Shown here piece after piece: positions 1-64,000 of a stretch of 64,000 nucleotides of DNA (position 1 is the stretch's first letter; each line of letters starts with the position of its first letter). A program made the position numbers and the translations under genes. Origin of the DNA: Allacma fusca (lineage: Eukaryota > Arthropoda > Collembola > Symphypleona > Sminthuridae); the NCBI GenBank assembly GCA_947179485.1, contig OX359248.1, positions 51,470,386 to 51,534,385 of the forward strand, written 5' to 3'. The notes beneath the pieces are model-generated. The model worked only from the letters and a program-made list of their open reading frames with translations, made no database searches and had not been told where the DNA came from.

Positions 1-54
1 CATCAAAATTTTGTTGAGCGTAATATTTGGGCTTATTTTGCGGTTTCTTTTTAG

Positions 55-987
55 GGTTCTAGGACATGTGGTGAGTGCCCTCCTGGGTATATCGGCAATG
101 GGGTTACTTGTCAATACGTGGGCATATGCCAAATTAATAACGGAGGTTGTCACCCACTTGCACGATGCGTTGGAAATCCTAGTAAATGAATTTTGTAATA
201 CATTAATTGCTGAGTAATAATTTTGAGTTGCTACTTAACCTGGAGTTTAAACAAGGAATGTTAGGGTTATTTAAACATCTTTGAATTATGTTAATAGTGG
301 TAGGACAAAGTTTTGTCCAGTGTATTTGTCCAGCGGGGTATTCTGGAACTGGCATGGGTCTGCACGGTTGCTTTGTTTATTCACCTCCATCTCCAGGAGG
401 TGGAGGCTCCGGAGTTGTACCCAGTGGACAACCGAACCATTGCTTGAGCAATCCATGTGCTCATGGAACATGCTTCTCTTCAGGAAATACCTTCTCATGC
501 ACGTGCTTTCCTGGATACATGGGTGAGCGCAACGATTTTAGCATATTAGCGTTTGTATAATAAGACTACTAAAGGAGGTACTAAAGGTATACTAAAGGAA
601 GACTTAAATTTTCATGGTTAGTTTAGTCACCTTAAAATGTGCAGTTAATACCTTCCAAGACGTAATTTTGGTAAAGGAAAGTTGGAAATTTTATGCAGGT
701 TTCCGGGAATTTCTAATTTAGAGTTGAATATTCATTTTCAATGTCCCATATATAACGTGCTTAAAATCTGAATAAAGATTTTTCTCAAGGAAGAATAAAT
801 GGGCTAGAATGGAATAAAGATGGGAATAAATTCTTGAAACTTTTAGGAACGACTTGTGGAATCCGAATCGATCCTTGTCTGAGAAATCCTTGTAACAATG
901 GTGGTACTTGCTCGCCCACATTGTCTGGATTCATCTGTCGCTGTCCGAATGACTTCACCGGTGATTTATGCGAAGTTCAGGAACAGA
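55..987 (+). other. Cubn: Cubn EGF-like repeats (tail of one, three complete)
   Basis: Exons 55-181, 304-522 and 847-987. The first reads CGECPPGYIGNGVTCQ, the end of an EGF repeat, then starts the next (ICQINNGGC). Exon two finishes that repeat (QCICPAGYSGTG), has a Pro/Gly/Ser linker (about residues PPSPGGGGSG) and encodes a third (HCLSNPCAHGTC). Exon three holds the last repeat (DPCLRNPCNNGGTC to GDLCE). The acceptor of exon two is uncertain (304, or 298), because both lack a good pyrimidine tract. EGF repeats between the N-terminal oligomerisation region and the CUB array are the cubilin layout. Confidence 0.9.
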
Positions 988-3900
988 GTAAGTCAAGTCA
1001 GCTTGTACTTATATTACTGTATGCTCAAAGACATGCTAACAACAAAAGCTTTTCACAGAGCTTTTTATAGAGCTTGTTCCACTTACCATAAAGCAAGGCA
1101 TAAGAAGCCACAATGCTCCGCGATTTTTTTTAACCACAAATGCTTTCTGTCCTGACTTTCTCACACTCACTTCCTTCCTTATTTTGTGTCTTCAACTGAA
1201 TATTACGCTCAGCCAAGCGTACACTTCTTATATGTATGTATATGGAATGTGCGTACTTCCTTTCTATGTAATTACTTATTCGCGTAAATATATATATACG
1301 TGGATCTACAAGGAAAAATTCAATCTTGGTTGTTTGAAGATGAGGTTTCAGTTCTGTAAAGAGTGATGAATGGCTTTTGTTTAAATTTACTCAACCTTCA
1401 AGCTTCAGAATTAATCTTTCTGAGCAAGATAAGTACCTTGATAGTGTGGATACTTAAACTTCTCCTTCCTATCATGTATGTAAAATCAAATATTTGGGTG
1501 CAAAAGAAATGCTTAACGCCTGTGTGCTTTTTCTTAGGTTGTGGGGGAACGTTGGCAGCTTTGGAAGGTAAGAAAGCCAATATAATTTCTTCTGATTTCC
1601 TCTGTGATTTATGAATCCTTTTGATTCCCAAGATGTTCGCCCTTAATTCTTCATGAAACTTTGTCTTGTATGTATTAGGTATTCTTCAATACCCCCATTC
1701 AAGTAGTCTGCAGTATAGGCATAACGAGCAATGCGTCTGGACAATTGAAACCACTGAAGGGCATATTTTGAACATTACATTTACTAGCTTTCATCTGGAA
1801 GCGTCTTCAAACTGCTATTCTGATTATCTTCTGGTAAGGACTTATTTTTGGATGAGCCATCGTAAACCTTTGAATGGTTGGGTAGCTAAACTGTTTGTGT
1901 ATACAACAAAATCGGAACCAGTTTTGTTTGTCGTTAATTTATACATAATGCGTGTACCCTCCATAATGTTCTTTCATTATATCGCAAAGATTTCTCAATG
2001 GAAATCATCAGTCATATGATGTCTCTGAGGGGTGTAGTTTTTGGCATCACGTATCGTACAGTAAGGTTCGGGATGGGGTGTTAACTCATGTATGTAATGA
2101 GTATCGGTCATAAATGCACGATTGGACGGTTTTAAATAAGCTGTTAGTGCTCAAACATATTACGATTCGGTATCATGCTTGACTGCAATTCCTTGTGGAC
2201 GGGTCTGTTTACACAGTACCCAAGAATCCTAATCGGTTCACTTGTTATGATCTTAATGCTGTTTGGAATATATTTGCAACTGATTAAAATTCTTCTGGTG
2301 TCCTGAGGGGCTACAGTCCTGAATTCAGTTTCGTATGATTCTTGTAGATTAACGACGGAGCGACTGCAGACTCACCTATCATCGGGAGGTTTTGTGGTCA
2401 GGAGTTACCCTTGGGAGGTAACATCAATTCCACTCATAATGTCATCCGCCTGACTTTCATGTCTGACAGCTCAGTAACCGGGTTAGGATTCAACCTCTTA
2501 TGGAATACAACCCTACCACGTAGGTCTAGCATACAATTTGCATCATACTTTCAAGTATAGGCTTTTTATGGCTTACATTTCAATTTTATGCAATGTCAAG
2601 TCGCTTCAGCCTTCCAATTACACACGGGGTTATATTTTTAAAAACTTTATTTACTGCTTCATAGGATATATATTTTTTTAATTTAAGCTGGAATTGAGTT
2701 GTAATTATAAACGTGAGGGGCTTTCACTTGCTTGTGTGAATACTAAATAAGCTAAATCTCTGGAAAATTGGCAAAAGTCTTGTACATTCCTTGCTTCGGT
2801 ATATTTTAGAAATATTACTATTATTTTCGTAAGAAGTTTGACTTACAGTTTTTCCTGGATACGTGATTGTATTCATATTCGTACTTCGGTTCCGTGCATT
2901 GGAACAATCGAATTAATTTATTCATACATTTTTGTACAGATTGTGGCGGGTCAATTACAAACCAAACACATGGAGCAATCAGGTTTTTTAACAAAGTTAT
3001 TTATAGTTTAATAAAATTTGTGGAATGATGGTTTCTGAAGAATTTCGAATGCAATAATGCTTGAATTAAGGAAGCTTTTTTTAACGTTTATAGTTCTCCG
3101 GGGTATCCAAGTAACTACCCTCACAATAGGGACTGTGTCTGGACGTTATCAGTAAATCTTGGCAAAAGAATCCAACTTGTTTTTGCCACCATGAGACTGG
3201 AGATTCATCCCAATTGCTCGTTTGATTACTTGCGAATTTTGGACGGTTTGGAAGATAATGCTCATCAGTTGGCAATTTTCTGCAATACTTCCTTACCTTC
3301 ACCAATTGTCTCCACTGGACCTCATTTAACCTTTCGGTTTCACTCAGACTTCTCTGCATCTGATACTGGTTTTCATGTTGCATTTGCAGAGGTTCCAGGT
3401 ACTATTTTTTAAGTTTTCGCTTAAACAATTTTTTTGATGAGACAGTATTTTGCTAGTCTTAAAATTCAGTATGAAAATCGGATCTCTTCCGAAGATAGCT
3501 GGAACAAACATTCATGGAAAGTGTTTGAATAATTTTGATGCGCTTATTAAGACGGTTATTTCTCAGGTTTACAACACCTAGTACACATTACACATACCAT
3601 GTGAATACTTGGTATTAGGCATGAGCGTATCGTTCAATTTTAAAATATCGTTAATATCGGTATCGTTAACAAGAAAAATCGCGATACCGATATCCATGAA
3701 CGATATATCGGTATTTGATTCAATTTAAAACAGTATACCAGGGACGGGATATCGGAAAAATACGGATTTAAATTCGGATTCGAATACTTTCTAGTTTCGA
3801 TTTCAATTTTAATTATTTTTAATAATACTTAAAAATTTGAATTCCGATACGGATTCCAATATATTTGAATACTTGCTGAATTTGAATTCCGATTCAAATA

Positions 3901-6900
3901 CTTTTCGGATATTCGTACAAAAAATGGGAATTTATTCAAAAGAACAATTTAATCGCAAAAAAATAAGCTATACATAACACATTAAGCGTTTTTGCATCTA
4001 TACATTACCACGCAATCATTTAATATAAATTTAAGCGCAGAAAACACACGCTCAACTGAAATTTCAGTAACTAGAAAAGCAAGGATTGATCCAATAACAT
4101 TTTTGAAAAATTCGGAGTAATCTGTTAAGCTGTCTAACTACTTTTCCGGTTAGTTTTTTCTGACAGTATATATTTGCAAATCGATTTGGTTGATAACACA
4201 TGGTAACTAAAATGCACTTCAACGGAATTAGTTTTACGCATCCCCATGATGAGAACAAGATTTAAGAAAGAAGAAACTTGATTCACTTAATCGTCCTATA
4301 AGACCTGCACCATGCGGCTATCTCATCCTATTTGTAGGAATTTTTACAAAAAGGGCTATAAATCACTGCCCATTACGAACCATACACTTTTCGTTTACCA
4401 AACGTTGGTTACTTGCCCTTTGGGTTTTATAATTGCATGTGTGCGGTTTTCAAAAAATGTTACCTATGAACATTTTCTCGCACGTGACAGTATAAAACCC
4501 AATGAAATCGATACTTTATTGGAATCGGAATTCGTTAAAAAATATTCGAATACCGATTCGAATACCCTTGTTTTTATTCTAATCCAATTTCGGATACAAA
4601 TACCGTGGTGAATTGTTTTCCGATTCTAATATCGATTCGGATACCCGAATTTTTTGAATATAATTTCGATTCTAATTCCGATTCGAATTCGAATTCCCGT
4701 CCCTGCAATATACTAATTTTGATGAAACTCTATCAGATTTAACATAGCTTTGCAGAATATTCAATATTTGTAATTTATTCTCTTTAAAACAGCCTGTAAA
4801 ATCAAATTCCTTGAAAGGTTGAACTTTAAGACCTGTAATACTTCACTTATGACATGCCCTGGATTTTTCCCCTGATTCCGTTCAATTCAAACTGAACCAA
4901 TCGTTTCATTTTTGCCTTGAATAGAATCGAAATTTTCGGACTCAGAATTGAATTGGTCCGAGCACTATCGACCAGCTCAAACAAACTAAGTTTGAAAATG
5001 CATGATTACTACAAATAAGCATTTTGTTTTGTTTTTTTTTGCATTACTACAGCTCTAACTTTGAATTCAGACAAGTATTTTTAATATGCTCGAGTTTTAT
5101 CCGCTTTGCAGACGTTTAATAGTTTTAGTTAAAAAACAAGTATAGGGACACAGGGTGGCATTTTTGAAAATTAAACTTCCTATGTACGATATTGAAATTA
5201 ACCGATATATCGCTTTAAAATTGCGAGAAATATCGTGACATATCGTTGCTTGAAAATGTACGATATGGACCGATATATCGTATCGTCATATCGTTCCGCT
5301 CATGCCTACTTGGTATATATAAGCACTAAACACTGTTTTTTGTAATGTGTAAGGTGCTGCAAATTCTTCACTCTCATTCCGTCAGCCCATATAAGGGCGT
5401 CGAAACATATTCAAATCTTCCGTTTTTAGGGTAGCGCAGCGCCCTTGTAACATACAGTGGGTGTGGATGTGTCTGTCGTAGCGATAACCGAAGAGTGCGT
5501 GTACCGATTTGAACTAAACTATACAGAGTGAACAACAGTATAATAACTACTTACAATTATGGATTGATTTTGGTTGATGTTGGTTCATTGGTTTGACCTT
5601 AAAAATTATTACGAGTAATGTATGTATTTATGTATTCTTACTGTAATTCTTGTCAACACAATAGGTAACGTTTTTACTAATGGCAAATATGCCGATGAGT
5701 TAATTGCGTTCACAAAGTACACTATGGTTATAAATGGTGGTTAAAATAAGGACTAAAATACGTAGTGACTATACATATATACCATTAAGACCACTCATTA
5801 ATTCCATAATTAATGTTATATCATGGGCGGTCTAGAATTCATAACAACATTTCGGAAACGCTGTTCACGCAAATCTAATGAGGATTCATTTGAGTCTAAT
5901 ATCTTCTTTCTGTCTTTACAAGAGGTCAGTTATATGAATTGTTTTAAATAGTTGAAATAGAAATACATTTTTGATTTATTTCATCTTTACCTATTTTTTT
6001 GCTATCACGTGGACAAATGTCGACTTAGGAAAATGATATTAGGTTCAAATGAGTCCCATGAAATTTTCTGCAAACACATTAGAAATATTATTTCAAACGC
6101 ACGACCGTCCGTGATAAAAAGACATCATCGAGAATTCCTCATTTTCTGCATCTATCCGAATTTTATTTCTGAAGATGAAAAGTCCCAAACTTGTTCTCAG
6201 TTCTTCCGGGCCATGTTCACAAGTATCCATGTAGTGTAGACCTGTTTGTTGGCTCTCTGAGAAGTCAATTCAATTTTTTAGAAGTGAGCTTCAAGAGATA
6301 TTTTTAAAACAATTTGAAAACTGTTTAAACCTCTTAGAAGCTGCTCAAGTCCCCCTTATAAGTTTGTATTGTCCGTACATCTGACTGTACACACGATGAC
6401 TCAACAACCCGGTGTTAGGTTTTTTGAAACTTGTTCTACATATTCTACAGATAAAGCTTGGGATTTCGTTGATGAACTGAATCGACCAAACCGTTTGGGA
6501 GTTACTCGGGTTGTTTGAAAATTCAGTAACCCGTTATTGCCATTATTGGATTTTGTCCAAACTTGGTAAAGCTGTCCACGCGTAAAGCCTAGAGGATTTA
6601 GAAGATAAGTTCACAAGTGCTAGTGCTGCCCATTTGAGGTTGGAACCCTTTATGCTGCCTGAAATCGTTGTAAAGCGAAATATCTGCAATTTGTTAATAC
6701 AGGTTGCCACAAATCGTGTGTTTCTCTGTAGTCCATATGAACGGCCGTGGTAAAAAAGATAATAATTACCCCCATTTTCTAGCGATTAGTTTTCCGATTT
6801 TTCAACATATTTTATTAGCCCATGCTAAGCCCAGCGCTCAAGGTAATGCAACAAAGTCAGAATTTCTTTAAAAAAAGGTAAACTGAAATTTAGAAACGGT

Positions 6901-9900
6901 TTGATCAAATGTAAAACTTCCAAAATACAACTGTGAAGCTTGTTTGGAGCTCAACTCAGAATGCACAAGCGCGAAGCAAGATTTAGCCACAAAAGGTTTA
7001 TGACTTACAAGTTAACACCGTTAACTGCTCATTCAAGATCTAAACAAGATTTTGTGTGAGTTCAGGTACCTGAGCCGATGTCCCTATATGCATAAAAGAT
7101 CGAGCCACCTCGCGCTGGTTTGAGCGGGAAATCGCGCCAAGTTTAACACTCCTAATTCCAAGGATAGGGTCCCATCTTTTTACTTAAAATTGATATCCCA
7201 TCCAAAAAATGTTAAATCCCACGAAACGAAATATAAACAAGCAAGAGCGAACTGTTGATTGTGTAACTCAACATTTACTATCTTAATGCGAATCGTATTG
7301 AGTTTTTGAGATGCGAGTTTCAAGTTATAATCTAGTTCAGACTTGAGTTTTAAGTTGAAATCTAGTTCAAACTTGAGTTTCAAGTTATAATCTAGTTCAA
7401 ATTGTGCTAAACTTGAATCCAACTTGAAACTTGAATGTAACTTAAAATTTGAGTGTAATTTAAAAGATTCGTTCAAACTAGAGTGTAACCTGAAATTATT
7501 CTAGTTTGAAATTTAATGTAACTTGAAACTGTAGTTTCCGCTGCAATGCAACTTGAACCCAAGTTGAAACTCCGGTTTGCCTTGAAACTCGAGCTTTAAC
7601 TGCACCTTACTTGGAAACTCGAAACGTGCACTCTTTCTTTAGTTTCACAGTGCAGTCGTATTTGAAGGGAATTTTTTTGGAATCGAAGCTGTGTTCTTCG
7701 AACTTGAAACTTGAGTATTATAGTGAGGTATGAATAAATCTCCGAAAATTTCTTATGGGATTTAACATTGGAAATTTTAAGTAAGACAGGGACGATCCTC
7801 TCCCTGCGATTAGGAGTTTTAAACTCCGGCACGATTTCCAGCGCGAGGTGGCCCGAACGTTTGTTAGTAGGGAGACTCACGGTTTATGGCCTGTACAAGT
7901 TTAGTTAGGGTAGGTTAGCAAAGGAAAAGTTAGCACGTGAATCTTTCTCAGATGGTTTGGTGTGCTGAAAGGATCCGAATTCATCTAGAAAATGGGATGT
8001 TTCAAATTCGGCAATGTAATGACATACACATAAGTCAGGGTTTTATAGAAACTTTCTCAATATTCTATCATCAACCTTCAGACTGACATCTTTCTGATGG
8101 CTTTCTCTCAAAATGTAATTTTGGCTTGGATCTTTCCAAATTTTCTTTCTTTCTTTTGCTGGTCCAGCGGAGCGAAACCAAACTTTGCAGTTGCATGCGT
8201 GTATCTACTCATCTCCAATGGCTTCTAAATAAGCGTTTTCACTTGAGTTCCCTCAAGTGAGTGCGATACAGATAGCTTTATGTCAGTTTTGTTTACACTG
8301 AGAAATGGTCGGATGATATATTAAGTATGTATGCGCACATATGGGACCATAATATAAGTCAATCTAGTGCAATACATTCCTTGTGTACACAGGCGCATAT
8401 ACATATATCTGATAGTTGTAGTAGACAAATAAGTTCAGTTAATTTCTTGGACAAATAGTTCATCTTACCGTATGTGTGTGCTAAAGTGCTTACTGATCTG
8501 AAATGTCCCATTTATTTGTAATAGGAGTCCCAGGATGCGGTGGTGTATTAACTGCTCCAGGTTAGTTAGTTTTTAATGTTTTTATACAGTCATTAAACGT
8601 ATTTAATTTCTTTTGTAAATATCCCAAGTAAATACACACACACATGTATCTGATCATAGTTTGTCTCATGATCATGATGTAATGTATTAATGGTCCAGCG
8701 GGGATATTTAGCTCACCGCATCACCCAGAACCATACGCTCACGCATTGGACTGTGAATGGCTTATAAGGCTGCCGCCTTTGGAAACTGTCTCTATAGAAT
8801 TTTTATCCTTTGAAGTTGAAAATGCTCGTAATTGTCGCTACGACTTTGTGGAGGTAATACCCTTTATATGAAATATATATGACCTTGCTCGAATTGAATG
8901 TTTAATTATGTATCTACATTGCATGGAAATAACATTCAAAAAAAAACTTTCTCTTGCTCGTAATTACTAAATGTATTCTCTGAAGTTAGCGTAGTTTGTT
9001 TTGCTGTGTTTCTGCTCACGCTATGAAAATTTTATGATTTCTTGTGTTTCTGAAGGTTCGGGAAGGAAATGGTCCGGACGGCAACCTCGTTGGAAGATAT
9101 TGCGGTTACAACATTCCTCAGCCTTACCGGTCCTTGACAAATAATTTATTCATTCGTTTTCATTCCGACGAGTCCGTGGCTCATCAAGGCTTTAGGATTA
9201 AGTATGAGGCTGGTAATATAGTTTTCTTTTAGTTAACGTATAAGAAGATTGTATTGTGTTATAATGTAAATGCCAAGAACGTCTGCTTGGTACATCACAG
9301 TGCATTTACTTCTATTCTTTCATTCATCTTACTGTTTCCTTTTTACTTTCATTTCCGCGAAAAATGTTATTCTATTTCCCCTTTCATATATGTAGCCTGT
9401 GGAGGAGTTTTTACTCAGGAAAATATTATGCTGCGAAGTCCTTATTACCCTGGAAACTATCCAAAAAATCGAGACTGTGTGTACCTCATTTCACAACCAG
9501 TTGGGAAGGCCATTCAGCTGGATTTTATTGACTTTGACATTGAAGCTGCGTATGACTCGAGGTGTCTGTTTGACTTTTTGGAGGTAATTGATAAAGGTAT
9601 GGGAGGATTTCATGGCCGTCGACAGTATTTTTGAGTAGTTTCAATCCGGATCCTGTTTTAGATAAGAGATGGCGACAACGAGAATTCAACACTAATTGGG
9701 CATTATTGCGGTGGAAATGTTCCTGAAACTATCTTATCTTCCATGAATTATCTGTGGATACGATTTAAAACTGATGGAAGTCTCCAGAACAAGGGTTTTA
9801 TTGCCAACTTTTCAACTATAGATGTTGGCTGTGGGGGTATTCTACGGGGTAGCAAAATGGGTAAAAAATTATCATTGAAATGATAAAAAAATTTACAAGT

Positions 9901-12900
9901 TTAGTTTGTTTGTGACGTATAATGAATAATACTATTTGCGACGTACATATATAATTATAGATATAATGTATATACTTACTGCAATGGCGTTTTAGTGGAT
10001 TCGATATTTTTTTCTCAAAGACCTTACGTGTTCTTTACAGGAGTAATCCAATCACCAGGGCATCCTGAGATATACCCTCATGGTGTTACGTGTAAATGGG
10101 TTATTCGTGGCGAGCCTGGCGAGGTACAATAAATAACAGTAGAATCTTTGTAAACAATATGAGTTATCCTACACAAGGAGTAATAAGAAACTTGAATGTG
10201 TTCAGATTATTCGAGTCACTTGGGCGTCATTCAATATAGAAGCTAACGCAAGATGTTTGTATGACCACGTTGAAATTTTCGATAACTCTACTTTGTTTGA
10301 GACTGGGCATTCCATGGGCCGGTAATAATTTATGAGAGTTCAAGTAGTCCTGATGTGCACTGTAGTAACAGCGACTCATTACTTATGTGATCATAATATA
10401 TTCATTCAGATTCTGCGGAAGTACTCTTCCGCCAGTTATGACTTCATCGGATAATACCGTTACAGTTGTCTTCACGTCGGATCATTCAGTAGCTCATGAT
10501 GGGTTCATGGCTAGTTATGCTGCTCTCAATGCTAGCAGAAGTAAGTTATTTCTTGAGTCACTGTCGGAATTTAAAATTGAAGCTTCACTTAATAAATATA
10601 CTAGTGAATTGAAGTACCGATGTGTAATACTTAGTATTATATAATTTCAGACATATTTTGTAAATGAGATTTTGTTCACTCTTTAAAACGCGTACTTAAA
10701 TATCTTCTTTCTCATTTCGTTCCTGGAAATTTATTATACAATGTAAGTCTATGATCACAGAGCTTAATCTCATAATAACTTTATTCTAGCATGTGGAGGA
10801 AATTACTTCACCCAGTACGGTAAGGGACATTTAACAATTTTCACATGACTGAAGTTGACAAGGGTAATAATTGCTGAACATGCATGTAACCTATTACCTT
10901 ATCGTGTGCATATTTCTTGTTGCAAGCTACTTCTAATACCCGTTGAATTATCGTGTAATTGAAGGCGTTCTTCGCAGTCCTGGATATCCAAATAGATACC
11001 CGAACAGACGAATTTGTGCATGGACGATTACAGTTCCTGCAGGGAGACAAATTAGACTGAATGTAACAGATTTCCAACTTGAGAATGGAACAAGGAGGGG
11101 ATGCATTTACGACTCTTTGGAAATTCGGTAGGAAAGAGTTGAGAAAATTGAAAAAAGTACTGTTTAGAAAATGTGTTGTCTAAAATATGCAGGATCATTA
11201 TAGAAATGGAGGTCAGGATACATCGCCTCTAATTGGAAAGTTCTGTGGGAATAACAAACCTCCTACGATCATTCCTTCATTTGCACATTCCTTGTACCTA
11301 AAATTTTCATCAGATGGTTCCAGGTCCTTTAAAGGTTTCAGCATTACGTGGGATGGGACCTCAACAGGTAGAGTTTATAATTAACTGAAATTAATGCTTA
11401 AACCTAGATCGAGCATCTGCTTATAAATGTCCAAAAACTTAATTTGCTGTTTTTGTTTATTTAAGGTTGCGGAGGAACAATTACGGGTTCGCCACAAGGT
11501 AATAGTCCTGGGAACTGTATAGTTTTAGTGTAAACAGCAGTTCGAAAAAGTGAAACTATTTATTAAAACTCCAGGCTCCATTATGAGTCCCAACTACCCT
11601 CAACATTATGGAATCAGCGCAGAATGTGTCTGGAAGATAACAGTCAACCAGGGAAGCGTGGTTCAACTTACCTTTGTGGATTTGGAAGTTCAAAGGCGTC
11701 CTGTTTGTTTTTCTGAGTTTATAGAGGTAAAAGGAAAGATAAATGTATAACTTACTTTTCAGGAAGTACTTGGATTGGGTAAACTTTTTGTACAACTTCT
11801 TTTACATTGCATTTATGCATCCATGTATGTATATTCATGCTATTAAAATAATTGGTAATATGAGTTAAAAAATGAAATGGATAGTAATATCATTATAATT
11901 TTAACATAGATCAGGGACGGTGTCAACAGAAATTCGAAATTAATTGGAAAGTATTGCTACTCAGATAGCATTTTTGTTGTAAATTCAACAACAAATTCCA
12001 TCAGATTGAAGTATGTGAGTCGCTTCGGGGGAAGTGGTCGGGGGTTCCATTTGTTATACCAAACAAGTATGTAGCAGTCTAAAATTCGTAATTAAAACAT
12101 GATAAGTGAATTGAGTTGTGCAAATATTGAAATTCGGATGATTATATTGAAATAATAGTATGCGACAGAGTGATTGAAGGATTCGGTTCGGTAATTGAGT
12201 CACCCAACTTCCCAAAAGCATATCCCCACAATAGAAACTGCACGTGGACAATTCGTGCTCCCGTTGGAAACATGATTAATATTTCTTTCTCGCATTTTGC
12301 CATCGAAGGTCCACGCAGAAATGAATGTGTGCATGACTTTCTCCAGGTATTTTTCTTACTAATAGTTTATATCATGTGATGATCCTCTTTATGTAAAATT
12401 GAATTTCGTAGACCAGATACAAGAACATTTACATTGCTTGGGAAGGAAAAAATTAAGTCTTTGATTACATAACAGATAATATAATTATGGGTACAGACGG
12501 ACGGATACTTCAAATTGTTAATATTTTTATTTACGTAAAATCGTATTTTATGTAGAGCAACTTTTATTTAACCTTGACATGATCGGTCAGCAATTATATT
12601 CAATATTACAGAGATGTTAGGTGAAGGCAATTCGGTATTTTGTGTTAACGATTTTTAGACGTCTATGTCATTTATCTATACATATGGCTAAAGCTCATAT
12701 TTATAATGCTAAGGTATCGGAGGTTGCAAGAAATAGTCGAACCCCTTCCACTCTAATCGGGAAATACTGCGGCTCTAACGTTCCTCCTTTGATTGCTTCA
12801 ACTAAAGATACAGTTTATGTTAATTTTGTATCTGATTCATCCATGGCTTACAATGGGTTCCGTCTGGAATGGATTCTCAGTGGTAATTGTTTTACCATCT

Positions 12901-15900
12901 CAACAGCATTCTCTTCCATTTTGTGCTTGTGTATGTTTAAATTTAATGTTTATCAACAATTTCTTCTTTGACTAGGTTGCGGTGGACGACTGGTGGGAGC
13001 GTGGGGCCAACTGATGTTAGTTAGTTTTTTTTCTGCTCAGAATGATATACTGGTGCAATGTTAGTGATTTGTAGGGCACTATTTATGTGCAAGCTAGTAG
13101 TCCAAATATGACAGTTGATGCACTACTTTCAGGTCGCCAAACTATCCAAGACATTACCCTTCATCTGTACAATGTGTTTGGCATATTACTACAGAGCTGG
13201 GTTCCAAAGTCGAACTGAATGTTTGGGATTTGGATATTGAGCAGGCTGAAAATTGTTCTTACGATCATTTGAGGGTAATCTTTTCAATGACTACCAACTT
13301 TTCTAATCTCATTTTGTTTGTAAATTAGCTACTATTGTTTAATATTTTCAATACAGGTTTACGGTGGGGAAGATGCTAGTTCAGGTATAACATAAGTTTC
13401 TATTAAATGTTTATATATTTATGTGGTACGACAGTTTGTACCATAATGTTCTGAGACATAAGTCTCCCGGTAACGTTTACTATTTATGTTGGGCATGCTG
13501 CATTGCATTATCTTTTCCCTTTGCAGCTTTAATAACCGAACTGTGCCACAAAACAACAGATCGAGTTCAGGTTCAAAGTCATGGGAACAACATGTTTGTA
13601 GTATTCAATAGTGACTTCACTGTGTCTGGGAAAGGCTTCTACGGAACTTACAATCAAGTGCGAGGTGGCTGCGGCGGTCGTCTCATGGCGCCCCGAGGTG
13701 TGAACATTAATTTGCTAATTTCTGGAAAACTGTTTATTACTTTGAGATTTGAGTTGAAAATGAAGTTTTCCCCTCATTCAAATGTAAATCTGAACTACTA
13801 TCATCTAATTTCTCCTTCAGGTGTGATCAACTCTCCAAATTGGCCTGCCAATTATGATCATGATGATGATTGCGGTTGGCTCATAAGTGTCGATGTCAAT
13901 CATGTTGTCCAGTTTGAATTTACAGATTTTGAAGTCGAAAATCATATTAACTGTTCGTATGATCACGTGGCTGTAAGTTTTAAATTTGTTTTTAAATCAA
14001 GTGAAGTATCCGATGTGTTTGCAGAAATAACAGCAATATTAGACAAACTCGGGTTAAAAAGTTAAACCATGTAAAGGTCAGATAGTAATTCTTCTGCCTA
14101 AGAGCATTAGATTAACCGCAGTTCCATTTATTGACACTTTCAGGTGTACGACGGCCCATGGGAAAGTGCTCCCTTACTTTTAATGCATTGTGGGAACCAG
14201 TTGCCGGATCCACCAATGATTAAATCCACAGGAAATCAGATGTTTGTCAAGTTCAAAACTGATGGAAGCACTACCAAAAAGGGTTTCCGTGCGACATTTT
14301 CAACTGTGAGAACTCGGCTTTACATCACTTTTACAATTAAACATGTTCGACTCTGGAGAATAATTCGGAGCTTTTAACTTGATTAGTTGTGGGAACAGGA
14401 AAAGTTTTTTGTGTTTTGGAACTAATTTGAGAAACGACCCACTGTGAAATTTTACCAGATAGCTATCTACCTTTTAATTATTTTCAAAACAATCTATTCC
14501 CAGGCCTGCGGTGCAAGGTTGTCCAGACGCTGGGGAGAAATTTCTACAATTGGGCTCACTCGTTCTATTCTATCTCCCTCAACAAACTGCACTTGGTTTA
14601 TTTCCGGGAATTCTGAAGACCATGTCACTTTAACTTTTACATACATTGATATATACACATATCGACCGAACACTAATTCCAGTACCTGTGACACTACTTT
14701 TGTCGAGGTGCTAGATGGGGAAGATGAAGATGCACCTTCTTTAGGAAAGTTCTGTGCCGGAACAATTCCACCCGCACTAACGAGTAGAGGAAGTTCGCTT
14801 GTTGTAAAACTGTTCCAGAGAAATGGTGTTGGTCAAGGATTTAGAGCAACTTATGAAATTTCTGCATCAGGTTCAAAATTATTATTATTTTTAAATCTAA
14901 TATTTTTCTGCGCTTCAGTATAACCTGAGGACAAAAATAATATGCTACCAAATTATATTCAACAGTGTATAACTAATGGGTATCTAAATAAATGTAAATT
15001 GAATGAATCTATAGCTTGTGGAGGTACTTTGGTGGCTTTGGAAGGAAGCTTCACGTCACCTAATTATCCTGTAGGCTATCCAATGAATGCCGAATGTATT
15101 TGGAATGTCCAGTCTTCACCAGGTGAATCTATCATATACGCATGCATACTCATATGATTTCATGGAGTTCATTGGAATCAACATAGAAGCGTTTTTTTTG
15201 TGCATCTAATATGTCAGTATGGTATTTGAAAGAGGTTTGATAATGTAGTTTTATAATCAAGCAAAATGTTTCTGACTTGCTTTTGATATCCAATTCCCGT
15301 TTTACAACTTACCGAACACTGAGGTTTAGCTTTGTCCCAACGTTCGGTTGATAAACTTTTTCTTTCCAAAATCCTTGATATTTTGAAGTCTGTTTATGCC
15401 GCTTGCTCTTGATGTGCCGAGTCAATGCGAAAATTACAAAATGGCACGAGAAATCAGTAGGGAAAAGAATGGAAAATGAAGGTAGGTGAAAGTATGTAAC
15501 CACCGTTTGATCAACCATATAGGAAATAAAGTGTTGATATCCTTCCGTCAAATGGCCATTGAGTCCAGTGATTACTGTAATAACGACTTTGTGGAGATTC
15601 ACGAGGGCAGCTCAAGTGGAACACTACTGGGTCATTACTGTGGTGACAGCGTTCCAGGAAATGCAACTGCTGCTGAAAATATTTGGGTCTTATTCCGGTC
15701 AGATGGTGAGGGACAGGCAGCAGGATTTTGGGCTGATTATGCACTCCGTAAGTTGGACCCAGTAAAAGTGTATTTTGTGAGGATAAGTAGAGGAACTTGC
15801 AACAAGCCTTTTGATTTAGAGCATGGGAACGAGCTTAATGGATCCGATGGAGAGATTGCGTCACCACTCTGGCCAACGTCTGGATTTTATTCTGGAGATT

Positions 15901-18900
15901 TTTACTGGAGGGTGACTGTTGGTGAAAATATGGTCATTCGAGTAGCGTTTACTGAGTTTTCAATTGGAAGTGCCCCAACCACCCAATGCTACGATAGCAG
16001 GATTAGTTTCAAGGTATGTAACCAACCTAAGGTAGTGCAGTTAGGTTGGTAGGATTTGATTGTATCAATAATTCTTGTGACTAGATCCATGACGGGTACG
16101 ATGAGACAGCACCTACCATTTTAAATCAATGTGGCCAAACGGTACCAGAGCCAGTAACTTCCACTGGAAATGTTATTTACATTGCATACAAGAAACCAGT
16201 TTTGCATGGGTATGGAAGTTTTCATTTGCGTTGGTCGGAAATTAGTCCCCCTGAACTGCAAATCTTGGGTTCAACAAATATTACAGGTTTGTCTACTCGG
16301 GAAATTACAAAACCGACATAAACGTGTTTTTAAAACTACAGTGAAAGCACATAAATGGGTATGGATAGGTAAACGATTCTGTATCGTAAAACTTCCATGA
16401 TTCTCGAAAGTTGAAAGTCTGCATACAATCATCACTAAATTTATTTGAGAAAATACCAACTGAGGCGACTTTTTTGAACTTTAGGTTGCGGAGGAAATTT
16501 TACAATCGGTCCAAATAATAAGACAACTTTGCTTAGTCCGAACTACCCTAGTCCATATATCTCAAATATGAGGTGTGAGTGGTATATTTTCACCGACCAA
16601 CTTCACAGAGTTAAATTGAAAGTGGAAGATTTTGATGTGGAAAGTTCTGCAAGTTGTCGTTACGATAAAGTGGAATTTTATGACAGTACGTCCTTAAATC
16701 AAATTGCTTTCCCGTTTTCTTTTACGCCTGTCACATGTCTCAACTCCGGGTTTTTGATGCAGCCGCAGACTCAGGTGATGATTATGTCCTGAATAGTACC
16801 CAATGCCAAAGAACGCTTTCGGGCACGACGCTCGTTTCCAAGGGTCGGTCACTCAAGATAGTAATGGTCAGTGATGCTTCGCTAGAAAGGCCAGGATTCA
16901 ATTTCACTATCTCAACTGGTGATTTTCAATAGCTCCTTCACTTATTGTTAGCATGTATTTCATAGAAAACCATGGAAGTAAATGTGTAAGAATCTCTCTT
17001 ATCGCAGAATGTGGTGGTATCATACGAAGTATGAACGGAGAAGTGGGGCGTATCACGTCACCGAATTATGGACACGGCAACTATGACCATAGTATTTGCT
17101 TCTGGGTTCTTATTGTAAGGCCTGGAAGGACTATTAAAATTACCTTCAATGATATGAACATCTCTGCTCCACCTCAAGGTGGTTGCACGACGGACTATTT
17201 AGTCGTAAGCTGCATTAATATTTTGATACGTTTCTCAAAACATTTTTCCAATGCAGGAACAGTTCCTTCGTTGGAGAAACGTCTGTTCCGATTTGTAGAT
17301 GCTTTTAATTCTAAAAAAATTACAAAGATTGAATCTGCAACCCTTCATTTAGCTTCGTAATGGAGGACACCCAGATTCACCGCTTTTGGGGACAGGAAGA
17401 TATTGTGGTAATAACAAACCTCCAGACATGGAAACATCTTCTAATCGGCTATATGTAAAATTCCTTACTTTCAGCAGCGGTGGCAGGGTAAGTTATTAAT
17501 AGGGTATCGTAGATCTGCAACAAATATGATTGCGCTTTGGAAGCAACTACTTCTGCAACTAAGAAATATCTTGATGAGGAAGCTTTAATTTGCTTAAGCA
17601 TCGTTTCTCCTAGGGGTTTTCATTGACGTACAGTGAAATCTCTCAAAGATGTGGTGGTCAAATTATGTTAACGGAAGACGTTCGCGAATTCACATTTAAC
17701 TCACCTAATTTTAATTTGCCACCGCCTCCATACACGGAGTGCGAATGGGTCATCTCTGCTCCTCCTCATGATGCCGTTCAAATTGACTTCCTCCTTACTT
17801 TTGATCTGACAACGACGTTCGGGTAAAGCATGATTACAAACCTATTATGTACGTAGTAGTAGATGTAAAACCTAGGCATAATTTTGTGAGCGTGCAAGGT
17901 ACCATGACTATATTTTTCGTCACGTTTTCTTCCCATCAATATTATGCATGGTCATAGGGTTTTAATTTGTACCTTGGGCTATATAACCCTGCTCTGTAGC
18001 AAATAAAAACGTTGAATACATGACTGCAAAATTGTCCTGGACAGATGACGAAATAATTTTTATGACGCGCAACGAAAATATCAGAAAGCTTGACAGCTAA
18101 AATTTGCTTTGAATTGTTGGCATTGAGATGATGGATTTTTTTAGCAACTTCTATAGTAAGAACTGGGAACTAAAACAAGGGAAATAGTTTTCGGTACCCT
18201 ACACATCATAAAGTTATGCAATAAAACTTATGAGATGAAAAAAATCCATTAATGCGTGTTTACTCGTTACACTAGCTGTGAACGCTCAGGAGTGGAAATC
18301 CGAGATGGTGGAACTAGGCTGTCACCTCTGATTAATAAATTTTGTGGGAATATGCCCGGTACGCAGAAAAGCACCGGAAATCATCTTTATCTTCGATACT
18401 ACACGTCGGCACCAGAGCCACGAAATGGATTTAAAGCCAAGGCTTCCATTGGTAATCCTTGACATAGCCAAAAAGTAGTCTCTAGTGTGTAAAAAATAGT
18501 AACAACTTCACTGAGGCATAAATGAAAGAAGAAAACTTTGTTTTTGACGAGACCCAACTGGTTGCCAACTGAGTGGACTGCAGTAGGGATTAAATACCTA
18601 AAGAATGGCTGGGTGTGAGTAGTTATAACTTTTTCTATTTCCAGCTCGCTGTGGTGGAACAGTAGTTGGATGGATGGGAACAATCACCTCCCCTGGCTAC
18701 CCCGCGTCATATGACATTAATTTAAGTTGCCTCTGGACGATAAAAGGTCCCGAAGGCTCTTACCTCATCCTCGATTTTATTGATTTGGACCTAAACTCCG
18801 GTCGTAATAACTGCAGTCAAGATAGCGTTCTCATCACAGAGCAGAACATTACAGGTGAAGGGCTCTTCAAGCTTGAAATTGATGAGTGGGCAAAAAATTG

Positions 18901-21900
18901 CCAATCTCTTCCAGAGCTAATTTTTTTGTATCGATTCCCTTCCATATCCTGGCATTTGTCAACCAGCACTTACAGTATCTTAATTTTTTTCTGTTTCTAA
19001 TACTCAATAGCTTGATTTTTTATTACACTCCCTGTCTCTAACTTTTTCTCAATGCTGCGCTGCGTTATATCTTATTCTTTTCTTACACTAGTTATGTACA
19101 TATGCGGGTATTCGGTGCGTATAACGTTATAATAATTGTTTCATCTTGGGGTACACATTTCCATATATATTATGATTGTCGAAACTTGCATCCTATTGCC
19201 TACACATGGCTGAAATTTCTTCCGTGGCGAGGATCTTGTATTGTCAGTAAAAATCTAGCATGTTATTTTCGTAGGAAAATGAAATTAGGTTACGATTCGT
19301 AACCTAATTTCATTTCCCTTCGTAACTTACGAAGGGAAAATTGGGAAACATACAGTGTATTAATGTTAGGTATCATCATTGCGTTTTTCATAATTACAGA
19401 AATAGCGGAGCCAAGAAATTGGACCGTGTGCGGTAACAGCGAAGGTACTCGCCCTTCCAGGGTGGAAACAGGAATGAACCAGGTATGAAACAATTACTCG
19501 GATGCATCCACTGATCAAGTAGTATTGTAGCGTGTATATCTATTTTTAATCCCACACTATACATAGGTTCATGTGCTGTTTACAACCGACGGAACTTCCG
19601 ATGGAACGTCTAAAGGCTTCAGCCTGCGATTCAGAGCATCGTTGGAGCGTACATAATTTAAACCTTTCAACATTTTGTTGTTCAGATATAAAATCAACAT
19701 AGAAATATTTTTATGAAATTTCAGAATTTGTAATTACATAAATTCTGTGTAACTGCCGAAAATAGGATGTAATTTAATTTTTTTTCCGTAGGATGCGGCG
19801 GGTATTTAACCGCGCCTTCTGGTTTCATTCAGGTGAGTTGAAGCGTCCAATTTGTAGCTTACAAAAGTAGAGTACATTTTTGGGAAATTCGAGGTAATGG
19901 ATTAAATAAATTACTTCCAGTCGCCGGGTTACCCACGAAGCTACTCCCATTACAGGTATTGTTCTTGGCACATAAGAGCTCCAGCTGGCAGACGGATTCG
20001 GTTAGAATTTCTGGACTTTGACTTGGAGGAACGCCTCCGAACTGCTACTTACACCCATTGCTATGATTACGTTTATGTAAGTTGACCACGGAGTCCTAGA
20101 GATGTGATTAGCAATGTGTGTATGCTCATTACACTTAAAACAATTTAGATAACTCAAGGTCAAGATTCTTACTACGCAAGGAATCGTCCAGAGAATAGTT
20201 TATACAATGGAAGTTTATGTGGCTCTGACCGACCTGCTCCTGTAGAAACTACTGGAGAATATATGCACATACTATTTAGAAGCGATAGCTCTGTGGCACA
20301 TAGAGGATTTAAAGCAAAATACTCAACCGACTTGCCAACGTGTAAGTTCACAATAGAATCATTCTTTTTATTTCTGTATTCTCAGATTAAAATCGACGTT
20401 CCGTCATTGCAATGTGAAACATAGAAATCGTGGTAGACTTTTTTGAATTTTTTGTAATGTATAAAATTCTGTAAAATGTATAAATTTGTTGAATGTTTTG
20501 AATATGTAGTGTGTGGAGGAACCGTACCTGAAGACGACAATTTCGGCTCGGTTGCTTCACCCAACACCACCACGGGGACTCCGAATACTACTACATCCGT
20601 TTACTGTGTTTGGAATAAAAACGGTGGAAATGATAACACTACCACTATCGTGACAATAAATCGGCTGTATATTCCTCAGCCAGGGCAATCGGATACTGCT
20701 CCTGTAGTAACATGCAGTACTGGTGGTTCTCTGAGTGCTACACCTCAAGGTTCTTGGTGGGACGGGTGGAAACTTTACTGTGGTAGTATAACCAATAAAA
20801 AGATATACTTGCCTGGAAATGCCTTCAATATCATTTACAAGGTACTTAATACTCTCAAACAGAATTTCTAAGCAACTCTTAATTGGTAGTTAATGAGTTC
20901 TGAAATTTTCTCTTTCAGTTGGCACTAATGAACATTTAAATGATTTCTCACTTTCCAGGCTGCTAATCCCCTTGCATACTTCAATGTAACGTATAAAGTA
21001 TCTCCGTGTGGTGGAACTTTATATTATCCCGGTAACATCACTAGTCCGAATTTCCCCAGCACTTACGAAACCAATACAGAATGCATTTGGTTACTGGAAT
21101 TCGGATGGAACAGTCAAATCAGACTTGTGTTCACTGATATTGACTTAGATGACTCTCGGGACTCGGATGGCGGTTGTGACAAAGACTATGTACTCGTCAG
21201 AAATGGGCAATATCCAACGTCCCCGTTATTGGGCAAGTACTGTGGTACTAATTTACCCAACAATATAACCTCAATGTCACGTTTCCTCTTTGTCGAGTTC
21301 CACTCGGATGAAAACAGCAATGGTAACCGAAGGGGCTTCCGCATTGTCACTGAAGATGTTCCCAGAGGTAGCGTATGTTTTTCGTTATGCTGGTGCAGTG
21401 TAGTTATGATGTAATAATTTCATATTAGTCTATTACGTAAATATGTATGTTTGCGGTTTTATGAATATACGAATGAATTGCGAAATTTTCTTACCAAATA
21501 TACGATATTTGTAAGTATGGTGATAAACATGCCCATTTTTTAAAATTTTAAATAATAGGGTGTGGAGGTGTTGTGCATGCTAAGCGGGGTAATATATTTT
21601 CTCCTCGTGTATCTACAACTTACCGTCCAGGGGAACCCAGTAGTAGTAGGAGATACCCTCACAATACAGAATGTGAATGGATAATAGAAACCATTCCTGG
21701 GTATGAACTCAGACTACTATTCACCAATCGTTTTGATATTGAGATTAGTGCTAATTGCAGCAACGACTACGTTGAGGTAAGATTTCGCAGAATTCCATAG
21801 GAATTTAGTTTCCTGTCTTCTATTGTCGTGATTCCAAGTAACTTCATTGTTCCCTATACAATAGTCATTATTTATGCAACTGTAGATATCTGTGGAAGTG

Positions 21901-24900
21901 AAAGGAGTCTGGACATCCGTCGGGAAATACTGTGGAAAGCAAATCCCGGCTTCTATCAACGCAACAAGTACAAGAGCCAAAGTCCTGTTCCACACTAATG
22001 AAGCCATAAATGCGGAAGGATTTGCTGTACGAAATAACTTTTTTTACTCTATGATGACACTTATCTTTAATATCAGCAGAAAAGAGGGAAGTAGTTGCTA
22101 AAAAGACTGCGATTCCGCATCGTCAATTTTTTTTGTTATCCTTTTTCAATAGCTTACCTGGTTTTCTGTGTGTGGAGGATTATACACAGACCCTACTGGA
22201 GAAATAAGATCAGCCACCTACGATAGGGACAGCAGTCTTAGTTCTTTCCATTACTGGACCTTCCGAGGATGGGAGAATATATGGGAAACTCAAAAATGCG
22301 ATTATATAATTCAGGGTAGCTCTGATTCGGACTATGTGGTTGGGGAATTTCTTGAACCGTTCCATGTTTCGCGTAAGTTTAGCTTTCAAAACTGTTGTCA
22401 TTAGTATTGATTGTAAGTATTAATTTGCTTAGGAACATTTTTTCCTCCATGTTGTTACAGCTATTGCTAATGCTTATGGTGTTGACTTATCCGATACATC
22501 CATTCGTTGCCCAATTGTAAATGTAAGTGTTTGGGACGGAAACGACACTTCTTTGACTCCATCAAGACCCCGAAGAAGTGGGGGTGTTTTTTGCGGTAAT
22601 AAAATAAGTCAGAGCGAATATAGCCCTATGTACATACATTTAACTACTATTTCTGTTCACCGTTCTACATAAAAATTTCAATTAAAAACCATTTTTGGAT
22701 AAAAAAGGAGAGACAGTTCCGCCAGCATTTATTGCAACTGGGGCGGCCGTTATTTCTTATAACTATCGGGCTGCCTTTGAGAATTATGGGTTCCGGTTGA
22801 AGTACAGTATTTATCGTAAGTTTCACTATTTTTATTTCGAATATTTATTTTTTTCAGCTTAAAAGGACTACAGTAGTCTCATTTTTTTGCATTTTTTATT
22901 CATTGTAGAATGCGGAGGTCTGATCACGGAACCTACAACAATTTCTTCCCCAGGACATCCCTACACTTCCGCACCAAACATGAACTGTACGTGGGTTGTC
23001 AAGGCACCCCGGAATAAAGTTCCAAGAATCAAGTAATTTTTTTCAATTTCATCCGCATGTTTAGGAAATTACTGTTTTGCACAACAAATTTAAGCAGTCG
23101 AGCGGATCCATAAACATTATGTACTGTAAAACCTGCATCTTTTGTCGGCATAGCATTTTCCGCTTAATTTAACAACCCCAAAATCATCATTTTATGCAAT
23201 TAGTTATCAATCAACACAGCTCAGCATACGTTTGAAAATACGAGAACAAAGATTTAAATTCATTATCCTTTTTTAATTTTGTAATCACGTTTCTTGAACT
23301 TGGATTATAAACACTGTTTGAATAATAATGTTCTATCCCGTCCTGAAAAAAGGTAGTGATGGGATATTTCATTATGCATGTTCCACGGTCAATAACGGAG
23401 CTGTATTTTAAGTATCTCTACAGAACCTGCCAAACTTGCTGCTATGTAATAAAAATCAATAAGCTTGCGCCTGTTCTAATTATTCTAGTACACTTTTAAC
23501 ATGAGATTTTCACTGCTCTGCTAATGAACTGACAAGCATTCTGCATTTGGTGTAACTGTTGGATTTTCGAATTTCCTTCAATACTGGCTTAAACACGTCC
23601 TGAAGTGATATATGCCACCTCAAAAATGCGGCATTGATTTTAAAATCTCAAACAAAATTCTCGTAAATTTGACAGGAAATTCAAAAATCAAAATTTTAGA
23701 TGGGCGTTAACATGACTATTTCTAAAATTATTGTTCGTGTAACCCTAGACTCGTAGACATTCAAAAATTTCAATTTTATAACAACGTTTTACAGTGGCTT
23801 GAATTCATGTCAAATCAAAATTTTCATTTCGGATTTGAGCAAACCGTTTTGAAGAAACTTCGAGAGTTACACCAAAAGTACAATGCGACTGAGTAGATTT
23901 TTCCAGGAAGTAAGGTTACATTACTGTTACGTCTTCACCCCTTATTAGTTCAATTACTAGTTCAGTTACTTAACTGATTTTCCTTTGACGATTTAATCCT
24001 TCAACATGTTTGGTAGAGTTAGCAATTCAGTATTATTGATGTGATGACGGGCATGTAACTTCAATTTTGATTGAATTGATAATTAATATAGCTACTATTA
24101 CTCAATTGGCGGTACCATTTGCCTGTTTTTGAATTTAAAAAACTTTAATTTACGTTCCTCTCCCAGTTCTGTTTTTGAGAATTTAAGAAAACCCAGCCGG
24201 TACTACATTGATGAATGTTCTCGTCTAGCGCTGAAGTGATTTGTGGTCTCTCTGGATGTTTTTCCCTGTTCCTTTTCCACTCTCTCCCTAGACATTAATG
24301 GACGGGGAAACTCCTGCAAGGAAACCTTTTATGTGATTGTAGTTTGTAACATTACAACGAGTCTTTGTGACAGGATTTATGAAAGAGCATTTTTTTTTTA
24401 ATTCCTTAGAATGGAAAGGCTGGAGCTTGAGTTGCATCCTGATTGTAACTACGATGGTGTTTACGTCTATGAAGGACCTCTTATTAATAGTAGCAAAAAA
24501 TTAGCATCTTACTGTGGGAACTTGACGAGTGATGTGCGGCGACTAAGTTCTAAGACTGATTCCATGACCCTGCAGTTCGTCACCGATTACACCATTCAAC
24601 ACTCAGGCTTTGCTGCTTCCATTGACTTCACCTTAGGTAATGGATTTCATTTATCATTAGAAGAGCTTTGGTTCCACATCATCTTTCCACCAAGAATTGC
24701 AATAAGGTACTCTCCTCAATCGCCTTCATGCTTATATTTCTCTCGGATGAAGTTTATAAAGACGTTAGTTTCACCGTACAGGAATATACACTCAGGATCT
24801 ATGTATGTGCTTGGATATGGAAGTCATTTATTCGTAGCATGCAGCTTTTTTTACATGAACGTAAACACTGGACTTCTCTTTGCGTTGATGTTTTCCTGAT

Positions 24901-27900
24901 TCGGCGATTTTAAGATGCTTTTTATACCATTTTATATGCACCAGGCAGTAGTGTTTCATACAGTGATTGTTATTCGAATTTCCAGTGCTATATCATTTAT
25001 GCAAACGGCATTACAATAATAATTCTGCACAATTTGCATGCATATTTGCACCTGCTAGTTCATAAGTACTAAACGTACATACTTGTCCAAGTGTAACTTA
25101 ATATTCTCATGTCAAGCTGTGGTTCTAGTAATTGTGGGAATTAAGTTAGAATACGATCCTCATATCTTGCTGGTAATGAATTCCGTTTCTTCAGTATTTA
25201 GGCTGATGTGAGTGTGAAATATTGATAACGTTTTATAGATGTAAGTACTTACTTGTTTATATCGTCGTTTGGTATTATAGAAGGATAAAACATGTCGATG
25301 AAAATTACAGGAGCAATAAATCACTAAAAATACCTTCGCATTTTCTCTGGAAATAATTCACTGATGGAGATTATCTGATAAATTAGAGCAGAGCAATAGT
25401 ACAAAAAAATCATTGGCTACATTGATCCGAAAGTACTTGCAATTGAAGGTTTAGAAACTGAACAAGCGAGTAAAAAGGGCAGAATGGTTCGTTCGAACTT
25501 GCACGTGTTCGTTTTCATAGTACATAATAATTAAGTAGAAATTCAAAGTATTTTACGGTGGGAATATTCTACTCTCAGTAATTACTTTATTCATTATGAA
25601 GTTCCTGCAACAGGAGGTACTCATTCTATCATGTTCAGATCGTATGCATGAGATAAAGCCTAGAACTGAATTATCTAGATATTAGAAGGGAATTGATAAA
25701 AATTCAGCGCACAAATATTAACCTTGTATGTACCTTACCTATGTATAATATTTATATCCAAACTCAAGTTTAGTGGCTGTAAGATAAAACAACCTGTGAT
25801 AATTTTCAGATCAAAATAATTGCAGATAATAATTATATATTTATAACATTTTTAGGAATGATTGCAAAAGTACAATATATTTAACTATATAGGAAGTTTG
25901 CCTGTGTTCGTGTTTTATTGTGATGCGAACGTATTCAACTGTTGTATTAAAATTTACTGTTATTTTTGATTTCTTCACCAGGTTATGTTCGTGGAATGTA
26001 AATGTCTTTCTGTTGTTTCAGGCCCTCAACAAAATTGTGGTGGTACTATTAATCTAACTGCAAATGGAGTATCGCAGAACCTGCGAAGCCCTGATGGAAA
26101 CAGCGACGGAAAATACGATAGTGGTTTGCAGTGCGACTGGATAGTCATAGGTTTAGATTACCAAATGATTGAACTATCATTTTCATCTTTCACTCTTGAA
26201 GGGACCAGAAGTGACAGGGGAATAGTGGACGCAAATGATCCTTGTCCATATGATTATGTCGAGGTAACAGTGTCTTTTGTATCATGTGGAGGAAAAGAGA
26301 TGATGACAATCCTCACGCTATCATTTACAATTGTGAAGGTACGAGATGGACCTGGACCATACAGTGAAAGCTTGGGAAAGTTCTGCTCCAATGCGATCCC
26401 GCCCAGATTGTCATCAGCAACAAATTTTATGTGGATAACGTTCGTGTCAGATGGATCTTACAATTTTCCAGGCTTTCGAGCTACAGTCACCAGCCGACCT
26501 TGTAAGTGATTTCATTTGTAAATTCCCCTCACAAGCCATCGTTTCCGTGTTTGAATGACAAGAGTGTTTTCTTGCTTTTTGTATGTATCTACATAAAATA
26601 AGTGGTTGGGAAGTAGCTTGTCTCTTGTCTCGAGAAGTTTATGAAGCGGTGAAAGCATTAAAATAATGTTCAGTGGTCTTTCTTTTCTCTGGATTTGCTC
26701 AGCTGTAAAATTTATGTTTGTAAGATCCCAGTCTAATGCACAAGCAGCAGTTTATGTCTTGTTTATCCCAGATATAGTACAGATACTTATCATTTTTTGT
26801 CGAGCTCTGTACGTATGTACATTGTGTACGCAAGTGGGAGTAAATGTGTGAGTTTCCAGGGTAAAACACAGAAGGTTTATAAGGAACTGAAATATGGAAG
26901 GAGTATTTATTTTGCGTTAAGAAACGTGTATATACATACATACGTAAGGATAAAAGGTACGTACTAGCAAGTTGATACTTCCGTGTGAGAAATTCCTGTT
27001 TTTCCCCACATCAATCAGTTGTCAGCTGACTTGCTTAAAGCTCCAGAGATTGTCATCATCAATCTAATACTCATGTGTAAATACATCAAGTTCATTTATG
27101 CCTAGTGGAGGTGAAGGTCCAAGTATATAATTACGTACAAACATTCTCTCCTGTAATACGTATAACATGAACAAGTCTTGTAGGATGAATCTATGTACAT
27201 AAACGAAAGATACTATATTTATAATACATTTTTTCTCAACTTTTTATCCTATATACATTTTCATAGATTCTGTCCCTGAACGGGACTTCCTTTCCATGGC
27301 ATATCCGCTTAGAAAGAAAGTTCTTTTGGGTGCTCCTATAGCACAGAAATCTTACTGGAAAAAATCTGGTGGTAGGGATGTAACTTATATTGACTGTACA
27401 GATAGGAAGTGATGGTGACAGTGACAAGTACCACATGCGAGTGTATCTTGTCTTCAATATTACATATCTTTTTTATGTACAATTTTAATCTCATTATACG
27501 AAAAGCTTGCACAATGCTTGGCACAATGGAAGTTCCTTTATTTTCATACTGCAATAACTCCGGTACTGTTTAACTAACGAGTAGGAACTAGTGAAACGTG
27601 ATGATATAAAATCAGGATGTGAGAACATGTTCATGTGATGTATAAATTAAGTAGAAAAATCTTTTGAATCCTTGTGTTGAATATGCTGTATTATAGTTTA
27701 ATTCACTATCTGAGCTTAAGTAAAATCCAAATTACGTGTGGTTTTACTCGCGGATTTTGTGGGGGAAGTTGCTTTCTAAAATACTTTGAATATACCGTTT
27801 CTTTCATTGTCTTGTCATATATGTTTTTATGAAATTTCCGGGAATACTTTGTCATGTTGTAGTTGTGTTAGGTTTAATGTAGACAGGAATTTTTATGTAA

Positions 27901-30900
27901 TCTTTTTGATAGGATGGAATCGCTGTTATATTTATAACAGGTGTATGTACGTGTGTTTTGATGGATTCAGTCATTTTTATTGTAACTTTGTGTTAAAGGG
28001 ATTCAATTGTGAAATATTTTCTGACTGTTTCTAGCACTGTGCGGTAGCTCGTTTGTTTTGAATGCAACTAAAAACAGTCAGCAGTTAACTAGTCCAGGAT
28101 ACCCTCAGAATTATGGCCAAAATATCCGCTGTCGGTACGTTGCTACTGGATCTGGTCCATACGATAGGGTTGACATCCGCTTCGAGGATATACAAATCGA
28201 ATCAAGCCAGGACTGCAGCAAGGATAGACTTCGAATCCGGGATGTTTCCAGCTCAGTAAGTCCCAGCAAATTCCTATCCAGCTGTATTGAGCTATTCAAA
28301 TCTTTTTCAACACTTTCATTTCCTATCACACTATTCTCCCCGTATTTTCATCAGCATGGATGAGCATGGCGCTTAGAATGCATTCTGGTGATAACGGAGC
28401 ATGAATGGGAGCTAACAAACAGTCCTGACTTTTTCCTGCCAGAACAACGCATCCATGATTCACTTTGAACACACTTAAGCAACTTAGCTAAGGTCTTATT
28501 GATTCACTGCAGCGGATTTAGGAAGCCTTGGAACTGATTTTTTAATTTTTGTAGTCGTAATCCTTTTTGTTTTGACAGTTCAGTTGCTCTTTGCTATTGC
28601 AAAACAAAACTTTCCTCTATCTATATTGAAAGATTTGGAGCAATTATGTGTCGCAAGCTGAAAATTTGTTTCTTTGAGGTATTTCATGCCATGTATTTAT
28701 GTAAAATTGTATATCCATCTGTAAATCTCTTCCAGGCAAATCCACTTTGTGAAAACTTTTTGAGCACTTAAGAGTTTTTCCCCCTTTGTTGACCTATTCT
28801 CCTGGGAACATTAATTAACGATTCATGCGCTGTTTTGAAGGGCGAGTCATCTCACAAAATTTCACTGAATCATTTTGATTTATGAGCCCCAATCCAAAGC
28901 GCAGTGAATCGATTTACTGATATATTGCAGCAAACTTTTCACCGTACGAATGGATGGTAGAGGTTGAATTTCAATTGTAAACATTGAGAAAGAATTTTGT
29001 ACGTAATTTTACTTGTGTGAGAAGCACTATTTCATGATTGTCAAGTGTATGTGTATCTATATTTAAAAAAAAAATATTTCCGTGCTGGAAAAATAGTTGT
29101 TCACAAAAATCAATGAATAGAACTTCACTTCAGTATTGCATCCAAACATTCGTTGTAGGGCTATGACAATTATTTGGCTTGGTCTCGCAAAAGATCATGC
29201 AGGCGCGTAATACTACATACATTTCTTGTATAGAGGCTTACACGAGCACTTCTTGTTTGCCAATGTTGTGCACTTCGACTTACATGCTATTTTATGATTT
29301 ATGATATCTAGTACACTTCGAAGGATGGCATCAGCGGCCCGGTGATTTTCAATGGGGCTAGGAGGGATTTGGACTGGAGATATTCTAGCTTGAATATCGA
29401 CCAAGTAAGTTTTTTTATGGTAAATTATGTTCTCTTGAAAAGAAGCTTTAAGTTCGCCCTATAAGGTGTGGAATATTACTACGTACATATGTATTTTTAT
29501 AAATCTGGCCTATACGTCAAATTGGTACTTTTTTCGAACAAATATCAAGCTTTTTAGTTCATACTATCTTCAATATAGTACTATGTACTGCCGCTCCCGA
29601 TGTCAATACAAAAACTCTAGGGAATTAAATTCAATCAAATGATTAGCTCAATCCGATTAAGCTTGTTACCTTTTTTTATTTTCCAAGAAAATGAGCTTTA
29701 CAAATATCCAGTAATACAAGTAATAGTTGGTTTGGCTTTATGTACCATCTTCGGAAACACCCTTGATAATGCACCATTGACCTACTTTCAATGAATGTCT
29801 GGCACGAAATACCTAATAAATAGAAATATGTAAATGTACATGATATTTAATGTTTAGCTTTCATAACACTATTAGCAAGCTTTTCTATGAAACATGGAAT
29901 TATTATTGTACTCTGACAACTGCTAATAATGCAATTCTATTTAGGCTACAATAATGCAAGATATTTCGTTCTGCGGGATGCTAACGACACTACCTCCAGG
30001 TGATTTTGAATGAATTATTTTGTGTTTGTAAATACATAGATACATATGTACGTAACCCTGTATATGCATGCCATGTAACATCAAAGGAGCACAATTATTT
30101 TGTAATTCCATGCAATTTAAATCTCATGATAGACTTTATTTCCGTGGGAAGATCTGCAGAACTTATATTTGAGACTGATAGTTCCGTGAGTGCAAAGGGG
30201 TTCAAAATTATCTATCAGAGCGCGGGTGAGATTATTAGTCAATATACTTCCATATACATATATATCGTAGATAACATTATATATAATATACATACATGAG
30301 GCTGTTCTGGATATTATGTAAGATTTATGTATAGCTAATTACTTCTAATAGTTATTTATTGCTTCGGATGTAATTCTGAATTATGGGTTCATATTACACC
30401 CTCTCTAAAAATTGCTTGATATTGTTTACTGTTAACTGTAATCTTTTCTGTTTTCTTTTGTAGGGTGCAACCGGACTTATGGTGGAGTACAAGGCCGTGT
30501 GTATAGTCATCAATGGCCATCTAACATACCGTACTACTCCACGTGTGTATTTTCTATAAATGCTCAAAATGGATCAACTGTTTCTATTTTCTTCAATTCT
30601 TTCATATTCCCTGAAAGTACCAGCTGCAGTGAAGCTGCGTTTGAAGTGCGTAATTTGATATCTGTTTAGTCTGAAAGATTGAGATTTGAAATGAAGAATG
30701 TATGGTTGGTTGTTTGTACATACGTGGATAGTTTTGGGCAAATGAAATTTGTGTGAGCAGGAAATTAAAAACTTTCTAGGTAAGGGAAAGGAGTCAGAGT
30801 GGAACTGTTCTTGCTCGATACTGCGGTTCCGCTCTTCCCAATCCAGTCTTTTCATCCTCGAGCACTGTATGGATTCAGTACTTTGTCCGGTCTGAGCTTG

Positions 30901-31815
30901 CTCGTGGTTTTGACATCACCTATGTGACAACAGCATACGGTAGTTACATAAATTATACAACAAGTTACCAGTAGTTATTGCAATATTGAGTTCCTCAAAT
31001 GTTTTCCCAATGATATGAGGTTAAGTAATTAAAATTTACACTCCTAACGCATGAGTTATTTGTAAATGGAAATGAGCGTTCATATTACGTTGCTTGGTTT
31101 TTGATATTAAAGGCGTGGGCTGTGGAGGTGACCTATTCCAAACTAGTGGGAGGTAACTTACAATTTAGTACATGAAATTTCTATTCCGTCTACGTTATGT
31201 GGTAGAACGTTTATTGAAAATGCTATAAGTATAAAATTAAAACTTCTTCAGCTTTGCAAGTCCGTACTACCCAAGTAATTATTCCATGGATGCGGACTGC
31301 AGATGGCGTATTCGAGTGCCTGCAACTCTACAGATTCAGTTGGACTTCCCAGGCAAGAATCTTCTAATTTTTTTTAAAGGATTTCAAAAAATGAATTAAG
31401 TGGTAACATACTGAAATAATTGATGTTATTTTGAACTTAGGCTTCAATATTGTTGGAGACTGTGGGACTACATTCGTAGAAGTTTCTTCCATGAGCTCAC
31501 ATTCTCTCTCAGATGATCCTGTGCTCATTGCCAAGTATTGCCCTGGGGTAAGTTGAGAATTTTTAAGTTTCCATGTGGAACTGTTCGTAAAAAGTTGTCC
31601 TGCGTTTCTTCCAGAAATGCTTTCTTTCACTTGTCATCAAATGTTAACCTAGTTGCCAGAAATTAATTTGACACTGTTTTGTAAAGGATACTCCATCTCG
31701 GTACATAGGAACAACTGACATGGCCATGGTTCGGTTCAAAAGTAGTGTTAATAATACGGGTAATGGCTGGAGAGTCACTTTCCATGGAGAGCTTCCGACA
31801 CAGTTGGCCGCTTAG
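55..31815 (+). CDS. Cubn: Cubilin, 3' part of gene (68 coding exons, EGF repeats plus 27 CUB domains)
   Basis: Peripheral multiligand endocytic receptor. In known animals it is held at the cell surface by amnionless and takes up proteins in absorptive epithelia and nephrocytes. What is seen: the tail of one EGF repeat and three more EGF repeats, then 27 CUB domains, each starting Cys-Gly-Gly or a variant and carrying the usual pattern of Ser-Pro-x-Tyr-Pro, Cys-x-Trp, Tyr-Asp, Phe-Cys-Gly and Gly-Phe. Spliced length is 10,481 nt, about 3,490 residues, ending in TAG with no membrane segment or GPI signal, as in cubilin. Most CUB domains are split over two to five exons; typical introns are phase 1 before the CGG and phase 0 after the Tyr-Asp strand. 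Oddities: a one-base frame gap at 11127/11193, a 45-nt intron (15748-15792) and a GC-AG intron (31353-31440). The signal peptide and first EGF repeats lie outside the window. Exons are listed under each module. Confidence 0.97.
1538..2519 (+). other. Cubn: Cubn CUB domain 1
   Basis: Exons 1538-1567, 1679-1833 and 2348-2519. Starts CGGTLAALEG. The calcium-type triad is present: Glu in FHLEAS, Asp in YSDYLL and Asp in FMSDSS. There is a typical FCG before the last strands. Confidence 0.93.
2940..3398 (+). other. Cubn: Cubn CUB domain 2
   Basis: Exons 2940-2982 and 3094-3398. Starts CGGSITNQTHGAI, then SPGYPSNYPHNRDCVW. Triad Glu (MRLEIH), Asp (SFDYLR) and Asp (FHSDFS). Most of the domain lies in one 305-nt exon, which is followed by the largest intron of the gene. 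Confidence 0.94.
3616..5308. mobile_element. hAT-like non-autonomous DNA transposon (outer element)
   Basis: Terminal inverted repeats TAGGCATGAGCG (3616-3627) and CGCTCATGCCTA (5297-5308) are perfect over 12 bp. They are flanked by the exact 8-bp direct repeat CTTGGTAT at 3608-3615 and 5309-5316. An 8-bp target duplication is the hallmark of hAT-superfamily insertion. Both subterminal regions are dense in ATATCG/CGATAT motifs, as expected for transposase-binding sites. No transposase frame is left, so it would need a transposase in trans. It contains a second element at 3739-4705. Confidence 0.88.
3739..4705. mobile_element. hAT-like MITE nested inside the outer element
   Basis: Ends are CAGGGACGGG (3739-3748) and CCCGTCCCTG (4696-4705), a perfect 10-bp inverted repeat. 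They are flanked by CAGTATAC (3731-3738) and CAATATAC (4706-4713), an 8-bp duplication with one mismatch. CAGGG ends plus an 8-bp duplication fit hAT. The inner flanks are rich in GATTCGAAT-type repeats on both arms. There is no coding capacity beyond short chance ORFs. It must have landed after the outer element. Confidence 0.8.
7083..7885. mobile_element. Foldback-type element with long imperfect inverted repeats
   Basis: The arm at about 7083-7220 matches the reverse complement of about 7745-7885 with gaps. Shared blocks include GCCACCTCGCGCTGG, GAAATCGCGCC/GAAATCGTGCC, ACTCCTAAT, TTACTTAAAATT and ATGTTAAATCCCA. The arms flank a low-complexity core. Termini and a target duplication could not be fixed by eye, so the family is not named. 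Confidence 0.65.
7310..7405. repeat. Tandem repeat, about 30-bp unit, three copies
   Basis: Three adjacent 30-bp copies at 7315-7344, 7345-7374 and 7375-7404 share the core TCAAGTTATAATCTAGTTCA with few changes. More degenerate CTTGAAACT/CAAGTTTC units continue to about 7720. It lies inside the foldback element. Confidence 0.8.
8525..9212 (+). other. Cubn: Cubn CUB domain 3
   Basis: Exons 8525-8560, 8699-8853 and 9056-9212. Starts CGGVLTAPAGIFSSPHHPEP. Triad Glu (FEVENA), Asp (RYDFVE) and Asp (FHSDES) intact; ends GFRIKYEA. Confidence 0.94.
9396..9829 (+). other. Cubn: Cubn CUB domain 4
   Basis: Exon 9396-9583 and the first 168 nt of exon 9662-9860. Starts CGGVFTQENIM, then SPYYPGNYPKNRDCVY. 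Triad Glu (FDIEAA), Asp (LFDFLE) and Asp (FKTDGS) intact. The domain ends inside an exon that also begins CUB5, so no intron marks this border. Confidence 0.93.
9830..10540 (+). other. Cubn: Cubn CUB domain 5
   Basis: End of exon 9662-9860, then exons 10041-10123, 10206-10321 and 10410-10540. Starts CGGILRGSKMG. Triad Glu (FNIEAN), Asp (LYDHVE) and Asp (FTSDHS) intact. An extra phase-0 intron interrupts the first half after GEPGE. Confidence 0.93.
10790..11367 (+). other. Cubn: Cubn CUB domain 6 (one-base frame gap)
   Basis: Exons 10790-10819, 10965-11127 and 11193-11367. Starts CGGNYFTQYG. Triad Glu (FQLENG), Asp (IYDSLE) and Asp (FSSDGS) intact. The only GT donor after ...DSLEI leaves phase 2, but the next exon (acceptor ATGCAG) needs phase 0 to read DHYRNGGQ. 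One base is missing at this junction, from a sequence error, a polymorphism or an unusual splice. Confidence 0.88.
11466..12066 (+). other. Cubn: Cubn CUB domain 7
   Basis: Exons 11466-11498, 11575-11726 and 11910-12066. Starts CGGTITGSPQG. The calcium triad is lost: Gln in LEVQRR, Glu in FSEFIE and Arg in YVSRFG. FCG is replaced by YCY. Confidence 0.92.
12159..12882 (+). other. Cubn: Cubn CUB domain 8
   Basis: Exons 12159-12346 and 12714-12882. The usual CGG is CDR (CDRVIEGFG). Triad Glu (FAIEGP), Asp (VHDFLQ) and Asp (FVSDSS) intact. The second exon starts at a weak acceptor (GCTAAG) that keeps frame into VSEVARNSRTPS. Confidence 0.9.
12976..13669 (+). other. Cubn: Cubn CUB domain 9
   Basis: Exons 12976-13015, 13133-13274, 13357-13384 and most of 13527-13697. 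Starts CGGRLVGAWGQLM. Triad Glu (LDIEQA), Asp (SYDHLR) and Asp (FNSDFT) intact. The 28-nt exon encodes only VYGGEDASS plus one base. Confidence 0.92.
13670..14305 (+). other. Cubn: Cubn CUB domain 10
   Basis: End of exon 13527-13697, then 13821-13972 and 14144-14305. Starts CGGRLMAPRG. Triad Glu (FEVENH), Asp (SYDHVA) and Asp (FKTDGS) intact. The second exon begins SPNWPANYDHDDD after Val-Ile-Asn. Joined to CUB9 without an intron. Confidence 0.93.
14504..14870 (+). other. Cubn: Cubn CUB domain 11 (single exon)
   Basis: A whole CUB in one 367-nt exon. Starts CGARLSRRW. It lacks Ser-Pro-x-Tyr-Pro and the calcium triad: Tyr in IDIYTY, no Tyr-Asp, and Asn in FQRNGV. FCAG and GFRATYE identify the fold. 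Confidence 0.9.
15015..15747 (+). other. Cubn: Cubn CUB domain 12
   Basis: Exons 15015-15122 and 15523-15747. Starts CGGTLVALEGSFTSPNYP. Triad Glu (MAIESS), Asp (NNDFVE) and Asp (FRSDGE) intact. It ends at a 45-nt intron. Confidence 0.91.
15793..16286 (+). other. Cubn: Cubn CUB domain 13 (divergent)
   Basis: Exons 15793-16013 and 16085-16286. Starts TCNKPFDLEHG, not CGG. The second Cys of the first disulfide is replaced (DFYWRV), leaving the first Cys unpaired. The triad is lost (FSIGSA; YKKPVLHG). SPLWP, CYDSR, QCGQTVP and FHLRW mark the fold. Confidence 0.87.
16485..16918 (+). other. Cubn: Cubn CUB domain 14
   Basis: Exons 16485-16685 and 16763-16918. Starts CGGNFTIGPNNKTT. Triad Glu (FDVESS), Asp (RYDKVE) and Asp (MVSDAS) intact. 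It has a longer middle loop (ADSGDDYVLNSTQCQRT). Confidence 0.92.
17008..17649 (+). other. Cubn: Cubn CUB domain 15
   Basis: Exons 17008-17204, 17353-17487 and the start of 17614-17822. Starts CGGIIRSMNGE. Triad partly lost: Ser in MNISAP, and no Asp in LTFSSGG. YCGNNKPP and GFSLTYS are typical. Confidence 0.91.
17650..18451 (+). other. Cubn: Cubn CUB domain 16
   Basis: Rest of exon 17614-17822, then 18276-18451. Starts CGGQIMLTEDV. It has a Pro-rich loop (LPPPPYTECEW). The triad is lost (FDLTTT, CERSGVE, YYTSAP). The two exons join in phase 2 across Phe-Gly. Confidence 0.9.
18645..19648 (+). other. Cubn: Cubn CUB domain 17
   Basis: Exons 18645-18854, 19400-19482 and 19567-19648. Starts CGGTVVGWMG. 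Triad partial: Asn in LDLNSG, Asp in SQDSVL and Asp in FTTDGT. The middle strand VLITEQNITG is unusual for the family. The 545-bp intron between its halves carries two perfect palindromes. Confidence 0.88.
19277..19336. repeat. Two adjacent perfect palindromes in a Cubn intron
   Basis: 19277-19315 is a hairpin with 19-base arms around one base (arm AAATGAAATTAGGTTACGA). 19316-19336 is directly adjoining, with 10-base arms around one base (CCCTTCGTAA/TTACGAAGGG). Imperfect pairing of the first extends further out. It could be a small foldback element or its footprint. Confidence 0.9.
19792..20341 (+). other. Cubn: Cubn CUB domain 18
   Basis: Exons 19792-19832, 19921-20076 and 20149-20341. Starts CGGYLTAPSG. 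Triad Glu (FDLEER), Asp (CYDYVY) and Asp (FRSDSS) intact. It has a longer loop before the fourth Cys-containing half. Confidence 0.93.
20510..21006 (+). other. Cubn: Cubn CUB domain 19 (Thr/Asn-rich, divergent)
   Basis: Exon 20510-20841 and the start of 20959-21367. Starts CGGTVPEDDNFG and then runs through Thr/Asn-rich sequence with several Asn-x-Thr/Ser sequons (NTTTG, NTTTS, NDNTTT). There is no Tyr-Asp, no calcium triad and no Phe-Gly-Phe-type end. TC...LYCG and NVTYK remain. It may be a structural spacer, probably heavily N-glycosylated. Confidence 0.85.
21007..21367 (+). other. Cubn: Cubn CUB domain 20
   Basis: Lies in exon 20959-21367. Starts CGGTLYYPGNITSPNFP. Acidic triad with Asp instead of Glu (IDLDDS), Asp (DKDYVL) and Asp (FHSDEN). 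Almost the whole CUB is in one exon. Confidence 0.93.
21559..22170 (+). other. Cubn: Cubn CUB domain 21
   Basis: Exons 21559-21776, 21886-22026 and the start of 22153-22372. Starts CGGVVHAKRG. Glu (FDIEIS) and Asp (SNDYVE) are present, but the third acidic residue is Asn (FHTNEA). It has an extended first loop (TTYRPGEPSSSRR). Confidence 0.91.
22171..22815 (+). other. Cubn: Cubn CUB domain 22 (divergent)
   Basis: Exon 22153-22372, then 22461-22595 and 22708-22815. Starts CGGLYTDPTGE. It lacks Ser-Pro-x-Tyr-Pro and the triad. The middle is long (IANAYGVDLSD...) with a basic PSRPRRSGG stretch before FCG. GFRLKYS closes the fold. It is split over more exons than most. Confidence 0.86.
22909..24636 (+). 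other. Cubn: Cubn CUB domain 23
   Basis: Exons 22909-23032 and 24410-24636. Starts CGGLITEPTTISSPGHP. Triad Glu (LELELH), Asp (NYDGVY) and Asp (FVTDYT) intact. The 1.38-kb intron between them (phase 2) shows no coding or element signal that I could identify. Confidence 0.92.
26022..26501 (+). other. Cubn: Cubn CUB domain 24
   Basis: Exons 26022-26263 and 26339-26501. Starts CGGTINLTANG. Triad Glu (FTLEGT), Asp (PYDYVE) and Asp (FVSDGS) intact. There is an insertion (RSDRGIVDANDP) before the Tyr-Asp strand. Introns of 1.4 and 1.5 kb on either side hold no recognised feature. Confidence 0.93.
28035..30225 (+). other. Cubn: Cubn CUB domain 25 (four exons, long middle)
   Basis: Exons 28035-28255, 29312-29404, 29945-29999 and 30133-30225. 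Starts CGSSFVLNATKN. Triad Glu (IQIESS), Asp (SKDRLR) and Asp (FETDSS) present. Exon two adds 31 residues (YTSKDGISG to SLNIDQ) with no counterpart in the other CUBs. Exon three is needed for FCGMLTTLPP. All junctions keep frame; only one frame of exon two is open. Confidence 0.82.
30464..30939 (+). other. Cubn: Cubn CUB domain 26
   Basis: Exons 30464-30645 and 30780-30939. Starts CNRTYGGVQG instead of CGG. The calcium triad is lost (FIFPES, SEAAFE, FVRSEL). YCGSALPNP and GFDITY are typical. Confidence 0.9.
31113..31815 (+). other. Cubn: Cubn CUB domain 27 and stop
   Basis: Exons 31113-31152, 31252-31352, 31441-31547 and 31687-31815. Starts CGGDLFQTSG. The third exon is reached through a GC donor. 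The triad is lost (FNIVGD, FKSSVN). It ends HGELPTQLAA and TAG, with no membrane anchor. Confidence 0.93.
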
Positions 31816-32059
31816 TATCGGATTGATTGAATGCACTTAAAATATATTGATTCCCAGAAAACACTTTTTCTGAACTTGATATATCTTTATAAATGCATCT
31901 TCATTCGGTGAGACTTCTTTGGAATTTTGCTGGATTACCCTATTACTTTCTAATTCTTAGTTTGTGCTATTGCTAGAAATGGACTCTTCAATAGCACAAG
32001 TTTGACAGAACTTTGTAAATACACTTTCACCCACAATTTTTAGGAATTTCTGAATTGTA

Positions 32060-32065
32060 AATAAA
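32060..32065 (+). terminator. Probable Cubn polyadenylation signal AATAAA
   Basis: A canonical AATAAA lies 245 bases after the Cubn stop codon, with a T-rich stretch (AAGTTTTTTGTTTC) following. It is the first canonical signal I noticed downstream of the gene. Confidence 0.55.
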
Positions 32066-34811
32066 TCAAAAAAGTTTTTTGTTTCACTAGTATTGTTTCA
32101 GATACTTGCAGGTTTGATCGATACATGGTGCACATACTTGGAAGGCTGCGAGTGTCTTAGCAAATGGTAGTACAAAAGCTTGTAGTAGCATTTCAAAGCT
32201 GAGGTTGTAAATATTTATAAACGACTAACACCTGTTGAGTGACTTAAGAGACCATTCATCTGTGTGGAATAGTAGTTGAGTGAGAAAATGGAAATTTGGG
32301 AATTTGCAAGCAAGTACATACATACATAAAAGAACACCAGTACTAGTCCCTAAACTTTTGAATTGCTTCTATTAAACCAAATTCCCTGAAAGTGCTGAAT
32401 TTCCAATGGGCTTTTCAGATTTATCCCTTTCCAGTCCATGAAATCTCCAAGATATGTAATGGGGTTTTCAATGCATCTTCTGCCGTCAGGTTCTTACAAT
32501 GTGACGTAAAGCTCCTTACAGAATCCTCCACAGAATGTTTGAAAATTTAGTACATACATATCTACTTCCATCAAAATTTCGCAGGAATTACGCAACTGTG
32601 TTTTTCAGTTGGACATAAGAATCAGGAAGGCATAAATAATCAGCCTTACAAAGTTTCAACTGTAATAAAAATCTTGGGAGAGAAGACTATCAAGGTGTAT
32701 TATGTGTATCCACGTAAATTACGCCTCTAGAATAATTTATACTCTTCCAGTCACCCCAAACCCATTTTGATCTCTTTGAAGCCCTTAACAAATAACAATG
32801 TAATTTGACACGTGGATACTGCTAGCTGCAATTTAGGAGCTCAATGGGTCAAGGTTAAGCTAGAGATCATGAGGCACCATATGTATTAACTAAAAAATCT
32901 CCTAGTATTTCGTGTGCCACCAATATCATTTAAGGAACAAAAACAAACTCGGACGTTCGAAAATAAGAAGCTACCGAATATTTATTTTTTGCTAAATCAA
33001 GACCATGTAAACAATTTTTATCAATGTCTTAACAAGTTAGGTTGAAAAAATATGGCACATTTTTTGTACAACCAGAACAAATTAATAACTACAAATGTGC
33101 AAAAGACAAATTCATATCTCGAATACTGTACATTAAAGACATTTAATTTTTAATGGTAATCACGCACGCATGACTCTTTCGCTCAAATAACAGTTAGCGT
33201 ATTTTTACATATGTATGTATATTCGTAGATATATATATAATATGTATCTATATATATAGGTGTTAAATAATATATCTGCACACTTTTGGATCCTGACTAC
33301 TTTAACGGTAATCCTATTGAAACTATCTACCACAACATGAAGGGAAGTTACTTCTAGAATTTCCAAGTCAATGTCACTTAGAAATGGTTGACGCAAATTT
33401 TTCCAAGTTGAAAACAGGGAACACAATCAATTGAATTTCTTTTATCACATAGGGAAAGAAATTTATGTGGTCTTTAGCAGAATAATTTTGCCTGAACTGG
33501 ATAAAATTTAAGTAATACGGTATACATACATGGAATGAATGATACATGTTTAGTTCACAGGAAATGGGATGCCCTTGTAATAACAATGTTTGCAAAAGAG
33601 TAGTTTCAGTACTTTCATCGACCAGAGCCATATACCAGTGAACTATAACTAAATATGTATACACATCGACTTCCATGGGACGGTGAACTCAATTATTCAG
33701 AGGGGAAATGCAACTGCACGATCTCCTTAAACTTGGAGGATTGTGTAAAGCTTAAAAATATCAGTGGGAAATTGCTCTATCTGGTGGTATACGATGAAGG
33801 AATGAAATGTTATTATCGTCATTTACAGTAATTTATCCCCCTCTGAATATATTAATATTCGCTTACAAGGTTTTTTTCGGCCAGGAAAAGCACTCAAATG
33901 TGACATGAATTAAAATTTATGGCAACCTTGACTTCGGTTTTAACACGCAACTTTTCATGACTAGTAGGCTTACCCTGGAAAACACTGAGCATGCACTTAC
34001 AGCAATGGAGGAGTCTCAACTTTCGTTTACATTTGCCCCAGTTTTTCCAGTCCTATGGGAATCTTACACGGCTAGGGAAAACGAGGTGCATTGCGCTGCT
34101 TGCACATGTCCTACATAATTACAGCCAAAACCTTAATACCACTTAAGTATTCCAGACATCCGCTGCAATAAAAGCTGCAATTGTGCAGAAGCATAAATCA
34201 AGTAAATGGCGGAAATTCCAAGAATGCAACAACATTATAATATTTTATTCTCAAACCGTTGATATACATATGTATACAATTCAAAACAGTGCATCATGAA
34301 ATTCAAATATTTTATCGTAAGAGACAATACAAGTAATTATATTGCGATGAGTCACAATACTGTATAGTAGAAGGAATTGATGGAAATAGTTTCAGATTTT
34401 CACCTCTGCGGAGATATAGAGACCCACATAATTTTTATTGGTTCAAGATTTATGGGCAGATGCAAATACACACCCAGACATTAGCACTTACATCTTTTCT
34501 TACCTTAATTAGAATTGTTAGACAATTTCACTTATCTTTATTTACACAAATCCGTATCTGTATGTAATGAGTATAATACTTGGATGAACAAATTTAATTT
34601 TTTTTTTTAATTATATACATAGGTAAAAATAAATTGAAAGTTTGACTTGCGTTTGCACTTAAATATAATTTATTTTATTAAAAGTTAACAATTCTCTGTA
34701 ACTGTGCAAATTGTAGTTCCCACAGGCCTTAAAGTACCACAGTATCATATGCAGATATACATTTCCATACAAATATGCATGTAATTGTGAATATTGTATG
34801 TATGAGTATAG

Positions 34812-34848
34812 CATGTATGTATGTTTGTTTGTATATATGTATGTATGA
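34812..34848. repeat. TATG/TTTG microsatellite
   Basis: Imperfect run of ATGT and TTTG units (ATGTATGTATGTTTGTTTGT...). The same kind of short TATG/TACA run recurs elsewhere, for example near 33210, 53845 and 63150. Confidence 0.75.
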
Positions 34849-36840
34849 ATAGAAAAATACCTTATAGTTCACAGTTGTTTAATTTCACAGGTACAGTTAA
34901 CACCCCACGTTTTTCCACCTTTAAATTCTTAAATATATACAGACCGTAAAATCGGGAGAAGGTTAATGTTATTTGATGGGTTTAAACCACAGATGATATA
35001 TAATTTTAGTATAATTATGCATAAACTATATAAAAATGTAGAAACAATTAATAGTCATATATGTTCGTAATTAGCAAATTATCAAATTATTGAAGACAGT
35101 TATAGCAAAGTTTGCAAAATTCAGACTAGATCCGCTCAATTCTGTCGAAGTCTCAGGAATTTCCATAATCACGTCGTAAGTACGACTAATACATAACAAT
35201 AACTCATTTAGAATTATTTGAATTTATATGTATTAAAAGTTTTATAAATTCGGATTTAATTCACTTCAAGCTGTTTTTTATTTTTAAAAGAATAAGGGAA
35301 TCCCTAATCGTGAATCTATGAAGTAACTCCCTTACTGCAAAAATTTGTTAATGGTGGGTTCACTCATTGTAACAATAGAACTATTTCAAAAGTAATTACA
35401 TAATCCCTGGAAAAATACGAGTATGAGTTTTATGATGAATTATTATTACAAGATCAAAACATATTACTTGAATATTTGTCAGGAGAATTTATGCAAGTAC
35501 TTTAAGGAATTAGATGTATTTTAGAAGCATGTGGGTTTATATGAAAGATAATATCCCGACTCTCGTGCCAGCGGTTCGTTACCACACAAAACTTTGGCTT
35601 GTAAATTTAAATAAATTACAGGCTTCGAGTTTCATATATGTAGATACACCGGATATCACTCAATCCTCTATTAAGTTTTGAGGGCGCATCAACTTTCAAG
35701 GTGTAAGTCATAACAAGGGACTAAACATCAATTGGAGTTTAACTCAGGAAATCCTTATATCCCTATTTGACACATTGCTCACCACATACGAGAGTAAAGT
35801 TTAATAGTGTCCCATTCCATCTGTCACATAGGAATACCTAGAATTTACATTTATGTAACTACCGTGTGAGGGCCTGTGTTGGGGGAAAACAAGACTATTA
35901 TTTTGTCAAGTCTAAATTGTTACCTAACAGTTAACAGCGCTTTTGACGCAGTAAATAAGCGTATTCTCCTCGTCTCCCCGATTTTGGCTTGTGCTTTAAC
36001 AAAAATAATTAAATTAAAGTGATGAAACCGTTCAACTCCCACCTGGTGCTCAACCATAAAATTGGACCAGGAGAAAGCACCTCAATTTACCTCTTCTTTC
36101 ACTCAACATTTTACACAAATATGTGACTTCATTACTGTAGTTGGAATTGGGGAAGGTTCTGCAGGAGCTACATAATGTATCCCGGAGTATATACGGATGA
36201 GAGCAATCTAAAAACCTTGGTAAATTTGAAAACAGTTCTAGCGTTCATTCGTCCTAGTAACTGGTTCCTTACATAAAAGCTGAAAGTGCAGGAACTAAAC
36301 CATAAAATCTATTTGAATCAATTTTTCCAGCGAGGCAGAAACAACTTTCGACTTTTTTCCCCCATCTTTTGACATTTACACAACGAGAGTTCCGGAACAC
36401 AGAGCTTTGGGTATAGATGATATTAAAATACATATGTGGTCGTATGCACGCTGGCATTACCACATCCGTAAGTATGTCCTAATAGTTTATTCAATACAAT
36501 ATTTCAAGAACGGAAAGGTAGAAAAAAGTTTGAAATTGCACTTTACATTAACAGATACATAGTAGATCCTTCCAGATACATATGTACAGTAGTTGATCCG
36601 TACGTATAGAGCTTATCCTTTCAGATGAAATTTACAGACTGAAATGTTTGTCTGTACATATATTCTAACTGTTAAAGATATTAGGTTCAACTTGGAGGAA
36701 GTTCACGTTGCCTATCACGTGTGGAGAAAAAACATTTATCATTGTATCCCATTGTGAATATTTCTCAATTTTAAAGGTCAATAATTCTAAAGAATCATTT
36801 GTTTGATTACTGTCTGTAAAGAGTATTCGTTTCTTGACTT

Positions 36841-36846
36841 TTTATT
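36841..36846 (-). terminator. Possible poly(A) signal of the channel gene
   Basis: AATAAA on the minus strand, about 325 bases beyond the channel stop codon. Another lies at 36486-36491. It is a short motif in AT-rich DNA, so the support is weak. Confidence 0.3.
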
Positions 36847-37170
36847 ATCAAAAAAATCCCTTGAGGGAAGTAAACAATCAAATAATGTAAATAGGGAAAC
36901 AGTATAGAATTGACAAGATAATCTTATTATGATGAGACAGGAGAGATGATCACTAATGGATTCCTTGTATGTCTAGTAATTATTTTATGTTACAAGTACG
37001 GAAGTGGAGAGGGGGTAAATTTTTTGCATACATCCAGAGATAGACACTTGGCGAAGGAAAGTTTTCTGTTATATGAAATTCATACACAAGTATTATAACA
37101 TTTTAATGTACGGGGGAAGTTTCCCACAGAATTCTCACTCACACTCGTCACGTCAGGACAGGCCTCACTT

Positions 37171-40100
37171 CTATGTGCGGAGGTAGTAGGGCCAGTAGAT
37201 ACAGTTAAACAAGGCGAAGGCGACGGGGAAAGCATATCTGCAAGTCTCGTCGATATTCCGAGCTTGAGTCTGGGGATCTTGGACACGCTTTTTCTTCGAT
37301 AATGAATTTTTGTTTCCTCTGACGTCCTCATTGGCCATTGGGGGATACGATGCATCACACAAACTACTGTGGTCTGGACTGGAAACTCCAATGAACTGTG
37401 GTTCCAGATGATTTGACAATTTTCCTTCCTCCCGGTCACGGACCTACAGCAATAATTCACGTACACTTTCCAAACACATTTCTCCACATATCCTTCCAAA
37501 CTACTATCATAACTTGGGAGATTTCTCTTTAAAATTGATCTTTACCAATAAGATGTGCTTATTCATTTAAGTACATATTTTCTATCCACTCAAAGCCTGA
37601 CATAAAAAAATCCTATTATATTCTAATCGACTACCTATACAGTGCAATACACGCTACTGTTCACGTGACCGTATCGTAAGGTTGATATGGATGTCGTAAG
37701 GTATATGGTAAGTTACTATATATCTTCCAATAAAATCATAAAAAGGATTTTTGATTAAAAAAGGTAATTTGAACCAATCAAGTTTTACAATCTATGATTT
37801 ATGGCGTCATGTGAGATTAATTGGAAGCGTTTCGAAACATCTCAATGTTGTACTAAAAATGTGAATGCTCATAAAGTCATGATAGAGTGAAATTATCTCA
37901 TAAATATATGTACAAAAAATTTAATAATCATGAAACGCTCTTGTATTGTAAGGAGAAATATTATTATTGTGAGAAAGCCGAGTGTACTCGAATTCTTGGA
38001 TTTTTTCTCCTGAAATGCAATCCTGATGTAATTTTGTATTTTTAAAAGTTTAATAAGGACTTGGGTGCCATGAGCAAGGAACACAGGCATTGAAAGGAAA
38101 AAGACCTATTAAATTTACAGTTTTATTCCCCGTAGTGCAAATGCATTACAAGTATGTGCTCAGTTTCAGAGAAACTATACAGGAAATGATCAGTGACACA
38201 AAAAGAGTTGTGGATCCTGTGGAAAAAACATTTACAAACTAATAGATTGATTTTGTCGTGTTATCAAGCGCAAGAAAGAAATAAGTTCCTTGTGATTCCT
38301 AACTTTTGATGAGAGTAATGAACTATAAGCTCGCAGCTGATAATATGTCTGGAAGTTCTGGGTCGGGGACGAAGTATCAAAATTTAATCAACTCAAGAAG
38401 TTCTTTTTGTTGGCGCTCCTATAAATGCTCTGGCTCACATGTAGTGTGTATCATCAGTCGTTGTCTAATTATAAGAGGACAATGTGAAAGTTTTTACCTG
38501 CTGCACGATCGTGCTACACGTAGAAGGAGCTTCCTCATATTTCTCAAGTTTCCGACACCCATTGACTCCAGTGCTGCAATTATGATCACTGTAATTTCCC
38601 GTCTGATGATGAGTTATCGGATAAGTTCGACACCCTTCCTCGGAGAAACACTCGTTGAGATCGCTCCGACGAAATAAATAATTGACAAAGGTGAACTCCA
38701 GCAGGGCCAGAAATACAAATGCTGTGCACATAATCCAATTAAATTTTTTTAATAAGTCTCCATCTCTACAGAAATCACGTATTCCATCAGAAATTCGACA
38801 CTCTTCAATCCTCGGTACATATTTGGTAAGGATTTTAAAATCTGCCCTTGTAAATACAAAGTTTGTATTTGCACATGAAACTTTTTCATCAATAGCGAGG
38901 GGGCTGGATACAAAATTCCCTTTGAGAAATCTACACTCTGCACTCTAACTATAAAAATAATTCCAAAAGAATCATATTTACTCAGTACCAAGGGGAAGCT
39001 CTTGGGAAGAGAAGAATTAACACAAGAATTGTTAAAGTGTTCAAATATGTTTACCCTGATAGAAAAAATGCTCTTATGGTGAGAGTCTCCTAAGGTGAGA
39101 CAGAACTGTATCCCACTTCACGTATCATGATATTACCATTTCAAAGATTCATTGCATTAGCCCAATCCCAGAGGCATTTGCGAATAAACATGTGAATTTG
39201 TAATGACATCTCCTTGTATACAAATTGAGTATAATACAATTCTTATATTCTCAAGTAGTTTTAATCCTGTGCTTATTGTTAGAGCCTGTCATATTTTAAG
39301 GAATGTAATTAGGCCCATGAATGTATGCAGAGTTACTAACGCAACCCCATTTGCACACCTTGAGGGTAAAAATTTACGAAAGTCATAATAAATGCAGTTC
39401 ATTATTTCATGACTGTGTATAAAATAGTAGCTGATGAACGCGTCCTCTGGGGGGATGTTTCTCCAAGTATCCCATTACCATTCAATATTCATAGGTATGT
39501 TTGACTACAGCTTCCCTACCCGTTACAGATATCCTCAGGAGCAGAAGTCCATTCATGAACATGTGTTCCCAATTTTCAAAAACTCACAGCATGTCGATAT
39601 CCCTGGGAGATTCAGCTGGGAGTATAATTAGGAATATTGTACTAAAAGGACCAGGACTTCAAAGGAGCGTAGTCAGAGCAACGAAAGTTATGGACCGAGA
39701 TGAAGAGAAACGAGTGATTTTTTTCTGACTAAAATAGTATCATTTACATTCATGATCATGTGAACCGTTCCCATGATTTTGAGTACCGTCAGCCTACAGT
39801 ATTAATTACCGGTGTGTAGCTTACATTGATTCTAAAAATCAAGGCTTTAATTAATTAAGAGTAGAATTTCAATTTCAAAAATTGGGACTTACCGGTGCAG
39901 GTACCTAGCCAAACGTCGATAGCTGGAAAGCAAATAGAATTTGATATTCATTTACATACATCTGTGAGAGTGCAAGTGCACTAAAAATTACAAAACTGTA
40001 ACAGTAGATACAGAGTAAAGATAATTTCAGGGAAATCCTTTACAGGATTTAATGACTTAAAATGAGAATATTTGAAGCAGCAGTTGAGTAACAAATGGAG

Positions 40101-43100
40101 AATACAAAAGGAACGCCCCTACATGTAGACTTGCGGCACTACTACTTATGTATGTATGGGACAAGGGAAAAAGTTTTGACGTATCAAAACGAATTGAGAC
40201 AATTCCATGGAAATTTTTCCAGTGACAATGACAACTATAAAATCTTGAGTTGATGGAGTCCTCATTACAAATTAAGGCCTTGGGCATCCGGTTTAATTGA
40301 AGCAGTCGTATGTGGAGAGTAAAATTGGGAAAACATGTGACAAGTTGAAAAACTCCGGAGAGGAAAAACTTGTGCAAGGGAATGTAACGACAGTCAGGAG
40401 TTTTAAATTGAAACAGTTTTAGACAGGGGGAGGATTGACAAATAGCATGCAAGGAATTTTTAAATTGTTCAAACCACAATGTCCTTGATATTCAAAATGA
40501 CAAAGAGAGTTTCAATAGACAGTGATACCTTTGACGTAGCTAGCCTGAGGTAAATTTTCTTGTATACCTGAAATTAAAAATATACAATTCAAGCCGTTAC
40601 CGATAAATAGCAAAGAAGGGTAGTAAAAATTAAGTACCTGGAAGACTACAGCAAAAGAGGATACTTAACATGCATTTACCTATCTGTACATATGCAAACC
40701 ACCCAGAGCTATAAAGATCCTTACGTTTGACTATGCGTGTACAGAGTTATATACCTGTAAATTCATTGCTTTTACCCAAAGGAAAATGAATTTCCCAGTA
40801 TGACTTAAAATGTCATCCGAAATGGTGGAAAGTGCTCAAGATGTCCCATGTGAACTCACTCTATAGCTCAAGTACCATTTTGTGCTTTCTTTTACTACCA
40901 ACTACCCAAGCACTTTCACTTCATGTTCCACTTGGCCACTCATTCGTGGTATTTTCCCGACCCAATAAAACCAAGCTTAAAATCATATGTGTCCTGATAT
41001 ATTTTACTACCATCAAAGGAACAACTTACTTGTAGAAATGGAGGAAACCGTCAAAAGGGTGGTAATGCCTGCAATTTGAAACAATTTCTATTCGTCAGTA
41101 TCTCCTTGGCATCAATATCCATTATTTATTCCAAAACTCCGAAAGTTGAAGGAGAACTCACCTAGAGTGACCCGACCAGGAACTGAGTTCACATCCATCC
41201 AAAAGGATACCCAAGATATGACAACCATGAGTATCGTCGGTAAATAACTTTGTACCAGATGAAAACCTGCAGTCAATCGAGTACAATTAAAATTTTAATA
41301 ATAAATGATGACAGATCCGATTGTGAGGCCACTGTCACAGAATTAAATGTAAGGCAGTCAACGCTGAAATCTCTTCGTACTCACCAAGCGACCTAGATAG
41401 ATGGAATTCAGCTACCAAGCAGCTGTAATTTCCTGCAATTTTGAAAGGAAACATTGGAAAAATCAAAACTTTTACACACATCACTCAAAAGTGGTCAAGT
41501 CATGAAAAAAATAAATACTACTCAAACTACTCCCATGTCAAGAAAGTATGTGCATATAGTATATGTATGTATGTAGTCCAATTTCCCGTACCAATTTGGG
41601 CGGAAGATTCTGGTCGACAATATTTCGTCTCAATTTTGTCCAGCTGAAATAAGTTGAGTTCCACCGGAGTAGTTCTGACAGGCTTGTCCGGAACCCATTC
41701 CAACAAAAGTTCTTCGACAGTTTTTGAGACTGAGAATCAATCAAAAATGGATTTTATTTAATGCCCTTGAATTACTATCCCCTTCCGTGATTACGTCTGC
41801 AGACCCTACTCAAACTCATCATACAAACGACATTCAGAACAAGAACAGGGAGGGAAGAAAAAGGGTAATCATTCTTAATTACATTAAGAGAAGCAAATCG
41901 AAAAAAATCCCTGTCCAAAAGGACTTATTACAGATTATAGCGTACAACAAATCTTTCAAACTACGGAAGCCATAAGTAGCGAAGGAGTAATGCATTTCCT
42001 AATTCCTTTTTCTCGGGAAATGAGGAAAATCCCTCAGAAAAATGTGGTAAATAATATACGAGGGGAATAGGAAAAATAATTATTTCCCAAATAAAATATC
42101 ATTGAGGGAGCTTAATCCCGTCATGGGAATGTCATGTGAGCTTATGATAAAAGAAAGCATGCAACCCCCCAGACTGAGACACATCCCAGGTGTAGTATGA
42201 GATAGGGAGTTTCGGAAGAAAATATTTTATACTACTGAGGGTACTTCCATATGTAATAAATTATATATCTATGTATACAGTATAGCAAAGAATGGATAAG
42301 GGACAAGTACAGTAATACGAGATGCAGAGACCCACAGAGGAGTGCGTTTTGTGTGAACACGACTTTTTCCTTCTCAACTATTCCGACGAGAGTGGAATTG
42401 AAAGGGAAGTAAATGTATAACAAACACATTGGATACAAAAGCATGCTCACGCATAAAACCCATCTTTGGATGGTCCTGAATGATCTTAAGAATCTCCTCC
42501 AATGACAGTTACTAAGAGAGGGAGAGAAAGAGAGAGAGAGAGAGCGGGAGAAAGTAGACGGAGTTGGAAGTGAGGATAAAAAATGACTTAAAATTGAGAG
42601 AAAAGTGCCAAAAGAGTATTCAAGTATCTACAGATAACACATAAGAAAAAAAAAAGAGGTTTGGGGAAAGAGTGGAAAATCTTGTCGACTTACAACTGGC
42701 GACTTCCATTGTGCATGTATGCCGGTCAAGAGGAAATTTTGATAAGTCCATCATGCAGGAAAATGTCACTCTCAACCTGTAACATAGAAGAAAAAATTCC
42801 CGACAAGAATATCAAGCAGGAGAGTTATGTTCCCTTCCAGCTCTACTCCTACCAGGGCCGGATTACCTCATGACATTCTATCCCATGGCCTGACACAGAT
42901 CATACAGACTGTACATACTAGGAACATATGTGTGGTAAATGTATGTTCCAGTAATAAGAAAACTTTTGGAAATGCTTCCTTCAATTTTCTCCTCACACCA
43001 GCCAGCTCCCACGGTCTGGGAGTCCCTGGCCGTGTGACTTCCAAGTAGTAGATGGAAACGTGCCTGTTAGTATTACTCTCATGTTTACATTTCATAAGTA

Positions 43101-46100
43101 ACCATTTCCTAGAAGATGTTGGCAATGTCTGACTTATTTTATTGCTCAACTCAAATTCTATTTTTCACCTTGGTCTATGTACCTAAGCCCCTGACATGTT
43201 TGAGAGAGGAAGAAACAATTCCTCACATTTGTCATAACGTATATAGCTATGAATGTAAAAGGCGTAAACAGCTCAATGTCCTCAGCATTTTTCCCTTCTG
43301 TGTTTACTCACTTGTCGTAGATGTCAGACCTTGTGAAATTATAATATTTTCCCTCCCTTGGATTTCCAAGTGTTTATTCACGGGTCCCTTATTTTGGGAA
43401 TAAAAATAGGAGCTGCTGGAATGCAAGTCGAGATCTCCATTCTACAGTAATGGAGGATTAGCCCTTCTCAGTGCAACACATTATTTATTTATTTATTCTT
43501 CGGACATGAGCTCACTGCTTCTCATCCCCGAGTTTGTACTCCCACAGACATTCTAATTGTTACCTTTAGGGCTGAATATTCAGTACAAAAATGAAAATGG
43601 GAGAGGGGTACCCAGGTCAAATATATTTTTGAAAGATGGAGCCAGGTCTTATGTATAAGTGAATCGATTAATTTCCATCATCATTTTCGCACTCTATGTA
43701 TGGGAAGGATGATCCTTCAATCTTTGGTTTGTTAATGACAGGGGAAGGACTTTTTTTTTTCGAGATGAACACTGAAAGCTTCATGGGGAGCTGGATCTGG
43801 ATCTCTCCTTGATGGTCACGGATGAAAGAATTATCTATGTTGTATTCAGGGATGATGGATGAGAGAGATAAGGTCCGTCCAAAAACGATCCGATTTTATA
43901 AATTAGTGCGTCTCTCCCCACATCAAACTTTACCGCATGCCTGGCTAAAATCATCCTTCCGGAGAAGCTCATTCCCCAAAAGCCTGTCACTCCCAAGTTT
44001 ATACCAAGTTTTTGCTCGGACGATAACAGACATAATGCACGAACACAAGTTGGAGCCGAGGTGCAATCCCAGAAGGATACATACTACGAGAGATCGTTAA
44101 AGAAAGAACCAGTCAAGACGAACCGTAACTAACGGAACGTCTTGGATCAATGCCGATTGTGAGAAGGAGACTATTTCCTTGCAACGGGATGAGTACACAG
44201 AAAGCCCACGTCTTATTTATACACCCAATTTACCCATTTCTAGCTTTTGGAGTTTTGAATCTTGAAAGAAAAGAACCAGATTAATTGTGCCCAGTCGGAG
44301 AGTAACATTAAGATGATTAACACACACTCTGAGCTTTTTCTCTATTAAGTTTCTCTCCTAAATATTTAGATTAGGTGGCGGAGTGAAAGCCTCTGAGTAT
44401 GAAAAAAAAAACGTATCAAAGTGCTCCCCAACTTTTTTTTCTTTCTTTTGCAATAAGTGCAGCTTCCCTAGACTTCTAAATCTATTGTCGTTTTAAAATC
44501 CTTGCAATTTATTCCGAAAATTTATTCACTAGCCATCAATTGTTTTTTGTCTCAATAAATTAGGTCGATTGTTTCATTAAGAGCTGTCTTCATTTCAAGA
44601 GTAGATACTTTTTCCCCAGATGTACATAATTATGTGTATGTTGGCTCCATGTATTACTGCAGGCTTTCAGAAGGAAAAATAGTACCGCAATTTTAGGTCT
44701 CATTTTCATTATTGCTCCAAACCTCAATCTAGGAATGAGGTCAATCAATATTTTGAGTAAGGGAAATCTAACAAGTAGGATTTTGTTATTCTTGTTATGC
44801 AGAATACGTCAGTGCATAATTATTAGTGGACATGAAATATTTCTTTTCGTAGTATGAACCCCGGGCTTGTGTACTCTGTAAATTACTGCGTACCTTTTAC
44901 GTAAGTCAGATGCGTGATTAAGTACATCCCTGGGAACTGTAACTCTTGAAGTAAGGCTAAAATAATAAAGAGCATTGCTCATCCATAAATATTGCTTGAA
45001 ACGAATATCAGTAGCATCAGCTTCTTCAGGTAATTCCATTTTACAAAACTTTATTTTTCTGGGGCTTCAATTTGAAATATTTTAAATTTAAAATCGAAGC
45101 TTGTCTAGAGAGATTTATTTGAAATGAGGGAAATTTAAAATTAAGTACAGTACTTGAGATCATAGGGTTGTACAATATAAAAAATAAAAAAATTCTAACC
45201 TTAGCATATACAGAATCTCGCCATCCGGATGAATTCGGACCAGGACATTTGGAACCGTGACAAAGTGGAAATCGGCTTCCTTCGCATTAGGAAAGTAAAT
45301 CTCGGGCTTCCAAATAGCCTGAAGCAAAAATGTGTTATGTAAATTTCAGTCAAAAATTGTATTGTATTTTTACTGTAGATTCATCTACACATAGTATGTA
45401 AAAACTTTTAGGAGACAATTTTATACCTTCACAAGGTTAGGATCGCTCAAGTCAAGAGGCTGCTTCAAATCCTCATGCTTCAGTCGCTCATCCTTCCATT
45501 TTTGTCGGAGATACAAGTCCGTCTTGTAGTCCTAAATCAATGGAGAGATTATGATCGAAGTAATGCTCCGGTGACTATAAAGTTAATGTGAGACTATCTC
45601 CGGGCTCCGGATAACATTAATGCTCAGGATGGAAAAATCTTGAATTAAAATGCAATGCATATCTGCTCTGCGATTATAATTTCCAGTTGTGTACTATCTA
45701 AGGCTATTAATAATAATACAAAATAATGGGCCATAAATGTATGACATGGGAGGAAAATGGAAGGCAGGGAACAAGATCCGCTATGATTGCATCCCCTAAA
45801 CTGGAATCGTACTTGGAAGCAAATGTAGACTGCATGAGGGAATCTACTGTGATAAGGGAAATTACCGTCGGAAATGAGTCCACACTTACCATCGACATTG
45901 GTGATGGTGACGAGATACTTGAGACAATTATTGAAACGTAGGCTGTTGTCGGACTCGTAGAATCTGCAGAACAAGAATTCCTTGATGTAATTTAGAACCA
46001 TTAGCCCATAGTACTAATGGGTGGAAATTACAGTGGAAGTGTGGAGATCGGACGTATCTATACATATATTTACATATGTCCGTGTGCATGAAAAGTTGTG

Positions 46101-46194
46101 GGAAGGTACTTACTATAATGGTTTGTGGGTGTGGCTCTCCGGTCGTATCCTTTCTTCAAGAGGCTGTCCAAAATCTCTAAATCCTGAATCATGG
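37171..46194 (-). CDS. Cys-loop ligand-gated chloride channel subunit (13 exons, 5' end incomplete)
   Basis: Subunit of a pentameric anion channel of the plasma membrane, GlyR/pHCl/arthropod orphan type. Exons (5' to 3'): 46194-46114, 45963-45890, 45531-45427, 45318-45200, 42776-42694, 41729-41592, 41432-41385, 41266-41162, 41068-41030, 40567-40529, 39922-39893, 38721-38498, 37443-37171. All phases agree; 451 residues to the TAG at 37173-37171. Seen in order: ligand domain (DLYLRQKWKDERL; AIWKPEIYFPN), Cys-loop Cys-x13-Cys (CMMDLSKFPLDRHTC), a second Cys pair (KYCRPESS...NYSC) as in glycine, glutamate and histamine channels, TM1 (LPTILMVVISWVSFW), TM2 (PGRVTLGITTLLTV), TM3 (AFVFLALLEFTFVNYLFRR), a Cys-rich cytoplasmic loop, and TM4 (FPVAFALFNCIYWPYYL). 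Pro at -2' predicts anion selectivity, but -1' is Gly instead of Ala. The ligand cannot be told. It is convergent with Cubn. Confidence 0.94.
42514..42546. repeat. (GA)n tract
   Basis: Purine run made mostly of GA units with G and A slips, in the channel intron just 3' (on +) of the Cys-loop intron start. Confidence 0.85.
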
Positions 46195-46959
46195 CTGCAA
46201 ATCTGCAGAATGATTCAAATCCAAATTAGACCTTGTTTCATTAGCAATTTTCTAGGCTTTCACAAGGAAAGTATAAGTGATTTTTGTAAATTTGCTTTTG
46301 TAGATGCATATATCCCCACTTACGTATATTTTACCTATTTAGATGCACGTATACAGTATAATTTACTCTCACTATATGGGATTCCATCAAAATATCATTT
46401 TCTTTCCAGAAGCCAAAATATGCCCACACGTTCTTATCATTTATCACACTGTGACTTGGTTCGATTTTTTCCCAAATAACGGCAGCGAAGCTCCGCAACA
46501 GCCGTAATTGCAACAAAATTTTATGAGCTGCTTTTAAACTCTGGTTTTTAAATTTATTTAAATTTTAGAAGAATTGGAATCTTCTAATTCGATGAAACCA
46601 TTAATACATTTCGTTCATTCATGCATTATGAAAAGATGGGGGGATTTTTCAAAGGGAATTGTCCTGTGCTGTGTGTGATCAATTCTGAATTTTATCCATG
46701 CAAATATGTTCAAAAACTCACGCACTCTGTGTAGGATGACTCTACGTAAAATTTTAAATGAGAATGTATTTGAAGCCATTAGGCTCGTTCTGTTAAATTC
46801 TATTAAATTTCTAATTTTCTAGAACTGAACAAGTTCGATAGTAATTTCCCAAAATTACTATCAATTTGTCGTTCAAATTAAAACTACCTAAAATATAGAC
46901 ATCTACAGGTAAATTGAAAATGATACGACATATTATAGTAGACAGCAGAAATGTCATAA

Positions 46960-47289
46960 TCAAAAACATCCTTTCACTTCGACGATCTCTCCCAACAAAT
47001 ATCCGGATTTAATACGAAGAAACCACAAACATGGAATGTTCCGCATGTTGTCTGCTTTATGGGCGAAAGGGATGTACTTATCTGGATGCCTCAATTTAAT
47101 TCTAGGAACAAATACGGTGTCACGCTTGTGTTGGCTTAAACCTGTTAAATTGAAATACTTCGGATGGTTTTCGACCTTTAATTCAAGGTTCCGTGAGCAT
47201 TGTACAACGTTGATGGCTACGACGGTGGATTTGCGACAAAAGTTTTTAATGGAAGATACCCATGTGATCCCGCCCTCATCTCTTAACAT
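46960..47289 (-). other. Unrecognised 109-codon open frame inside the channel intron
   Basis: ATG to TGA, unusually long for this non-coding stretch, with varied composition including Cys, Trp and charged residues (for example KVENHPKYFNLTG and HPDKYIPFAHKADN). No domain was recognised. No clear splice sites link it to a neighbour. The opposite strand is also open over most of it (47036-47413). It may be a chance frame, a retrocopy fragment or an element remnant. Confidence 0.2.
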
Positions 47290-50200
47290 GAAAGATTTTT
47301 TTACGATTGGGAATGATAACGCTGTAATTTATCAACATGTAACCTGTGCATCATGCCCTTCCTGGAATTTTCATCTCCGTGCGTCTTCCACGAAATCTCT
47401 CGGGGAAGGTTAGCAGTGGCAATGACCTGAGAGGATGAACCTTTCAAAGTCTCCAGGCATTTAATATTTATTGGTTATTTGGAAACTTCAAAGCAAGTAT
47501 TAATTCCCTATATGGTAAGAAAATTACATGAGTACAGTGTCCTCTCAATTTAATTGACCACTATAAAATCCCCCGCTAAGAAAATACTTCAATGGGGACA
47601 CAAATATTTTGGTAGACTTTCAATTACCAAAATATTTTTCTACCTATCCAATGATTTTAAAATAAGTTTCTACCCCTACCCGAAAAGCATTAGAATTTTC
47701 CTGGATTTCTGAAAAATTAATTCACCAGCGTGAGAAATTTATTTACCTATTTACTTCTTGCTAAGGTTTCACTAATCAGTACTAATCTTCAAAATTTTTT
47801 CCAAGTTTATAATTCTCTAATTAATTCAAAGTAATTGTTCACTGCTTAGGAATGCGCTAATGGGTATTATTTCCGAGAGCTTGGAATGAAAATAAAAATA
47901 TAAAATCTAGGACGGAAAAATGGAATTATTTATGCTAAATTGGCTGATAAATTTTCAGAAACCGGGTCTCTCTCTCTTCCCAACCAAATCCACAGATACT
48001 AGAGATGCAAATGGAAGCGCCAATGAGCGAGGCTCCTGAGCCGAAAGTTAATTTTATTTTGTAATCACACAAGACATTCTCAGTTGGTGAAAGAAGGAGC
48101 CTGAGCCTGGGAAATCTCTACGTTTGAAGTTCATTGTGAGTGTTGAGAAGCCTCATGCGATGGTGTAAGTTTCCTCGGGAAGTATAAATAATAATCTACA
48201 AATTAATTTCATTCATTAAGGATCTCACAACAATCCCTAATTCCCACTTGCGAGAATAAGTACTACCATGGGCTAAGCTATGTAAATGATGTACGCCGCT
48301 CTCATTGGGAAAGGATGTAAGTCCCTGAAAACAAGGAGGATCCCTGAGTCTATCTCCATAATAATTGGGAAGTATGAGAGAAACTGTAATAAATAGCGGG
48401 GAATTAAAACCCGCCAGGCGGCTGGAGGCCTGAATTCCAAGTAAGATGGAGATAAAGCGTAGGGGACTAAACGAAGAACAATTACTAACAAACCACTGAT
48501 GAAATATTCAGATGGTGTGGCAAACAAGGGAATCAATATAGGGAATCTCAGGTTATTTTCTTAACACAATGGAGCAATTACAATGATCGTCGAACTCTCT
48601 GCATTCCCCAAATTGAAAACATCCATCCTCCGGCAATTGTACCTCCTTAGTGAGCACGTACGTAAAGGATTCTCTATTTCCATTTGACCAAAGACACATA
48701 ATGTACAGATAGAGCTGAGCTGTTACAGATAGATACAGATACATAGATACTCGGCGGATCCGGGCCAACCTTCCCAAACATTCCTGGGCCAGACAACCTG
48801 TTCAAGGGAATCAAGTTCCGAAGATCAAAGAGGACTCTTGATGAGGAACAACAGAAGGACTGCGTAGGTTTAACGATCACATATTGCGTTTGAAATAGTT
48901 CCTGATTCTCAATTCAAGTGCACATATGTATACGTAGAGTACGGGCATGTGGTTCCATGTCGGATGCATGTAAAGAATTCTACCAGCACTTCCCCCAGTA
49001 TCAATCTCCGATCAGTTCCAATGCAGATGACCCCATCATGGCCACACAGGATGAGAACCCCCCAGTAGCTCTACAAGAGCTTAATTTACGTACTATTGGA
49101 GTAGTATGTAGATATAGATAGATATCTACTTAAATGTGTATATAGGAAAAAGGAGTCGATTTCCGGGTTATCAGATCCATAAAGTTTTAGTGCCTTTACA
49201 ATCCATGTAACAGATACATTTGTACTCCGACGTCTGTCCCAATGAAAAAGCTTTCATTCAACTTTTCATGTAAATTCAATTCATGGGTGCTTTCATCTCC
49301 TCCAAGTTTTCAATTACAAAGTAATAGTTTGACTCTATCTTGTATTCTGTCATGGGCATATAAAGGCTCGCCACATTTTCCTGTCGGAGGCTCGGTCTGA
49401 TTTTCAGGGAAGAAGAAATACTGAGGGAAAAGTTTCAAAACCCAGCATGGTCCAGAACCAGGCTCATTGACAATACCTTTATTGTTTTACAGTGCCCCAC
49501 TGGGGACACAAGGAAATGAAACTTTCCCGTATTTTAATACAAAAGACTGTTCCCTGACAAGATTTCTCACGCATTTTCATTCGAATTTTATTCAAAGTGC
49601 GTTCAGGACTAACGCATGACTCTGAAGTCTTGACTTAAGTCAGTATTCATGAATCAATTCCACGGTATTTTCATCGGCGAATGTGTAAGCCTGATGGACC
49701 ATACATTCAGCTATTTTCTATTCTACACTCCCGATTTTTCCTACTAAAGTGGAACACTTTCCTTATATATTGAAATACAAAGCGGAGATCGAGTGAGAAG
49801 TTAATAAAGGGTGGGAAGAAAAATATGGGAATCTGGAAAAAGCTATGTATCTATGTCTTCTCGTTACGGGAGAAAGTATTATCGTGAAAGTCACGTCCGT
49901 CTGTGACTCAGTCAATTAATAGAAGTAACTTTCTGTTTTAGTTTTTCTCTCTCGGGAGTCACAGTCGTAATAATTTCCCACGCTCGAGTCTATTTGGGAT
50001 TCATGCCTACTGGGTATACCTCATCCTTTGGGGGTAATTAGCTCCGTATGAAAGATCCGGGATGACACAATTCCAATATGATTCTATGGAGTGGAAAAAT
50101 TGGGTGCATATTGATCCTCATGAATATTGTTTAGCATGCTAATGAACTCCCTGTAATGAAACATCAGAGGAGATTTTCCTCAAAACTCATTATAGAATAT

Positions 50201-53200
50201 CTACTTGGGCCAAGTTTCACAGGCAGAATATCAACAAGGGATGAATGATTCAAAGAATAAGTTCTATATGGACTAAATTAAGATGGAAATTCATGGATGT
50301 AATAATTATTGCTCCATAACTCATACCAAGTCATCAGACTTCTTGGAAAATATTCAGATAATATATTAAAAAAAAGTAGGTTCCAAAATTTTCCCTTCAG
50401 CTGAAAATAAAAAATTGAGTGAATACTTTCAAAAGCTGCAGAGGCGAGATTTCTCTTCCAAATTAACTATCCCGTTCTTTAAGATTTCTCAAAGGAGACT
50501 AACTACTACACATTCCTAGGAAGTTGACTAGAGGTGCTGAAAAATAAAAAGTTGATACATGTTCTAAATCTGGAATCTTTTGACAGTAAAGAGAATTCCA
50601 TTAGCAGCTTCTGGGGACGGGAATTCATTCCGGAGGAAATCAATAATGTAACTCATTTCCGTCCTTCCCCTGACTGTCATTATTTTAATGAAGCTAAGAA
50701 ACCCCTGGGTCTTGTTAGGTGAGATAAAGGGTTAAGTAGTGTCAAAGCAGCTGTAGACTCATTTATGTAATAATGTTTCAGTCGTCATATCCGAACAAAT
50801 CCCTAAAACAGGCTTTCATAACAAAATAGAGTGAGCTCTATGAATCTTCTTAAGGCTTGCTGTTGTTTTTGTTAATTATTACCTTCCGGTTGTTCCATTG
50901 GGGACGTCAAACAAGAAAATTAATCTTCCTCCTCAAAATTATGTTCTAGTCACTCATTCCGACGTCTCAACATCAAAGGGTTCAAGCTTAGCTCCACTTT
51001 CGTAATTATTAATCCATATGAAGCTTGGAGAGGATCAGGAGAAAGTATTAATCTTCACATGCTTTCTCTATTTTCCAACATTACACTCACAACCCGAGTT
51101 TTCCCTTGGATCTTCAAAATGACTTACTTTTATGTCCATATGACTTATGTATAGATACTTTTAAATATAATTTTATAACTGATGCTCGTAGCTTTCCCTC
51201 AGGTACAAAAATAACTGAAAACACTGTGAGTTTCGGAGTAATTTTACTTTGATAAGTAAATATATTTACGGGCCCTGCCAAAGTCTTGAGAAAAAGCCTT
51301 GACTCCTTGTCTAAATCTGACACTTCTGTAATAAGGAAAAATTCAACCTCGGAGCTCATGTAAGCAGGAAAACTGGATATTTATAAATTTTGCATTTGAT
51401 ACGAGCAATGACATGAAAGACGAATTCCAAATGGCTGGGATTCCAGAAATCCAAACCAGCCCACGAAAGTTGTTCACCTCAGGCAGGATTTGACAAAGTC
51501 AGAAAAGTTTTATCAGCGTTTGACTCCTGATTAATTCGTAAATAGTTCAAGTGTAAAAGTGTACGGGATTAAAAGACCAAGGGAGTATTTACCGCTGGAA
51601 AATAACTTTGGGAGATGAGAATCCCCTGTAAATAGAAGAACCTTATGCAGGGATGAATGATCAAGAGTCAAGTATCAAGAATTTACAAGTTGTCAACAAC
51701 CCATAACGTTACAAAATAACCATTGTATCCAAACTTGTACTTTCCATTTACCCTGGTACATTCTATGGGCAATCAATTGGAGCATACTCTGTACACAGGC
51801 ATTCACAATGCTGGGGGTTCAGCTCTCAAACGAAAGAACGCAAGGGACTATTATTGTAGTCAATCAAAAACTTTCCAGACTCCTTTCAGACAGGATTGAT
51901 TTGCATTCAGTACAATATTTACCAAGGAAATATTTGCTAGGAAGTCAGAGTCAATCTAAGTCCTGAAATGCTCAACTCGGCGGAATATTGTGACTTGTAT
52001 TTGTTTTTACTGAATGACAACAATTGGAGAAATTCTATCATTTTTCCCTACAATACTTGATGATTCTTCAAATCGAGATGTTTTGACTTGAATGCATTGA
52101 ATACTCTACAGAAGGACATTTCCCTGAAGCTTGTCGCTTTCAGTTTTACACTCGGTGAATTTTACTCTTGTCAGATTGAATAGCTATAGGTCATATTCGT
52201 GTTTGATAGTAAACATCCTTTCTGGTCTGTGCACCTTTTTTTTACGTGCAAGTATCTACATAAATCTATCCCGTCAGAATCAGTTCCCCAATTCATAGAA
52301 AGTTTTTCTTCCTAGTTTCCTATCTCTTCTTGATCTCTCCTCTCAACTTGAGATTTCTTGAAATATTACAATTCTACACGAAATGGAACATTATTACTTT
52401 GCACAATTGTCACCTCAACGAGGAGAAAAAAACTCTCGTCGCATTTTTACGACTGAGAATGAACATTGAAGGTTTTTACGTAGTACTCATTCTAAGAAAT
52501 GGCATTCTGGCAGGAACCTTCGTGTGAAACTTTTGGGCTCACATTTCCGCTACGTATGTAGAAACTACCTTCTTAATTATGCATTAAATATGTATCTTAT
52601 TTACCTATGTGTATATCTACATGAAACCGCATGTGTGAAGTTCACTGGCCCAAAATCTCCCAAGGCTAGGCTTTAACTCGAATAAAAAAAAGGAGCAACT
52701 CACTAAGTAAATAGTTACTAAATATGTCCCGAGAATGTCAATAGGGAAACTAAACACTTTACTCATCAGGACTGTCATAAATAAATAAATAGAAACTAAA
52801 AATAACAAGTAGTAACTGATGTTGAAAGTAAAAGCAATGAAGATTCTCCCTCATGTGAGGGAATACCCTCCTATGGCCCAAGTGCTGAGGAAAAATGTGA
52901 AGCTTATTTAACGCTAAAGATTTGTCCCCCCCATTATAAATTGCTGAAAGGAAACACAAGCGTCCTCCAATAAATTCCCAGGATTCAAATTTCCCTCAAT
53001 TCTAAATTACCCTTTTAGTTTGCAAATCCTTCCTATGGATCTTCCTGCCAGATCCCCGACCAAAGTCAATGTTCCCGTCTACCTCAAAAGTTCCATTCAT
53101 AAATCTTTCCAGGACATATGTATCTACATGTTACAGGGTAGAACTGATCGTAAATATACATCCAATGAGCCAGAATATGCGCACTCCATCTCCACTCTTG

Positions 53201-53208
53201 TATCAGCT

Positions 53209-53236
53209 GAGAGATAGAGAGAGAGAGAGAGAGAGA
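53209..53236. repeat. (GA)n tract
   Basis: About 14 GA units with one interruption (TA), 125 bases inside the intron from the signal-peptide exon. Confidence 0.85.
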
Positions 53237-53360
53237 CCAGATAAAAAATTCAAGCTGTTTGTGAATGATGGAGAAGATTCAAATCCCTAAATTCTTCATG
53301 TCCTTTAAATATTAATTAATTTTAATTACCTGAAGTTAATAACAAGATGGTGTTTATTAC

Positions 53361-53425
53361 CCCAGACTCAGAAGGACGATCAAGAGGAGGGCGACGACAG
53401 GAGGATGATTCATAAAGTGGAGCAT
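53361..53425 (-). CDS. Probable first coding exon of the channel gene (signal peptide)
   Basis: ATG at 53425-53423 opens 21 codons of signal-peptide type: MLHFMNHPPVVALLLIVLLS, a short polar start and a hydrophobic core of about 12 residues. A GTAATA donor follows. Cys-loop subunits need such a leader, and the strand and position fit. The exon ends in phase 2, while the next confirmed exon (46194) starts in phase 1, so a linking exon is required or the leader is elsewhere. Confidence 0.5.
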
Positions 53426-55153
53426 CAATTGTACCCGAAAGCCTTTCCGTTTAATGAAGACGGGATTTATTGTTACACATCCAATCCTCCCGCAACAAAT
53501 CTTTTATTGTCGAGTGGGACCCTCTTGGAAATACAGGATGGGAGCCGAGATTTCGGTATTTGACAATAATGTGATACCTTGTCTCGGGGTCCGGTCTGAA
53601 TATTTCAGGTTGTGGTTGGGACGTGAAAAGGGGAGGGAAATCCACTTTGAGTGATCCTCATCCCAATCTAAGTGGGATTTCCCTCCGTTTTGTGATCCAC
53701 CTTCAACCAAGGGTTTATTACCTGTTTAATGCACTCTAAAACTATGTTGGCTTTCATGATATTCTATCAAGTTTACAGAGAAATTTAAGGACCAAATTTA
53801 CTATTTCATTCTCTCTGGAAATGATACTTCCCAGCTTGCCTTCCAATGTATGTACGTACGTACATTCGTATCTGACGATACGGAGACACACGCTCGTACA
53901 TAGAGCATAAGTACGCCATACAAAAACAAAACAGTTTACAGAGCTTGGGGCTTTTCATTGAATACCAACCGGGGTTTGCTTTTCTCCCAATGTTTTCTAT
54001 CATAAATGACCTTTTTCGCGGAGAGACGATACCCAGGGAAGGATTAAGTGCTTCGGTCTTTTTTTACGATGGGAAAGTCAATTAACTTGAGGATGAGATA
54101 TTTTTCAATACAGTATGTATCTATTTTAGCACTCGGGATCCTCCCAAGTCTCCGAACGCTTGGGAGTGTTCTTTCGTTGTTCGGATGTCAAGAGCTTCAA
54201 GGCAGGACTCTAAATGCAAAAGCTTATCTGGGAATCCTATTTTGGGGGTAGTAAAATATTAAGTTAGAGATAGATACTCTAATTATTTCTCTCCTGGGTT
54301 TTAGTATTACATGGAAAAAATACAGTATGGTGTTTTTGGATCCAAAAACCTATCTCACTGCCTTGAAGGGAAAATTAAGGAAAACATATTTTGTTTTTGT
54401 AAACATGATCCCGTGATTTGTGGACTGTTCGAGGACTCTACGACTTCGGAATAGGTAAATGGGTTCACGGGCCCAAAAAATAAATCAATATTAATGAGCC
54501 TTTAGTCCAACTTGACGTCTTGTATCATGTGCCTTTTATGACAAACGGAAATTTTCAGTACACTCAAAATGTCCCAGGGCTTCAAGTGTCTACGTCAATA
54601 CAAGTATACATTGAATGGGCACTTTTATGAATATTTATGAAGGTTCCGGTGAACGGATGACTTCTTCATTTCGAATAACGTATGGTAATCCACACACACA
54701 CTCCCCATTATTGCTATATGGCACCCCTGTCGACAGGTTGTAAAAACACTGTGGAAACTAACTATACCCGAAGCACCTTCAGTCCACTAAATTTATTCCG
54801 GTCATACAATACCCGCTCTGGTCTTTCCCGCCCGCTCCCCCAAGTTTTTTTTTTTAGCCATCCGGAAATCTCTCACGTCTATGAAAAACCCCTCCACGAG
54901 CTGCATACATATAGAGACCTAATCTCTACATTCCCACCCACTCCAACTGCTTCCCAACCCAATATCTGTATGTAGCTTTTAGCCAAAATAAGAACTTAAG
55001 AAACTATTGTTACCCTCTAAATTCTATAAGCCCGGTGCCTGAAACTTTCAGGAGTCAAGATGTTCAATAACTTCAATCGAAATTATATTCCAAGCTTATT
55101 CCACAGAAATCCCTTAAATTGTCTGACCCAAAGTTCCAACCAACTTTCCTCAA

Positions 55154-55169
55154 AGAGAGAGAGAGAGAG
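55154..55169. repeat. (GA)n tract
   Basis: Eight uninterrupted AG units. Confidence 0.8.
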
Positions 55170-56524
55170 CTCTGTACAATAATTTCCAGCCCTGAGACCC
55201 TATATGTACAGTTAATGCCTCAAAGGCACTTTAATTTTTGATAAAGTCAGGCCCAGTTGTTTCCTCCGCAAAAATTGTCCCAATGCGGACAATTGTAGAG
55301 TAAGACTCCCACTTGAAAAATTTAATTTCTAAACTTGAGAAATTTATTTAGAGCTAATAACGACAATATGATTGTCCAGCCAGGGACATTCTCACCATCC
55401 TAAGTACATTAATATGTTCTTGAGGAGGACGAATGACCAGATTACACTTTCCCTCCTACTTTCTCTCAAGTGTTTCCCGGCCAGATGTGAAGGCTTAAAT
55501 GTGTTTTCCCTCATTTGTGTAATAAGGATTCCAGGCCCAACTTTGTATCGTGTGGGAATTTCCTCTGAAAGAAACAAAAGTAGGAGGGAGGAGAAAACTA
55601 CAAAAGAAATGTACTTGCCAAATAAGCGTATACTTCTCAATCCTTGAGTTAGAAAAAAATAGGGCTATCAAAAAAAAAATCTAAAGTGAAGAAGTTTTTT
55701 TTCCACCAAGTCCCTACTACTATATGGATCTAATGAAAAAAGTAGAACTAAGTGGTCGATTTTATCCTCCCTGCCTATGTCATAATATCAGAGAGAGAGG
55801 AGCTAACAATGTAGGACTTTTGGACGCAGACAACAAGACGGACGGATCCATTTCACAGGACATGAGAGATACACTGGAGCAATTTGGGGAAATGGTAAAC
55901 ATTGTGCATTATGTAAGAGCTGGAGTCAGACAGGAGGAAACAGTCATTGCGAGTGACAGAAAGTATTCAGGGACCACGAAGTTGCTCTTTTACAGCCCCA
56001 GCTTTCACCATTCACCGTTTACACGGTCCAAACACAGCCACCTTATAGATATCTATAGCCACTCATACTGTAGGTTCGAACTTTTTTTTTTCTTCCGGCC
56101 AAGCTTTTAAGACGAACGCGTCAAATCCAGTATCCATCTCTATAACCCAGCTTATAAACTGGGAGGGAAGCTGAGATGTACACAAGGACGGAGTGGGGGA
56201 GCTTGTCAGTCGGTAAATAAGGCATATCAGTCGTAAAAGTAAAAATAAAATAAAAAGTGATGGCATAAAAAAGAAGTTAGGTTCCTGGACTGGGGTGTCT
56301 ACCTAAAGTCCATCACGGGAGGATCCCTCCATATATAGCTAAACATATATCGGGTTCGTCTAATCTTAACGGATTTTTTACTCATACCTCATCGAAATTC
56401 TTAAGGGAGTCATCCACTTTCTTTCTTTAAACTACTAGTCCTCCCACCATTACATGTGTATGGGCATTGCTTTGAGATAAAGCCCAAGTTAGGTATGCTG
56501 GTTTTATATTTAGTTTGGGTTTTT

Positions 56525-56538
56525 TCTCTCTCTCTCTC
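56525..56538. repeat. (TC)n tract
   Basis: Seven TC units, the same repeat type in reverse orientation. Confidence 0.75.
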
Positions 56539-56755
56539 AAAACAGAATCTCCTCTTCGGATAAAAAAAAGACCCAGAAGATTGAACCTTTCTCTCGTATT
56601 TGCAGTACAAAGAAGCGCTAACAGTTATGTCCTTATGCGATTCTCCCCTCAGTTGGTCGATGAGGAAATGAGACGGAAGGTAAACATGTATCGGATTCTG
56701 GGTCGAAAAAACTAAGTCCCAACTGGTTTCTTCGAACCCTCCAGAGGAATTCCAT

Positions 56756-56781
<26 letters not shown>
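56756..56781. repeat. (GA)n tract
   Basis: Thirteen GA/AG units without interruption. Confidence 0.85.
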
Positions 56782-56787
<6 letters not shown>

Positions 56788-59099
56788 GAGAAATATGTAA
56801 AGATGAAAAAGCTTTGAACACCACTCTGAATAAATATTTCCTTAGAACACTTTAAGGAAAGGGAGGGCTCATGCATCCTATTTCCCTTGCATCTCCCTCT
56901 CCTCCCTAAAATTTTAGCCATATGCACTATTGAAACCATATTCAATTTTTTTTCTCCATACAATTTTCCCCGTATATTTTGTCCTTTTTTTTCACAAGGA
57001 CATAAAAGTGTGAACACTTTAAACATGAGTATTTTTCCTAAGGCCCGACAAGAATTCCAAGAGGAACATGCAAAAGGGACTTTGGGCGAAAGTTAACTCG
57101 CACTCAAATTGGCCGGGACAAGCCCCAATGTTCATTTGAACCCATCCCGTTCTCAAAGGTAGGGTAATACAGTTGTTGCATTTTATGCTTCTTCCAGAGT
57201 GCTGTCCTAAATGAAATCAAAATGAAAGAGACACGCGGTCCGGGGATTGCCTCATATGCAGTTATCCTTAAAAGCCTTCCTTCCCAATTCCTCCCTGCTA
57301 GCTGACTCTTTTGTATTCCCGACGTCAACCACAATCCGTTGAGTAAATAGGATGGAAAAGACTCATAATTCCAAACTGCTAGTACCTTACATATTGCTCT
57401 ACTACAACTACCCTGCACCTAAGCATGAAACCATTTCCATTAGGCACATCTCCCTGGGTTACTACTACCAGAGATGTACGGAACATAATCCTTGCATACT
57501 TCCCAGGACTGAAGTGACTATCTGTATCTACTTCTCATATGGAGAACATTGGGATTTCTCCAGGACACGGGAAGATCCGGAAGACTACAGCCTTCCCCCA
57601 GTTTCGGATTAGACTTTTGAGCACATTTAAGACACTACTCGCTACACACTATTTTCCAGAGGAAGATTGAATGCAAACTTGTAATTATATATATATGTGG
57701 AGAGCTGGTGTAAACCTCTTAGCTTTGGAAAGAAAGCTTACGCCTTTCTCCAACATTAATTTAATTCCCGAACATTATTTTTCCACATTAAAGCTCAACA
57801 GCCCTCGCTACATTTCATTTTCCGATTGGGAAAAAAACACCCCGGATTTTCATCAGCTTTGACTAAGCCCTTGGGAAAAAATAACTGGGCCCAGTCATCC
57901 TCCGTCGTTTGATAATTTTAAATTAAAAACAGTAATGGACGGGAGGAGGATGGGAGGACGAGGGCTGCTGGGAGACTTCGTACTTCATTAAACCCGATTA
58001 TCTCAGAACTAGGAGCATAATTTACTGCAGGTTTACGTATAATTATGTAGATATACATATGTATCTATCTGTTTGTATGTAATTATGTTCATACAAGCTT
58101 AGTCATACGGCCCTGCTACGTGACTGATAGGTACTATCGGAAGTCGAGTATCTACTCTTGGAAGGACATTTGAGCTAAGGTCTTCTAGGGAATCGATGCC
58201 TGTACTTTGCTACGTATACCCTCAACGACTGTTGTGCATGGATCCTAATTAGGAAGAGGATTAAAGGAAGTAATTTGATCGGAGCAAATATCATTGGAGC
58301 AACCTCGACGGTTGGAAGTAGCTGTCCTAGTAAATAAAGAACAATTTCTGGCAGGGACGTTATCGGGACGTTGCCAAAAAATTCTGCCTCTGAGTATAGA
58401 GCTACAGGGGAGTTCTCACATGCTTGCAAGGGTATACTAGACTTGGTTGGGCTTCTGAGCTTTGATCTGGACTTGGGTAAGGAAAAATACGAGCTGCTAA
58501 ATTGCGTTCGATGTTTTACAACTAACTTGCCCTACTCCTGGCACTTGACTCTGCTCCATTCTTCTATTGGGATAAATACATTCAGTCCCAGATTTACAAA
58601 CGGAATGGCGCTGGATACAAGGGGAATGACTAGATCCACATAGAATAACTGCAGATCCAAATAGAATGGTACAATAAGAGCATCGAACTGTAATAAGGGA
58701 GGCATTGTTTTACCCTTCGATTTCCTTTTGACCAAATCCAGATGTGTAAAAATCTGTCTAAAGGGAAAGATTTATGAGATATTTTCGCGGGGGAAACTAC
58801 GTGCTACGAAGTTACTTTCCCCAACCATCCTCCACTATTTTAGACCTTCTGGAGTGGAGGTATCAAAAAGTGACAGTCCTCCAAGAATTGAGAGTGAAAA
58901 TGTGTCGAAGGCAGTAAATTCAGAATAAGGGAGAAGAAACGCCTTTTCTAGCTCAAGTCTTTTCCCTCCAACCTCTACAGTCATATGGACATGCGAGGCG
59001 ACCATTGGAAATCTAATGGAGATTCCTTTTTGAGAACCTTCCCTTTTATCTTTCCCTGAATCTCCGTCAACCATGGTCTCCTTTCCTCTGTCCTTTTTT

Positions 59100-59141
59100 C
59101 CTCTCTCTATCTCTCTCTCTCTCGCTCGCTCTCTCTCTCTG
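59100..59141. repeat. (TC)n tract
   Basis: Longest of the series, about 42 bases of TC with a TAT and two CGC interruptions. Confidence 0.85.
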
Positions 59142-61064
59142 TCCCTACAACTCTCCCTCCTTTCACCCAACCCACGACAACAGGAAATTTATGGGACTTT
59201 CCCTACAAAAACATAAACCATTATTGTAGAGACACATATGATGGGAAAATGTTGGGAAAATTAGGGTAATGTTTCCACAACAACAGGAAGGAAAAGCCAA
59301 GGGAGTTATCTCCATGTTGAAACAAATGTTCAGTGTCATTCCTCATTTTTTCCCATCCATTATTCCACTCCAATGGCTCTCAGGACTTTCTTCGTCTCAG
59401 AGAGACAATCCCTCGTTCTCTGTCCCTTAAATTCCTGGCCACTGATCGTCCCATAGTAGTTATAGTTAGAATATAAATAGGGAGTCATTTTATATTCTTG
59501 TTAATTTGAGAGAATGGCTCCTCATCCCCCGGTATTCCGTGTCATTTCTGTATTTTTCCCTTCAATTAAGCACCGTCGTTGGAGGAACGGGAGACACGTC
59601 CATTTCCTTAAGAATAACTACAGGACAGATAAAATAAGGGTAGTCATTGCTCATCAGTGCTAAGGATTCACATTTAACATCTGCTGCTTTCTCTCCCAAC
59701 TGCTACACGGAAATCTACTAAATGGTAAATGGTCTGTCATGGGAAGATTTTAAGTAAATCCTTTCTCAACGTGCCCAGCTGAGGTAGAGCTTTGGAAGAG
59801 AGGATGGAAAGTGAAAAAGTAGATGGGATGAATTATACGGAAGGATTTTTCCAGACCCTTACAAATATGTTGATGTAGATACAGTTGGATGGAATGAAGA
59901 GAATTATGCAGTAGAGAAAAACTCAGGGTTGCCCATACAAGAATAACGGAGTAAAATAATAGAATGTTTCTATAAATATGATTAGTTCTGTGAACACCCG
60001 CCGGTCCTGAAGCCAAATCATGCTGGAGCCAACCACAGGCATGGAAAAAATTTCATTATTGAGATATACATATAATTACATTTGCATGGGAAGGGGCCCA
60101 GGAAAGCATCAGCATTAGAGCATGAAATGAATTTTCTTTCATGTCATTCCACTTGTACCACTAAGCATCCTGACACCACTTTCACCTCCAAAGGCTCCTT
60201 CTTTCCTGTGTTTAAATTTCTGGCTCATCACAGCCAGAGAGATAAATTCCCTCAGAAAAAAATGCAAGTGGCTCGTCAAGAACAGTCTAAAATAATAAAG
60301 AGCTTGAGTCTCAATAATTATAGCACCAGCTTTGAATCCATCTACTCTCACACTAGTATGCATTGACAAACGTACATAGCTCATGTATAAATTTATTCAT
60401 ACACATCAGACAAGTGCATTTAGCTACATGAATATTTATGTAGCTGCATATGGAAGTATGCATCCAACCTCATGTAAATCTACACTCAAAGGAATGACTC
60501 CAGCATTTACATATATGCAGATTCCAAATTTGTACTAATGCAAGTGCAATTTCTACGAGCACAAAATGCATTTGAGGTTCAGCTCTCTGAATTTGAGAGA
60601 CGGAGTATACTGCACCAATGAAGTTATTTCTGACGCATTAAAAATGCATGTTGAAGAGGTAGCAATGACGTGGGAATAATGTTGGAAATGTCGGAGCTGG
60701 GCCATTTTCGTGAATATTAGCGCGATTAGCAGCCGGAAGCTACGTAGCCTTTGAAGTCATTACCTCAAGTGGAGTATCTACTGTTGTCATTCCCAGGGTA
60801 TGTATCTTGAGCCTGACACATTGGACATTAGTTCCTGTCCTGGGTAGCTCCATCATGATGGTGGTTCCCCTTTTGAAGTTTTTTTTTCCGGAACATTATG
60901 AAAGCAATATTTCCTCGTTGAAAATTCTCTCAAGGGAAGTTTATTTACTTAAGGTAGACACATCTCTGGAGTGCTAAAATGACAAGGATATGACTCTTGA
61001 CAGGGGGAACAAAACGGTTCAATCTACTCCAGTCCCAGTGAAGACGTTAGGAGAAGTGCGTGCC

Positions 61065-61067
<3 letters not shown>

Positions 61068-61096
<29 letters not shown>
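61068..61096. repeat. (GA)n tract
   Basis: About 14 uninterrupted GA units. Confidence 0.85.
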
Positions 61097-61098
<2 letters not shown>

Positions 61099-63745
61099 AT
61101 AGTGATTTATATCAGCATCTCTACAACCCTGACAGTTGCTAATGTATCAATGCGGCTTTATCCCTCACCTAACCGCATCAGAGAATGAATCTTCCCTCGT
61201 AAGTGCCAATCTCTCCAAATGACATGCTTTAAAATTCAATCGGATAGGGAAAAACCATCTCCTGGAAAGTACTTGGAGCTTTTGAGGATCCAGCACCCTC
61301 TAAAGTAAAATCCTCTGTATTTAGAAACCAGGGCATAAAAATATCAAGATCCTAAAGTACTCGTCCCATTTCCACCCATGTAATGTAATATTTGGTTGCT
61401 GAAGCATCAAATTAATTTTCTGCACCATTCCCCATCCCGCTCATCGCGGATTTATTTAACAATACGGATCTCACATGGAGTCCCTCATTGGAGCATACCC
61501 GGAGTTTCACATTTGTAGAGCACTCAAATACATGTGTCCCTTCAGGTACTCGGACTATATTGAGTTGTCTGGGTTCTAGCATATCCAAGGGTTAACTCAA
61601 ATCATGAGGGTATTTTAATAAACAATAACGTTTTAGACCTAACACAATTCCCCCTTAAGTGGCATCAGGAGCGTACGGAGGGGGGAAATCTGGAGCTTTT
61701 TAGAATTCAAAAGGTTCTCCAAACAGGCCCCTTTACAAAACCATGGACTTTATCGACTAAAGAATCTGAGGATTTTAAAAATTGATAGTAAAAATCTAGC
61801 ACGTCCTGACCAATGGAATTGTTCCGGAGAAAGTAGATCATTTTTGAACAGTCCATCCCCTCTACAGCCTCCCAGTTCATGGACCTGGAGTGTATGTAAA
61901 ATCTGTGGAGTGTAAAGGCATCAAGTGGGACCAAATCCAATATCAAAAATAGTACGAATGAAGGTCCAATTTCCCAAGGGCATGTCGGACAATTTTGAGT
62001 ATTATTTTATTACTGAGGGTCCGGCAGAACATGAATAAACTCTTACGGATATCAATATTTGAAGGAAACATGTTGTTCAAAAATGAGAACTCAAGGATCA
62101 GATGGGGCTGTTTCTTACAGCGTACATATGGGAGAGGAATTCTAGGCAATTTTATGAGTGGTAATATTCTTTGGCTTCTTTTTTTTTTGCTTGGCGTGCG
62201 TGGAGTAAATAGATAGGAATTTTTGAAGAACTACTATCATATATACCTTCTGTGGAAATACTAAAAGAGGACCATACAATTATTTTTATTACTGTCTAGG
62301 ATAGCTGTAAATATAAAGAATTTAAGGGGATTGAATCCTTCAGAAGATCTTGGGAGGCTTCCCTAAGAAAGGAATACTGGGAAATATGATACAATATAAA
62401 AATATGTATGTATAGATTGGCAGAAAATAAAGTGTTACAAGCAGAAGATAGGGAAAAGCCCTATAAGTATCTAAATCTAGGTTTTTTTATTTGATAGGCT
62501 GTCATTTCTAAGGAGGATTTAATTTAACAACTGAGATTATACCTATTCGCTGAAAATGCTTCAAAACACAATTTGTCTTATTGAATGTTACCAGAGGTCT
62601 GATGGGATTTAAAGTGACGTGGACTCAAATCATTGGGAGTGCGTATGATGGGCTATCCCATGCCCAAGATACATATCTACATTGACACACAATCCCAGCA
62701 TCTCCACAAAGGTAGTGACATTGACGTCCTCACATTAACTTCCCGAAGATGACGTTGATCCAGGAACCTTTTCAAGAAATCTTTCTGGACCCCGTGGAAT
62801 CAATAAATAAGATTGATGTTGCCTATGTACATAGCTCCAACGGGATCAAATTATCGGATGCAAACAATTTCCTGGGATTGAAAAGTGGGGAAACGTCAGG
62901 CGAAAGATTAATACCACTTAATACTACAGAGTTCCTTAAACGACCATTCTTTAAGTGAACAAATTTCTTTGATTTTAAAGGCTAATTCCTGACGCCACAA
63001 ATTTCAGGGGGACCAGTAAATATTTACAGGCACAAATTATTCTACAGTAGCTGTCTTCAATAACTGTTATGTTTCCAATGGTTTCCTTTTAAAAATTCCC
63101 AAGTTCCGTAGGGAATTGTAAGCCCGTAAGGATAAAAATTCAAGAATGTACGTATGTATGTGGCAGAGCAAGACAAATATTTTGCGTTTGAGTAAATAAA
63201 ATGTGAAAAAACTAAATAATCCACGGGTAGGCTGGGAATGGACTGAAATTTAAGGCTTTGATAACCATGAAAGTCCTAGTCAAGAGATTAATATAAAAGT
63301 TTGGGTTCAAATGACAAGACTTAGGTTTTAAGGATGAATTTGCAATTTAATGCACCTTCGCCAGGACGGGCTCGATGGGTGGAGAGGACTTTGGGGGAAA
63401 TCCTGAGACTTTTATGAGCAACTAAGAAAAGTCACATCTGCAGTGGGACTCCCAAGTGCGAATTTGAATTGTTCATCGTTAATTTTATTCATGGAGTTGC
63501 ACAATTAGGGAAGTCACTGTAGCCGCTCAGAGCTCGAGGTTAAGGAGGTTTCTCTGGAGAAAAAGTCAGGCTGTTCATTGTGTAGATGCATCACCTCACT
63601 TGTTTTATTTTGTTGGGAAAAAAAAACTCATTCCCACCAACAAGTAAATCCAAGGGATGGGGTAGAGGAAGAAAAAAAAATTTATGACTCTCACAATTTA
63701 ACAAGACAGAGGAAAAGGCGGGGGAAGGGAGTAAGCTTTATCATG

Positions 63746-63759
63746 CTCTCTCTCTCTCT
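63746..63759. repeat. (TC)n tract
   Basis: Seven CT units near the right edge of the window. Confidence 0.75.
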
Positions 63760-64000
63760 AGAAATTATTCAAGTCCTGCTAGGCTTTCAATCTATTACTT
63801 TCTACTTCATGCAGCGAGCCCCCAGTAAATACTTTATTATGAGTCATTGCAGCATATGCTAAACAACAAGTCCCAAGACTTCTCAACTTCCTTAAAGAAT
63901 TCCACACTCCAGGAAAATTTACATTCATTTCCCCTCATACATAGTCACAAATACCCTTACAAAATCCTACACCAGAGGCTTAACTTTCATCCCACACTTT

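Follow-up and report, generated by a model that had tools for sequence, protein, structure and literature searches.

An intron of a cubilin-like gene in the analysed stretch of Allacma fusca DNA (64,000 nucleotides, here called the window) contains two nested hAT-type elements. They almost certainly record two successive insertions, the outer element first and then the inner one, itself a BED/hAT relative with an internal deletion. An earlier note had proposed the nesting, the order of insertion and the presence of two families, and all of these are borne out by same-ended copies elsewhere in the genome and by outer copies with an empty inner site. The assignment to a cubilin intron is likewise supported: the host gene encodes EGF domains followed by CUB domains, its best PDB match is cubilin, and the next CUB-coding stretch begins near 8695. 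In this position, the elements probably have little effect on the gene. The region has the following features.

3089-3385, plus strand: CUB-coding stretch upstream of the insertion, exon edges as read from the sequence
3608-3615, no strand: left TSD of the outer element, CTTGGTAT, exact, fits nTnnnnAn
3616-5308, plus strand: outer non-autonomous hAT-type element, delimited by its ends and genomic copies
3616-3627, plus strand: left 12-bp TIR of the outer element, TAGGCATGAGCG
3731-3738, no strand: inner element's left-hand TSD, CAGTATAC, differing from the ancestral CAATATAC by a single A-to-G substitution
3739-4705, minus strand: inner non-autonomous hAT element, 967 bp, ancestral gene on the minus strand
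3739-3748, plus strand: left 10-bp TIR of the inner element, CAGGGACGGG
3985-4137, minus strand: open frame of 51 aa with an SVERVFS core, left over from the C-terminus of a hAT transposase
4126-4135, no strand: internal-deletion junction relative to a 3441-bp element (~2.5 kb there), inner 1-388 and 397-967 matching
4696-4705, minus strand: right 10-bp TIR of the inner element
4706-4713, no strand: inner element's right-hand TSD, CAATATAC, unchanged from the ancestral state
5297-5308, minus strand: right 12-bp TIR of the outer element
5309-5316, no strand: right TSD of the outer element, CTTGGTAT, exact match to the left copy

The TIRs, TSDs and coordinates of both elements were confirmed. 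The outer element has the perfect 12-bp TIRs and exact 8-bp duplication reported for it, both present at 3608-5316, and is 718 bp long once the inner element and one copy of the TSD are subtracted. The inner element has different 10-bp TIRs and a near-exact 8-bp duplication, as had been described, with one of eight positions mismatched (CAGTATAC vs CAATATAC). Subterminal repeats are found in both, ATATCG/CGATAT in the outer and GATTCGAAT-like in the inner element. Chance was assessed with 60 dinucleotide shuffles of the window, searched for elements of 50-4000 bp. None of them (0/60) contained a 12-bp TIR accompanied by an exact 8-bp TSD, and 10-bp TIRs with at most one TSD mismatch numbered 4 in the window vs 0.23 per shuffle on average (at most 2 in any one); two of these four pairs are the outer and inner elements. 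In a scan of CpG counts over the 64 kb (overlapping 150-bp windows, ties settled by the observed/expected ratio, no choice of motif involved), the top 12 all lie at the ends of the two elements, and one host position, 5376, equals the last of them in CpG count. The motifs in the end counts of ATATCG and CGAAT were chosen after inspection, so their probabilities overstate. Rfam (gathering scores) and ARAGORN gave nothing in the window. The 14-base versions of both ends matched IMG/VR viral contigs 112 and at least 120 times; these matches were taken as chance because a blastn comparison of the two elements with all 232 IMG/VR loci gave nothing at E 0.01.

The source genome (393 Mb) was searched for copies of both families, and the copy numbers are lower bounds because the best candidates alone were scored. 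For the inner family, the best 40 of 1521 candidate places were scored (91-100% identical), 39 of them outside the window. Similarity stops at the proposed termini: 37 of these 39 copies begin at most 6 bases from window 3739 and end at most 12 from 4705. Copies with the same termini and different 8-bp flanks had been suggested as a check on the family, and 33/39 fetched copies do have exact, differing 8-bp TSDs. Allowing one mismatch raises this to 35/39, all with different TSDs and unrelated flanks, and the other four have 2-6 mismatches. The closest relatives of the window's inner copy diverge from it by 0.41% and 0.62%.

The outer family was treated in the same way, with the best 40 of 786 candidate places scored and 39 lying outside the window. 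Here too similarity ends at the terminus, with 31 of the 39 places stopping exactly at window 5308, seven extending 4-15 bases beyond it and one falling short. Ten dispersed copies were fetched, and seven have exact TSDs that differ from one another, as had been anticipated; two others have 3 and 4 mismatches, and one lacks the left end in the fetched stretch. Both outer TIRs, with at most one mismatch each, are present in 9/10 of the stretches, and TAGGCATGAGCG has 230 exact occurrences genome-wide, vs 5 for the reversed control pattern. Exact TSDs also flank longer outer copies (2/2); a 4045-bp relative has an exact TSD and a 2839-bp relative has one with a single mismatch. By its 8-bp TSDs and short TIRs common to many copies, the outer family belongs to the hAT superfamily. 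The window's copy lies 5.7% from the family majority, vs 1.0-3.6% for other outer copies, and lacks four stretches of 12-48 bp. One member of the family has been amplified within a 2035-bp tandem array.

The genomic copies also bear on whether the whole of 3616-5308 is a single composite transposon, moving together with the inner part as an integral component. The two elements are indeed found together with intact ends, and the outer TSDs are intact. However, the 39 fetched inner copies and the 100-base stretches flanking them contained no outer sequence, the most similar 40+40-base flanks among inner copies are 49% identical, and 0/10 dispersed outer copies hold an inner element at its site. 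The separate copies and the empty site rule out a composite unit, the probability of which we consider negligible. In 7/10 outer copies the empty site reads CAATATAC, so the right flank of the inner element is original and the left flank has undergone one A-to-G change; the empty site thereby explains the inexact inner duplication. Separate copies with different 8-bp flanks, together with empty-site outer copies, indicate two nested families with the outer one inserted first. In the reconstructed sequence of events, a transposase-less outer hAT-type element was cut and pasted into the cubilin intron, duplicating CTTGGTAT, probably through a transposase acting in trans. An inner hAT element from another family then landed near the outer element's left end, duplicating CAATATAC, and a single base of the left inner duplication mutated later.

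The sequence around the outer element could suggest a further layer. The stretches flanking it, 3569-3615 and 5317-5360, together make an imperfect inverted repeat (CAACACCTAGTACACATTAC vs CAGCACCTTACACATTAC), which would fit a third, older palindromic MITE surrounding it. Local alignments of 1/1979 random pairs and 16/2049 adjacent-flank controls scored as high as that of the flanks, and the joined 95-bp site folds with a z of -2.88, with 1/200 shuffles as good. Against this, the only two matches to the 95-bp site in the source genome are its own halves, and a clean TSD outside the flanks is absent. A third element is very unlikely and was dropped, as the 95-bp site has no other genomic copies.

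The inner of the two successive insertions arose by internal deletion and keeps a remnant of the hAT transposase C-terminus; it is related to a 3.4-kb BED/hAT element. This relative (L318) is 3441 bp long, shares the 10-bp TIRs and has an exact TSD (TTCGTATT); inner positions 1-388 and 397-967 align to its two ends, and ~2.5 kb of it is missing from the inner element at window 4126-4135. A second relative (L301) is 3183 bp long, also with an exact TSD (CATCCTGG). In L302, the same element as L318, two domains in different frames score above their cut-offs: Dimer_Tnp_hAT with 23.4 bits (cut-off 21.4) and zf-BED with 25.3 bits (cut-off 20.6). Dimer_Tnp_hAT is also above its cut-off in L301 (25.2 bits) and L300 (28.8 bits), with BED below cut-off in the former (19.4) and absent in the latter. 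The inner family belongs to the hAT superfamily by its 8-bp TSDs and this full-length relative with BED and hAT dimerisation domains. A full-length relative of the sort sought as an autonomous copy is present, but the frames of the 3.1-3.4 kb relatives are interrupted, all gene-strand open frames within the element being at most 145 aa.

The earlier note held that both elements lack a transposase. Neither contains a whole one, but the inner element retains the 51-aa C-terminal hAT remnant. Scanned alone, the remnant matched only Dimer_Tnp_hAT, at an E of 0.19, below the Pfam cut-off; its counterpart in L302 lies in the same frame, within the above-cut-off Dimer_Tnp_hAT match. This match was gone from Pfam scans of the 321-322-aa read-throughs of the inner element (3 frames), where no transposase was found. 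A stricter motif pattern does not match the remnant, NCBIfam gave zero matches to it and PDB a single irrelevant one (E 0.84), and a scan with it yielded 19 pattern matches and zero confirmed relatives. For the right part of the outer element, read-throughs in 6 frames scanned against Pfam likewise yielded no transposase.

For the outer family, the 4045-bp relative (L332) bears on the search for an autonomous copy. Outer positions 1-278 and 526-718 match its ends at 82% and 88%, and it contains a 556-aa open frame, preceded by a 110-aa frame whose BED match is weak (17.6 bits, with the cut-off at 20.6). The 556-aa frame has no match among Pfam hAT models or PDB sequences and includes what we take to be hAT-looking catalytic motifs, so the hAT transposase is a candidate only. 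As judged from these motifs and frames, the family was possibly, though doubtfully, mobilised by a hAT lineage outside the Pfam models, with this frame as the candidate.

The TSDs also bear on the hAT subgroup. Ac-type elements, which include hobo and Hermes, have an nTnnnnAn target preference (PMC8961557, PMC10368747), and nnnTAnnn is the TSD consensus of Buster elements (PMC3517528). The window's inner duplication, CAGTATAC/CAATATAC, fits nnnTAnnn and not nTnnnnAn, and would place the inner element in the Buster group; the exact TSDs of the L318 and L301 relatives likewise fall outside nTnnnnAn. Across the 35 inner copies with at most one TSD mismatch, however, just 7 fit nnnTAnnn vs 19 that fit nTnnnnAn, with T at position 2 in 26/35 and A at position 7 in 26/35. 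Of all 8-mers in the window, 10.0% fit nTnnnnAn. A third group, Tip, is a further candidate; its target preference is reported not to have been investigated (PMC3942097). The Buster assignment is improbable and was dropped, since the family counts lean to nTnnnnAn. In the outer family, a count by eye puts 11 of the 12 different exact TSDs in the nTnnnnAn pattern, and both families thus appear to tend towards the Ac-type pattern.

Like hobo and Hermes, the families show the nTnnnnAn preference and subterminal repeats near the ends, and a BED zinc finger in the full-length relative of the inner element is a further Ac-type likeness (PMC8961557, PMC10368747); unlike these elements, neither window element codes for a whole transposase. 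Mar of Drosophila, an internally deleted hAT derivative and MITE (PMC3517528), resembles them in its short TIRs, 8-bp TSDs and amplification after internal deletion of a full-length hAT element. It was assigned to Buster by TSD consensus and transposase, whereas the inner family has other TIRs and favours the Ac-type TSD pattern. In a 600-kb region of Calliphora vicina, 11 of 322 repeats (3.4%) are nested (PMC3630058), likewise with one element inserted in another; the present pair differs in that each element retains its ends and duplications intact and other copies preserve the empty site. Literature searches found nothing on nested hAT/MITE insertions and nothing combining the TIR strings with hAT terms; the TIR strings alone gave, by title, nothing on transposons among the matches listed, and searches on the transposase motif added nothing of use. 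Repbase and Dfam lay outside the search, and we do not claim that the families are unpublished.

Both elements are non-autonomous hAT-type families of a known sort, and nesting is well documented and ordinary, so the locus adds little on how hAT elements work. It does provide a clean, fully polarised nested transposition, in which the genome itself shows both families, the site before insertion and which way the duplication mismatch arose. It also illustrates the risk of calling a hAT subgroup from a single duplication: the inner copy in the window is Buster-like, whereas its family leans towards the Ac type.

The nested insertion at 3608-5316, which the earlier note had placed in a cubilin intron, is real, and that note was right on its main points. 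The features in the window are:

3616-5308, outer element of hAT type, perfect 12-bp TIRs, exact 8-bp duplication CTTGGTAT
3739-4705, inner hAT element, different perfect 10-bp TIRs, near-exact duplication CAGTATAC/CAATATAC
3985-4137, minus strand, 51-aa open frame of the inner element, containing SVERVFS

Both sets of termini were found as claimed. Among 60 dinucleotide-shuffled versions of the window, TIR/TSD pairs of outer-element quality never arose, and those of inner-element quality arose at a mean of 0.23 per version. The ends of both elements are CpG-rich and packed with short repeats, which are ATATCG/CGATAT in the outer element; those of the inner one are GATTCGAAT-like. The 12 top-ranked 150-bp windows by CpG count across the 64 kb all lie at these ends; these windows are overlapping, and at 5376 a host window equals the last of the 12 in count. 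Another possible TIR/TSD pair at 39566-40331 (TTCCCAATTTT / AACATGTG, exact) may be chance, and an open frame at 38468-38944 on the minus strand has a sub-threshold Pfam match (E 0.014) to the neurotransmitter-gated ion channel transmembrane region.

The cubilin placement agrees with domain matches: the nested pair is flanked by two CUB-coding stretches in a gene ordered EGF then CUB, and cubilin is the top PDB match of the CUB stretch upstream of the insertion. Judged from domain hits rather than transcripts, the intron would span ∼5.3 kb, with the next CUB-coding stretch starting near 8695. The same intron holds a fold-back-like element (7094-7862), with repeated AACTTGAAACTTGA units flanked by long imperfect inverted repeats and no clear duplication. 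The outer-element flanks (3569-3615 and 5317-5360), once joined, form an imperfect inverted repeat, and this joined site had no other match in the source-genome search.

The source genome (392,743,791 bases, 91 contigs) was searched with window positions 3600-5320 for the inner family, and the best 40 of 1521 candidates were scored. The 39 outside the window, all fetched with flanks, are 91-100% identical; 37 have their start no more than 6 bases from position 3739 and their end no more than 12 from 4705. Their 8-bp duplications are exact in 33/39 and have at most one mismatch in 35/39; the remaining four have 2, 4, 5, and 6. No two of these 35 duplications are alike, and the flanks are unrelated. 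The closest copies differ from the window's inner element by 0.41% and 0.62%, followed by 2.6%, and the first two values suggest that its subfamily moved recently.

For the outer family, positions 4714-5330 were used and the best 40 of 786 candidates scored. Among the 39 outside the window, 31 end exactly at 5308, 7 extend 4-15 bases past it, and 1 stops before reaching it. A count of the 12-bp outer TIR across the genome gave 230, compared with 5 for its reversed control. Of the 39 places, 15 belong to a single tandem array on contig C1, and 10 of the 24 outside it were fetched. Of these dispersed copies, seven are flanked by exact duplications, and in two others the duplication has 3 and 4 mismatches. 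The left end of the remaining one (L327) is not within the stretch fetched; an exact TIR lies ∼1.25 kb further out, so this copy may carry another insertion. Both families are multi-copy with differing duplications, which the earlier note had named as support for its reading. The array itself (L331, C1:14558088-14589146) has a 2035-bp unit holding a whole 813-bp outer-family element, with an identical exact duplication GTGAATAT in both units read and 99.1% identity over the 1960 bases compared. Judging from these units, it is a single outer-family insertion amplified together with its surroundings.

The proposed order, outer first and inner second, was upheld: all 10 dispersed outer copies lack the inner element. 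At its insertion site, 7/10 carry CAATATAC and 2/10 CAATACAC, while one (L320) lacks precisely the eight bases CAATATAC, which may be a plain deletion or the trace of an excision. Since 7/10 empty copies carry CAATATAC, this was most likely the pre-insertion target, duplicated by the inner element, with the left copy mutated afterwards to CAGTATAC. Compared with the majority of the other copies, the window's outer copy diverges by 5.7% (those copies by 1.0-3.6%), and four segments of 12-48 bp are missing from it; it would therefore belong to a different subfamily or be older.

The earlier note's view that neither element has a transposase holds for whole genes, but it misses a remnant in the inner element. 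Across the six frames of the whole window S.[ED]R.FS has one occurrence, and it turned up in 11/4000 Markov resamplings of the inner element; a second, stricter motif pattern had no match there. Alone, the 51-aa frame matches Pfam Dimer_Tnp_hAT weakly (E 0.19), a match that is gone in longer read-throughs. Relatives in the genome, rather than this match, decide for a transposase remnant. A motif-bearing open frame is present in 24/39 other inner copies, and a genome search with the 51-aa frame gave at least 150 matches among 358 candidate places. Eighteen of these were fetched, chosen for longer frames or greater divergence; nine have the end pair (at most one mismatch per end) and an exact 8-bp duplication, and three are near-full-length inner-family elements. 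The long relatives of both families are:

L318 (L302 refetched whole), 3441 bp, same 10-bp TIRs as the inner element, exact duplication TTCGTATT
L301, inner family, 3183 bp, exact duplication CATCCTGG
L300, inner family, ∼3.1 kb, duplication with one mismatch
L332, C1:64369630-64373706, 4045 bp, outer TIRs, located by its TIR pair, exact duplication ATAAGTAT, 556-aa open frame
L333, outer-family copy, 2839 bp, duplication with one mismatch
Two longer outer copies, 1390 and 1464 bp, exact duplications

The two ends of L318 are matched by inner-element positions 1-388 (85%) and 397-967 (76%), and the ∼2.5 kb between them is missing from the inner element. In read-through scans, L302, L301, and L300 all have hAT-dimerisation matches above the curated cut-off; for a BED zinc finger, L302 is above cut-off, L301 slightly below it, and L300 has no match. 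By coordinates, the remnant's matching place in L302 lies inside the hAT-dimerisation match, in the same frame. The longest gene-strand open frames within these relatives are 128-145 aa, and therefore no intact inner-family transposase was found among them. A separate inner-family relative (L313, 2524-3477) has, ∼390 bases off (3864-3970), a fragment similar to the right part of the outer element (71% over 108).

The 556-aa frame of L332 contains motifs that we take to be hAT-like. It matched no Pfam hAT model and no PDB chain by sequence; a sub-threshold BED match in a frame upstream is the only related sign. L333 gave no hAT match, and the 1390- and 1464-bp copies have no open frame above 83 aa.

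The 8-bp duplications, short TIRs, and domains of full-length relatives place the inner element in hAT; the outer element shares these structural features, with L332 as a candidate for its mobiliser. In published accounts, the TSD consensus is nTnnnnAn for Ac-type elements (PMC8961557, PMC10368747) and nnnTAnnn for Buster (PMC3517528), and the naming paper of Tip, the third group, did not investigate target preference (PMC3942097). Inner-family duplications have T at position 2 in 26/35 and A at position 7 in 26/35; 19/35 match nTnnnnAn and 7/35 nnnTAnnn. Of the window's 8-mers, 10.0% and 8.0% do so, respectively. In the outer family, 11/12 different exact duplications, counted by eye, match nTnnnnAn. 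Both families lean towards nTnnnnAn, the target preference from which their putative Ac label is drawn. The window's own inner duplication matches the Buster pattern, and neither exact duplication of L318 and L301 matches nTnnnnAn.

We infer that each element was most likely mobilised by transposase from a longer relative. In each case the transposase would have recognised that element's TIRs and subterminal repeats, as is described for Hermes (PMC10368747). In a published fly region, nested elements make up 11 of 322 repeats (3.4%) (PMC3630058). A nested insertion is an ordinary kind of event; the evidence for this one is unusually complete.
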